From contig NC_057765.1 of NCBI RefSeq assembly GCF_010389155.1, positions 4,588,001 to 4,652,000 of the forward strand: a stretch of DNA of 64,000 nt. The letters are read 5' to 3'. This DNA comes from Erigeron canadensis (lineage: Eukaryota; Streptophyta; Magnoliopsida; Asterales; Asteraceae). Below are positions 1 through 64,000 of the stretch, piece by piece; the first letter of the stretch is position 1, and every line of letters begins with the position of its first letter. Made by a program: the position numbers and the translations under genes. The notes beneath the pieces are model-generated. The model made no database searches and was not told where the DNA came from. It worked only from the letters and a program-made list of their open reading frames with translations.

Positions 1-715
1 ATTATTATTATTATTATTATGGTTGTTGTTGTTGTTGTTTTAATTACACAAAGTATATTGATATTTTTTTTTGTAAATATTTATATTTATTTTATAAAAG
101 AATATTTATTTTTATAAAAAAATTATTGTAAAGATTTAACTTTTTATTAAAAACTATTAATATTTCAAAAACTATTATTTATAAAATTTATTTTTTAATA
201 AAAAAATATTTTCTTTTATAAAAGATCATTTTTAGTACAAAGTTTTTATTTTTATAAAAAATATTTTTCAATCTTCTTTTTTAAAGGGGTGAATCGGAAA
301 GAATATCATAATTTCTTGTATTGCATTAGTACCTGTACAACTACTATGTAAGGTTTGAATCAGCTCAAAACAGATTTAATCAACTCCATGTGGTGGTATC
401 CATTCAAGACTTCACGTTCATTTATCAATGTTTTACATGAAATTAATGTACTGTTTCCGATTTACTTATTTTTTTTTTTAAATAAATAAATATGAAATAA
501 ATAAAATCATCATGGATCTATAATTTGATTGATTAATAGTTTTTAATAAAAAAATAAATATTTACAATATTTTTTATAAAAATAAAATATTCTTTTATAA
601 AATAAAAGTAAATGTTTACAAAAAATATCAATGTACTTTTTAAAATTATTTATTCCTAAATAATACTTTGTGTAACTAAAACAACAACAACCACCATAAT
701 AATAATAATAATAAA
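1..715. repeat. Fold-back (long inverted repeat) element
   Basis: The first ~166 bases and the bases from ~532 to 715 are inverted copies of each other. The left arm runs ATT repeats, GTTGTTGTT, then TTACACAAAGTAT; the right arm reads ATACTTTGTGTAA, then ACAACAACAACC, then AAT repeats. The arms carry matching AT-rich blocks (TTTTATAAAAGAATATT). The middle (167-531) is non-repeated AT-rich DNA. This is the structure of a non-autonomous fold-back DNA transposon or large MITE. The left end coincides with the window edge, so the outer boundary and target duplication cannot be judged. Confidence 0.7.
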
Positions 716-2429
716 AACATCACTTCCATTAGAAATTAATAGGATTTACAAGAAATTATAGTAATAATAATATAGTAATATAAATAATAATAATAATAAT
801 AATAATAGTTAATTACATAAATGACACTTGGACTATCCACTATATTACTGGTTTCATACCTAAAACTTTAAAATTTACCGTAGTCATACCCCAACTTAAC
901 GGTCAAACTGACGCCCGTCAGGTCAGGTGTCGTCCGTGTGGAGAATTGATAAGTTGGGGTATGATGAGAGTAATTTTAAAGTTATATGTATGAAATCAGT
1001 AATATAGTGGATAGTCCAGGTACCATTTCAGTAAATAACCCTACTTTTTATAATATTTTTTCAAAATTAACATGTTTTGTTTTAAGGGTAAAATATATAT
1101 TAAAATGTTAAGATGTGAAGGGATCTTTTGCCCAACTTAAGTATTTAGATCACTTCTATTTCAAGGTTGTTAAGATATTACACTTGGATATTTATGTAAC
1201 GCTATGTTGTTGAGCTTTTTCAAGGAATGAAAAGAAAAGAAATCAAATGATTATAAAATAAGTTGTGTTCTTCCGTCTAATTTAGTTATGGAAAAGAAAT
1301 GAAATGATGTGAAGTGAAATGAAATGATTTTCTAGTTGATTTTGTCTAAACAAAAATTCAGCCCATTTATGGAATGATTCAAAAGGAAGCTTATATCATT
1401 TACTTTATAATTATATATTGTATTATATAGTTTTAGTCTTATTGTTTTTGCGTTTACCTAATTTACTTGTTTTATTTGTTAACTGTATCATCTCACTGGA
1501 TTGGGCCAGTCATCAGAGTGTAGCCTACCAATCACTATTATTAAGATAGAGGTGTCTTTGTGCATCCATACCATTTCGGACTTACAATATGTTAACATAC
1601 ATTTTCAATGAATGTATAAATCGGAATCATTATTGTGTATGAAATTATTTCAAAACATTTAATATAAACATTTTGACCTATCGTATGTATATGCGAGATT
1701 AAAATCTAATAAGTCTAATCATAAAGTTAAATAAATAATAATATACATGTTTGGAATATTTTAAATATATAATAACTTAACGTGTAGTTATATAACCTGT
1801 AATAAAACTATATAATCCATATGATAAAATTTTGTGTTTGATCGTGTGTATATAATTAATAACTAGATTTTAGACCTGTGTCCAACATTGGACACGAGAC
1901 TTACGACATTATTAAAATTAGATATTAATACATGTAAATTATAAAAACTTATAAGTTCAAAGTTGAAGATATATGTAGATATTATGTGTTTAATTCAAAT
2001 GTCAAGAATGTTAAGCTAATAGAAAGAAAACTAATGTTAAAAAAATAATATTGGAAGCATATACCCTCATTTGGCAGTTTATTGTAATGTCTTTTCTCTT
2101 CTCATCTTTGTTACATATTAACACCTTAAAGCCTCTTCTCGACTTAACTCGAGATACTGCAATGTACAATTATTCTTTTGTGAAAGCTGGACTTTGTAGA
2201 TACTAACAAATTTTAATAACATTATAAAATAATTATTTTAGTTATTTATTTTTTTGTTAATTAAATAAATTATGTAAAAAACTAAATGGTGACATCATCG
2301 ATAGTCAAATTGATGAAACTGAGCGATATAATTGGTTAATAAGTCATAAGTTCAACTATCTCTATTAATATTAAAATATTACCATTAGTCAATTACTATT
2401 AAGATCTTGATATATTTACATTAAATTTA

Positions 2430-2464
<35 letters not shown>

Positions 2465-3824
2465 ATAGAACATATTATTGGATATATATTAGTTATTATT
2501 TTATTGGATAAATATTAGCTATTATTCTATCGGATATAAATTAGATATTATTATTTATTTATTATATCGAAATTATTGGGTAAAAAGTGTAAATTTGTGA
2601 TGGAAAACAAAAAAGTGTAAATTAAAGTCAAAATTGAAATCAAAAGTCAACATTAAGAAATTGAGAGATATGATTGGTCGATAAGTTATTAGAGCAACTG
2701 TGTTTTAGTATAATAAAAGATTAGTTTTTTTAACCCATATTTTTTAATTTAAATTTAACGTATATTTGTTTTTTTCTTCGTTATTAATATAATTAATAAT
2801 GTGTATATAATTAATAATTATTATTTTTAACTTGTTACTTTTAATATAAATTTAACGTATATTTATTTTCTCTCCGTTAATAATATAATTAATAATTATA
2901 GAATTTTTTTATTAATTTATAATTTTTGTTTTTCATCATTAATTTTCAATTTTTGTTTTAGTCTTTCACAAAACAAAAAAATCTTTAGATACTTAATTTA
3001 AACATAATTAATATATTTTGTAGCTTTCAAATTGAGCAATTACTTTTTAAAATTTTTCACAATTTAATTAACTAAAGTTTGTTCAACATATTAATAATAA
3101 CTCTTTTTTTTCTTTCATAAAACATTAAAACAATATTTGTTAACTTACATTTGGAAGTAGTTTATAAATTACATTTGACATGAGGATCATCTAATTATAA
3201 TTAAACCCTCATTAATATATTATTATATTGGTCAATTTATTCTTATTAATATATTATTATACTGATCTATTATTCTTTGAAGTTAAAATTTCTAATTTAC
3301 ATATCAAAATAATATTATTTAATAGTAATCGTATTATTTTTTATATAAACTTAAAATATATCTATAATTAAGTTATCATATTTTAAATCAATAATTTCAA
3401 ATTACATATATAGACATCTAATTTTAAAATTTTAATTTAACCACAACCTAATAACTATGTGTTAATTTATTCCCTAAGTTATATCTATAAATATGAAAAA
3501 TAAGAAAAAAAAAAAAAGTTCAAAATTATAAAAAAATCATGAACGGAAAGAAAAAAAATATACATAATGATCAAATCGTACATCGAACGCCTATTAATAC
3601 TAGTATTAATTACATAAAATATACATTAAATTTCCAATATATTCTATAACAAATTATGTAAAAAATTATATTAATTTACATATTTTGCGGATTTAGTATC
3701 TCATTTAATATTCATCATGCGTATATAAATATATCTAAGCTTTCACTATCCTCTATCTATATATATATCAAGACCTATAATAATAATACTAATATTCATC
3801 TCTTTCTCCTTGATAGATTTAAAA
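716..3824. other. Intergenic AT-rich DNA upstream of the first LTP-like gene
   Basis: No coding sequence is supported here. It contains the MITE at 807-1043, a short hairpin-forming motif near 1880-1897 (GTGTCCAACATTGGACAC, a perfect stem) of the kind found in dispersed repeats, and a (TA)n run near 2430-2461. The last ~100 bases before 3825 hold TATA-like sequence (3753-3768) and a pyrimidine-rich leader, probably the promoter of the next gene. Confidence 0.6.
807..1043. mobile_element. MITE, family M1 copy 1
   Basis: Ends are inverted repeats: the left half contains GGACTATCCACTATATTACTG and the right half its exact reverse complement. The centre contains GACGCCCGTCAGGTCAGGTGTC, which matches in style the centre of the two elements at 4338 and 5220 (GACGGCCGTCAG). 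It has no coding capacity and is a short non-autonomous DNA element. Confidence 0.75.
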
Positions 3825-4127
3825 ATGAAGGGTTTTGGTGTTTATGTTGTGATGGTCATAATAACATTGATGCTAATAGGTATAGCATATTCTCAACCAA
3901 TTACCAACTGCACCACCACTGATCTTATACCTTGTGGTCCTGCCTTGATTCATCCTGAAAAACCAATAGACCCAAAATGTTGTGATGTTTTAAAGAAACA
4001 AAAAGATCGTTTTTGTATTGATTATAACCAACGTAAAAGTTATTTCTGTTTTTACCAGTTCAACTTTGGTACTTTTCAAGACGTTGTTCGGAATTGTGGA
4101 ATTGTTTGGACGGAAACATGTAGCTAA
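3825..4127 (+). CDS. Secreted cysteine-rich lipid-transfer-like protein, copy 1
   Basis: A 100-residue single-exon protein. Residues 1-23 form a hydrophobic signal peptide ending AYSQ, so the product should be secreted. The mature part follows the order of a plant nsLTP/prolamin 8-cysteine domain: C, C in PCGPAL, the CC pair in KCCDVLKKQ, then C, C, and two late cysteines (NCGI, ETC). The family binds lipids or acts as small apoplastic proteins. The usual CxC pair is broken: compared with the paralogue at 8557, one cysteine of each of two CxC pairs is missing, leaving 8 instead of 10. The start at 3825 was chosen because both paralogues begin at the same place after TTTAAAA; an in-frame TTG at 3810 is not a credible plant start. 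A TATA-like run lies ~60-70 bases upstream. Substrate unknown. Confidence 0.8.
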   Translation: MKGFGVYVVMVIITLMLIGIAYSQPITNCTTTDLIPCGPALIHPEKPIDPKCCDVLKKQKDRFCIDYNQRKSYFCFYQFNFGTFQDVVRNCGIVWTETCS

Positions 4128-4337
4128 TTGTCTAAATTGCTCGTTTAGTATGTAAGACACATATATTGACTTTGTTACGTATTGGAGGTTAATTATCCAT
4201 TTAAATAATATCATCTGGCTATATGCATCTTCTTGTGTTTGGTTTTATTTTATTTTATAGATTTGAGCAGCAAAATATTAAATTTATTATATAAATAATC
4301 AATTTGAATAACTAATTTGTAATCTTAAAAAAAAAAA

Positions 4338-4563
4338 GGGTAAATTACAAAAATCATACCTGAGGTTTGTTCGAAACTACACTGGTCATACCTACAATTT
4401 AAAATTTACGCGAGTCATACCCACTATTGTCAAAAACTTACACTAACCATACCTATCGCTGACGGTCGTCTATTTGACCATTAAGTCAAGTCACGTGTCA
4501 TGCATGTGAGGTATCAAAACTGTAATTTCGTGGATACTTTAGGTATTATCTTTGTAATTCACC
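4338..4563 (+). mobile_element. MITE, family M1 copy 2
   Basis: Terminal inverted repeats GGGTAAATTACAAAAATCAT and, at the right end read in reverse complement, GGTGAATTACAAAGATAAT. The interior shares blocks with the element at 5220-5446 in the opposite orientation (for example TCATACCTGAGGTTTGTTC). Non-coding, ~226 bp. Confidence 0.85.
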
Positions 4564-5116
4564 ATAAAAATAAACATCAAGAATTTTAGAGTTTTATTTA
4601 TACTTCATTTATTAAGTTGGGTAGATATGACATTTATTATGAAATAATACTTTTTATAATGAAAAGTATATCGAGAAAAATAGTTGATACAAGAATGCAT
4701 TTATTATTAAACATGTCATTATTATTTTGTTATATGTGTATAGTAAATATAACAAGAATGAGAACCATTAAAACCACTAAAATTTTCACTTATATATATA
4801 TAATATTATTATATTATTATTAATTTATGATTTATTCTTTTTAATAAAAACCTATTTAAAAAAATATAATTTTAAAAAGCAATATAATTTTTTCGTATGG
4901 TTTGTTGACATCCCCCTCAGATGGGGTAAAGCAATATCGAATATTCGTTACGGTTTTAGAATATATCTCAAATTCAGCAATTTGTAGTATTTTGTGTCTA
5001 AAGTTCCAGGGTTAATCGTTAGTCTAATCTTAGAATTTCTAAGCCTAAACTTGTATCGTATGATGATATCCTTTTATAATTTTTTAAAATTTTATTCTGA
5101 ATAGGTTTTTTTAAAA

Positions 5117-5147
<31 letters not shown>

Positions 5148-5219
5148 AATTTTAATATAGAATCTCTACCCACTTTCATAAATGAAATATAAATATAAAT
5201 ATCTTAATAATTTTTATTA

Positions 5220-5446
5220 GGGTGAATTATACAAATGATATCTAAAGTATACACAGAATTACGGTTTTGATACCTCAAATGCACAACACGTGACTTGACT
5301 TAACAGCCAAATTGACGGCCGTCAGTGATAGATATGGTCAATGTAAGTTTTTGACAACGATGAATATGGCTCGCGTAATTTTTAAATTGTAGGTATGACC
5401 AATGTAGTTTTGAACAAACCTCAGGTATGATTTTTGTAATTTACCC
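5220..5446 (-). mobile_element. MITE, family M1 copy 3, inverted relative to copy 2
   Basis: Over its full length this is the reverse-complement counterpart of 4338-4563: it ends CTCAGGTATGATTTTTGTAA then TTTACCC and begins GGGTGAATTATACAAATGAT. Together the two copies make a ~1.1 kb inverted repeat with ~650 bp between them. Each copy has its own two terminal repeats, so two insertions fit better than one element. Confidence 0.85.
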
Positions 5447-6052
5447 AAAAAAAATGATAGGGAGGCTAACTATAAAGGCCTAAAGATTGACCTAACTGCA
5501 AATAATTGACATCTGTCAAAAAAAAATTTAATCCCCAGCTCTTTTTATTATATACCCTTCATAAATGAATTAAATTATTATTAGATATATATTTTTCTCT
5601 TGTAAAACTTTCACATTTTAGGTCACATGGAATATAGATCCACTTTTATTGTTTATGTAATTATGTTTCCCTTCAACCGTTTACTTATCGTTTTTTTGAA
5701 TTGGCTTATTCTGGGTTGGAGACTTATATATTTTGAGTTAATCTGTTGCTTTTTTAATCATAGAGATTGACAATTGACATTGCAACCATCTAATAATTTT
5801 CAAAGAGTGTGATACAGTGGCTCATTGGTTACAAAAGAATCTATACGCATATAATCTATACACATATATCTATATAATGTTTCATGTTACAAAAGTTTAG
5901 CAAACGATTTAAAAAATAAGACGGAAAAAGTTATTTAATATGAGCAATATCAAAAAGAGAAAAAAAAAAGGTGTTCTTGGCTTCTTGTTGGCGAGAGGAA
6001 GACGAAAGCGGCGTTAGAATGTGAGATTCATTGGAAATAGGTAATAAATATA

Positions 6053-6232
6053 AGGGATAGTGAGTATGAGGCTGTTATGCACCCAACTTGGGTGAAAAAC
6101 TCCTCACATACTAATATTTTAATATTTTAAATAAATACATGGCCCCCCATGATTTTTACCTTTTAAAAAAAGGTATGTGAGGGGCTTTTCACCCAACTTG
6201 GATGCCTAACAGCCTCATATTCCCTTCCCCCT
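6053..6232. mobile_element. MITE, family M2 copy 1
   Basis: Long terminal inverted repeats: left TATGAGGCTGTTATGCACCC with AACTTGGGTGAAAA, right the reverse complement of nearly the same text. A candidate target duplication AAATATA sits at 6046-6052 and 6233-6239. ~180 bp, non-coding. A diverged relative lies at 19858. Confidence 0.75.
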
Positions 6233-7739
6233 AAATATAAATATTTAATTTTATAAAAGAGGGTATATTGGGAATTAAAATTAATGCCTAATGAGTTTTC
6301 AAAAGTTGGGACAGATGTCATCACATAATTGTTAAGTTTCTTTTTAGGCTTATTTATTAGGTGTCTGTATCATTTTTGAAAAAAAAATTGTTTGCATACA
6401 AGACACTTGCTATAATGCTCAAACTAATTTTATTAGACATGGGAGTTTTACATTTTATTGGTTATATATATTATTCATAGATTATTATTAGATTTATTAT
6501 ATTTACTGGTTGACAGTTTTTTTTTTGTGTCTTAGGTCATTGTAATTAACACGAGCTCTTTTCATCACTTTTGTAATCTTCGCATTTAATGTATCAAGAA
6601 TGACCGATCTAAATTAGTTGTTTAGGTTATATCTAAATTTTTATTTTGTATTTGTAATTGTGCATTGTAGTAACTATCGTCTTGCTAGTTACTTATCTTA
6701 GGGTTGGGTTTTGTAAAACAAGTATTAAAGTAAAATAAATAAGACAAAATCTTGACCCTTAGATCATAGTTAAATTGATGCACGAACATTCATTAAACAA
6801 TTGATGCACGGTGATTTTTAAGATGCACGATGGTTTTCAGGAAAGAAAAACATATTGTTTTATTTGTTTTACTTTAATACTTGTTTTATTTTACCTAAAA
6901 CCTACTTATCTTATTAAAAATTATGTCATTCTAAAAAAATTATATTTATTATGTTAATTTCTTATATCTTGTATGCCTGTATTGCATAAATATTAGAAGT
7001 TGTCTTACTTTTAAATCATTATTTTACATGATTACCAATCCAATCTAATTAGACGGGTGTCCGTGCGTTGCAATGAAAAAAATAGACAACGTTTGAGGTG
7101 TTGTGACAGTGTTAATTTCAAATCAAATACTTAATCGGAACTTTTATTTGTATGATAGTTTTTGACAATAACAAATAAAAAAAGTATTTGACGAACAAAG
7201 ATGATTTTAATAAAGTATGAAACTTTTGTAAAGTTATTTTAGTCACAGTGTATAGAACTAAGATGGAGTGTAGAATAGTCATATTAGGTTTTTTAAACAT
7301 AAAATACATGAAAGGTCCATCTACATTATGATTAGATTGTTTACTTATTCGTTTGAAGCAATTTTGGTCGGTTCTAAAAGTTTCATTTTAAAGATTTATT
7401 AATTAACATTCACTATCCCACTACCACAAATTAGTATGTAAGAGGTTCACAATCCTACAACAAATATTAAAAACTTTGTATGTGAGTGATTCTATATCTA
7501 AACTTAATGATCTAACAACTTTTATATCTATATCTATATATATATATAATATTCATTTTTCTCATAATAAACTATGTGAATAACTATATTTATTACAAAA
7601 TATACTAATTTATGGTACTCTCTACTCCATTATAAAATTTATTGCACCTCCTATAACACAATAGTTAGTTGCGAAAGTATGAATTGCCCTTAATAAACAT
7701 CTCTTTTGAAAATGGTTATTAGAAATTGGGTAATATGAA

Positions 7740-7925
7740 CTAATTTACACCCTAAATCATTATCCTCTAATATATTTATTTTTTTAACTTTTACATCAAC
7801 TTACACCACTCATAGTCGACACCGCCACCACACCAATAGTCGCTAACGTCACCACCAATCACTGATTACCAGACCGTCGTCGCTGCCACCGTTGCCATAT
7901 AACGTGGGTACCATGTTATATATAT
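7740..7925 (+). mobile_element. Helitron-like non-autonomous element (family H), copy
   Basis: AT-rich 5' part, then a GC-rich stretch of CCACC/CCGTCG triplets, then a terminus GTGGGTACCATGTTAT. The same arrangement recurs near 9282 (inverted), 39195, 40405 (inverted), 41928, 53770 and 57250. The best-preserved copies end in a small hairpin (CCG..CGG) followed by CTAGT, which resembles a Helitron CTRRT end. The classification is inferred. Confidence 0.4.
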
Positions 7926-8149
7926 ATATATATATTAAAGTATATGAGAATAACTAACTATATTTACTACTACAGAATATATTAATTTAGGGTAATGCAT
8001 TTAATTTCTAATATTGTATAATATATTATGAGAAGAATGAAATAAAATTGCATAATATACTAATCTATAATAGTAATATATAGCAAATTCCTAAAAATTC
8101 TGCTGTATAACATATTACGTGAAGAACTATATATTTTTTTAAATAGCAA

Positions 8150-8425
8150 TGTTGATTGGACTCAGCGACATGCCTCTTTATCGTCCGGTAGAGATCGACC
8201 ACGTCACCAGCACAGTCAATCAGAGGGCATGACAGGCGGTGGAAGTCCCACTACCGTTCTGGAGGAAACTAGCTAATGCTAGAGAAAACCCCCATGCTCC
8301 ACCTCATTGGCAAAGACTTCCCAATATGCCTTTAAAAGGTTTTGAACCCGTAACTCACAATTGGCTGAAAGACATAAGGGGCATTAAATGTCCAGTTGGC
8401 TAAATCCTAAGGACCGTGAAGACTA
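8150..8425 (-). mobile_element. tRNA-derived SINE-like element
   Basis: On the minus strand there is a box-B-like GGGTTCAAAACC (plus strand near 8338-8350) and, ~40-50 bases upstream, a box-A-like TTAGCCAACTGG. The rest is non-coding and of normal base composition, unlike the AT-rich surroundings. No clear target duplication was found. Confidence 0.4.
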
Positions 8426-8556
8426 TTAATTTATAGACTTTTGCAGAATTTATGTATCTATATATATAGGTACAAGGTACGCTTTCACTTATCTTAATTC
8501 ATTTCTATATAGACACCTACATTAATATACTTATCTGTGTATTTTTTGATTTAAAA

Positions 8557-8871
8557 ATGAAGTTTTTTGGTGGTTTTTTCGTGATGGCCGTCATGGTAAC
8601 AATGCTAATAGATATAGCATATTCTCAAAAGTGCACCTTTTTTGATGATGTTAAAACTACTTGTGGTCCTGCCTTGGTAAATCCCGTAGGACCAATATTC
8701 TGGAAATGTTGCAATGCGTTAAAACAACATATAGAATGTGTTTGTGATGATGAGGTACTCGGATTTACGAGTTGTTTTTGTTTTTACGACCGAAATTTTA
8801 TTACTTTCCGTGATGTTGTTAAAGGTTGTGGAATCGATTGGAATAATAATGCATGTAAGCCCATTGTGTAA
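8557..8871 (+). CDS. Secreted cysteine-rich lipid-transfer-like protein, copy 2
   Basis: A 104-residue single-exon paralogue of the gene at 3825. The signal peptide (about 1-23, ending AYSQ) and the CGPAL block are conserved between the two. The mature chain has ten cysteines: two single, the CC pair in KCCNAL, a CVC pair, an extra CFC pair, and two late ones (GCGI and ACKP). This fits the nsLTP/prolamin 8-cysteine scaffold with one added CxC. The gene lies in the same orientation 4.4 kb after its paralogue, pointing to local duplication. The ATG follows TTTAAAA exactly as in copy 1. Likely apoplastic; the ligand cannot be told from sequence. Confidence 0.82.
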   Translation: MKFFGGFFVMAVMVTMLIDIAYSQKCTFFDDVKTTCGPALVNPVGPIFWKCCNALKQHIECVCDDEVLGFTSCFCFYDRNFITFRDVVKGCGIDWNNNACKPIV

Positions 8872-10129
8872 ATAGCTTGTTTATGTCATATTGATTGACT
8901 TTGTTACTCATCTAATACTGTAAAAGGTTACCTATTCAAAATTTCAAACATATTTTTAGTTGTTTGTTTTTTGAATGTATATTTTTTTATTTGCGCAAAA
9001 TGCAAAATAGTATAATTATATAAATAATAAGGGGATAACTTAGATGATGTTAAAAATCATGGGGGCTTTTTGACATGTGTAAAAATTGATTTAAATGAAT
9101 TTGTGAGAGCAACAGCATCCAACAAAGATGATGTTAACATCATAAATCATTTTCCCAAATAATAATTATATCATGTCAACATACGTCCATCTTACACTCT
9201 CACATTTTAAACAGAGATTCTTTTGGAAACATGTTCAAAATGCAAAACATAGGTTTTCTATCAATTGAAATTACATTTACTAGCACGGTACCCGCGCTAT
9301 GCGGCGGTGTTCGTGGCGGCGACGGTGTTGGTGGGGGACGACTATTGATGGTAGAGGCGACGTCGAGTGATATATATAATTGAAGTAAAATTAATTAATG
9401 TAAAAAGTTAATTGAGATATTTTAAAAGATTAAGGACAAATAGTGTGATATATCATTAAGGGTATTTAAGATATTTTCCCCAATGTAACTTTCAACATGG
9501 GGTTTATTCTTTTTATAATATAGTATTGATAATTGTTAATGTTCATGGTTTTAAAGTCAATTAATGTTTATAATTCCAGTTTCAAGGCTTCTTAAATTAC
9601 CTCCAACAAGTGTAATTTCTGTTTAGATATTAGATTTAAAATCAATCCAAATTTAATTACTGCCAATTAAAAAAAAAAAGATAAGAAGAAATGTCGCATG
9701 ATGGGATCGATTCATGATATATAAATCAACAATAATTAATAATAATAAAAAGTATCATATACAATTTGTCGTTTCAATGGGTTCGTGTATTATCAGTTAA
9801 GCGTTTGTGAAAAATATCGACATTCAACATTAAACGTTGTCTGTATAAAGAATTCAAAGAATCTAAAGAACTCATCTCTCTATCTTTCAACTTTGTTTGC
9901 TTATATAAATTATCGACATTTAAATTTTGTGAAAAATATGAATTAAACAACTTTGTGTTTTTTTCCCCCCTATAATGGTAAAAACTTTATTTCATTTAAT
10001 AGATTAGAATGTGTTACAAGAATAATAAACAAATCGGTATTAAGCAACAAACTACTAATTAATCCATGGATTAATGATATGTTTCCACGAATGAATTGGT
10101 GCATTATGACACAAATGTACTAGCAATGG
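8872..10129. other. Intergenic region, with an inverted Helitron-like element at 9282-9530
   Basis: No coding region. At 9282 the sequence CTAGCACGGTACCCGCGCTATGCGGCGG reads as the reverse complement of the family-H terminus (split here: CTAGCACGGTACCC, then GCGCTATGCGGCGG), with the hairpin CCGCGCTATGCGG, followed by GC-rich triplets and then AT-rich DNA to ~9530. The part near 10000-10129 is probably the 3' UTR of the minus-strand gene that follows. Confidence 0.4.
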
Positions 10130-10396
10130 TCACTTTTGAGGACGAGTATTCCCTGTGCTTGCCGTACCTGTAGCAACTTTGGCCACATCCATGGCCGAGG
10201 CCTCGGGCTTCTTATGAGAGTACAACGTGAAATACGCAAGGGCTCCAATAACCACGATTCCGCCTACCATCATTGTAAGGGGCGACTTTGGTGCACCTTT
10301 TGAAGTTTGATGGAGAACTTGGTCTTTAGCCATTGCATTTGCGGCCCTTGGTTGTTGTTTATCGACTTGTGCCTTTAGATGTCCAAATCTTACCAT
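10130..10396 (-). CDS. Small single-pass membrane protein, unknown function
   Basis: An 88-residue single-exon protein. The basic N-terminal half (VRFGHLKAQVDKQQPRAA) is followed by a hydrophobic segment at about residues 38-58 (SPLTMMVGGIVVIGALAYF) and a polar tail KKPEASAMDVAKVATG. This looks like a tail-anchored or single-pass membrane protein. The charge layout, compact size and conserved-looking tail argue that it is a real plant gene, although I cannot name the family with confidence. The start ATG (reverse CAT at 10394-10396) and stop are clean; a T-rich leader lies upstream. It has no operon-like neighbour; the next gene starts 1.4 kb away on the other strand. Confidence 0.7.
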   Translation of the reverse strand: MVRFGHLKAQVDKQQPRAANAMAKDQVLHQTSKGAPKSPLTMMVGGIVVIGALAYFTLYSHKKPEASAMDVAKVATGTASTGNTRPQK

Positions 10397-11609
10397 CTTT
10401 ATTTTTATGGTTTTCCTCTTTTGTTTTTTTTTTTACTTAAAAATGTGGTTTACAATTCTGTGAAAATCTTTAAGGCTTCTTTAGGTGGGATTAAGGTGAT
10501 TATGAAGTTTAATTGAAGGATGAAAAGAATAGAGAAAATGGGAAGATGTGAGGGGTAGAGAATTATATGGAAACAAGAGCTTTGTGAATGATTGACATTT
10601 TAGGTGATTGCCATTAAATTTAGGGGTTCTTGTCCGAATGTATACTTTGTTAAAATCAAAAATAGCAATCGAAACCAATGTACATAAAAGATCAACAATA
10701 CAACATATAACCAATGATGCTTTTGACTTACCCATGAAGAATTTTTCTAACTAGTTCCTTGTTAAAAATGTATAATGAAGTCATATATTTTCATATAAAC
10801 CTAAAAATCATGCTAAAAATGAAAAGTTTTGATTTGTTTAATGCTTATTGATTGGCACTTGCTAAAAAATCTTTAAATTGAACGTTTGACATATTATTCA
10901 TAAAGCATTCTATAGCAAATTTATGATATTTTTACATTACCGGAGTTGGGTCGTTATTATTTTTATACATGTCTATCATAATGCACGACTAATATATACA
11001 AACTTATTTTGTGATCATACTCAAACAGGGGTGGATTCAATGGGTGCCCATAAATCACATGATTTTTTTTTCTCACGGTGTATATTTTGTGGAAAAAAAA
11101 ATTGATTATTTAAAATGCATTAAATACAAGAGAAAAATACACCCAATCGAAATAATTTATGAACCGGGTAGAATTTTCCATAACCATGTACAAGACATGA
11201 CAGAGTATGTATTGTACTAGTCTATTAGACTATTAGCTATGCTCTGTTACTTTTTAAAAGTAAAAACCGATGGATATAAAAATTTTATATACTAGTTACC
11301 ATAAAAATAGCATAAAATAGAATATTCATTGTGTTGTCTTAGCTTTCATAAAAGAGCTAACGTGCATTTCTTATCTTCTTTTCTCGCAAAAGTCTTTTAT
11401 GCTTTGTAATCTTGACCTGTTTTAACTTTATGCTTTCTAAATTCGACCAACCTAAGCAACCCTTTTTTCTCCCGTCGTACAAAAATATTATTATTAAATT
11501 TACAACTTTCATTTAAAAATACCTCCACTAATTAAAGTATTAAACAAACAGGTCACTTTCTTAAAAACCAACCAATCTTTGCCGTACGGGCCACTCCCAT
11601 TTTCAATGG
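10397..11609. other. Divergent intergenic region
   Basis: It lies between the minus-strand small membrane protein and the plus-strand DUF1685 gene, so it should hold both promoters. Short open frames here are AT-driven and unsupported. No repeat family was recognised. Confidence 0.55.
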
Positions 11610-11617
11610 TATAAATA
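11610..11617 (+). promoter_or_regulatory. TATA box of the DUF1685 gene
   Basis: TATAAATA lies ~180 bases before the start codon and is followed ~25-35 bases later by a CT-rich transcript-start-like region (TTCTCTTGACCTTCATT). It is the only well-placed TATAAATA upstream of the gene. Confidence 0.55.
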
Positions 11618-11792
11618 CCCGCAAACTATTTTCTCTTGACCTTCATTTTGGTGAAGCATAACACCAAATTCTAAATAACAAAACCAACCGCAAGTGGTCT
11701 TCGGACCCTGCGTGTCAGGTATCAGTGACGAATCCAGAAATTTATTGACGACATAGTTATCAACAAATACCACAGTCGTGATAAGTTACATT

Positions 11793-12371
11793 ATGTCACA
11801 TCCAGACTCGACTTCCCCACCACCAAAGTTGTCAAAGCCGCCCACACTTCATAAACACAAGTCTTTGTCCACGGACTTTTATCGTGAAGAGACATGGCTT
11901 AGACGAAAACACAACCACCAGCACCAGAGCCGACATCAGCTCCATAGACGAAGCAAGAGCCTAATAACAAGTGAAGACATCGACGAGCTCAAAGGGTGCG
12001 TTGATCTCGGATTCCATTTCACCTCTGAACCAAACAAGCTCTCCAAGACTTTTCCGGCACTTGATCTTTATTACGCTACATCATCATTGCCACCATCAAG
12101 TTCAAACTCATCGACTACTACATCTAATTGTGGCGACTCACCGCCAGAACCTTGTAGCCCCCACATTGCCTCCACGGCAGCCACCTTATTCAGTTCAGGT
12201 GAGTTATTTGATTAAAACTTTTGTATAAACAAATGTGGTTGATATATTTTATGGAAATTAATTGTAGGGGAGAATCCAAAGATGGTGAAAAGAAGATTGA
12301 AGCAATGGGCACAAGTTGTTGCTTGTGCAGCACGTCAACCAGCATGTTGCCAAGAAGACACCAAGGAATGA
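11793..12371 (+). CDS. DUF1685 family protein
   Basis: Two exons, 11793-12198 and 12268-12371, join to a 169-residue protein. The 69-bp intron has a clean GTGAGT donor and TTGTAG acceptor and splits a glycine codon. The N-terminal third is rich in Ser, Pro, His and Arg. The DUF1685 core follows: EDIDELKGCVDLGF at about residues 61-74, then FPALDLYYA. Exon 2 gives the family's C-terminal block, KMVKRRLKQWAQVVACAAR, ending QEDTKE. DUF1685 proteins are plant-specific and of unknown molecular function. The open frame runs past the donor for only a few codons, so the intron is needed to obtain the conserved tail. A TATA box is at 11610. Confidence 0.9.
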
Positions 12372-13920
12372 AGCAAAACTAATTAAGCAATTAATTACCT
12401 TTTATTATATAAATATATATATTCTTTATTCATTCAACCTTATGTTACTTTGATTATACTACTTGTTGCTACACAAACTCATTTATATTTATAACACTTC
12501 GAATTCAATAACTCTCTTCTCTAATTTAAGATATTCCCAATAACATATATGGTACATATACATGTTGGCCAAGACACATGGAGGCGAAAGGTAGTCACGA
12601 TCCAGTACCCACCCATAATATCTTGTTATTATGAAGGGTTCAATGTGCAGTGGGTGGCACAAGCCTTCCACGGTCAACAGATTGCCACAACATGAAATCA
12701 GACCCATTTAATAATACATGACTATGCAATAGATAAGAACAGGCATCCTTTATGCAGAGTTCTCCCCCCTATTTGTACTGACTTAAAACCTTTGATTGTA
12801 AGAGCTCCATATATTGAAAAAAAATCTTGTTATTCCAAGGTTCAACCCCGGCTTCATTCCATTTTGTTACTTTAAATAGAACAGAATGGTAAAATGTACC
12901 AAACCATCGTAGCTTGCAACGCCACAAGAGAAGATCAAGTCTCAGATTACAACCTTAATGAGCTTTTCTATGTTTTACAAACGATGTCACTGTCAACAAG
13001 CTACCCAGATTATGAAGTACGAAATATCTTGAATAATTTTATAAAAATGAGTTGACAAATTATTTCTGCAGAAAAGTTCAGAGAATCGAAAGAATGACAA
13101 TATAAACGGATGGATAACACACAATAAAATCTTTAGAATGAAGCCACGTTACACTATATTCCCCGGAAGAATCATTTTGTCCAACATAATTTAACAACGA
13201 ACAACAGTTAAAAAAATACATAGCACAGAAAGAGAGATGTTTTATGTTCCTTTACAACTCTTTCATATCTAACTTTCTTGGTTGGTCCCGATATTTTCTT
13301 TTTCTTAAATTGACAAACTGCTTTTATCATAAAAACCTGATTTGAAACCTACAGAAAGAAGGAAAATAAACAGATTTTCAAATTACTCTTAAATTGAAGA
13401 ATTGACACACGAAAAAGAACCAGGGTGCAATATCTCCTACTACGACAGTAAATCAATACTACAGCTATTCTGTACGAAATCTACTTCAAAGTTGCCTTGG
13501 GGTACAATGAGTGTTAATAAAGGCAGAAAATTTGACCTATATACCCCAAAACAGGTTGATTTGAGTTATATGTTATCTTAGGGACAAGTGGGTCAGAATT
13601 TACTAAAAGTCTATTCAAATGCATACAATCTACTATATTATTAAAAAGGAATTTATTTCAATAATGTAATAACTTCGAATAATCCACAGTATTCGATTTC
13701 CATTTAGACCCATTACCCGACTAATCCAACCCATTGATCTTGCAATCCTAGTCTGAATCTTTGAATCATTACTTGCTAAACTACTTTAAGCAACTTTGAA
13801 TCACCTATCATTGTAATGATTGAATATTTCACTTTAATATTGAGCACAATGAGAACCTTTTTCGCACAGTTAGTCTACAAAACTGCAGCTTCTTGGAAGA
13901 TGGTGGGGAAGAGGAATAGA
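12372..13920. other. Intergenic region between convergent genes
   Basis: The DUF1685 gene and the STIC2-like gene converge here, so both 3' UTRs should lie in this stretch. No additional gene is supported; a 72-codon minus frame at 12489-12707 has no recognisable domain. A box-B-like GGTTCAACCCC near 12840 may be a SINE remnant. Confidence 0.5.
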
Positions 13921-16900
13921 TTATTGCTTGAATTGGTCACCCAAGCCGGGTGGCATCCCTAAGCTCTGTGCAAGATCGCCCATGCGTGCTTTCATCGCCT
14001 AAAAATGATGAAAGGGGGTAGAGATATTAAGCATTAACTTTTAAGGGGCGACATATTAATGTTATATTTGCAAGAACCTGGACACTTTTTTGATGGGCAT
14101 CCTTGTATGCTTCAGTAATCAGAAGTGAAAGTTTCTGCAAAACATGAAAAGATAATCCGACCTGGTTAATAATGTAGTTGGTTAACATTTAAAAATGTAA
14201 CGTTAAAAATGTATATTTGCCAATTAAAAAATCATAAAGACTATACCTATGGTAACATTTACAAGTTCTATGATTAAAAAAAATCTACTTGTGGTAATAA
14301 ATAGAGTCGGCAGAGGTAATAAATAGAGTTGGCAGAACAGGAAGGTTGAGTAAAGGGTCAAAGCAGGTACTCTTTGGTATGGACCAGAGTTATCTTGATC
14401 TAAAACACTTTTTGTCCAAATATTAAATTTTTCTTTACCATTTCCTGACAACTAGTGCGTCAATGATTACTAAAACAATGTTACTTGGTCTAAAATAAAA
14501 TAAAATAGAAGGTTCTACGCATCTAAATAACACTTAAGAGACTTGTAACCCATTTGGCCATTTATCCATTTGACAAGTTCCATTCTTAGGCTCTTAGCTA
14601 TTTTTTTTTAATATACCTGGTTTGACCTTTTAGAAATGATAAATAACCTGAATCAATCTATTTATAAGTATGAGTTGAACTACTACTTCTAGTAATCGAC
14701 AGACATTTAGATTTCACCAACATATTTGACAAAGGTGACAGACCCAAAGATAAGTACTTACTTCTGACCCCAATTCCATTGCAGCCTCAGTAATTTCTGT
14801 ACGTACCGGTTGCTGATTCCCAGAGAGTGTGACCTACGCATTTAAGATATGAATACAGTTAGTGCCAACGTGAGTTTATTATGGGTTTTTTTAGGCCCAT
14901 GTCTCTCGGGCCTGGTTTTAATAATATCCTTAGCAAATTGAAAAGAAGTATATATAACCACACTAGTCTGCAAAAAGCATGTAGCAGTAGGCAAGTCACA
15001 ATTTTTGACTACAAAGTCCATCAGTAACAAGTTGCCATAGATAGAGATTGGAAAAGTCAAATTCTACTCTGAAACCAAAGATTTTGGCATGTACTTTGCA
15101 TCACATACTTTCTTTTGCCTAACGCCTCTTTTGGCCTGGTTTAAATAAGATCCTTGGCAATTCAAAAAAAGATATGACCACAGTAGTTTACAAAAACCAT
15201 ATGCCAGTAGTCAAAATGGGTAAATGGAGGAGGTTTTTCCTGTTCGGGACTTCGGGTTACCCGGGGAAGGTGAGACATTTTTAACGCAGATGTAGCGACC
15301 TAACCAGGTTTTTCTCTTTGGCCCGGGGATGGTTCCAAGAATTTCCATGGCCACCCCCAAGATATTTTACCTAGAGCGGGATTCGAACTTGACATTTGGA
15401 AGACCAAAAAAATACCCTATACAGTGACCTGTCTTAGAATGGCCATAATTATACTTGCTGCAATCTACACTCTGAAAACCTCTTATAAGCCGTGCCACAT
15501 GACCCAAAGCAACGGGATATCTGGTTTTCATATCATCGCTCATCAAATAGTTTCGGTGGTTTCAAATTGGAAATGCTCATAAACAAAAAGGGCAACTTTC
15601 AGTCTATTTTAAGGCATAAAGTTGTGGGGTCAAACTTCAAACAAGTAGGCAACACTATGAGCAAATTGATTTATTCAGCTAATTAGAGTTCGATAATATG
15701 GATAGTTAACTAGCACCTGAGAGGCATCTATATGATATGAATCAGCTTAGAAAGTAGAGGGTGTGAAGTGTCATTATTTAATAGTTAATTATTAATTATA
15801 GTAATTTCTTGTTCACCAAGTTTAGGGTTAGACAACTTGGTTAAATAAGGCCATTAGGCCACGGTTTTAGGGGTGGAGAATTATATTATCATTGTTCTTA
15901 GGAACTAGGGCCTTTGGGGCATTAATCCAGAATCGGGCTACTGGAGCCTATCCAAACTATCTATCAACTGTCACAGTCATCTTCTGTTGGCTGTATTCGT
16001 GTTTATTGCTCGTATTTGTCGTGTGTTCGCTGTTTGTCTATCTGATACACAACACTATACCATACACTCTGATATCTATTTGGCGTCATAGCGAGTCTCA
16101 TATTATATGAAAATAATGTTAGCAGATATTATACGTACCTTTACTAGCTCACCTTCACAATACCCATCAAACTCGGCTCTGCAAAGCAAAATAGCTTATG
16201 TAACTCACAAACATGATTAATACCCATTGGTCTATATACAAACCGAAGGATAAGCATATACAAATAAATATAGATTAAAAATACATATTATGCATTTATG
16301 CGTTCACAAGAAGAAAGACACAGCTTTGCAATTAATTACATAATAAGAGGTATACATACACAGCAAGTTCTTTTTGCACGCGCACTGCCTCAACCTGGAC
16401 AACCATTTGCGCCTTTTTTACTGTCTCATATAGATTTTGCATGTTTCCAAAAACCCCTGCCTAACATCGATATGAACATGAATTATATCAGTTTACCTGA
16501 TCCATATTATGCATAAAAACCACCGACACAGATTATACTTGCTGTACCTGGGCAAAAAGGTAATAGACTCCTTCCATCCCAACAAAAAAAAAAAGAAGCA
16601 AAAACGCAACTTTAGGTTAGACATATAGTTTATGTCTTTATGAAGTGTTTGTATATCAAAAAACATATCTGTATTTTCACTTTTTGACAGAGACATTCTT
16701 GCATTTCAACTTTGCTAACAAAAAAATCTTACATTTATTTTGGAAGATACTGAAAATGTTCCTTTAATTTTAGATCAAAGGGGTTATTTTTATTCTTTCA
16801 TTTCCTAACAAGTTTCCATCAAATCAATAAAATCAAACATTGAACTTGACAACAGTCAGCTCAAAGGTAAGATGGGGGGAATTAAGAGTAAGCATAACAA

Positions 16901-18137
16901 TCACAATAATAGCTATCAGCACTTCATATAATCTCGATCTGGAAAAATAAATTCAAAGACCATGAAGGAGAATTTCACCTTTCCGTCATCTTTGTCACCA
17001 TCCTTCTTTCCTCCTCCGAATAGAGCAAATACACGAAGAGATCGATGGTTATCAAAAGGCTTCCAGTGACCAGACTGGGATAAGGATTTCATACCAACTG
17101 AACTTGGCTTTAGAACTGGTTTTTCTGAAAATTTCGCAAGAAAAATCAAATCCAGATTATTTTTACCAGTCAGGACATAAAAAAGATGCTCAAAGGAAAG
17201 TTATCTTCTCACGGTTTTGTCCTCCCTTGTTTCAATATAATTCATCAAACACATAACACAATAAAGGCACATTAGTGTCATGTGAAATGTGACCACAAGA
17301 GCAGTTTTTAATTGTGTTAGTGTTCCTTAAAGTTTGAATAATCAGATAATCAGAAAATATGACTAGTTAATAAACTACAAAAAAAAAAAATATATACACC
17401 GACCAAAAACAACATTGTTATATGATTGTTTAAGTAACTAAACTTAATAGTACAAAAATCGTTTATGCTAGGGTCTAAAAGAAACGCCTTTTCTATATAC
17501 TAAAAGCTGGATAGTATGACATGAGGTATCAATAATTAGATAGTCACTTACCATTCACAAATCCAAACACCCTACGTATCACGCACCATACAAAATTACA
17601 AATCACACTCCTGTTCACACGTGTAATGTCTAACAATGCAAACCTAACTACTGGATTCGGAACAAGATGCCAATCTGCCATTCGTATCACACAACAAACT
17701 TGATCGAAAAAAGTTCATCAACATTTGCTGATCAAATTCTTAACTAAGCATCATAGTTATAAGTTTGGTTATTCATAGGCTTTCTCTAATGCATAACTTA
17801 AGTCATCATAAACACTCACCCTTTTTCTACTTGTCAAATATATCCTTTCTTTTATAACTTCTATAAAATTACATATATTATTACCATATATCAACAACAA
17901 CATAAACCCCAATTGAAAAAAGTGAAAAGAATTGTATAAAGGTTAAAACTTTAGCCTAATAATTCAAGAAGTTTGGCAATTTTTATAATTTAACACCAAG
18001 CAGCAAACTTTAATGGCTGATAAATCTTGATAAAACAGTTAATTAAAGAGAAAGAAAGAGAGCTTACGGAAAGATGAAGAATTTGGTCTGCTATTGAAGT
18101 TTGAAATCTGAGCACTGAAACTAGTTGCAGACGCCAT
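13921..18137 (-). CDS. STIC2: Chloroplast YbaB/EbfC nucleoid-associated family protein (STIC2-like)
   Basis: Seven exons on the minus strand: 18068-18137, 16979-17124, 16360-16460, 16139-16178, 14762-14833, 14078-14134 and 13921-13998. They total 564 bases and encode 187 residues; all junctions are GT..AG and the phases fit. The first ~50 residues, rich in Ser, Asn and Arg and starting MASATSFSAQ, look like a chloroplast transit peptide, followed by RVFALFGGGKKDGDKDDGK. The YbaB core includes GNMQNLYETVKKAQMVVQVE, AEFDGYCEGELVK, VTLSGNQQPVRTEITEAAME and KLSLLITEAYKDAH, ending SLGMPPGLGDQFKQ. Bacterial YbaB/EbfC binds DNA; Arabidopsis STIC2 acts in the plastid in thylakoid protein biogenesis linked to ribosomes and Alb3. 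Length and exon content match the plant family (~180 aa). Intron 4 (14834-16138) is expanded by repeats. Confidence 0.95.
14890..15215. repeat. Imperfect direct duplication inside intron 4 of the STIC2-like gene
   Basis: The block at ~14908-14990 (GCCTGGTTTTAATAATATCC, then AGCAAATTG.. and a stretch ending CATGTAGCAGTAGGCAAG) recurs at ~15133-15212 as GCCTGGTTTAAATAAGATCC, then GGCAATTC.. and CATATGCCAGTAGTCAAA. The copies are diverged but collinear, ~225 bases apart. Confidence 0.55.
15225..15440 (-). mobile_element. tRNA-derived SINE-like element in intron 4
   Basis: Read on the minus strand, AGTTCGAATCCC (plus ~15367-15380) matches an RNA polymerase III box B, with a plausible box A (CAGGTCACTGTATAGG) ~40 bases upstream. 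The body is GC-richer than the intron around it. It is transcribed in the same sense as the host gene. No clear target duplication was found. Confidence 0.45.
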
Positions 18138-18334
18138 TTTCAGTTTGTGTAATTGTGTATGTGTGTGTTTGTGGGTTTGTTTAGGAAGACAAAATGAAGC
18201 AGTGGAAAGGATAGACAGATCTTTTCTTTTCTTTGATAATAATCCCAGCAAAAAGATTTTTATTATTTTATTTTGGGGTTTGAAAAGAAAATATAATTAA
18301 CACACAAGTAGGTAGTATTTTATTAGGTTGGTTT

Positions 18335-18772
18335 GTGGGTGTAAATGACACGAGACACTTCACGAGCTATCCGAAATCGACTCGTGAATTATTTGAAATC
18401 GACAGTCGCGCCAAACTCGAGCTACTCGAATAGACTTTTGAGTCGAGCTCAAGCTTAAATATAGCATACTCGAAAAGCTCACGAGTTTAATCAAGTTTTT
18501 GCTTATTTACAATTTTACCCTTAAATATCATATACTTTTACATAATTGCTATCTACCGAGTCGGGCTTAATCGAGCCGAGCTTGAAATTGTCGAGCTTAT
18601 AGGAATAATTTGATTCAAAACTTAGTTTAATTTTTTAACGAATCGAGCTTGAAAGTGTCCATTCATAAGTCAAACTTGACAATAAAGGCTCGGTCGAGCT
18701 CGAGTCAAGTTTCAAGTTTTACAATCAAGTTGAGCTCGAGCTTGACACTGTGTCGGCTTGTTTACACCCCTA
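18335..18772. mobile_element. Non-autonomous hAT-like element with TCGAGCTCGAG motifs
   Basis: Ends are inverted: left GGGTGTAAATGACACGAG, right read in reverse AGGGGTGTAAACAAGCCGACAC. The interior is packed with GAGCTCGAG/TCGAGC palindromic words in both orientations. Flanks (GGTTTGTG and TATTTGTA) resemble an eroded 8-bp duplication. No coding capacity. Confidence 0.6.
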
Positions 18773-19857
18773 TTTGTAACTAGGGATGATTGGATGAACA
18801 TATGGTTTTAAGACTATCTTCAAACCTATCAATATATATATATATATTTTCTTTTTACATTGTGTTAGTTGGCTAGTGGTTTGAATTTTAGCAGTGGCAT
18901 CCAAACGGACAGTATGTTAGAGATTGAAACTAGAAGGCACCACTGAAAACCAAGAGTGTGATAACATTGACACACACATATTTGAAGATGTAAATGTCCA
19001 AAACCATATAAATTGAGATTTGATCCATGGATACAAGCAAACATCACCTCCTCAAAACCCCCAAAGAGACCCAGGTAATCACTTGATTTAAGACCCAACT
19101 AAGTAAAAGAATTGATTTCTTTTTCTTATATCTATACATCCTAACTGAAACTAATTTTCACATTTTTATTAAGGCCTCTCTTTTATCAACAACCACAATC
19201 TCACCTCTTTCTTACTTCAAAATTAGTTTTTTTCTTTCCTAGACACTCCCAAGAACTACCGACTCACAATAAGGTCTCTTCCTCACTTCTTCATCACATC
19301 TTCCTAACTCCACCTTGACCCCATTTCTTCTCGCACTCCCTCTCTCTCCCCTCCCTCTCTTGTCAATCGTCTTAAAAAATAGGAAGAGCACCGACGAAGA
19401 GCCCTTTGACGAGGGTGTAGCAATAATGTCGACAAGGAGGAGATCTACGACGGGAGCTTGACAATAAGAGTGACATGATAGCTCAACCAAAATTAATTAA
19501 AAAAATGTAAAATATTTATTTATATTAAAAATATTTCACATTTAAACATATCTAATAATAACATTACTCTTTTTACAGATTTTACATTACAAGATTATAT
19601 ATTTTATTTTATTTGATTGAATTCAATTATATGTAAGTTTAATTACTATAAATTAAAAGAGAAACAACTTTGTTTTACGTTCATGATGCACGTTAAAAGC
19701 TTTTGTCTACAACCCTCGGTGGTTGCATGAAAAATATTCTCGAACCTTTTCCAAAATTATGACAGACTTCGTGTTTGATTAAACATCCTATCATTGGATT
19801 GTTTTAGGCAATAAACAATATGATGTGAAAAAATGTTGTAAAAAAAGGTAAATATAT
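18773..19857. other. Intergenic region upstream of the STIC2-like gene
   Basis: Contains a (TA)n run near 18831-18846 and a CT-rich patch at ~19255-19350. No gene or repeat family was recognised. Confidence 0.45.
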
Positions 19858-20024
19858 ATGGGAAAAAGTGAATATAAGACTGTTCGACTTAGGTGTGGAA
19901 CACCTCACATATTAATCTTTGATTATTTTTTGTTTAATAAATAAATGTTTGAAGCACCATGAATTTTATTGGTAAAAAATTAGTATGACAGTGTTTCACA
20001 CGTAAGTCTAACTATCTGACAACC
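19858..20024. mobile_element. MITE, family M2 copy 2, apparently interrupted by the solo LTR
   Basis: The left arm GTTCGACTTAGGTGTGGAAC, followed by ACCTCACATATTA, is matched by a diverged inverted right arm (GTGTTTCACACGTAAGTCTAAC). The expected remainder of the right arm (TTATAT then CCCC) is found after the solo LTR at 22721-22737. The same family as 6053-6232. Confidence 0.5.
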
Positions 20025-22715
20025 TGTCACACCCCACCTTAGGCGGAATCGTAGGATATGACAAAATGACATAGCATAGCACATGGAATTTGTAATAGAG
20101 TTACTAAATGAAATCCAAATAAATGTAATTCCCATAAGCGGGATAAGTCTAGGCAACACGCCTCAAATAGCAAAAGATGTAACAAATAGCAAGTAGGGTT
20201 CAATGATTAAATGCAACTAAGAGTCCATGAAGGATCTCTCTATTAGTCTTCCTAAAGTCCTTATGCTCAATCTCCTTAAGCATTGTTATTACCTGAAAAT
20301 GAATGCTCGAAAATGTCAACATATTGTTGGTGAGTTCGTAGGTTTATAGGAATACAAATGAATTTGATGTGCATGATAAATGAGGTTTGGACAATAGTGT
20401 AAATATAAACATGTAGTAGCATGTATGCATACCAAATACCGATCAATGCCATCATAGTTTTCCAACAACACAAACTCATCACTGCTTGCCAACAACACAA
20501 TCACATTACTACTTGCCAACATCTCAATCACACACTGTAATACCAACAACTACCAGCTGGAGTATATAGTTGGTCTATAGATTTTAAATAGTCTTCAATA
20601 GATATCAACAGACATCTATTGCATCATAGAATCAACACAAACAAGCTAGCATACACATTTCATAATTACACGTATTTGTCCAAGAAAACAAACAAGTTTT
20701 GGCACAACTAGTAAAGAAATGAAAAGTGTTTTGAGCATTATTTTCCCCCAAACAAATAAAATAAAAAGGGGCCACGAAACTCACCTCAATCAGCAAGCAG
20801 TTGTGCAAAGTCCAAAAGATCACTAGAATCTATACAACATATACATGTACAAGTTACAATTATGGACATGGTCAATAACCGTCCATTGTAACCCGCATTT
20901 GATGATATACATATATGGCTACTTTCAAACTATTCACAACTGATTTGTCATGTATTATTAAGTTACAAGTCACATAACTTAATATAGTGTATTTGTTTTA
21001 ATGATATACCATTGGTTTCTACAAGTTCATATTCACTGAAATTTTTGATAACTTTATCTATTTTTTATTAGGACGAAACGAACAATTCAAGCTTTCAAAT
21101 CTTAACCACTGTAACCTTAGAGTGTTATACACTTACATGAATTTTTACTTAATTTATTTCGCACGTTAACTATAAATTCCATAATCACAGACTAGTCAGA
21201 AAATTCACTGTTTGCGCGCAGAAAAGTTTTATAAAAGTTAAGGGCCTTCGAAGCTTCAAAAAATCCAAATTTTTACTGTACACTCTTAACATCTTAAATA
21301 TGTTTCTGGAAAAAAAATAATCTTCCAGTTCTTAAAATCGACCAAGATATGACTATTTGAAGTCGACCTAAATCTGTTCGGAAAACTCAGCTTTGCGCAG
21401 TTTTATTATAAAATTCGTTTGATAACCTTAAACTTCATATTTTTACATGAAACCAATTCCACCAGAAAGTAGACTTCCTGAATTTAATTTTAGACACCAA
21501 AAACGTGACTTAACCATCTTCCATGACCAAGATACGACCTTTCAAAGTTAACAAACCGAATTTGTCCAGATCTGAAATAATTCCAAACACACTTTTGAAG
21601 GCTTCCATGACACAAATAATTATATAGACTTTCACGCTTTAATAAAACTTATATAAATTAGTTATATACTTATATTTATATATACATGAATCTTCCAAAT
21701 TATTTTTTTTTATGATTATATATATAACCTACTATTTATATGTATAATCTCACGATTTATATTTGTGCTCCAATTGTACTAGAATTTATAATGTTATTGA
21801 CTATACTTGTAATTTATAAAAAACCATATTTTATTTTCTGAAACTTGGCCATATGCATGTACTCTTCAAATAGATTACATATGAACTTTTAATACTTATA
21901 TATAAAGAGAAGGAATAAGAATTTACCACCAAGGTTGATCATCACTCCTTAAAGTACCTTTACAAATTAAATATAATTAATGAGAATTTTACCATATAAT
22001 TTATATGATGAAAATATTTTTAAAGCATAGTATAAATTATATAAGCTTACCAAAATTCCAAGAGATCTTTAGGATTAAGCTTTTCATAATATGGATTATA
22101 ATAATTTGGTTTTGTGGTGGTGTGGTTTGGGACTTTGGGCCGACGGCAGGAGCAAATCCAAAAGAGGGTTTTGCTTTAAAATTTTTTATTTTGATAGTTA
22201 ATTTATAAGGTATATATATCTTATTTCCTAAAAAGTTAAGTGTTTGAGTTAATATGTATTTAGGATAGCTTATGATTAAATATCAGCCAAAATTCTAACG
22301 GGATTAGAGATCCCCATTTGACCGAAAATCCAAAGTGAGGGATTGGAAAAATGGGTTGGTGTTGAACTAGAACTCTTTAAGATTACAAAACTAAATTAAA
22401 ATTATTAAATTAAATATATGTATGACCACGTAATATCTTCTTATTTTGAATGTGTCATGCTATACACTAGCTATAGGCTATTGTTAATCTTAATTTAATA
22501 CTATAAATTATTATTATTATTACTTATAAATATTACAATTAAACTTGTTTACTTATACACTTTAAATTACCAACTAATAGTGAATAAGTCACATATTGAA
22601 ATGATCACAACATCTCTACGCTTGTTATACTAAGTAGGTACATTGACTAGTCAGGAAATTAGGAATTCAAGTTAGAGACTATTATAAACTATCGGCCTTG
22701 GTGACGGGTGTCACA
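20025..22715. mobile_element. Solo LTR of an LTR retrotransposon
   Basis: This 2691-bp unit begins TGTCACACCCC and ends GGGTGTCACA, so it has TG..CA ends with a short imperfect inverted repeat. It is flanked by a perfect 5-bp target duplication CAACC (20020-20024 and 22716-22720). No gag, pol or primer-binding site lies inside, so it is a solo LTR left by LTR-LTR recombination, not a full element. The length suggests a Ty3/gypsy element with long LTRs; the lineage is not assigned. Confidence 0.8.
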
Positions 22716-22720
22716 CAACC

Positions 22721-23782
22721 TTATATAACCATCCCCGCATATATATTTCAAGTGTGTGCAATCTAATGTGAAGGTTGATGCAATGTAATACTATCATTAT
22801 GATTATCTAGTATCTTCTAAATAAATTTTCTAAAAAGAAATATATAATGGATGAACATGAATCTAATTTCATTTGGCGGTTGGAAAAATGAATTTAAATT
22901 TTCTTTTCGGAGTAAATGATGTTTATGTTTTTCTTGAAATAAAAAAAAAAAGTTGTCACGTAACATATTTTCTTAAAGAAGTTTATGTTTAGTACAAAAT
23001 TACATATATTTACTACTTATTATTATTCAATTCAATCTTTAACTTAGTAAATCATTTGCTAATTTGATCTTTAATTATTAGAAAACACTAATAACATTTG
23101 GGGTTAAAATAGTAAAATTAAAAAACTAAGGGTAGCATCATGATTACAAGCAACTACAGGGCCCAAAAGTGACAAAAATACCGGAGAAAAACAAAAGGAA
23201 GTGAAGAACAGTTGAACAGGGAGGGCAAAAACATACGTAGTAAAAAAAACCAGTCAGCCAAACCTCTTTCTATGAACCCAACTGCAACCTCTTTCTCTTT
23301 TCCCAAATATTACCCAAACACAATAAAAAAAAAAAAACCTAAAATAAATAAAAATCTGTCAGCACCCACAAACCCAATTATCACGGAAACATAAATTACC
23401 AAAAAGAAAAACAAGAAGAAGAAACAGAGAAAAAAAGAAGGAAACAAAGATGAGATGGTTTTCAATTTTCAACCAAACCCACCTCCCATTCAACTTCAAT
23501 TTATATTCTCACAAATACCCTTTTCTGCAAATTCCCAAAATTACATATATTTTTTGGTCTTTTAATTTTAATATTTTCACACACACAGAAAAACAGCAAG
23601 AAACTTGTCATCATATTCATTCATTCATTCATTACCCCCACCACACCTATCCTTCTTTCTTTCTTTCTTTATATATACTCTACCTTCTTCTCTCTTATTA
23701 TCCTTTTTTTTTTCTTATATATATATATATATATATATATCAAACCCCAATTGGGATTTATTGAGAAAATTGAGATCTAATA
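22721..23782. other. Intergenic region and probable 5' leader of the next gene
   Basis: AT-rich DNA to ~23100, then A-rich and pyrimidine-rich sequence with microsatellites (CATT repeats near 23620-23634, a TA run at 23718-23740) directly before the ATG at 23783. Frames across 23450-23790 are open only because of these simple repeats. Confidence 0.5.
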
Positions 23783-25766
23783 ATGAGTAGTCGTAAAAAG
23801 ATGGTTGCTTTTGATCCATCTTCATACGAAGATCATCACATGGCTAGAAGTTATAAGCATCAGATACTTTTACAAGATTATATGGATTTGCATCAGGTTA
23901 ATATTATTATTTTACTATATCTATAATCTGATATATGTATGTATATATATATGTATAGGATTCTTGATCTTATGTGTTTGATGGATATTAGAGTTGTTAA
24001 TCTTTATGTGTAGGGTTTAACTGTTTGCTGTTTTTTAGGGCTTTTGTGATTTTCATCTGTATGTGTTTGTTTTTTTGTTTTTGATGTTTAATTATGTTTA
24101 TGTAAGATCTTATGATATGATATGTATTAGGGTTAATATCCAACGATTTCTCGTTTAGGATTATTGTTAACTCGACTAGTCGACTGTATGATTTCGTATC
24201 TTTTACGGGGTTCTCAATATTCATTATCACCCTTTTCTATCTTTTAGAAAATTATATCAATTATCAATGCCTATGTTAATTTGCAGTAACTCTTGAAATT
24301 TCCTGTGATCTATGTGTAGCATTAGAGTTGAAATAGTTTTGATGTGAAAATTAGAAACAAACGAAATAAAAGGTAATGCCAAAGTTGATTATAAACATTG
24401 AATTTTTTTTGAAAGGAGTAATCTTTTGAACAGTTTCAAGGAAATTTGGGTCTTTTATCGTTGATATATCATATACAAATAACTAATCTAAATTGTGTCT
24501 ATGCCATTTAACAGGAAACAGAGGCTGCGAGAAATAATTTGACCGCCTTGAAGAAAAAGCAATTGATTTTAGAAGCTGAAGTTAGGTATGATATACTCGA
24601 CTGGTTCTTTTTCTTGCATGTTCCAATCGAGCTTTCTTGTTGTTAATTGCCTAGTATATGAAAATAAAGTTTGGATGTGTGCAACTACTTGATTGTGTTC
24701 CGTTGCTAATTAATTTATTCTCCTCCCCATTGGTTTGGGTTGTGGTTGTGTAATGTGTCAAGACGTGTACTTAATTTATGAGTTAAAGGGGCTGGGTATC
24801 AAATCTGCTACTTTTCGGTCCCTTTATTAATTTTTATAAAACGATTAATGTGTTAAATATGGTTGCAATAACTATACTATTAAAGAAGAACTACTAAAAA
24901 ACACTATTTAGATGAAGTAGGTTGTATGAATTTGAGTAGACTTCAGGCGACTTTCAACCATTTGACCATTCAACTTGTTTCTTTTTCACCAAGGTTCTAA
25001 ACTTCTACTTGCTTGATCTGGCAGATATATATCCAAATCCTAATCTCAGTTGTTCATGCTCATGAACTGAATTGCCATTTGTAAGTATATTTTTTGAAAT
25101 TTCTTTTTGTCCACATTTGCAGGTTCTTGAGGCAAAGACACAAATTACTATTGAAGAACAAGTCATCAACCTCACAAGAACAATTTTTTATAAAACCACA
25201 ACTGACCCAATCAAGAATAAGTACAAAAAAGAAACTTCATTTAAAAAAGCAGTCAACTTCACAATCCTATGCAGAGAAGAAAAAAGCTCCTAGAAGCATG
25301 CTTTCAGCCGACTTTGACTCGATTCTGAAAAAACAGCAGCCTGTTCAAAGAGTTGTTGCAAACCAAAGGGTCAGGGTCATTGGACCAAAGGCATCCTCGT
25401 GTCATGATTTGAATCAGATAGATGACATTTCTGGAAGCCAAGAACTAATGGGTCAAAACCAAAAGCCTGTAATTGACTTGAACCAGATATATGTAAGTTG
25501 TCAAGAGTTTAAGAATTTGTTTTGCTTATGTATAGGTCATTAGCTGTTCTATTCTGGAGATGGCATAATAGGCGGGCTGGGCATGTTGTGTAATGGTTCA
25601 ACGAGACATTTTCTATTAGTACGGGTCAACACGGGCTAGGTTGGGTTGAGCACAATGAGCAATCAAAACTTGTTATTAAGTGGTTGAGATTCACCTGGAC
25701 ACTAGCCTGGCTGGGGGATTAGTGGGTACCAAATGGTATATGGGATCAGGGGGTTCCCATCCAATT

Positions 25767-25798
<32 letters not shown>

Positions 25799-26252
25799 GA
25801 TATACCCATTGTAAAGTATCTCAGTTAATACTATTAGCATAAAATCTGCACTTTTTTTATATTGACGTAGGAGGTTAAAAACATTATAGTGCTCAACCCA
25901 TTTAGTCTTTAATTAAGTTTTAATTGTGGCTCTTTGGAGTTAAAAATTCAAACCAAGTTAACTCATTTTGCAGCAAATGCATTGAAATTGTCCTTTTTTT
26001 TTTCCTTGGCTTTAATCCTTTGCGTTTTGGCTACAGAGAGAAGATGTAAAATCACAATCTCGATGCCAGCCTTTTGATTCTTTGACAAAGGGTTTGATCA
26101 GAAATGGGTTCCGTGAGCACCACACAGATGTGCAGTTTTCAGTTGGTAGGAATCTTGGGGGTGGTTCTGTCTTAAGGTCTGGTCCGAGTGGTGGATCTAA
26201 GAAAAGGAAGATCTCTTGGCAAGATCCTGTGGCTGTAATTGTAGGAAGTTGA
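23783..26252 (+). CDS. Unknown plant protein with coiled-coil N-terminus and basic C-terminal motif
   Basis: Four exons, 23783-23896, 24515-24585, 25123-25492 and 26037-26252, encode 256 residues. Every intron is GT..AG and phases agree. Residues 1-38 include AFDPSSYEDHHMARSYKHQI; exon 2 plus the start of exon 3 (residues ~39-75, ARNNLTALKKKQLILEAEV then RFLRQRHKLLLKNK) predicts a basic coiled coil. Exon 3 has two DLNQI motifs at residues 157-161 and 180-184, reminiscent of EAR-type DLN motifs but lacking the proline. The C-terminus has GGSKKRKISWQDPVAVIVG, a likely nuclear localisation signal in a conserved tail. I recognise it as a conserved plant protein type but cannot assign a function. 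Alternative start at residue 7 (M). Confidence 0.8.
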
Positions 26253-27341
26253 TATAGAGGGCTTGCTGTCTACCAGATAGAAAGGACTTTGATAGTGGTT
26301 GTGGTTAAATACAGAATGTTTTTGTAAATATAGTTTTTATGATTTGTGAGCTATTAAAATGGAGAGACAAATGATTTTTTTTTTTTTTTGGTTGATTTCT
26401 ATACGTTGTAGTTCATTATTTTGGTAGTTCAAAATATTTGCTGCAGGTTTATATGCTATTGTTAATTGAAACTCTAGTGATAAATTTTGTTGTCCTGGAT
26501 CATATAACTTCGACTAGTAAATATTGATGACGTACTAGCAAAATTTTAAAAACAGGTTTTTGAATTATACCGAATTGGGCGTTGAGTACTGGTTCCTGGT
26601 TAGGCTGGTTTTGGACCGTACTGTAAAATGAGCCAAAACTGGAAATTGCTATTATGACTAGAAAACAATACACAACACTTACAATCTAATGATGATAATA
26701 CAACTTTTAAATTTCAAACTAACATTAAAATTTAGTCTGTTCGAAAAATTCAGTTTCATGATTGATTACGTGGCTATATATCCTGTTTGGGAGCTTTCCT
26801 AGTTTCTTACATTTATGTACTTGATGTCTCTCTCACTTTGTAAGATGCAAAACTTTTGATAGCCGGATGGATCGTATGGATTGGAATCATTGATCTAATG
26901 TCATCCTTGTTCAACCCGATCAATTGCAAACTGTTTAGTTGACTCTCATCCTTGGCTATGCAAAAAAACAAACTTGAATGGATTACTAGTTGAACTAAGA
27001 GTATCTCCAAAGATAAAAAGTTTCTGAAGACTTTTTTTTTTGTTTCGGTCATCTCATAAATCCATTAACTTCAACCTTTATAAAAAGTCACCTATTCCAA
27101 TTGTAGCTTTTTCAAAAACATCTTTTGATTAAATAGGCCTCGATTTGAAAAAATCTTTTGCTCAATAGCTTGAGTTCATTGGGTGTGCGTAAATAGCTTG
27201 AGTTCATTGGGTGTGCGTAAGGTGGATAATGTCAATGAAAGAGAAACTGCTTCGGAAAAAAAATACGAATGTATCAAAAGACGGTGTATGGAAAAGATGT
27301 GTTGTTTAGAAATTGTAAAATAATATAAATAACTCTACAAG
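26253..27341. other. Intergenic region with a short perfect tandem duplication
   Basis: Starts with the 3' UTR of the preceding gene. No further gene is supported. A 28-bp unit (AATAGCTTGAGTTCATTGGG, then TGTGCGTA) is repeated twice without a mismatch at 27164-27219. Confidence 0.55.
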
Positions 27342-27350
27342 GGTTGTTAT

Positions 27351-27776
27351 CAGTGTTGTCAAAGGCGCTCGCCTGGTCCGCCTAGGCACAGTGCGACGGC
27401 GAGGCACACCTAGGCCGCTTGAAAACCTAGGCACGGGCGTACATGCAAATCAGGCGTTCAAAAACCTAATCTTATCCGGTCAAACAACGGTCAACGGTCA
27501 AAGTTGACCGGATCTGCCTCACAACAGGTCTGGAAATCGGATCTTGTGGCCAGAGAGGGTGGTGGTGGTGGTGGATGGTCGCCGGTCATCGATGATGGTG
27601 ACTGTTGTGGATAATGTGGTTGTTAGGGTTTGAATGTGAGAGATGGAACAAGGAAGAGGGATACTAGAATAAAGAGAGTGAGAGAGAGAGAGAGTGACAA
27701 ACAACTGTTTTTTTTCTTGGAAATAGCAGTACTGTTATTTTTTTTTCTTTGGACGTGTATCGGGCAACTTGTTTTC

Positions 27777-27818
<42 letters not shown>

Positions 27819-27896
27819 TTAACAGAGTACATAAACAACTAGATATTGCTATTTATTACCCTCTTCTACACTTTACAACCACTCTTTGACCTTTCA

Positions 27897-27927
<31 letters not shown>

Positions 27928-28191
27928 TTAATAAATTATTATACCAAAATCCCACTGAAATTTCGGTCATTGGTAACATAGGTTTAAACAATTTGTGTAA
28001 AACTTTTTGGTTGAATGCATTATAGGTTATTTAGATGGTATTTAGTAATTTGAAAGACATTTGGTTCGTTTTTTACTTTAGTGTGCCTTTTTTTCTTTTT
28101 TTTTTTCGGGCGTGCGCTTTTTTTGCGCCTCTCGCCTTTGCCTCATTTAGGGTCTTTGTGCTTTGAGTTCTCTGTCGCTTTTGACAACTAT
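27351..28191. mobile_element. Non-autonomous MULE-like element, family U copy 1
   Basis: 841 bp with inverted ends CAGTGTTGTCAAAGGCG and, at the right read in reverse, ATAGTTGTCAAAAGCG. Subterminal GCCTAGGCGC-type blocks point inwards from both sides. A perfect 9-bp target duplication GGTTGTTAT lies at 27342-27350 and 28192-28200, typical of Mutator-like elements. The interior holds two ATT microsatellites (27781-27819 and 27898-27927) but no transposase. Two relatives lie at 47740 and 50474. Confidence 0.85.
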
Positions 28192-28528
28192 GGTTGTTAT
28201 GTTGGTATAAAATGTTTTAATACCAAAGTGAAATCTTAGAGAAAAAAATAAATTTTGAAGAAATTTGTTTTTTTTTTTAAGTTTGACGCGGTACAAAAGT
28301 TTTTTTTTTTTTTTTTTTTCAAAAGCTTGACAATGAGTGGTTGTTTTGAAACATTCATGTTGTGTAAGGACTAAATTTGGAAACACAGATTTAAAAGATG
28401 GCCCTTTTCTACAACTTCAATATTTTTATTGCTACATGAGTGGTGATCTTCACATTTTTCAATCTATCATTGATCCATTTCTGATAAACAAAAAACTAAA
28501 ATAAAATAAATTTCTGAACAAAAAAAAA

Positions 28529-28821
28529 ATGACATCATGCTGTGTTCTTCTTTGCGAGATCCTACTTTCCATATTATTACCTCCACTGGGTGTTTGTCTG
28601 CGTTACGGTTGTTGCACTGTAAGTATTGTTTTCATTATATGCACACCAACTGTTTGTTTAAATGTCTGACTGACATTTTTTGTTTGTTCCAGGTTGAATT
28701 CTTTATATGTTTGGTGTTGACTATTCTGGGTTATCTTCCTGGAATAATTTACGCTCTCTATGCTATCCTTTGTGTCAACCCAGATCAGTATTATGGTGAC
28801 CGATATGTCAGGCTTGCTTAA
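28529..28821 (+). CDS. RCI2: RCI2/PMP3 (UPF0057) small membrane protein, copy A
   Basis: Two exons, 28529-28618 and 28693-28821, encode 72 residues. The 74-bp intron falls after GCCT (phase 0). The family signature is complete: CEILLSILLPPLGVCL, GCCTVEFFICLVLTILGYLP and GIIYALYAI, giving two transmembrane helices, with a short polar tail NPDQYYGDRYVRLA. PMP3/RCI2 proteins are plasma-membrane proteolipids induced by cold and salt that influence membrane potential and ion uptake. Length is slightly above the basic 52-54 residue form and matches the longer-tailed plant members. A close paralogue sits 17.7 kb downstream in the same orientation, and the introns themselves are nearly identical, so both came from a recent segmental duplication. 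Confidence 0.93.
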
Positions 28822-30098
28822 CATATGGTTTAATGGTCTTTGTTTTTTTTTTATGTGAAGTTGTGTGATCTGTTTGTGATCATGTTTGGTTTAGTTTCCC
28901 TATGTTGGAGGGAGGCGATGCCGCGCAAAACACGTTTATGGTTTATACAGTTGTACATTGTCTGGTGTATTATTCGTATTTGTTGTTAATGGTTAAGATT
29001 TATAATCTACATATGTCTCATTCCTATGTTTAATGATGTTATGTGTTTATTTATGAATGTATTGTAGTTTGATCATTGAAGTAGTAGTTGCTTGCTATTG
29101 TGACATGATCTATTAGTTTTTGTGAAAAAGTTTTGAACTTGATTATCTATTATGAAAATTATATCTTGTTATGGTGATTCAAGATTGGGAATGCACATGA
29201 AACAATATGTTGTCATTACGAATAACTTTTAATTTAATTAAGTTCATAAACAGATCCTTGGACGCCCTCTCATCCTATAAGATGTCGTGACTAATTATAT
29301 GTTTTACGCAGTTCCACATTGTTTGGTATGCTTTTGCATTTGTTGTATGACTAGATAGAGTTGTTAGCATATCGTGTTCCTATAAAGATTGTGCGAAAGG
29401 TTACTCTGCTGTCCATTTCTCTGCTTGGACCACTTCTTTCGGTTATCAAGCAAATTCAAGTCTCCCGTGTATTCTTTAATGATTGAAAGATGTCTTTGAT
29501 GTCCAATTACAGTGTAAGAAGTATACTTGAAAATTGAAATTATGTGAAAGTTATCAGCTGTGACAATTTCTGCAACAGATTTCATGTTGATTGATAGCTT
29601 TCAGCTCTGTATCTGCTCTTGATATAATTTAGATGATCTTTAGTGTATGAATTTGAAGGTCAGCTTTTTTACGTCTTTCTGGTGATTGGAGAAACATCTC
29701 TTTATGGTTTATGAATATGGTCATTGAAGGGTATGAAAGCTTTGGTGTGAATCAGACAACCAAGGCCATTTATATATGCAGAAAGATAAGTATATATGCA
29801 GTAGCAAAAAGCAATGGAGGTATACATTGATCTATCAAATTGCAATGTGCAAGTATGTGACCAATCTTGTTTAGTTTTGAATCGGGGTTTGTTCTTTAAA
29901 CTTCAAGATAGGTACATGAAATTGCTGGTTTTCATTGTGAAATGTAATATCAGATTGTGAATCTGAGAGTTTCGATAGTTTAGCTTGGTTATCCTATATG
30001 TTTTTTTTTTTTTTTTTTTAATATATATCATGTGGATCAGTTTTGTTTTTTTTTAGAAATCTGGTGGGTAATATAGCAATGAAAATGATTTATCCTCT

Positions 30099-30252
30099 TA
30101 AAAAACTAGCCTAAAAATCCTCCTAATACCTTTAGATAGTGACATGTGGATACCACTAATTCTCTTTCCTAATCTCACTCCCTAATTTTTTCACATGTCC
30201 TCATCTATAGCGGTTATTGGTTCTGGACACATCAATAGCAAGCTAGTTTTTT
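30099..30252. mobile_element. Short MITE
   Basis: Inverted ends TTAAAAAACTAGCCTA and (right, reversed) CACAAAAAACTAGCTTG enclose ~120 bp of non-coding DNA. No target duplication established. Confidence 0.45.
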
Positions 30253-30404
30253 GTGTATAGTTTTTCTTGTATCTACGAATATTGATTCTGTAGAATGCTT
30301 GGTGTATCAGTTGCATTTACAGTACTTCTTTATACAAAAAACTAGCTATGAATCTACTAGCTTCATAGTATGTTGTTGCTAGTCAAATTCATCTGAATTA
30401 AAAA

Positions 30405-30979
30405 AAAGATAAGTATCTGGTAATGAATAAACTATACACGAATGTTTATGTTGTGTAATGAACTACTTGGATGTTTATTGTATGTAATGAATTTTCAAAT
30501 CCAGGTTATGGGATGTATCTAACTAATAAAAAACTTAGGGATTAGTATTTCAGAATGCAGTCAACTTTACACGAATTGTCATAGTGTATATTAAACTTTA
30601 ATCATGTGCATTGTATGTAATGAACTTTCAAATCTTGTGCATTATATGTATTCGACCAATAAAAAACCTTACAAGTGACAACCTATATGGTTGCATGTAT
30701 ACACGACTACATACAATGCACAAGATTTAAAAGTCCATTACATACAATGTACATGATTGAAGTTCGATACATATTATGACAATTCATATAAAGTTGCTTA
30801 CATTCCAATGTATTAATCCCAAAAACTTACAAGTGGTAGCTTATGTGGTTGCCACATATATCTAGATATACCAATAACCAAGATTTGAAAGTTCATTGTA
30901 TACAATAAACATTCAAGTAGTTCATTACACAAAAGAAACATTTCTGTAGAGTTCATTACATTTCTAGGTATTTATCCCT
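30405..30979. mobile_element. Fold-back MITE carrying a nested MITE
   Basis: The outer arms are inverted copies: left TGTGTAATGAACTACTTGGA followed by TGTTTATTGTATG, right the reverse complement of TGTGTAATGAACTACTTGAA followed by TGTTTATTGTATA. The middle is occupied by a complete second element at 30538-30820, so the outer element is older. Outer boundaries are approximate. Confidence 0.6.
30538..30820. mobile_element. MITE nested in another MITE
   Basis: 283 bp with inverted ends GGGATTAGTATTTCAGAATG and (right, reversed) GGGATTAATACATTGGAATG, and inverted arms that continue inwards for over 100 bases. A perfect 9-bp target duplication AAAAACTTA lies at 30529-30537 and 30821-30829. Confidence 0.8.
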
Positions 30980-32290
30980 TATTTAATTGATTTATTTTGT
31001 ATGTGGAATTTGGCAGGTTCCGCCACTTGTCAAGATAACGGATATTTATAGATGTTCATGTGACTTATTTTATTAACAAATCTTTAGATTTAGAAAGTTG
31101 ATCCTAGACTTCACCTGAAGATGTTTTCGATGTCGTAAGATTAAATGAAAAATCAAATGTTGATGAATTTCGCTTATTGCAATCAAATTAATGTGATAAC
31201 GGGGTCAAAAGCTTTATAATTAGGATCCTAGACATGGACAAAGACACATTGGAGTTGAAAATGATTGATAAATCTAAAACATGAACCTAAATATATGTCT
31301 AATGCTTTAGATGTTTGACATATGTCACATGAATTTTCTCTCTTTTAATCTTTACCACTTATCATGTAAGGTGCCATCATCTTATTATTAGGCATATCTT
31401 TAGGCATATCGATTATTTCTATTAATCATTATCCAATTTTTATTTAAGCGTATATTTATAGTTTTATCCTTGAGGGATTTTTAAAAAGAAAAAATACATA
31501 CAAATATCATATTTGTTGTCATAAGTTTTTATTGAAAGTCATTAATCTTATAAACATTAGTTTGAGTTTTTTTAATTTTTAATAAAAAAAATTAAAGAAA
31601 TTGTTTTCTTTTTGTTTCGGTAAACATGTAATACAAAATAATATAGTGTAAAGTTATTATCCTTTTAAATTATTACGGAGTATAATATATATATTTATTA
31701 TAAATAATTAATAATTATATCACGAAAGTTAGGTAAGAAAGATATTTACAGACTAACTATTTTATAAAATATAGTATATTATTGATTTCGATGAACTTGT
31801 ATTATGTTGTTTAATATACGCAACTTATTAGCGACCACATGTTTCAAAATTGAAAAGACCGACGTATGTGTTAAGGACAGACATTTTTATAATCGGCATT
31901 CAAATAAGCTAAACTCGACTTTGTTGGCACTGATTTTTAATAATTTGACTAAACCTGACGTAACCCATTTTATATTCTCCAGTTATGGCCCGATATTTTA
32001 TTTACATTTCAGGATACAACTACTCTGATTGATAAATATGACATATAACTTTTAGATTTACCCCCTCGCATTCCCTGACCTAGATGAACTCTTTATAAAT
32101 TACAGTTGGTAAACAGTAGCCATCATATGTAAGACTGTAAGTTGTGGATGCAGAATACGGGTTGTGCACCTTTTTTTCTCCCCTATTATAAAGCAACAAT
32201 CTACTAGGCAACTTGACGATTGTTAGATAAAAATGTCAAAAAGTAATAATTTTTGGGGGCCTTGTCTTACTCCCACATAATGGTGTAAAC

Positions 32291-32408
32291 AATGTGGGAC
32301 TAGCCCACTTAGTAGAGGTTTATGCTTCTTGGGGAGAAGACCAAGGTTCAAACCTTGATATAGGAGTATTTTTGGTGTAATAATTTGCTGTTAAAAATAA
32401 ATAAATAA
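32291..32408 (+). mobile_element. tRNA-derived SINE with 14-bp target duplication
   Basis: 118 bp. Box-A-like GACTAGCCCACTTAGTAGAG is followed by box B GGTTCAAACCTT at the normal spacing, and the 3' end is an A-rich tail (AAAAATAAATAAATA). A perfect 14-bp direct repeat ATAATGGTGTAAAC flanks it (32277-32290 and 32409-32422). The corresponding site beside the second TNL copy (about 54590-54620, CCCACGTAGTGTAAGCTATT) is empty, confirming the insertion and its boundaries. Confidence 0.85.
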
Positions 32409-32560
32409 ATAATGGTGTAAACTATTCAACATCATCCACATAATTATTTCAGTTTAAACTTTAAATCTAGTACCCCGAATTCTAAAAAAGAAATACACGA
32501 TAAAACAACAGTTCTTTGGCGCATATCATGGCGGGTAGAGTAATTGCACTCCGGATGCTG

Positions 32561-35500
32561 TTAGCAGGGTTCAACAACTAGTAACTCTGCGAAATTCCCT
32601 AATTCCCTGACTTGGAGAACCACTGCTATAGGATCCATTTGTCCGATGATAGTCAGTATCCAAATTTGCACATCATAGTCTATCGATTCAACGCCTGAAA
32701 TAGTAGATATTGCCCTCAACACCTTCTTTTTTTGACTGTCAGTACCGAAGATCACCCTCAGCACAATTTTCTGAAATACAGACAAAAAACTGTTTGCATA
32801 GGTATACACACATCCACAAAAGAACAAGGTGATGATTCCATCTGACAACTATAAACTTAAAATTATAATGAATGGTAATTTACTAATTTGATGAAATTGA
32901 TTGGCATGAGGCTAACTGATGCAAAAACGTAGAGTATTTACAATGTTACATACCACTTTGTTGAGGGTGCCTCTGCCTCTAAATGTACTCAGCTCCGTGA
33001 ATGATACAGCCAAGTCATGTGACTGGCGACATTTTTTCCATCCTTGCAATTCTGTATGATATTAGCAATAATTAGAAACTATCACTACTTGTAGGCTTAA
33101 CTAGAAACAGCTCAAAGAGAAGCTTACTTTTAAAATTAACAGTACCACCAACTAAAAATGTTAACCAATCAGGGCTCATTGACTTGAGAAGATCACGCCG
33201 GCAAAGATAGTACACCCCTTTGGTCAGCTCAAATTGGGATAGATCTCCTCCAATCACTTCTTCTCCTTTTGCAATTTTTTCTGAATCTTTTTCTCCCGTG
33301 AATTCACAATCCACATACACAAGGCCGGCACTGCACCTGCTTACGATCAAATTATTCCCCACAACGATAGACACTTGTACTTCATCACCAGGCTCTAATA
33401 AGTTTCCAATTGGCCAATAGCTCAACCACAATGCATCTCTATCAGTTCTGGCTTTGCAAAAGACAACAGGGTTGTATATCCAAGTAAGACCCTTATTTAT
33501 GTTGCTAACTTTGGCAAACAAAACACACTCATCTTGATCTTCATTCTCAAGTAGTGAATAGTATCCACAATACACATTTAATCCTTGGATCTTAGGACAG
33601 AAAGGCACTTGGAAGGATAAGAAGGGGGATGCTGACGTATACTCTGGCATTATGATTTGATTGATTTCATCTTCTTCTTGCCATAGATATGTGCTCATTA
33701 TACCATATTCGTACAACATCTACGCCACAAAAGTTGTGCATATGTTATTCTTAATTACTTGGATCAAGGGAGGTAATGCATTTTAGAGAAAGAGAGAGAG
33801 AACCTGAATATGTTCCTGTCGACCTTTGATAATCTCATCACCGACCAGCTCTACCGTATGATCTTGAAAGGCCCTGATCCAATTCATATGTCCGAGCTCT
33901 GCTTCACCAATATTTTTTATAAAAACTAATTTGAACAGTCCTTGAATTTCACAAAGCTCAATACAGCGACTATATCCAAATTCCCGCAGTTTGAAATGTG
34001 CTGATTGGAATGTTATTTTTTTAAGTGATTCACAAGAATGTGTATACAACTCTTCTAGAGTTCTTGGAAGATATAAAAGGGACTTGAGACAGCGACAAGA
34101 CGTCAAGTTGAGTACCCGGAGCATCTTAAGATCAATGTTGTTGGGCAGGAAGTTAAATAGATTATTGCCTAAATTTATGTAGAAGAATGGTTGGCCACTA
34201 AAAACCACATGAAAATTATTAAGTTTCTCTAGGTCAACGTTATTGAGAAACAAAAACTGTAAAGAGTGTGGTAAGATAAACGACTGTTGCTCTGTAACCT
34301 TCAACAGATTCTTACACCCTGTCAAGTCCAATAAAGCAAGACGCTCAAGGCCTGCAATGGTTTTACTAATATGAGTTAGACTGGTACAATCCCAGAGGAT
34401 CAAAGTCTCCAGATTTGGCACACGATTGAGATTGCGGATACTGGCAAGATACAAACAGTTTCTAAAATTAAGAGTCTTGAGCGAATTAAGAACCTATTCC
34501 AAGAATAAAAAACTTAATTAAACATTTTATATTTATTTAAGCGAAGACATTTTTAATATTGAAAATTAAAAGATCAAGTAAAAGCAGACAATTGATTTCC
34601 TACCTCTGGTATTTCAAACTCTTCTAACTTTCCATAACTCAAATCGATGGCCACCAAGCTACCCATCAATAAGTCAGAAGGTATCGTTTTCAAATGACAT
34701 GCGTGCCAGCACAACCAAGTCAATTCTGGAAAACTCTTGTAGGATCCGGTGAGTTCCACATATTTGAGTTGGAGGAACTTTAGCTTGTCCATGTTTGCAA
34801 ACGAATCTGTTTGAAGGGCCTGTCGTTACAATTTTATGTGCATTTTGTGAAAAGATTTACAAGATCTACTAAGATAATCTTAATAACTATTGTTATAAAT
34901 AATACACAATGATTTACTTCCTTGGGCTTACCTCTGATGCCATCCCTTGATCAATGTTTCGCATGTCAAGTGCTAGACCTTCAATTGTTTGGGAACCCTG
35001 ATTGAGAGACAGCACAGTGACAGAAACTTGTAGAAATTAGAGGTTATCAAAATAAAAGCACGCTTAAGGATGCACATAAGAAGCACCTTACCTCTCCTTT
35101 AACCAACACGTGATAAGAATCGTCTTGACAGACTCTACTACGTTTTGCTGGATCTTTTGACTCTTCTTTTACGATCGTTCTGCCCATCTCTTGAAGCAGT
35201 TGATGCATCATCAGTTTCTTACTAGGTGAGATGGTTAGAAGGCATCTGTCATTGAGTACATTGATCCCAGCCCGTGCATGCCAGTCATGTTCCAGAATTT
35301 GTACCACATCATCCTCATATTCGCCAACAAAGAAAAAAGCAATATGCAGGAACAGTTCCCTGTCTCTGAAATGTGGCAAGGAGTCATAGCTCGTTTTTAG
35401 TATACCTAAAATGTTGTTATGAAGATCTCCCTTAGATGATTTTATAAACCTTATTCTACTTATCCAGTGGTTTCTTGATCTTTCCACATCTCCAGCACTA

Positions 35501-38500
35501 ACAGTCAAAGAAGAACCGAGTACTTTGAGAGCTAGTGGGTTTCCTGCACAATACTGTGCTAACTGCACTGCAAGATCCTTGAATTCTTCCAAAGGAACTG
35601 TGGATCCAAAGGCATGAAAACTTAAAAGCTCTAATGATTCATGATCATTTAGCAACTTAAGTTTGTACACCTTGCACTTGCAGGATATGGATCCAAACCA
35701 TGTTCGTATATCGAGACTTCTAGTAGTTATTATGATCTTGATTTTTGTATGCAAAGTCTTTGTTCCAACTAGAGCCCCTATTTGGTCTTTGTCATCAATG
35801 TCATCAAGAACAATAAGTACCTTCTTCACTTGCATGGCATCCTCAATCTTTCTTGTGAGCTCAGGACGACTAAAACTTGTATCATTTTTGAGCCCTGAAA
35901 TGTCTGCAAGCAGTTGTTTCTGTAGCCCAAGTAAACCATTAGGTTGTTTGTTGTGCTTCCCGATTTCCATAAGGAAACTGCTGCTTTCAAAGTTCAGCTT
36001 GTTAGAGTTATAAATGTATTGGGCCAGCGTTGTTTTACCGATGCCTCCCATGCCACAAATCGCTAGAGCTTCAGCACTAGGTCGGTCAGTTCTCAACCAG
36101 AAATTGATATGTTTAGCTCGAGTTTCCATTCCAGTTAAATGGGCTGGGGTACTTAGTTGTTTCAAATCTAGCTTATCGTGAACTGTACGGATAATATCTT
36201 GGATAAGCTTTGTTTCGGACCTAGAACAAAGTACAATGAGCACTATAAGAGCAATAAATGTAAACTTCATATGAGATCAACTACTTATGTTATAGTACAT
36301 TACACTACAAGAGAATATATAATTTCATTTTCATTTATTTTTAACACAAAAAAAGTTAAACTTTCGGAGACTACATTGCCGTCTCCAAATGTTTTTCAGA
36401 AATTATTTGACTTTTTTTTTGTTGCCTAAGTGAAAAAATTTTCCCTCCAAACCTTTGGAGACGACAATCCCCAAAATATTTTTTTTTGCTTCCCACCAAA
36501 TGGAATAAATTTTCCGCCAAACATTTGGAGACGACATTGTCGTCTCTAAAAATATTTCCCGAAAATTTTTTCATTTTTCCTTTCCCTCCATATTAAAAAC
36601 GATTCCCTCCAAACTTTTGGAAATGACATTGTCGCCAATATTTGTGATGAATCATATTGATGTTAATGCTTGTATTTTTCTTTCAATGATGTATTAAATG
36701 GAAACATTCATGCTTGTTTTAACCGTGTGATGATTCTTTCAAACATTGATGCTTGTTTTGGGTGTATGTCCATAAACGTGTATTTTTTCTACAGATGGCA
36801 GGATTGGCACATATGTCACAGGGAGGAGATTGCGGCAGCAATCCTCCGAATGGTGGTGGTTTCACAACTACCAGTTGCATGCCAGGCGAGCGGTATGACA
36901 AATTATTCTATATTTATATACATACTTTTATACTTATACAATTTTACTTTTTATGGTTAACCTATCTAGATGGCACGGGTTCATAAAGTTTAGGACATGC
37001 ATCAGATGCATTTTAGTCACGCTCGCGTGCCAACAAAGATTGTCGTGTTAAGCAAAAAATCATTGTACGCCATGGTCGAAATAACATGGCTCATATAAGA
37101 TTCAAGAATGTAAATTTTATCTTTGAAGTATGGTTGTAACATAGACCCGTATGAAAAACTAACTATATTAACTTTATATTAATTTCATGTGTTTATAGTG
37201 GGCATCACCAATTGCCAAGTAATTAGTTATGCATAATGTATCAACAAACATATACATTCCCATAGAACATATAACATTCCCCACACTCCCCTAATTACTA
37301 TTGTGTTGTAACTATGCAGAACAAAGAAGCATGTCAGCTTGATTGATTTTGACAGTGTGACGGAAGTTCTTGGAGACCGTTGTGGTTGGTGTCTTAGAAT
37401 AGGCCAAAAGTTGCCCAAATCTGGATATATATCTTCGTTAAGTGATGAGCAATAATTATATAGACTTTTACCGCACTAGCTTTGGCCATTTTATAGTCTT
37501 TTGAGTGAACTTATGATACTTAATGGCACATATATGTGATTCCAGGTTCATTGCTCGTGGCATGAAGGAAAACGTCAAGAAATGGTGATAAAGGACTAAA
37601 AGGAAGATAAATGATGGTTCGATGAAGATTCGGGTCGAGATTCAAGACTTAAGATGAAGGAACTTGTGTTAACATGAAGCCTATGACCACGTGTTAGTAT
37701 TTTGGGCATAACTTCTTCATACGGACTCCGTTCGGACGAGTAAGCTATCTACGGAAAGGCAAGAGAAAGATCTACAACTTTCGTGTTGAACCTGAAGCCT
37801 CCAGCGCCGCTCATTTTTCTCTAGCGCCGCTGGAAGTCATCATGAAGCTCACCAGCGCCGCTGGGTACATCACCAGCGCCGCTGGAGTGATCCTGAAGCA
37901 TACCAGCGCCGCTGGAACCTCATGAGCGCCGCTCCCACTCCACCAGCGCCGCTGGGACTTCTGCCTGCGCCGCTCCCAAGGTTAGTTCAGCTAGGGTTTA
38001 TCCGAAAACCTATAAATACCCCTCTAATACCCTAGGGCCGTAACACACACATTCCAGTCGACTTTGGAGCTGCTTTTAAGGTATTTTCATCAGATCAAAA
38101 CCATTGCAACACCCCCATAACACCCACATCATCCATAATCATTCATAATCATTCCAACCATCATTCCACTCATGCATCAATGATTTTCTCAATCAACCAT
38201 TGAAGATTTGAAGATGGAGATGTCCGGCTAAACCTCTCGTTATCTCTCCCGGTGAATGATTCTTGTTTAACTATGTTTAACAAACTCTTTATTTATTTGT
38301 ATGAACATTGATTCTTTGTTGGTGATTTATGCAAGTACTGAATATTTGTTCATTTAAGTTGTTATTGGCTTATCTTAAGACAGTCTATTGCGAGTCAACA
38401 ATTTGTGCCGAGTCCAACTAGATTAGAGATTAAGACAAGTTGTGTGGTAAACATAGGTTGTGCCCAAAATAGTTCATTTCAACTTAACAAATTATGTCTA

Positions 38501-40012
38501 TCTGATTTGGAACAAATAATTCATAGGGTTTGTTGAACTAGTTATTTCAAGGATCTAGGAGCCGGGAGGGATGCACCTTTTTATAATTGTCTAGATATTT
38601 TATTTTTATTATTGCTATGCTCGAATATTATAAGTCTAGTGAACTAATTTCCATTGTCATTTTCTTTAATCAAATTTAGTTTTAATATCATCTTTAAAAT
38701 CAATCGTGACTGTACAACCTGACTATAACCACAGACGCTCCTCGTGGGAACGATATCCACTTACCCTATCTAGTATAAGGTGTTTAGGTTTATTTTTGAT
38801 AGGTACTTCGACGTCGGTCATCAAGCTCCCCGACCACTAAGAAGACATACACGCAAGCACAAGTTGACGAGATGTTGGCAAAGGTGAGTGCCGAAGTGAG
38901 TTCTGAAATTGGACCAGTATATAAAGCTCCAAGTAATGTAGGTATCCAGATTCCTCCTCGTGTGGACGAGGAGTTAGACCGGGTTGAGAATGAGGAGGAG
39001 GAGGAGTAGGGTGAGGACATGGACGAGGGAGAGGGCGACAACCACTGAGAGGATGAGGATGATTTTTAGTGATGGTATTAGATTATGAAACGTTTAACTT
39101 CTTAATTAGAACTACTTGTTATAACTTGCATATTTGGTTGATGATATTTTTAAGCTTTTGTTGATATATTAGGATGATTTTCATGTATTAGTTTATGACA
39201 CGTTGCCAACACCACCGCCGCCGCCACTGCCGCGCCGCTACCTCCATCATCGCCGTATTGCATGGGCATATAACTAATTGTTAGTAAAATCGACATGATG
39301 ATAAATCATGACATAGCTTTCCAAAACTTTAAAAATACTGGATTGTATCATTGAAACTTTTTAATATAAATATATTTTGAACCATCTTGTACGTGATCCG
39401 TATCCGAATTTTTAGAAGTGGTTTACAGGTCAAACCAGGACTTTAGTGAAGTCAATATAGTATGACTTTGGTTCCAAAGACGGTGATTCGACCCCAGCCT
39501 GTAATTAATGATAAAGGAATTGACGAGATAAAAACATACCCCGAAACAGTCATGCCAGTCAGATTCGCAACTTCTCTTAGAGCCGACTTCCAGCAGTTCA
39601 CATCATTCATATCTCTGTGCTCATATTCTATGGCAAAACTGTGACTTTGTTTCCTGACATGTGAAGGAATCACATGATAAAACACTGGCAAAACGAAATG
39701 ATTGGAGTTCCTTCTTTGCTCAAGGATCAACACAAGCTCCTCAAGACACCATCTCGAATTCGCATAGTTTTCCGACAGCACAATGATAGAAGATCTAGAT
39801 TCGAGTATTGCTTTCTTGATTTCTGGCTCAAGTGGTTGACCTCTGTCTATTGCATCATTGTCTCTGAAAGTGCGAAGTCCTGCTCGCAAAAATGCATCGT
39901 ATAGATGATCAGTAAAAGCATGACGAGTATCTTCTCCTCTGAAGCTCAGAAACACATCATACTTGTGATGAGTAATATTCAGCACAGAAGATGAAGAAGA
40001 TGTACACGCCAT
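32561..40012 (-). CDS. TNL immune receptor with C-JID and integrated C-terminal HMA domain
   Basis: Eight exons: 39540-40012, 35092-36220, 34932-34997, 34604-34819, 33804-34493, 33128-33719, 32954-33051 and 32561-32770. They total 3474 bases, giving 1157 residues with consistent phases and no stop. TIR (about 17-157): YDVFLSFRGEDTR and SRWCLEEL, keeping the glutamates at 91-92 near the NADase site. NB-ARC (158-534): P-loop GMGGIGKTT (214-222), kinase-2 VLIVLDDID, IIITTRS, GNPLALKVLGSSL; the MHD motif reads MHQ (496-498). LRRs fill exons 4-5 (557-858). Exon 6 is a C-JID (FQVPFC, GLTWIYNPV, LEPGDEVQVSIVV). Exons 7-8 add an HMA fold (KIVLRVIF, GVESIDYDV, MDPIAVVLQVRELG) lacking CxxC. TNLs sense effectors in the cell and signal through TIR NADase activity. 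Intron 1 (3.3 kb) holds a CACTA element and an LTR. Confidence 0.93.
36303..39010 (+). mobile_element. CACTA (En/Spm-like) transposon, degraded, in TNL intron 1
   Basis: The left end reads CACTACAAGAGAATATA, the standard CACTA terminus. Subterminal repeats with GGAGACGACA and its inverse TGTCGTCTC occur four or more times between 36365 and 36640. Downstream are exon-like pieces of a Transposase_24-type gene: ~36795-36893 (starts MAGLAHMSQGGD), ~37319-37455 (acceptor TATGCAG; KKHVSLIDFDSVTEVLG) and ~38782-39009 (TKKTYTQAQVDEML, ending in an acidic EEEEE tail and a stop). A matching right terminus CTTGTAGTG was not found, so the element seems truncated. It lies antisense to the host TNL. Confidence 0.65.
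37550..38795 (+). mobile_element. LTR-like segment with GCGCCGCT repeats, nested in the CACTA element
   Basis: The segment interrupts the transposase pieces. It has a (C)CAGCGCCGCTGG motif repeated about nine times at 37798-37976, then a TATA box TATAAATA at 38011-38018 followed by an ACACACA transcript-start-like site, then a long AT-rich part ending GTGGGAACGATATCCACTTA. A promoter-bearing non-coding unit of this kind fits an LTR (U3-R-U5) of a gypsy-type element. Exact ends and a target duplication were not found. Confidence 0.4.
39195..39285 (+). mobile_element. Helitron-like terminus (family H)
   Basis: CACCACCGCCGCCGCCACTG followed by a terminus CGCCGTATTGCATGGGCATA. Same arrangement as the copies at 7740, 41928 and 57250; located in TNL intron 1 just before the TIR exon. 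Confidence 0.35.
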
Positions 40013-40167
40013 TTGAAACTACAGCACGTTATGCTGACTATGGACTAGAGTAATGTATGTTATGTCTTTTACTTATGATCATTTTTAGCTCAATACTAGG
40101 AAGTTTCTGATCGAGAAAATTAATAATTTCTTTATAAACAAATATCAGCTCACCAGTGTCCCTCATG

Positions 40168-40319
40168 CGGTATTGAATTGAAATTTCAATCAGATAAGAA
40201 TTAATTGCTATCTATCCATCCACTCTGTATTGAATTGAAAATTCATAATGGAGATAAATGCTATCTATCTACTCACTCGGTATTGAATTGAATTTCAAAA
40301 AAGAAGTAAATGCTGAAAA
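40168..40319. repeat. ~55-bp imperfect tandem repeat upstream of the TNL start codon
   Basis: Three units beginning CGGTATTGAATTGAAAT (40168), CTGTATTGAATTGAAAA (40225) and CGGTATTGAATTGAATT (40278), each followed by an AATGCTATCTATC-type block. They sit 156-307 bases upstream of the TNL ATG, in the likely promoter or leader. Confidence 0.75.
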
Positions 40320-40878
40320 TAGGGACAAAAATGTTAATTGGGCAAATTATATTTAAAAATATTACACATGTCCAAAATAGCTTTCTGGGGTTTTAATATA
40401 AAACACTAGATGGATGCGCGTTCAACGCACCGGAGAGGATGGTAATGGTGATGGTGGTAGCGGTGGTGTGGCGGTGGCTGATAATGGCGACAACAATAAA
40501 ACGAGTAAGTGACTTAGGTGTTGTTTGGGCAGTCGCAAACTTTATTTTCAGTGTGATTGTTTGCTTCATAAAAGATAGGTTCAAAATGTGTTTTAGTGCA
40601 CCAGACTTTCCAAAACAGGCATCTACAATGCTCAAAACTATCACAAGTATGATGAATATATAGAAACCTAGGCATGTTTTTTTGGTTTATGCCCCTCTTT
40701 TCCCCTGATCTGAGTAACTAAATGGGTCATCGACTCAGTGGGTTTATATATCTAAACTAGCCAATAAGGATATTGAAATCAAATTGGTCAAATGGATCAA
40801 ATGTGGCCCCCAATTTGTTTTGGTGAGATTTGCGTTCCCAGCGTATAACCCCCACATGGGGCCCTCAAAGATTTTCAT

Positions 40879-41400
40879 GTCAGTTAGTGAGATTCTTTGG
40901 GTGCGGTGGCTGCCCAAAGATTTCGCAGTCAACTTAGATAAAGCTACTCCTCTTTATTGTGACAATGAAGCTGCCCGACACATTGCCAACAACCTAGTTT
41001 TTCACGAGCGAACCAAACACTTTCAAATGGATTGTTATTTTGTCCGAGAAAGGGTTGACTCTCAAGAGGTCTTGCCAATACATGTCTCCAGCAATCAACA
41101 AGTTGCATTACTAAGCCCTTGGGAGCACAAGTTTATGTGATTTGCTTAACAAGCTGGGTGTTAAGAATCTTGGGGGGGGGGGGGGAGTAAAGGAATTATT
41201 GTGTTTCCTAGTTTACTTCCTATATTATGTCCTAGTTTATCTCTTTTGTAGCTTTGGCTTCAAGAAACTTCAGCTATATATGTTTGTATATGTCGATTCA
41301 TATGAAACAGAACAACAATTCAAAAACCAAAAAGTCAGAAACCTAAATCATTATTTTCATCATCACTCTAGGAGGCAGCCATGGAAGAAGTAGCATTCGC
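40879..41400 (+). pseudogene. Ty1-copia RNase H and 3' end fragment
   Basis: The frame from ~40879 encodes a decayed copia RNase H end: SVSEILWVRWLPKDF, then ATPLYCDNEAARHIANN, HERTKHFQMDCYFVRERV and PIHVSSNQQVA. It is followed by a stop, a remnant of the usual KLGV tail, a polypurine tract (G-run at 41173-41185) and ~200 bases of probable 3' LTR. Gag, integrase and reverse transcriptase are absent, so this is a truncated insertion. Confidence 0.8.
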
Positions 41401-42301
41401 CTATAAGGCTATAATACACATATTTGTTGGTACATTTTCTCGTTAAGTTTTTGAAATAAATTGAGATTGTGAAACAACCAACAGATAGTTTACCTCTGTT
41501 ACGGCAGATGCATTGGAAGGGGCACTACTAGTTGGAGCGATGGCAACTAAGCAAGCAGCAACACCAGTAGTGGCATTGAGAGGGGGCGGCACCAGAGAGA
41601 AGAGATGAGAATGAGGACGTGGTTGTGGTATGTGAGGGAGGTACGGTCCATTTTATAATCAAAAAAGAGAAGCTTAAGAGTCCATATTGTTGTATATTAG
41701 GTCGCGCGGGAATATATTGCAGAGGATATAGACGTGCCTTCAAAAAAAAAAAAAAGAAGATATGGGTGAATTTATTAGTATTAGGACATGCTAATTATAC
41801 TTCAAGATTATCCACCCCAACAAAAAGAGAAATTGTTACACACAAGTTATATATAAAAGTACGAAATTTTCATTAATAAACACCCATATGGAAAGGGTTA
41901 TTAAAAATTACCAAATTTTTCTTTAATGAAATAATTTATACTTTAAACCCTTATTTTGTTAATTTACATTCTAAGTCCTTATCTTATAAAATATTTCTAG
42001 TACTATTATTTTTACATCAACTTAGATCACTCGACACCGATTGTCGATGTCATCATCACCCGTCACCGACACCACTAAACCGCTGCCGCATTGCACGAAT
42101 GCCATGCTCGTACAATTATTAGCATACTGGAATATGATTGATAATAATATGTTATATTTGATCAAGAGAAAGGAAAAACACAAATGGGCAGGATAAAGAT
42201 TAAAAACAGAAGTAGATTAAATGTACCGTAAAAGGAAGGGCATTTTGGTATGTTCACATTGAGACATTGTATAACTTTTGAAAAGCATAATCTTTATAAA
42301 T
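41401..42301. other. Intergenic region with a Helitron-like copy at 41928-42115
   Basis: A purine-rich patch at ~41530-41640 is open on both strands but shows no domain. From ~41928 the family-H arrangement is seen: AT-rich start, ACCGACACCACTAAACCGCT, then terminus GCATTGCACGAATGCCATGC. Confidence 0.4.
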
Positions 42302-42492
42302 TAGGGATGGTTTTCGGTATGTAACCGTACGAACCTGACTAATACTGAAACCGAAAACAACCCAAATTGAGAACTGAATGTCATACCGATTATATGAGTA
42401 TGATACTGTGACGGTACTAGTGCTGGGTTTTCGGTATCAAAAGGAATAGTACCGAAATTAAAGAGAAACTTTGGAAAAAATGGTATTGGAAG

Positions 42493-42820
42493 TAGAGGCG
42501 AAGCCAGGATTTCACGTTTGAGGAGGACTCAACCGTATTTCTTTTCCCATTGTTGTATGCAGTATAATGAAGACATAACCATTTAATAAAACTTTAGTAA
42601 AATAGAATTTTATTACGATGGTTTACTTTTATGGATCAAATATAAAGGTTTTACTTGAATTGTAATGGCTAGAAATCAAATATTTATAGATTGGGGGTGA
42701 CTTGTTTGAAAAACCCCTTTGTATTAATTGACTATCAGCTTACTTTGCAATAGAAAACATGAATGGTTGACGGGGGCTCAGCACCCTAGTCCCCCTACTA
42801 GCTCGATTCACCCCTGCCGG
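42493..42820. mobile_element. Nested non-autonomous element
   Basis: Begins TAGAGGCGAAGCCAGGATTT and ends CGATTCACCCCTGCCGG, which are imperfect inverted repeats. A 7-bp direct repeat TTGGAAG flanks it (42486-42492, 42821-42827). Non-coding. Confidence 0.65.
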
Positions 42821-43020
42821 TTGGAAGAAAACTTCGGTATCTATATATACGTTTTTCCTTTTTGTATTTTTCCTTTACATATTTTATTCTAAAAACTTAC
42901 ACTGGTTATATCAATTAACAAACTAATTAGCAGCCAAACAAAAAGCTAGTGTGGATATGCATAAATATGACATAAGGGTCAGGGGGTGTATCCTCGATTA
43001 TAACATTTGTGGAAAAAATA

Positions 43021-43342
43021 AGGGTTTAGTGTGTCGGAATGAAACAAACTATGCCCAAAAAGTTATAGTGTGCACTAACTAACATTTTTGTTTATTGTAT
43101 GCATAAACTTAATGAAAAAGTTCAAATCATGCAATGTGTATACGTGGCAGCCCATATGAGTTGCCACGTGCAAATTTTTTTTTTTCAACAGGCCAAGTGT
43201 AAGGTTTTGATTGGTCGGTCACAAAAAGTTACATGATATAAACATTTTTACTAAGTTTATGCATACAATAAACAAAAACGTTAGTTCGTGTACACTATAA
43301 CTTTTTGGGCATAGTTAGTTACATTTTGTCGCACTAAACCCT
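43021..43342. mobile_element. Nested fold-back MITE with ~90-bp inverted arms
   Basis: Left AGGGTTTAGTGTGTCGGAAT and right (reversed) AGGGTTTAGTGCGACAAAAT; the arms stay alike through ACTATGCCCAAAAAGTTATA and GTTTATTGTATGCATAAAC. Candidate duplication AAAAATA on both sides. A single arm of the same family is seen near 53530-53650. Confidence 0.8.
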
Positions 43343-43652
43343 AAAAATAATTACCTTATGTTTCCAATTTAAATCCATGAAAAAAAGAAAAAGTATACAA
43401 TGTATTTGGTCAACAATGTCTAAAGTTTTGCTACGTATGTCTACTGGTACTATATGGTTTAAAAAACTTGGTATTCGTGATCGGTTGTGCCGTACCGAAT
43501 AAGTACCGAACCAAATAATACCGAAACTAAACTCGTCCCAAATTAAGAAATGAACCCATACCGAATCCCTATTAGTATCGATTTTTGGTACCGGTGCTAG
43601 CTCAATTTTGATTTTTAGATTTTTCGGTCTTTTTCTCATCCCTATTATAAAG

Positions 43653-44863
43653 TACTAAAGTAGTAGAGAAGAGATATAGATGGGGTTACTGATCTTGAAT
43701 TACAAGTAGGTCTGTCCATATTCTGTTGCCTAAAATTATTATTAGTTGAAGGTTCATATAACGAATTAAGCATTAGTTATAATATAAAGAAATTGTCACA
43801 AATGGTCCCAATGGTTGTTGGTATTTGCATTTTGTCCCTGTGCTTTTTCTTTTTGTTGCAATCGGTCCATTGGTTTTCAATTCTCGTTGTTAACAGTCCC
43901 TTACACTAACTTCTATTAATTATAGTCATTAAACCCCTCACTTGCATACCACGGTATTTTAGACCATTTCGTAATCACAAAAACTGTTTGTAATAAGTAC
44001 CTAACATTTTTGTTTAAAGATATATATGTATATATATTTTTTACATCACTGATTTTTTTTCTTTTAGTAGCATTATATACAATTTTTTTTATATTTAACA
44101 ATATATATTTATTTGTGATATGTAATGAGATTTTAATTACTTATTGATGTTATAGTTTTGTTGGATTAAAAGAAATTATGGTTGTAATGAATTTTTTAGA
44201 CAATTTTTAATTTTTCATGTTATTGTATTTGTTATAGTTAATGATTGAACAGAGAAGAGGGAAAGTAGGAAGAAGAAGATGGGTAGGAGTGAAAAACAAT
44301 AATAAATAGGTAGAAGAAAAATGTTAGGTATTTATCACAAACAGTCCCTATGATTACATAAGGGACTGTTGACAACGGGTATAGAAAACCAAGGGACCGT
44401 TTTCAACAAAAAGAAAGCACACGAGGCAATATGCGGATACCGACAACCACAAAGACCATTTGTGACACTTCGTAAGGCCTAGGTGAAACACTTAGGTGAA
44501 ATGACTAAGCAAGAAGGTGAATGGTTTTGGAGGGTAGGTGAAAGGAGGTAGGATAAACTGTTCACTTAGGGTGAAAAGGAGAGTGCTTGTCTATTTCTTT
44601 TGTTTGTATATTAGATATTTTATTTTGATTGGATGTTTTGTATGTTATTGTGGGTATAGTGAAGTATTAATTTTATAGGTGAATGGTTAAAGAGAAAAAA
44701 AATAGAAGGTGGTGAGAAGGTGATATTGATGTGGTAAAAAAAAATGTAGGTGAAAAAGTGAATGGTTAAGAAAGATGTTAGAAAAATGATTCAAAACCAT
44801 AGGCACATAAAAATACATTAAAACCGCTATATTCGAGTAAAAAATAATTCACCATCCTCGATG
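43653..44863. other. Intergenic AT-rich region
   Basis: No gene recognised. It contains an inverted pair, GTCACAAATGGTCCCAATGG at ~43795 and, reversed, CCACAAAGACCATTTGTGAC at ~44451, that probably marks another ~0.68 kb non-autonomous element (about 43794-44470). Confidence 0.5.
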
Positions 44864-44871
44864 GTTCAAAT

Positions 44872-46018
44872 TAGGGATGAGCAAGAGACCCGCAAACCCG
44901 AGCCCGACCCGTAACCCGCCCGTAACCGACCCAGCCCGACCCGCCCGGACACCAGACGGGCCGGTTCTCGGTTCGTGCTTTCAGTGGTTTACCGGGTTCC
45001 ATTCGGGCCGGGCCAAAACCCGTGATTTCACGGTTGACCCGGTAAACCCGTGTAACTGAACATTTATGTAGTTATCTATATATATTGTGAATGCTTGAAG
45101 ATGAAGAAGATAACCCATGAAATAAAAAAACATAATATACTGAACTTAGTGTAATACTCTGTACCTATTTTTATGATGTATTTGAGAATGAGATGACCGA
45201 ATCTAATATAGATGGTGAATATAGTCATGTATATGTATAGGCTATTTATATGGAAGATGGGTTGAAATGTTGGGATGCATCACAATTGTTATGATTATGA
45301 GTTATGACAATAGCGTGAATGCATGATGTAGTAGAGAAATAAGAATATTGTTTTTTGGGGATAGAACGAGATAAGAAGCAGAGAAGAGATACATGAAATA
45401 TTTGTACTCCATACTCCAACACAATAGCACGTTGTTTTTTGAAAGTGGTTTTGATGGAAAAAAATAATATAATAATATTTTAAGATATATTTAGTCATGG
45501 TGTCATACAGCTGGCCTCCAATCCTTTGTTCCTATCATGAGTTTTCATATTTTATTAATATTATATTAATTAAATATATATACATTACATATATGATGTA
45601 CATAGTAACAGACGGATTGAATTTTATGGTCTCACATCCACACTCTCTTCTCTTTCTAAACTTACATTCACACAATCACACTTCTCATGTTACAGCTTCT
45701 CTTAATAATAATAATAATAAAGCAAGACTTTTTTATCTTATAAGTTGTCATGAAAGAACCTTTTCCAGTTTTCACACCTCTCTATGATTTTCATTAGCAA
45801 TGAAGAACTCATTTTCGGATGCATAAAAGCCCAGCTGGTTTATGTATTTCCGGGTCAACAGCAAAAACCCGAACCCGACCCGGTAAAACCCGTACCCAAA
45901 CCGAACCGCCTGGGGGGTCAACGGGCCGGGTCTCGGTTCCATTTTTCTTGCACTTTCGGTTCCCGGGTCAAGCCGATTCGGGCCGGGCCGGGCCGGTTCT
46001 GGACCCGTGCACATCGTA
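44872..46018. mobile_element. Non-autonomous hAT-like element with CCCG-rich subterminal repeats
   Basis: Left end TAGGGATGAGCAAGAGACCC, right end reversed TACGATGTGCACGGGTCC. A perfect 8-bp target duplication GTTCAAAT is at 44864-44871 and 46019-46026. Both subterminal regions (44885-45055 and 45850-46010) are dense in CCCG/CGGGT words that contrast with the AT-rich core. 1147 bp, no transposase. Confidence 0.85.
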
Positions 46019-46216
46019 GTTCAAATCACTCCCAAAAAAACTCCTTTGTTTACCCTTTACCAAATTTTCAAACGCTATTCCTAATTTAATTGTTTTAGTG
46101 TACATGAGCGGTGATCCAATAATTTCACATTTCTTTTCTCCCAATCCAAAAATCTATCATGCATATTTCAAAAAAAAAAAAAAAATGTTTCTTTTCTGAA
46201 CCAAAAATAATAATAA

Positions 46217-46509
46217 ATGACATCAGGATGTGTTGTTTTTTGCGAGATCATACTCTCCGTAATCTTACCTCCACTCGGTGTTTGTCTCCGTTATGGTTGT
46301 TGCACTGTAAGTATTGTTTTTCATTATATGCACACCAACTGTTTGCTTAAATGTCTGGCTGACATTTTTATTTATTTGTCCAGGCTGAGTTTTTTGTATG
46401 CTTGGTGTTGACAATTCTGGGTTATCTTCCTGGGATAATCTACGCTGTCTATGCGATCCTTTGTGTCAATCCGGATCGTAATGGTAACCGTTACGAGGCG
46501 CTTTCTTAT

Positions 46510-46550
<41 letters not shown>

Positions 46551-46611
46551 GGTTGAATGGTTTTGTTTTGCATTGGATCTATGTTGGTTTGTATTATGCG
46601 AAGTTGTGTGA
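46217..46611 (+). CDS. RCI2: RCI2/PMP3-like protein, copy B, with read-through C-terminal extension
   Basis: Two exons, 46217-46306 and 46384-46611, give 105 residues. Residues 1-71 are a close copy of the RCI2 at 28529: CEIILSVILPPLGVCL, GCCTAEFFVCLVLTILGYLP and GIIYAVYAI. The position of the stop TAA in copy A is TAT here (46507-46509). Translation then runs through a (CA)n(TA)n microsatellite, encoding SYHTHTHTHTHIYIYM, and into what is 3' UTR in copy A, ending at a TGA after a hydrophobic FCFALDLCWFVLCEVV. The extension could add a third membrane segment or destabilise the protein. Start, intron position and intron sequence match copy A. Membrane location is inferred from the family. Confidence 0.8.
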
Positions 46612-47739
46612 TTTGTTGTGATCTTTTTTTGCTGTAGTTTGCCCTATGGTTGAGGGCAGACGTAAGTAGACAACAATATTTGTCAGTATCTGTTGGCATC
46701 AGCCACATAGACTGCATCTTTCTTGCATTAAGATAGGTTATGTTTTTAGAAGACTATGGCTCAAAAACCCGTCTTAATGCATGTTGCTAGTTCTGAGACG
46801 CAGTTTCTTCAGTCAAGTGTGACGTGCGGTCATGTCACTAAGTTAGATGCAAAACTTGCATTATGCAACAACAAGTCTTTGTATGCATCTTTAGTTTCGC
46901 GCCTTTACATGATGAGTCACTTGTTGTGTTGCAAACTTTGCAATGTCTAGGCAAATGTCGTCACATACTCACATTTGTCTTTACCTTCGTGAATTTCATC
47001 TCTGTGTTGCTATATGCGTCTCTGTTGTTGGGAATTATTCACGAAACTTGTTAATTTTTACTACGTCAACGAGCATTGAGCCACTATTACTCTGGCCTAA
47101 TTAGAACGATAATATTGATGGCTTTGACACGGTGTTATTTGTTTACTTATAAGTCTATATTATTAATTTTATAATATACGCTGTTTACCATGATAGTTGA
47201 TTTCTTTTAATTTATGCAGATAGGAGAACTAGGACGAGAGGCTGTTGTTAACCTTTTTGTTGAAACCCAAAAGGACGGCACTTTTGTTAATAGTGAAGCA
47301 CAACAAATTTGGGTATGTTTTCTTGTAAGCTATATTTAAAAGATATAAATAAAGGATTCACTAACATATATGAGAGATTCTAAGAATCCTAATTTTATTC
47401 ATATATACGTATTGAACATATGAATCTCTATTATGCATCAGCTAAACTTTTGTATAGGTTTCAGATACGCTATATAGATAAGAGTGCCATTTATGAATTG
47501 AAACCTAACATGAAATCTTGCGTACGAGGACTGTTTCTATTCAAATTGCACAAACCATGGTTTTTTTACTTTCATAAGACACTGCAAACGTAATTTTGTG
47601 TAGTATAAACCGTTATAGAGGCCAACTGGTTGTTTATCTAGCTTCATATTGTTGATATATGTGTACTACTTAATAATCTAATGTAATTTTAGTAATTTGA
47701 CTTGATAGAGTAGGGATTCCTTTAGTTATATAGGTTTAT
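46612..47739. other. Region after RCI2-B with a transposase gene remnant
   Basis: The first part is homologous to the 3' flank of RCI2-A. At ~47220-47312 an exon-like piece with acceptor TTATGCAG and donor GTATGT encodes ELGREAVVNLFVETQ then KDGTFVNSEAQQIW, resembling a Transposase_24 (CACTA) segment. No intact gene. Confidence 0.5.
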
Positions 47740-47974
47740 AGTTGTCAAAAGCGAAGGCGATCTCAAAGCGCAAAGGCCCCAAATGAGGCGAAGACGAGAG
47801 GCGCAAAAAAAGCAGAGAGTCCGAAGAAAAAAAGACGCACTAAGTAAAAAAATATAAAATTTTTTATATATAATGAAATTTAATAGTAAAAGAAATCAAA
47901 TATCATTAATAAAACCAAATGTCATTGAGAAAACCATAAATCTTTTGGCCAAAAACTTCAAATTATGTTGTTTT

Positions 47975-48915
47975 CTATGTTATCAATTTCGGTGGTATAC
48001 TAGTGGTATACCGGCTTTCGGTGGTTGGGCCTAAATTCGGTTTAGAATTTCGGTTTTGATTTCGTTTCCGAGATTTTCGGTGGTTTTGACCGAAATTTAG
48101 TCTTCCAAATTTCGGTGGAGTTAGTGGTTTTACCGGTGGAACTTTTTTTTTTCCTTTTTTGGGCAAAAGATAATTAAACAAGGGAGAAAATAAGGTGGAA
48201 GCAAGGTTGTATAAATGGTGGGTGGAGGAGATGATTCTGTTGACGATGGTCAACAGCGGTCAATGGTGGTCAAAGGCTGAAAATTGGTCAGGTCGGTGGA
48301 GATGGTGGTGGATAAAGAGTGAGAAAATATATAGAGGGAAGGGAGGGGAGAGGGTGAGGTTGCAGACCTGGTAGGAGCAAGGTTGTAAAACTCTGGTGAA
48401 GACAATAAACTCCGGTCAGAAGGTGGTCTTGTTTTGTTAGAGGAGTTAAAAGATAAGAGAGAGATGAGAGTAAAATCTTACATGGGAAACAGAAGTGATA
48501 AAGCAAAAAGCAAAAGTAAAGAATTATATAATACGGAGTAACTAGTTATTGAGTGTTGAAAAAGTCAAAATTTTAAAAGTATGTCAGGTTCTTGTCATGT
48601 GTTGGGAACATCTTATCTTATTTTTTTAATTTCTAAAATGCATTATAAGAACAAAAGTTTATTTTTTATTAGCTGGAAACTTCTATATACTAAAATTATA
48701 GATATATTATATAAAATATAATAATTTATATATACAATACATAAAATATTAATATTTAAAATTACCGAAATATCACCGAAATACCACCGAAATACCACTG
48801 AAATATCACCGAAATACCGAAATATTAATATTTATTTTTTATTAGCCGGAAACTTCTATATACTAAATTATTGGCTTACCGGTCATTTACCGAAACACCG
48901 AAATTTATGTCGTAG
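47975..48915. mobile_element. hAT-like element nested in MULE copy 2
   Basis: Ends CTATGTTATCAATTTCGGTG and (right, reversed) CTACGACATAAATTTCGGTG. A perfect 8-bp target duplication GTTGTTTT lies at 47967-47974 and 48916-48923. Subterminal TTCGGTGGTAT and ATACCACCGAAAT words face each other. 941 bp, non-coding. Confidence 0.85.
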
Positions 48916-49023
48916 GTTGTTTTTTGTTTTTGTTTTTGTTAATAGCAGACAAACCTAAGTTGGTCATGACCAAATTATAACCTATTATAATTTGAATATA
49001 GTGTTTTGTTCATTTGAGGCCTA

Positions 49024-49917
49024 AATTTTATTTGGAAACTAGGGGACAAATCTTGACCATTGGATTATCTCCTAAAAAATAAATCCCAACCCTTGATATC
49101 TCCCCTTCCCGTCGTCTCCTTCCTCCCACCACACACACACACACACAAACACAAACACATACATATACCAACTCCTTCTCCTTCTTCTCAGGCGATACAA
49201 CCGCCGGAAAATGCAACAACTTCGTCGGAAAACTTCAAACGCCGATAAAACCTTCGTTCCTTCGAATTAGAACATCACACTTACACGAAAACACTCACAA
49301 TCACATCGTGAACAAACCCTGACCAGAAATTAATCCGATCTACACTCGCTGGAAAACTTGAAAAACTCACCGGAAAACTTAAAAACGCTATAGCTTTGTT
49401 GTTTCTTCGAATTAACGCATGAAACTTGTACCAACTCACTCAGAAACACATTCCGCACAAACCCTAGCCAATAAACACTGTTTTCGAGCTCGCCGGAAAA
49501 ATCACAGTGTCGCCGGAGAAGATTCGACGGCGTTATTGTCTTAGTGATTACCAATCAAGCTTGATTTGGCTTGACCAATCAAATATGATTGGACAATGTC
49601 GCCGGAGTAATTCACCGGAGTAATTCGCCGGAGTAACCAATCAAGTTTGATTGGTTTGACCAATCAAATATGATTTGACAATGTCGCCGGAGTAATTCAT
49701 CGGAGTAACCAATCAAGCTTGATTGGCTTGACCAATCAAATATGATTGGACAATGTCGCCGGAGTAACCAATCAAGCTTGATTGGCTAGACCAATCAAAT
49801 ATGATTGCACAGTCGCCGGAGTAATTCACTGGAGTAACCAATCATGTTTGATGAGATTTTGATGATGGTTGATCCAAGGGCTGAGATTAGTCCCTTGGTT
49901 TCCATCATTTTTAATGG
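49024..49917. mobile_element. Second element nested in MULE copy 2, carrying a palindromic minisatellite
   Basis: Left TGGAAACTAGGGGACAAATC and right (reversed) TGGAAACCAAGGGACTAATC are terminal inverted repeats of >30 bases. Boundaries are approximate and no target duplication was settled. The interior has a CA microsatellite (49131-49145), CGCCGGAAAA words and the tandem repeat at 49551-49855. Confidence 0.65.
49551..49855. repeat. Minisatellite with palindromic core
   Basis: Five units start near 49551, 49637, 49709, 49768 and 49838. Each contains CCAATCAAGCTTGATTGG (a perfect 18-base palindrome, with small changes in some units), GACCAATCAAATATGATT and GTCGCCGGAGTAA. Spacing varies (59-86 bases) because the GGAGTAATTC block is present once, twice or not at all. 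Confidence 0.85.
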
Positions 49918-50473
49918 ATTCATATGAATACAACCCCATAAAATTAAATAATAAATTTTATAAGCTATAACAAATTTATTATATATATAATAAATTTTAT
50001 AATTTTATATAACCTATTTTAATTTAAATATATATAAATAATAATAAAAACCTGTTTATAGTGAAATAATGCTGATGATCCGATAATAAAGATGATAAAA
50101 AAAATTGATTTTAAGCTAAAAAGAAGATAACTTGCCTGAAGTGGAAGGTAGAATTTATTGATAAAGGATGTTTTGATAATAATGATGATATATCTTGATT
50201 GATATTGATAATTGATCAAATATATAGACGTCATGCAAGAAAATCGGTGAGTAGCCGCCTAAATTGTTGGTGGGCCTGGGCCTAGGTTTTCAGGCGCCAA
50301 AGGATTGCCTCGCCATAGCATTGCGCCTAGCGCACGCCTTTAACAACACTAGGTTTCATATTCTTTACTTATTCCCCGTCGCCATATTAACGTCACATTA
50401 ATACCATGATCCTTCTTTCATCACGAATATATACCCACACATATATCTACCCAAATATGCACACTTCGGGCCC

Positions 50474-51312
50474 ATAGTTGTCAAAAGCGAAGCCGAACTC
50501 AAAGCGCAAAGGCCCCTGATAGGGTGAAGGCGAGAGGAGCAAAAAAAGCGCTCGCCTGGAAGAAAGAAAAAGCTCACTCAAGCAAATAAATATAAAATAT
50601 TTATATGTAGTGAAAAATAATAGTAAAAGAAATCAAATATCATTTATAAAACCAAATATCATTCAAAAAACCATAAATTGTTCAACCAAAAACTTTATAC
50701 CAAGTTGTTCATAACCAAACCATTTCAACCCCGATGTAAGTTTTTACTTTTATATATGTAATATTAACATTTTTGAAATTATTATATGATTAAAAATAGA
50801 CTATAAATAAAAGAAATAACAATACAAACATTTTCAATTAATTAATATTTAATACTAATACTATAATTTTATAAAGCAATACTAATAATAATAACTAATA
50901 TGAGTAATACTTATTTTTGTCTTATTTGTAAATAAAGATAAAGTTAATATAAACTTTGAAATAAAAATGGGAATAAAGGGGAAAAAAAAAAGAAGACAAA
51001 TGCCTTTTGTACTTTAGCTATAATGCAATACTATGTGCTTTTCAGTTTATGTATGTTTCTCCCTCTCCTATATTCTCTTTCTCTTCTCTTTATCTTCTTC
51101 AACATTTTTTTTCAGATTTGCTTTCTGAAATTAGTGACCGGGAAAATCAGATTCCGCTATGGTTTGTCCGGATCTTGATGGATCTGGCTAAATCTTGACC
51201 GATTAGGCCTTTTGTGTTTGTCGTTGACCGCTTTCTTTCATGAACGACTGTTTCTAAATTTTCAGGCGCCGGAGGTCCGCCTGCGCCTAGGCGCTCGCTT
51301 TTGACAACTATG
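50474..51312. mobile_element. MULE-like element, family U copy 3
   Basis: 839 bp. Left ATAGTTGTCAAAAGCGAAGC, right (reversed) CATAGTTGTCAAAAGCGAGC. Flanks TTCGGGCCC (50465-50473) and ATCGGGCCC (51313-51321) match at 8 of 9 positions. Only 124 bp separate it from copy 2. No transposase. Confidence 0.85.
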
Positions 51313-51438
51313 ATCGGGCCCCACTTTCTTGTTTTAACTTTTTCGCCTTCAGAATGCAAACGGGTGACAAGTGTTGGGCGTGAGGAACCAAATTCAATTA
51401 AGGCCATATCTTATTTAGGAAACCGGATCTTTTAGGTT

Positions 51439-52683
51439 TGTTGGGGATCAAGTTGTTAACCTTAGTTGTTTACGTATTTATATTCCTCTCATTCTAATTG
51501 TAAGTTTAGAGTAAATAGAGTTAGTAGATCCCTAGTTGCAGTCGTGGATTAGTTCACACACATTGTGTCAGATACCTCGTTAAATCTGCGTGTTCTTTAT
51601 TTTTCTATTATTGCTTCCACTGTGCAACATGTTCGTAACAAGTGGTATTAGAGCCCACGGTTGGTTCCTAAGATCAGTTTTTCTCTGAATTCAACTACTG
51701 TTGCTACCGTTTCAATTGATTACTGACCGGATATGTTATGTTATCACTGCTCCGATTGCGTTTGGGAAGCTCGGTTTTACTTCCGTGTTCGCTGGTTTAT
51801 CACAGCCGATTGAGACCAGCCACTAGCTGCCTGGGATTGGGGTTTTCAGCTCTGTTTCATTGCCATTTCACTACTTTTGCTGTTGTTTTATTCTTTCTGT
51901 TCGATCTGGGTCTGGTATGCAGCTGTTTCTGCTGTTCCACAGCTGTTTCATCACCAAACAGCCGCCTGACGCCGCGTTGTTGCACCTGTAACTGCTGCTG
52001 TCAACCGCCGTCGAGTGGTTTTCTCTTTTAGGGTTCCTGTTTTGGGGTTTTGGTATGATTGATTGTTTGCAAGATTGTTTGGTTGCTGATAATGGTTTTT
52101 TTTTCTTGTTTGATTCTTGTTGACGGGTGTTAATCAACTAAGTTGAAGCCGGGTAACTTTGGTTTATTTTTCGTTTGTCATTATGGCTAAAGATGAGAAA
52201 TTTGTGATTGAAAAGTTTGACAATTCAGTTTATCGTTGGTGGAAGATGCAGATTGAAGCATTACTTAGTCAAAAGGATTTGGATATGGTACTCAGGGAAA
52301 AAACAAGAGTAGATGGATGAAGAACAAGATGCTCCCCGGGATACGAAGGATAAGAAAACAAGAGGGATTGTCACATTGAGTTCGACAAGAAACGTGGCAA
52401 GGTTAGGCTTGGAAACCGTAACGTTCTTGATGTGATTGGCGTGGGTAATGTTCACTTGGATACTTCTCTCTTTACTATGTGGACTTTGCTTAGCTTGAGG
52501 ATTGTTCCAGAGCTTGAAACAAGTTTAATCTTTGTTTGGCAGTTGGATAATCAAGGTTTTAATGTAAAGTTTGGCGGAGGAAAGTGGATGGTGTTTAGGA
52601 AACATCGAGTTATCGTTAGGATTTCTAAAGAAGATCCTTGTATCTTGTACGTGTTCCATCTGGGAAGTGACCACCCCTATTAA
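51439..52683 (+). pseudogene. Decayed Ty1-copia element with 5' LTR, PBS and gag/protease pieces
   Basis: LTR 51439-51640 starts TGTTGGGGATC and ends TTCGTAACA. A primer-binding site TGGTATTAGAGCC (close to the initiator-tRNA-Met type) starts at 51643. Gag begins at ~52183 (MAKDEKFVIEKFDNSVYRWW) but is soon frameshifted. A large internal deletion follows, then a frame (52390-52683) resembling the copia protease/GAG-pre-integrase junction (GVGNVHLDTSLF, LRIVPELETS). Integrase and reverse transcriptase are missing, and no 3' LTR was found. Confidence 0.75.
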
Positions 52684-54767
52684 GATAAACACCAAAGTTG
52701 GGCTCGCCCATTAGGTAGTTAAACAAGTTGGGCTGACAACAAAGAATTCCGGGACATTAGGTAATCGGTTTGAGCGTATTCGGAAGTCGGAACGTGTATG
52801 GGAGTTTCATGACATTGGGAGTAGCTCGACACAGTCTAAAAATCTACGTTGGGTTCGAAAGACTAGACCCCGAATGAAATCTATCCTGTGAAGTTACTGT
52901 TAATGGATAGTGTTCCTTTGAGAAGTCCCAAATCTTCTTTGTGGGAGTCCGATGTGAAGCTGAAGTCTCTTAAGACCGTGTTGGAGCCATATTCCCTCTG
53001 TTTAATGAGTGGCGGTTTGTTGCAACTAAGTGTGCTATGGTTTTAAGTTTGATTTGTGCGTTGAGTTGGACTTGTACTTCTTTTCCATGTGTTTTGAGAT
53101 TACTCTCTTAACCGAGATATTTTTTGCTTGAATGGCAGGCCGAAGTTTTCTGCAAGGCCTTCAAGTTTGACATACATTTTTCAGTTTGCCAAATGAATTA
53201 GTGTCTCTTCATAATTTCTTTTAAATTTGTGACTTGTCACGCATTGAATAAAGTTTGTCTTGACTCAATCATTTATCTTCATGGGCCGAACCATAACATG
53301 AACATTGAAACGACTAGACATTGCATTTTTGTTATTCTCTTACTCATCTTATTACGTCGTATTTATTAATTTGTAAGTGGAACTTGTCAAGTTTATAGTA
53401 TTTGCTTATGTCAAATCTAACCAAATCTCGAGATCCAGAAAGTTAATCCCGTACTTCGCGTAAGGATGTTTTTATGTCATAGGTTAATTGAAAAATTGGT
53501 TAAGTGCACCAAAATGTAGGTAACCAAGCAAGAAAAGTTATAGTATACATGAAGTACTAAAACTTTTATTGTGTGCACAAACTTTGTAAAATGTTCAAAT
53601 CATGTAAATAATCATGGCTGACCAATCTAAAACTTACATGTGTCAGCACATTAATATGCACTCTTAAAATCAATAGATCCACCAATGTTTTACTAATATG
53701 CACTCTTAAAATCAATAGATCCACCAATGTTTTACTAGAGTGGGTAACTTGAAATGAAGCAAAACATGTCTTTCAAATTATATTCATAACCCTATTATGA
53801 GAAACCCAAATCTCCTTCCACATATACGCCCATACATGGCTCCGCCGCTGCCACCACCACCACTCACCAAAACCGCCACTTACCAATAGAAATTATCTCC
53901 CTCACATTATCTCGCGTGTTGTAAATTATCGCTGTTGCAACGTGTGGGTATAATGCTAGTCATTAACTTATAGATGCAGTAGTATAGGCAAAAATAGGTT
54001 AGATATCAACATTACTCACGCTATATTTATTTTGAACCAAAAATGTTAGTTGTTAGTTAATAAGTTAGCAATTCACCATAATGTAGACCACGGGGTTTGA
54101 ACCCCATAAGGGAGAAACCATATAACCAACACCTTTATTGCGTAACCAACATGCTTTGAGTATTTACTAGATATTTTTATGAATTTAAATGATACTTATG
54201 TAACTTTTAGTGACTTTAAAAATGTCAAGAAAATCTTACATCTCACTCTATGGCAAGGTATCATGTTTGCTTGTGGGTCATAGCTTCAATTCATCCTCCA
54301 AAGATCCTTCTCTTCACTTCATCTTTGACCTTGACTCGTATTTAAAATCTCCGTCAGAATCAACTTGCTGGTGGGTTCTTAAGTGGAATTGTGAGTTCTA
54401 GAGGATAATTGATATCATGATCTGATGTGATGTTGAATGGAGCAATGGCAGTGTTTCTGGTTATGGGTTATGCAATTTTTTTTCTCCCCTATCACCCTAT
54501 CAAATAGCAACAATGTAGTAGGCAACATGTTTATTGTCCATAAGAAATTTTTATCTTCCCTATCATAAAGCAACAATTTTATGGGGACATTGTCTTCCTC
54601 CCACGTAGTGTAAGCTATTCAACAATATCAGCACAATTCAACATTTTTATTACAGTGTAAAACTGTAAATCAAGTACGGGAAGGAATTTTTAAAAGGTAA
54701 AACACAAACAAACAATAGTTCTTTTGCGCAGATCATTGAGCGTGGAGTGATTGCGCTCTGGATGCTG
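52684..54767. other. Copia remnant flank, segmental-duplication flank and repeats
   Basis: The first ~600 bases look like scrambled retroelement DNA. From ~53370 the sequence is homologous to the unit-A region starting at 31018. It also holds one arm of the 43021 MITE family (~53530-53650), a perfect 42-bp tandem duplication (53653-53736), a Helitron-like copy (~53770-53960, terminus GTGGGTATAATGCTAGT) and the TNL 3' flank. Confidence 0.5.
53653..53736. repeat. Perfect 42-bp tandem duplication
   Basis: The unit starting AATATGCACTCTTAAAATC occurs twice head to tail with no mismatch (53653-53694 and 53695-53736). Confidence 0.92.
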
Positions 54768-57085
54768 TTAGCAGGGTTGAACAGCTAGTAACTCTGTATA
54801 ACTCTTAGATTTCTTGACTTGGACCATCACTGCTACAGGATCCATTTGTCCGATGATAGTCAGTATCCACTTTTGCACATCATAGTCTATCGATTCAACG
54901 CCTGAAATAGTAGATATTGCCCTCAACAGCTTCCCTTTTCGACTTTCACTCTGGAAGATTACCCTTAGCACAATTTTCTGAAATACAGACAAAAACTGTT
55001 TTCATAAAGGTACACACAATAGAACCAATAACTCTGAGAAATAAATTTACCCCGTATCATTTCCATATTTTTATAACAATGAAAACAAGAACAAAGTAAA
55101 AGAGAAATCCCAAAACCCATTACAATAATGATTTCCTCTACAGCTATAAACTAAAATAATAATGAATGGTAATTTGATGAAATAGATTGTCATGAGGGTG
55201 ACTCATTAGAAACATATTGAGTGTATACATACTTTGTTGAGGGTGCCTCTAAATGTTTTCAGTTGAACTGATGCATCCAAGTGCTGTGAATGGCGACACT
55301 TTCTCCATCTTTGCAATTCTGACAATGTATGATATCAGGACCTATCACTATTTGGCTAAATCTCAACTAAAAGCATTCAGAAATAGGTCAAAGAGAAACT
55401 TACGCTTATAACGATTGGTACCACCAACTAACATTTCTAAATAATCAGGGATCTTTGATTTGAGATCATGGCGGCAAAGGTAGTATACCCCTTCGGTCAG
55501 CTCAAATTCTGATAGATCTCCTCCAATCACTTCTTCCTCTTTTGCATTGTTTTCCGACTCGTTCTCTTCTGTGAATTCACAATCCTTATACACAAGGCTG
55601 GCCCCACACCTACTTACAATCAAACCATTCCCCACAATGATAGACACTTCTACTTCATCACCAGGCTCTAACATGTTTCCAATTGGCCAATAGCTTAACC
55701 ATAGAGCATCTCTATCAGTTCTGGGTTTGCAAAAGACAACAGGGTTGTATATCCAAGTAAGACCCGTAGTTTTGTTGCTAACTTTCGCAAATAAAACACA
55801 CTCATCTTGATCTTTATCCTCTAGTACATAGTATGCCGAATTCACATCTAATCCTTGGATCTTGAGTTCGTCAGGACAAAAAGGCACTTGGAAGGATAAG
55901 AAATTGGATTTTGATATATACTCGGACATCAGGATTTCATCTTCTTCTTGCCATAGATATGTGCTCTTTATACCATATTCGTACAACATCTATGCCACAA
56001 AATTGTGGATGAAAGTTAGTTATTCTTCATATGTTACTCAGTTCAAGGGATGTATGTAGATGCATTTTAGAAAAGAGAGAGAACCTGGATATAATGTGGT
56101 CGGCCTTTGGTAATCTCATCACCCACTAGCTCTACTGTATGATCTTGAAAAGCTTTGATCCAATTTATATGTCCAAGCTCTGCTTCATCAATATCTTTTA
56201 TAAAAACCAATTTGAATAGTCCTTGAATTTCACAAAGCTTGAAACAACTACTATATCCAAATTCCCGCAGTCTGAATCGAGCTGATTGGAAAGTTATTTT
56301 TTCAAGTGATTCACATGAATATGTATACAACTCTTCTAGAGTATTTGGAAGATATAGAAGAGACTTGAGGCGGTGACAAGACGTCAGGTCGAGTACCCGG
56401 AGCATCTTAAGATCAATGTTACTGGGGAGGATCTTGAATAGATTTTTGCCCAAATTTAGGTAAAAGAAAGGATGGCCACTAAAAACCGCTCGAAAATCAT
56501 CAAGTTTCTTTAGGTCAAAGTTATTGAGAAACAAAAACTGCAAAGAGTGCGGTAAGGTAGAAGAAACCTTCAACAGATTCTTACACCCTGTCAAGTCCAA
56601 TAAAGCAAGACGCTCAAGGCCTGAAATGGTTTCACATACATGAGTCAGACTGATACAATCCCATAGGATCAAAGTCTCGAGTTTTGGCGTTCGATTAAGA
56701 TTGTGTATATTGATAAGATACCAACAGCCTTTAAAATTGAGAGTCTTGAGCGAATTAAGAACCTATTCCAAGAATAAAAAACTTAATTAAACATTCTATA
56801 TTCAAATGAAGACTCTTCTAATATTGAAATTTTAGAAGATCAAGTAACAGCAGAGAGTTTAATTCCTACTGTTGGCACTTCAAACTCTTCTAACTTTCCG
56901 TATCTCATATCTATGACCACCAAGCTGCTCATCGATAAGTCAGAAGGTATCACTTTCAAATGACATTCACGCCAGCACAACCAAGTCAGTTCTGGAAAAT
57001 TTTTGTAGGATCCTGTGAGTTCCACATGTTTGAGTTGGAGCAACTTTAGCTTCTCCATCTTTGCTAACGAATCTGCTTGAAGGGC
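54768..57085 (-). pseudogene. 5'-truncated TNL paralogue: LRR, C-JID and HMA only
   Basis: Five exons correspond one-to-one to exons 4-8 of the TNL at 32561: 56870-57085, 56085-56762, 55404-55989, 55233-55318 and 54768-54977. All frames are open (592 codons) and internal splice sites are kept. LRRs (LKLLQLKHVELTGSY, LPHSLQFLFLNNFDL), C-JID (GLTWIYNPVVFCKPRTD, LEPGDEVEVSIIVG) and HMA (KIVLRVIFQSESRKGK, GVESIDYDV) are all present. No TIR or NB-ARC sequence occurs in the next 3 kb upstream. At the first retained exon the acceptor CAG of the full gene (ACAG|GCCC) is CGG here. The first in-frame ATG is at 57058. It is either a pseudogene or a truncated LRR-HMA protein; lack of a recognisable promoter favours pseudogene. 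Confidence 0.85.
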
Positions 57086-58204
57086 CCGTCGCTACAAGTA
57101 TAGCTTTATATGAATATATATACATATCTATAAGCAAATTGTATTAATTTAATTCCTCATGTTTGCAAGAAAATTACCACCATTGTAGGCCCATAACCAA
57201 TGACCACCAGGAACTCTATCATCATTGATACAATATTATAAAGCAAATAACCTTTTTATTTATAATTTTAAGTTTCAACATTTCATCAAAGCCACATTAC
57301 ATCAATAACCTACACCACTCGCCGCCGCCGCCGCCATCACCACCAATTGTTGCCGCCGCCGTCACTAATATCCGCCACCACTGCTGTCCGCGCCATCACC
57401 ACCCGCCACCATCACGACCACCACCACCCATCACCGTCACCACCGCCGCATCCCGTAGGTAGTGTCCTAGTTTAACTAAGGAGTGGGGTTTGAAATGTTC
57501 TTATTATATAGTGGCTTAATTCTAGCAATAGTGAGTTGTGATTTTTTCTGAATGTAATCGTTGTATTTCAATTTAATGATATGAAGAGAAAAGTTGTTCT
57601 AAAAGTGTCTCATTATTCCTATCTTTGTCCTTTGAAGATTGTCCATCTTGAATTGGACTTTTATCAATGGTGCTTTCATCGACTCAAATCATGCCTCCAA
57701 AATGTCAGTCACCAACGCTTGAAAATCCATGACGTCTTAACCGAAACCTTTGTTAGGTTGCTTACCACCTCTCTTCACATACCACCTATCTTGAAACATA
57801 TTGCCACACAGACAAACATTACCACCAACCAACCCCGTTCGTTCACCAATCTCACTCACAAAGTGTCAAAAATCCAACATGAGATAGTCATCATTTACCT
57901 CATTCCCCTATCCATCCCTTCATCTACGCCACATGATGTTGCCACCATTCACTCGTCAAGATCCGATCCAACCGGATCACATCCATGGACTTCGTTTTAA
58001 AGCCCAAGAATGGATAAACACGCAATTAATTGTATAAATTCACTATTATTGTGATACGAAAATATAACTCAAGATACAAATTACAATAGCTCTCATATAT
58101 AACCCGTAAACCCTAACTATGTATAATGTGATAACCTTAGCTAGGTAACCAAGGAATAGTAAAACCAAATGTACTTTGTCTACTTGCTCTTTTGAAATAT
58201 CTAT

Positions 58205-58544
58205 TTGTATTACGTTCGAGGAAGTGTTGTTAGAAACTATTTGACCATCTTTGTTTTATCGATTTTGTCTCCAAGCGATTATGCTTTAGAGGCCAAACTA
58301 GATAACTTTCCCGCAAATTTATCTTTAAACTTAAGAGTTTTTAGATCAATGTCTTGCTCTATTGAAGCAACTCTTTGTATAACTTTCGAGGAAGTGTTGT
58401 TAGAAACGTTTTGACCGTCTTTGGTTTATTGATTTTTTCTCCAAATGATTATGCTTTAGAGGCAATACTAGACGGGTTCCCCGCATATTTGTCGATTGTG
58501 TTAGAAGTTAGGAACAATTCCAAAACGGATCTAATGAACAAGAA
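58205..58544. repeat. Two-copy direct tandem repeat, 170-bp unit
   Basis: TTCGAGGAAGTGTTGTTAGA at 58215 recurs at 58385, and GATTATGCTTTAGAGGC recurs at the same offset. The copies are ~85% alike by eye. Both are open in the same frame, but no protein family is recognised. Confidence 0.75.
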
Positions 58545-59304
58545 AATAAAGAACACAAGGATTTTACGTGGTATCTCATACCATGTGTGTGAGGTAATCC
58601 ATGGCTACAACTAGGGTTTTTTTTTTTTTTTTTTGTTAAGCTCAGTAATAATGTATAGGAGACTAGCTAAAGTTTATTCCTTGGTGACCAAGGAAACCAA
58701 GTGGGCATCCTAAACAATTAATTAATACGGGCCCAAAGACCAACAAGCCCCTTAAAGACTTCAAACCTAATAGTTACTCCTACATCTTCATGTTAGCGAA
58801 CTCGGTTATTAGTGTTTGCGTAGAAATTATTTTCAGAACACATTAATCCTAAGATAAGCTCAATAGGGTTTCCATTCTAAAACTATATGGTGATAGTGGG
58901 ATTAGCCCACAGTCTTATATGCATGCTAGAGTTTGTTTTTCTTCTAATGTGGGATATGGGTTAACACCCAACAATTCTCCCCTCAAACCCAAATTCTGTA
59001 ATTGGGCCTCCTTTTCAACTATAGCCTATGCTCCACCTTTTTCATACCGTCGACATTTACTATCTAAACACACTGCCTTTTACCGGCTTCCTTTCAATAC
59101 AGGCATACGATGATCTACTAATACCGTTGAATCAAGGGTCTAGCAGGAGAACCATCCACATCAACACTTAGTAGAACCTGACTCTAATACCAATTGTAAG
59201 AATTATATTCCTAACTCATTAAGCCGATATAAGGTCAATGGGGTTCCACTCTAAAACCATATGGTGATAGAGGGAGTAGCCCACAACCTTATATACATGC
59301 TTTG

Positions 59305-59306
<2 letters not shown>

Positions 59307-59384
<78 letters not shown>

Positions 59385-59403
59385 AGTATTATCATCATCA
59401 TCA

Positions 59404-59451
<48 letters not shown>
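59307..59451. repeat. Long ATT/ATC microsatellite
   Basis: About 145 bases of TTA/ATT triplets, interrupted by CAGTATT and a short TCA/ATC run (59391-59406). Confidence 0.95.
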
Positions 59452-59452
<1 letters not shown>

Positions 59453-60359
59453 GTGGGATATGAGTTTACACCCAATGGTTTGTGGCCTCTATTATTGGAT
59501 GAGTGTTGATAGAGAGACCTACTAAATAGGCCTACTAAGAGACCTAACCAACATATCTTGCTTTCATTCCAAAAATACAATCTTATATAATTTTCTTTCA
59601 ATAAAACCCTCCATAAAATACACACTAATATACTATTCTTTTTTTTTAATCTCTTATGACTTCTTTTTGACGGCAATATCTCTTTTATATCTTTTCAACA
59701 AATGACAAACGTGATACTTATTTGAGAGCCATATCGATCTCTTTTATATCTCCTCCGATCTGCTACCCACCGCCACATTCAACCCCATAACACCAATGAA
59801 CCATCCATCTCCTCCATGTCCCGACTATCTTCCACCAATGAATGTTGAAATGGGAAGAAAAAAAAGTTTACCTTACATTTCGTTATGTCGTCACAAATTT
59901 CGTTCGTTTAATCACACACCCTCCGTATATGTGGCCAAACTTTACTGTTTCTTTTGAGAAGAAATGTTGGAATTGATCAAAGTAGAAGATTTTTCTTTGA
60001 GAGGGGATCAAAGAAACAGTGCAGAGATGATGGTAAAAAAAGAGACAAAAATTAACCAAAATTTTAGATGATGATCAACGAAACAGTGGTAGAGAATTTT
60101 TTTGACGGAAATCATTATTGCGTATTTCCGTATTTACTTTAACTATAAATCAAGGGTATAATAGGGATAACGTAAAATATTTAATAGACTTGACAAATGT
60201 CATTTATTTAGTGGTTAGGTCAAATTTTAGGTTTTATATTTAGGTCTCCTAATCATTTTTGTTATTGGATAGGCACCATGGTGACGTGTTTTCAATGCAT
60301 CTCATATGCATTATTTGATCTTCAGGATTTCATTAAAACCTTACAACATCCCATATTCA

Positions 60360-60637
60360 TGTTAGATCTTATTTCAGTTATTTGATTTAGTTGTTTGATT
60401 CAACAGGTATGAGTCAGCGTGTTGGCCATGTTGGCTGTCAGTTATTTGAGTTATTTCACATGTTATTTGAGTCTATTAGTGGGTCAGTTAGTATAGCAAG
60501 TCTTCAGGGTTGTTACCTGAATTTTAGGGATTTATTATTCTGTCATGTGATCATGGGTTTATTGAGTCTTGTAGCCTATATAAAGGAAAGTTTAGTAGTT
60601 AATGAATATTATTCCATTTAAGAGAATATCACTTGCA
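60360..60637 (+). mobile_element. 5' LTR of a Ty1-copia retrotransposon
   Basis: A unit starting TGTTAGATC and ending CACTTGCA, with a TATA box TATATAAA at 60577-60584. It is followed 6 bases later by the primer-binding site TGGTATCAGAGC (60644-60655), matching the 3' end of initiator tRNA-Met. The left boundary is the best TG; the 3' LTR lies beyond the window, so length could not be cross-checked. Confidence 0.7.
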
Positions 60638-60692
60638 GTCAAGTGGTATCAGAGCGAAATCCTGGTGAGTTTAGGTGAGTGCATTCAAGCAA

Positions 60693-63600
60693 ATGGCGGA
60701 GGAAGCTCTTTCAGTCTCATACCAGAGTGTGCCTCGGTTTGATGGAGACTACGATCACTGGAAGTTGGTTATGGAGACACTTCTCAGATCAAAGGAATTC
60801 TGGTGTGTGATCGAGGAGGAGATCAAGGAACCCAGAACAGGAGAAACTATGACTGCGGCACAGAAGGCCCAATATGATGCATTGAAGTTGAAAGATCTGA
60901 AGGCTCGAAACTACTTGTTTCAATCTATTGACAAGCAGATTCTTCGAACTATTCCTTAGAAAGATAGTGCTAAGCAGATTTGGGATGCTATGAAGATCAA
61001 ATACCAAGGAAATGCACGTGTGAAGAGAGCTCAACTCCAACGATTAAGGAAAGAGTTTGAAACCCGGGAGATGAAGGAAGGAGAAAGTATAGCCGACTAC
61101 TTCAATAGAGTCATAACTGTGACCAATGACATGCAGAATTATGGAGAAAAGATGACTGATGTGAAGATTGTGGAGAAAATCCTGAGATCTTTAACTGAAA
61201 CCTACAACTATGTAGTGTGTTCAATTGAAGAATCAAACGATATTGATAGCATGACCGTGGATGAACTGCAAAGTTCACTCCTGGTACATGCGCAAAAGTT
61301 CAAAAAGAAGCAGCCCTTTGAAGATCAAGTGTTGAAAGTTGAAAATGATGGTCGAGGAAGAGGCAAAGGCAGAAGTCAATTTAGCAGAGGAAGAGGCAGA
61401 GGTAGGGGCAGAGCCCGAGGAAACTTTGACAAATCAAACATAGAGTGCTATAGGTGTCATGGCATGGGTCATTTCTCATATGAATGTCAAAAGGATGACA
61501 ATCCAGTGAATTATGCTGAATTTGATGAAGGAGAAGACCTTCTACTCATGGCCATGACAGAAGAAAAGAAAGATGAAGAGACTAAAGGAATTTGGTTCTT
61601 AGACTCTGCCTGTTCAAACCATATGACGGGCACAAAAGGCTCGTTCATCAACTTAGATGAAAGGTACACTCATTCGGTCAAACTTGGGAATGACATAAGG
61701 CTATCTGTGAAGGGGATAGGCGATATTAGACTTGAGGTGGAAGGAATCACTCAAGTTATAACCAGGGTTTACTATGTACCAGAACTTACTTCTAACCTTC
61801 TAAGTATGGGTCAGTTACAAGAAAAGGATTTGACCATAGTCATCAAGCAAGGGAAATGTAAAGTACACCACCCTATTAAAGGAGTGATTGTGAGTTCAAC
61901 TATGACCAGAAATCGCATGTTTCTGATTCATGGTGTGATGAAGCCTCTACCAAGTCAATGTCTCAAAGTGAGTGATGTGGAAAACAAACAAGTATGGCAT
62001 AGGAGGCTGGGGCACTGCAATTTCAAGTCTGTACGAGCAATGCAATATCGGCAGCTAGTCAAGGGGTTGCCTAAGATGGCTGAAAACACTCATGTGTGTG
62101 AAGTCTGCAAGCTAGGCAAACAGCAGAGAGAGCCAATACCAAGGAAGAGTCTATGGAGAGCAAATGAAAGATTGCAACTGATACATACAGACTTATGTGG
62201 TCCAATTTCTCCCGCTTCTCCCAGTGGAAAAAGGTACCTTTTGTCTTTTATAGATGATTACACTAGAAAAGGGTGGGCATATTTTCTAGCCAATAAATCT
62301 GAAAGCTTTGGAATGTTTAAGAAATTCAAGGCCATGGTAGAAAATGAAACAGGTCTTACTATAAAGGGGTTAAGAAGTGATAGGGGTGGTGAATTCACTT
62401 CAAATGAATTTAACTCATTTTGCGAACAGCACGGGATTAGAAGGCAGTTGACCACTGCATTTACACCGCATTAGAATGGTGTAGCTGAACGTAGGAACAA
62501 GACCATTATGAATGCAGTTAGGTGTTTTTTGATTGAAAAAGCTCTGCCAAAGTGGTTGTGGTCCGAAGCAGCAAAATGGGTGGTTGTGGTCCGAAGCAGC
62601 AAAATGGGCCACTCATGTCCTCAATAGATGCATCACAAGTGCACTTGAGGATAAGGTTCCTGAGGAGGCATGGTCAGGAACGACACTCAACGTTGATTAT
62701 TTCAAGGTGTTTGGGAGTATAGCCTTTGCCACTATACTTTCACAACTCAGGAAGAAACTAGACGATAAGAGTGTGAAGTGTATATTCTTGGGCATAAGTA
62801 CTCGATCAAAAGCATACAGGCTGTATGACCCAATTCAAAACGAGATCATATTTAGCAAGCATGTTAGTTTTGATGATAATGGAAGGTTTTAGCAAGCATG
62901 TTAGTTTTGATGATAATGGAAGGTGGGAATGGAACAAAGAAGAATTTGGCAGCTCAGATCTGATCCTACCAGATGAATACGTGCATGTAGAAGAGGATGA
63001 ATACGTGCATGTAGAAGAAGCAGCAGCAGCTAGAACAGATCATATAAAACAATCAATGATGAACTCAAGCACTCCAGTTGAGCCACAACAGGGAAGTGCC
63101 TCAACTGAGAACATACAAGCAGCTCAGGAACTAGCTCCAACAACAATTGAAAGTTCAACTACTGGGGCAAGAAGAGTATCATCCAGGGCGACCAAGACTC
63201 CTAGCTGGTTTGAGAATTACATGACTGGGGAAGGGTGTTTGGATGAGTATCTAGATGAAGAGGCCAATCTGGCCTTGTTCAGTTCTGCAGGAGATCCCAT
63301 CAATTATGCAGAGGCAGCAAATAATCCCAAATGGATTCAAGCCATGGAGACAGAGATTAAGGCCATTGAAAGCAATGATAAGTGGAAACTAGTGGAAGCA
63401 CCTAAAGATAGTATTCCTATTGGAGTGAAGTGGTTGTATAAGACAAAATACAATGAGAAAGGGGAAATTGACAAGTTTAAGGCCAGACTCGTTGTTAAGG
63501 GCTATGCTCAGAAAAAGGGAATAGATTATGAGGAAGTATTTGCGCCTGTGGCAAGGTGGGATACAATCAGAACTCTGTTAGCTGTTGCAACATATAATAA

Positions 63601-64000
63601 GTGGGAAATTCAGCAACTAGATGTTAAGAGCGCATTTCTAAATGGAGAGTTGGAAGAGAGCATTTATGTAGAACAACCTGAAGGCTTTGTGAAACAAGGA
63701 GAAGAACACAAAGTGTACCAGCTCAAGAAGGCCTTGTATGGGCTAAAACAGGCCCCTAGAGCCTGGTTCACTAGAGTAGAGAAGTACTTCATCAAGGAAG
63801 GCTTCCAACAGAGCCAATATGATCACATATTCTTCATCAAAAAGGTATGGAATAAAGTGTTAATGGTTACTCTATATGTGGATGATCTGATCTACACAGG
63901 CAATGACAAACAACTCTGTGAAGAGTTCAGTAAATCAGTGAAGAAGGAATTTGCAATGACTGATCTTGGCAAAATGAAGTATTTCTTGGGAGTCGAAGTT
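60693..64000 (+). pseudogene. Ty1-copia gag-pol polyprotein, disabled and cut by the window end
   Basis: Reading order is gag (FDGDYDHWKLVMETLL), zinc knuckle CYRCHGMGHFSYEC (~61447-61488), protease WFLDSACSNHMTG, GAG-pre-integrase VWHRRLGHCNF with CEVCKLGKQ, integrase core (HTDLCGP, FIDDYTRK, SDRGGEF), then reverse transcriptase with YVDDLIYTG at 63875-63901. Integrase before reverse transcriptase defines Ty1-copia. Four defects are visible: in-frame TAG at 60957, TAG at 62472 where the family has a glutamine codon, and two frameshifting tandem duplications (28 bp at 62553, 37 bp at 62851). A 24-bp in-frame duplication is at 62972. From ~62893 to the window end the frame is open. Few defects mean recent insertion. 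RNase H and the 3' LTR are outside. Confidence 0.93.
62553..63019 (+). repeat. Cluster of three short tandem duplications in copia pol
   Basis: Units: 28 bp (62553-62580 and 62581-62608), 37 bp (62851-62887 and 62888-62924) and 24 bp (62972-62995 and 62996-63019, one mismatch at the last base). The first two shift the frame by one base each; the reverse transcriptase frame agrees exactly with the sum of both shifts. Confidence 0.92.

What the first reader, a model, noticed from the sequence alone, without database searches (positions are those of the whole stretch)
32561..36220. TNL receptor with an integrated C-terminal HMA domain after the C-JID
Seen: an eight-exon frame closes without error and its last exon encodes an HMA-like beta-alpha-beta-beta-alpha-beta pattern (KIVLRVIF, LRAISTISGVESIDYDV, MDPIAVVLQVRELG, AELLVVEP). 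The CxxC loop is replaced by FGTDSQKK. Known: HMA domains lacking metal binding are integrated decoys in the rice CC-type receptors Pik-1 and RGA5. I know of no characterised TIR-type receptor with the HMA placed after the C-JID. Inference: the HMA may bait effectors that target HMA/HIPP host proteins.
Basis: partly seen in the sequence, partly recalled or inferred. Interest (0 to 1): 0.9.

Follow-up and report, generated by a model that had tools for sequence, protein, structure and literature searches.

The report
Immune receptor with bait-like HMA domain
A TIR-type immune receptor gene of horseweed (daisy family) ends in a small HMA domain of the kind that cereal receptors use as bait for pathogen proteins, and related daisy-family receptors often carry the same fusion, mostly without a domain label.

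Summary
On the minus strand an eight-exon gene (40012 to 32561; the finding's interval omits the TIR exon 40012-39540) encodes a 1157-residue TIR / NB-ARC / LRR / C-JID-like / HMA protein, identical to a public Erigeron canadensis model. The last exon is a genuine HMA: below Pfam's cut-off, but clear by sequence (integrated HMA of Rmo2, E 5e-9), by a profile of free-standing relatives, and by a confident fold (pLDDT 92) that overlays RGA5, Pik-1 and OsHPP09 HMAs. A 5'-incomplete second copy about 15 kb away keeps the HMA exon in frame; between the copies Ka/Ks is 1.7 in the HMA exon and 0.34-0.54 in LRR and C-JID-like exons (suggestive, not significantly above 1). It is no one-off: 55 of 121 related proteins, all legible names Asteraceae, carry an HMA after the same domain; 6 of the 55 bear the Pfam HMA label. 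Some relatives hold kinase, PP2C, Exo70, ROH1-like or calmodulin-binding domains there instead. The missing CxxC is shared with the free-standing relatives, so it is no sign of decoy adaptation. 'C-JID' has no sequence support here. Effector baiting is the likeliest function but untested.

The parts
39540..40012 (-). copy 1 exon 1: start codon and TIR domain
   Evidence: Pfam TIR 1.5e-42
36221..39539 (-). copy 1 intron 1 (3.3 kb)
   Evidence: GT-AG
35092..36220 (-). copy 1 exon 2: NB-ARC and ROQ1-type winged helix
   Evidence: Pfam 2.9e-31 and 3.1e-12
34932..34997 (-). copy 1 exon 3 (short)
34604..34819 (-). copy 1 exon 4: LRR
33804..34493 (-). copy 1 exon 5: LRR
33128..33719 (-). copy 1 exon 6: C-JID-like domain
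   Evidence: beta-rich in the model; no Pfam C-JID match
32954..33051 (-). copy 1 exon 7: linker, predicted disordered
   Evidence: pLDDT under 50 at residues 1055-1086
32561..32770 (-). copy 1 exon 8: HMA domain and stop codon
56870..57085 (-). copy 2 LRR exon; the base pair before it reads GG where copy 1 has the AG acceptor
56085..56762 (-). copy 2 LRR exon
55404..55989 (-). copy 2 C-JID-like exon
55233..55318 (-). copy 2 linker exon
54768..54977 (-). copy 2 HMA exon and stop codon, in frame
   Evidence: Pfam HMA 19.2 bits, below cut-off

Best explanation
The gene is a TIR-type NLR receptor with an HMA domain, related to free-standing HIPP39-like proteins, fused by its own exon to the C terminus after a C-JID-like domain and a flexible tether of about 30 residues. 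Most likely it works as integrated bait: an effector that targets HIPP/HPP proteins binds the HMA (alone or with LRR and C-JID-like domain), the NB-ARC is released, and the TIRs assemble into a resistosome that signals as in other TNLs. Shown: the fusion in sequence, the identity of the HMA, its spread in Asteraceae, faster divergence of the HMA than of the neighbouring domain. Inferred: effector binding, TIR activity, downstream route.
For: Closed frame identical to a public protein. HMA by sequence, profile and fold. Full TNL core by Pfam with the P-loop and the TIR stretch RWCLEEL located (their meaning is recalled). Disordered linker before the HMA. HMA after the same domain in 55 of 121 relatives. 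In 753 of 780 pairs of clade A proteins the HMA is less alike than the C-JID-like domain; mean identities 40.6% and 58.6%, against 63.1% among 66 free-standing relatives. Between the two window copies Ka/Ks is 1.70 in the HMA exon, 0.34-0.54 in LRR and C-JID-like exons; the N:S counts differ by Fisher at p 0.019 or 0.038 depending on rounding. A review states that HPPs and HIPPs are frequent effector targets and that HMA-like IDs bind effectors in rice (PMC12835825, passages and section 8).
Against: No effector, binding or expression data. Ka/Ks of the HMA is not significantly above 1 (p 0.33-0.48), 75 of 520 windows of 69 codons hold as many nonsynonymous differences, and the ratio owes much to a low Ks (0.10); HMA codons 18-35 are identical between the copies, which gene conversion could also give. 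Fast divergence may be relaxed constraint. Plain copper-chaperone HMAs overlay as well as receptor HMAs. Characterised HMA receptors of rice work with a partner NLR; tblastn with this receptor and the ORF list showed no partner in the window, but none was sought by other means.
Confidence: 0.6

Rival explanations
1. The HMA is an old structural or regulatory tail of this receptor group (folding, self-association, control of autoactivity or location) and does not bind effectors; its fast change is relaxed constraint after leaving the HIPP role.
For: Found in 55 of 121 relatives across the family, as an old fixed part might be; all receptor HMAs as one clade is not rejected; Ka/Ks not significantly above 1.
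Against: Absent in 14 of 15 annotated Lactuca proteins of the same clade and replaced by other domains in relatives, so it is dispensable; HMA Ka (0.17) exceeds Ka of LRR and C-JID-like exons (0.105-0.124).
Confidence: 0.28
2. The HMA exon belongs to a separate gene or is rarely joined to the TNL; the fusion is a gene-model artefact.
For: No transcript data could be examined here; the public model may itself be a prediction.
Against: Frame and splice sites hold in both copies at the HMA junction; no start codon stands at the head of the HMA exon, which begins KIVLRV; independent annotations in other genera place an HMA at the same place.
Confidence: 0.05
3. The locus is decaying and makes no working receptor.
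For: Copy 2 shows no TIR or NB-ARC exon in the 6.9 kb of window upstream, its first exon lacks the AG acceptor, and a copia-type element lies upstream.
Against: Copy 1 is open over 1157 codons with all splice sites canonical and with TIR and NB-ARC motifs in place; Ka/Ks is 0.34-0.54 in LRR and C-JID-like exons between the copies.
Confidence: 0.07

Closest known systems
RGA5 (rice, CC-NB-LRR-HMA)
   Different: RGA5 is CC-type and works with RGA4; here TIR-type, with a C-JID-like domain between LRR and HMA, no partner seen
Pik-1 (rice, CC-HMA-NB-LRR)
   Different: HMA lies between CC and NB-ARC; CC-type
Integrated HMA of Rmo2 (9tfo; barley by recall)
   Same: best PDB sequence match of this HMA (5.3e-9)
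   Different: Only the PDB label was seen; receptor class and place of the HMA were not looked up
HIPP39-like proteins
   Same: Closest free-standing relatives found (79 rows, 26 of them named HIPP39 or HIPP39-like); mostly without CxxC (3 of 79 have it in the loop)
   Different: Free-standing; 72 of 79 end in C-x-x-x, the receptor HMA does not
RPP1 and ROQ1 (TNLs with C-JID)
   Same: TIR, NB-ARC and ROQ1-type winged helix; beta-rich domain after the LRR
   Different: No sequence match of that domain to C-JID; the RPP1 construct listed ends with the C-JID (chain to 1195), no HMA
Grass major integration clade MIC1
   Same: One receptor lineage with different extra domains at one C-terminal place (passages of PMC5819176)
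   Different: MIC1 is CC-type and grass-specific there; here TIR-type and Asteraceae, counted only from database hits

Membership tests
TIR-type NLR (TNL) | TIR, NB-ARC and LRR in this order in one protein | tested here: met
   Pfam TIR 17-181, NB-ARC 199-437, winged helix 443-512; LRR region by model and overlay
C-JID-containing TNL | match to Pfam C-JID (PF20160) after the LRR | tested here: not met
   no match in the whole protein up to E 1 nor in 0 of 9 members scanned
C-JID-containing TNL | C-JID fold after the LRR | tested here: inconclusive
HMA domain | Pfam PF00403 at the curated cut-off | tested here: not met
   19.0 bits against 24.8
HMA domain | beta-alpha-beta-beta-alpha-beta fold and detectable sequence kinship | tested here: met
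HMA domain | metal-binding CxxC | tested here: not met
   0 of 57 receptor HMAs; also 76 of 79 free-standing relatives lack it in the loop
NLR with integrated domain (NLR-ID) | extra domain in the same reading frame as the NLR | tested here: met
   transcripts not examined
Integrated decoy NLR | domain resembles a host protein family that effectors target | tested here: met
   resembles HIPP39-like proteins; that HIPPs are effector targets is from PMC12835825, not shown for HIPP39 (0 mentions there)
Integrated decoy NLR | effector binds the domain and this triggers immunity | not testable with these tools
   no binding or cell-death data

The most novel reading that the evidence does not exclude
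Asteraceae hold an old TIR-type counterpart of the grass integration clade: a receptor lineage whose place after the C-JID-like domain received a HIPP39-type HMA before the subfamilies split, kept and diversified it under pressure from effectors, lost it in most lettuce genes of one clade, and exchanged it in others for kinase, PP2C, Exo70, ROH1-like and other domains; most of it is invisible to surveys that use Pfam cut-offs.
Probability: 0.5. Interest if true: 0.82.

Novelty: new variant of a known kind. Interest (0 to 1): 0.66.

Why it matters
The characterised NLRs with HMA bait domains that I could find are CC-type grass proteins. A TIR-type group in sunflower, lettuce and their relatives would mean that HIPP-type proteins were copied as bait in another receptor class and would point to HIPP39-like proteins as pathogen targets in Asteraceae. 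It would also offer many natural HMA variants at a C-terminal, tethered position. Finally, it shows how surveys with Pfam cut-offs can miss such fusions: 6 of 55 carry the label, and 3 more (P0002, P0052, P0054) only in a source's name for the protein.

Tried and rejected
Lost CxxC as decoy evidence: rejected, only 3 of 79 free-standing relatives have it in the loop. Single freak gene: rejected. Ka/Ks above 1 as proof of positive selection: not claimed; not significant alone, and 75 of 520 contiguous 69-codon windows have as many nonsynonymous differences, although the windows with the highest N:S ratio are those over the HMA. A common EL-x-T-x-R breakpoint motif: seen in 47 of 113 tails of 15 or more residues, mainly clade B and the relatives nearest to this gene; not general. 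HMA tree: 73 columns, long branches, cannot settle one or several integrations; clade A HMAs as one clade not rejected (p 0.38), all receptor HMAs as one clade not rejected (p 0.83) and 24.7 log-likelihood units better than the free search. Iterated HMA profile: one of 2040 shuffled tails reached E 4e-4, so the profile of free-standing relatives was run as a second check; those relatives were themselves found with receptor HMAs. RGA5 or Pik HMAs did not appear in the listed overlays of the full-length model, whose list is filled by TIR and LRR chains. Genome-wide look in the window's own assembly: the genome search gave no answer in five tries. Literature: ten full-text searches; none listed a paper on a TNL with HMA in Asteraceae, and the last, for six spellings such as TNL-HMA, gave 0 papers. 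That library holds no preprints and few subscription papers. PMC4759884 (passages) lists NLR-HMA fusions in Brassica napus, Capsella rubella, Malus domestica, Medicago truncatula and Triticum urartu, so dicot NLR-HMA fusions have been listed before; their receptor class was not seen. PMC5067614 and PMC13390941 were seen as passages only.
Full report
Observation. On the minus strand the exons 40012-39540, 36220-35092, 34997-34932, 34819-34604, 34493-33804, 33719-33128, 33051-32954 and 32770-32561 join, with GT-AG at all seven introns, into one 1157-residue frame with a single terminal stop. A protein search returned a public model, 'disease resistance protein RPV1-like' of Erigeron canadensis (taxid 72917, Asteraceae); the two are identical over all 1157 residues. 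The finding's interval leaves out the first exon, which carries the TIR.

Second copy. Exons 57085-56870, 56762-56085, 55989-55404, 55318-55233 and 54977-54768 encode a frame 75% identical to copy 1 (454 of 604 aligned columns) that also ends in the HMA. Its first exon is preceded by GG where copy 1 has AG; the other splice sites are canonical. No TIR or NB-ARC piece is found upstream in the window and DNA homology starts about 12 bp before that first exon, so copy 2 is truncated, or interrupted with the rest beyond the window. Between the copies Ka/Ks is 0.54 and 0.34 (LRR exons), 0.47 (C-JID-like), 1.28 (linker, 29 codons) and 1.70 (HMA, 69 codons: 24.5 nonsynonymous, 4.5 synonymous differences; Ka 0.172, Ks 0.101). 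The HMA N:S ratio differs from LRR plus C-JID-like exons (Fisher p 0.019 or 0.038 by rounding) and 57 of 20000 random 69-codon sets are as extreme; but the ratio is not significantly above 1 (p 0.33-0.48), and 75 of 520 contiguous windows hold as many nonsynonymous differences. HMA codons 18-35 are identical in both copies.

Relatives. Two searches with the C-terminal part gave 121 distinct proteins (51, 70 more among the 120 listed of 129); all legible names are Asteraceae. An iterated HMA profile finds an HMA after the C-JID-like domain in 55 of the 121 (102 had tails of 40 or more residues); one of 2040 shuffled tails reached E 4e-4. As a second check, a profile made of 66 free-standing relatives alone finds the same 55 at E<0.01 (53 at E<0.001), 0 of 2040 shuffled tails and 0 of 121 C-JID-like regions. 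Genera with the HMA, as labelled by hand from the listings, are Erigeron, Helianthus, Tagetes, Bidens, Deinandra, Tanacetum, Artemisia, Lactuca, Cichorium, Taraxacum and Arctium, plus two proteins without a legible name and one (P0020) whose genus is guessed. Erigeron, Lactuca and Arctium lie in three subfamilies. Of the 55, 6 carry the Pfam HMA label in the source table and 3 more (P0002, P0052, P0054) an HMA-type name. In my own scan of four other relatives, sunflower P0017 shows no HMA match at E 0.05, P0005 stays below the cut-off, P0081 just reaches it (24.9 against 24.8 bits) and P0080 passes.

Tree and other domains. A C-JID-like tree (quick method) of 120 proteins plus copy 2 splits, with SH-aLRT 100, into clade A (65 rows with this gene: 40 HMA including copy 2, 4 a second TIR, 21 none) and clade B (56 rows: 15 with HMA, of which 3 with kinase as well and 1 with two HMAs; 6 kinase, 2 PP2C, 2 Exo70, 1 each ROH1-like, calmodulin-binding, PF23080/PF23197 and a doubtful RPW8; 27 none). 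Six of the proteins with other domains were scanned again: in all six the domain lies after the end of the C-JID-like part. In clade A the HMA starts a median of 24 residues after that end (40 proteins), in clade B 119 (15 proteins). Of the 15 rows of the Lactuca group in clade A one (P0005) has the HMA. 'None' means none in the annotated protein, not in the DNA; the second TIRs may be annotation joins of neighbouring genes.

Origin of the HMA. A search with 14 HMA tails returned 79 small proteins; 26 rows are named HIPP39 or HIPP39-like, one each HIPP12-like and HIPP2-like, and most of the rest are hypothetical, unnamed or cut off in the listing. 3 of 79 have CxxC in the loop; 0 of 57 receptor HMAs have CxxC. 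A tree of 73 columns cannot settle the number of integrations; one clade of all receptor HMAs is not rejected (p 0.83) and scores 24.7 units better than the free search. Clade A HMAs average 40.6% identity (41 rows), the C-JID-like domains of the same proteins 58.6% (40 rows), the 66 free-standing relatives from many plant families 63.1%; the HMA is the less alike in 753 of 780 pairs. For clade B the figures are 38.0% and 75.0%.

Mechanism. The tethered, fast-changing HIPP-type HMA at the end of an otherwise intact TIR receptor is best read as bait for effectors that bind HIPP/HPP proteins. Resistosome formation and downstream signalling are taken from known TNLs (recalled). No partner receptor was seen in the window, but paired action is not excluded. 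The main rival is a structural or regulatory tail under relaxed constraint.

Known or new. A 2025 review (PMC12835825, passages and section 8) tabulates, as examples, HMA-like domains in rice CC-type receptors, barley RPG1 (a kinase) and barley MLA3 (mimicry). PMC12787737 (passages) surveys 305 angiosperm genomes; the passages seen name no TNL-HMA. PMC6115920 on sunflower NBS genes has 0 occurrences of HMA or heavy metal in its main text. PMC4759884 lists HMA fusions in some dicots (passages). A search for six spellings of TNL-HMA found 0 papers. I file this as a new variant of the integrated-domain NLR kind.

Noticed in passing
54768-57085, minus strand: Second, 5'-incomplete copy of the receptor that keeps LRR, C-JID-like, linker and HMA exons in frame.
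   Followed up: yes
60960-62474, plus strand: Copia-type gag-integrase frame upstream of copy 2 (Pfam).
   Followed up: partly
40718-41140, plus strand: Open frame that by eye resembles the end of a copia polyprotein; Pfam gave no match.
   Followed up: partly
36362-36551: Inverted repeat (arms of 54 nt, 74% complementary) in intron 1 of copy 1, near the NB-ARC exon.
   Followed up: no
37780-37970: Several near-repeats of a GCGCCGCT-containing unit in intron 1, seen by eye; possibly part of a transposable element.
   Followed up: no
59269-59488: Long ATT-type microsatellite between copy 2 and the copia frame.
   Followed up: no
3810-4127 and 8557-8871, plus strand: Two similar small cysteine-rich frames with a signal-peptide-like start; no Pfam match.
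   Followed up: partly
11793-12215, plus strand: Frame with a DUF1685 domain (Pfam E 1.8e-17).
   Followed up: no
P0080, P0082, P0098, P0107 (related proteins): Lettuce-type receptor P0080 carries two HMAs in a row after the C-JID-like domain; P0082, P0098 and P0107 carry an HMA followed or joined by a kinase.
   Followed up: partly
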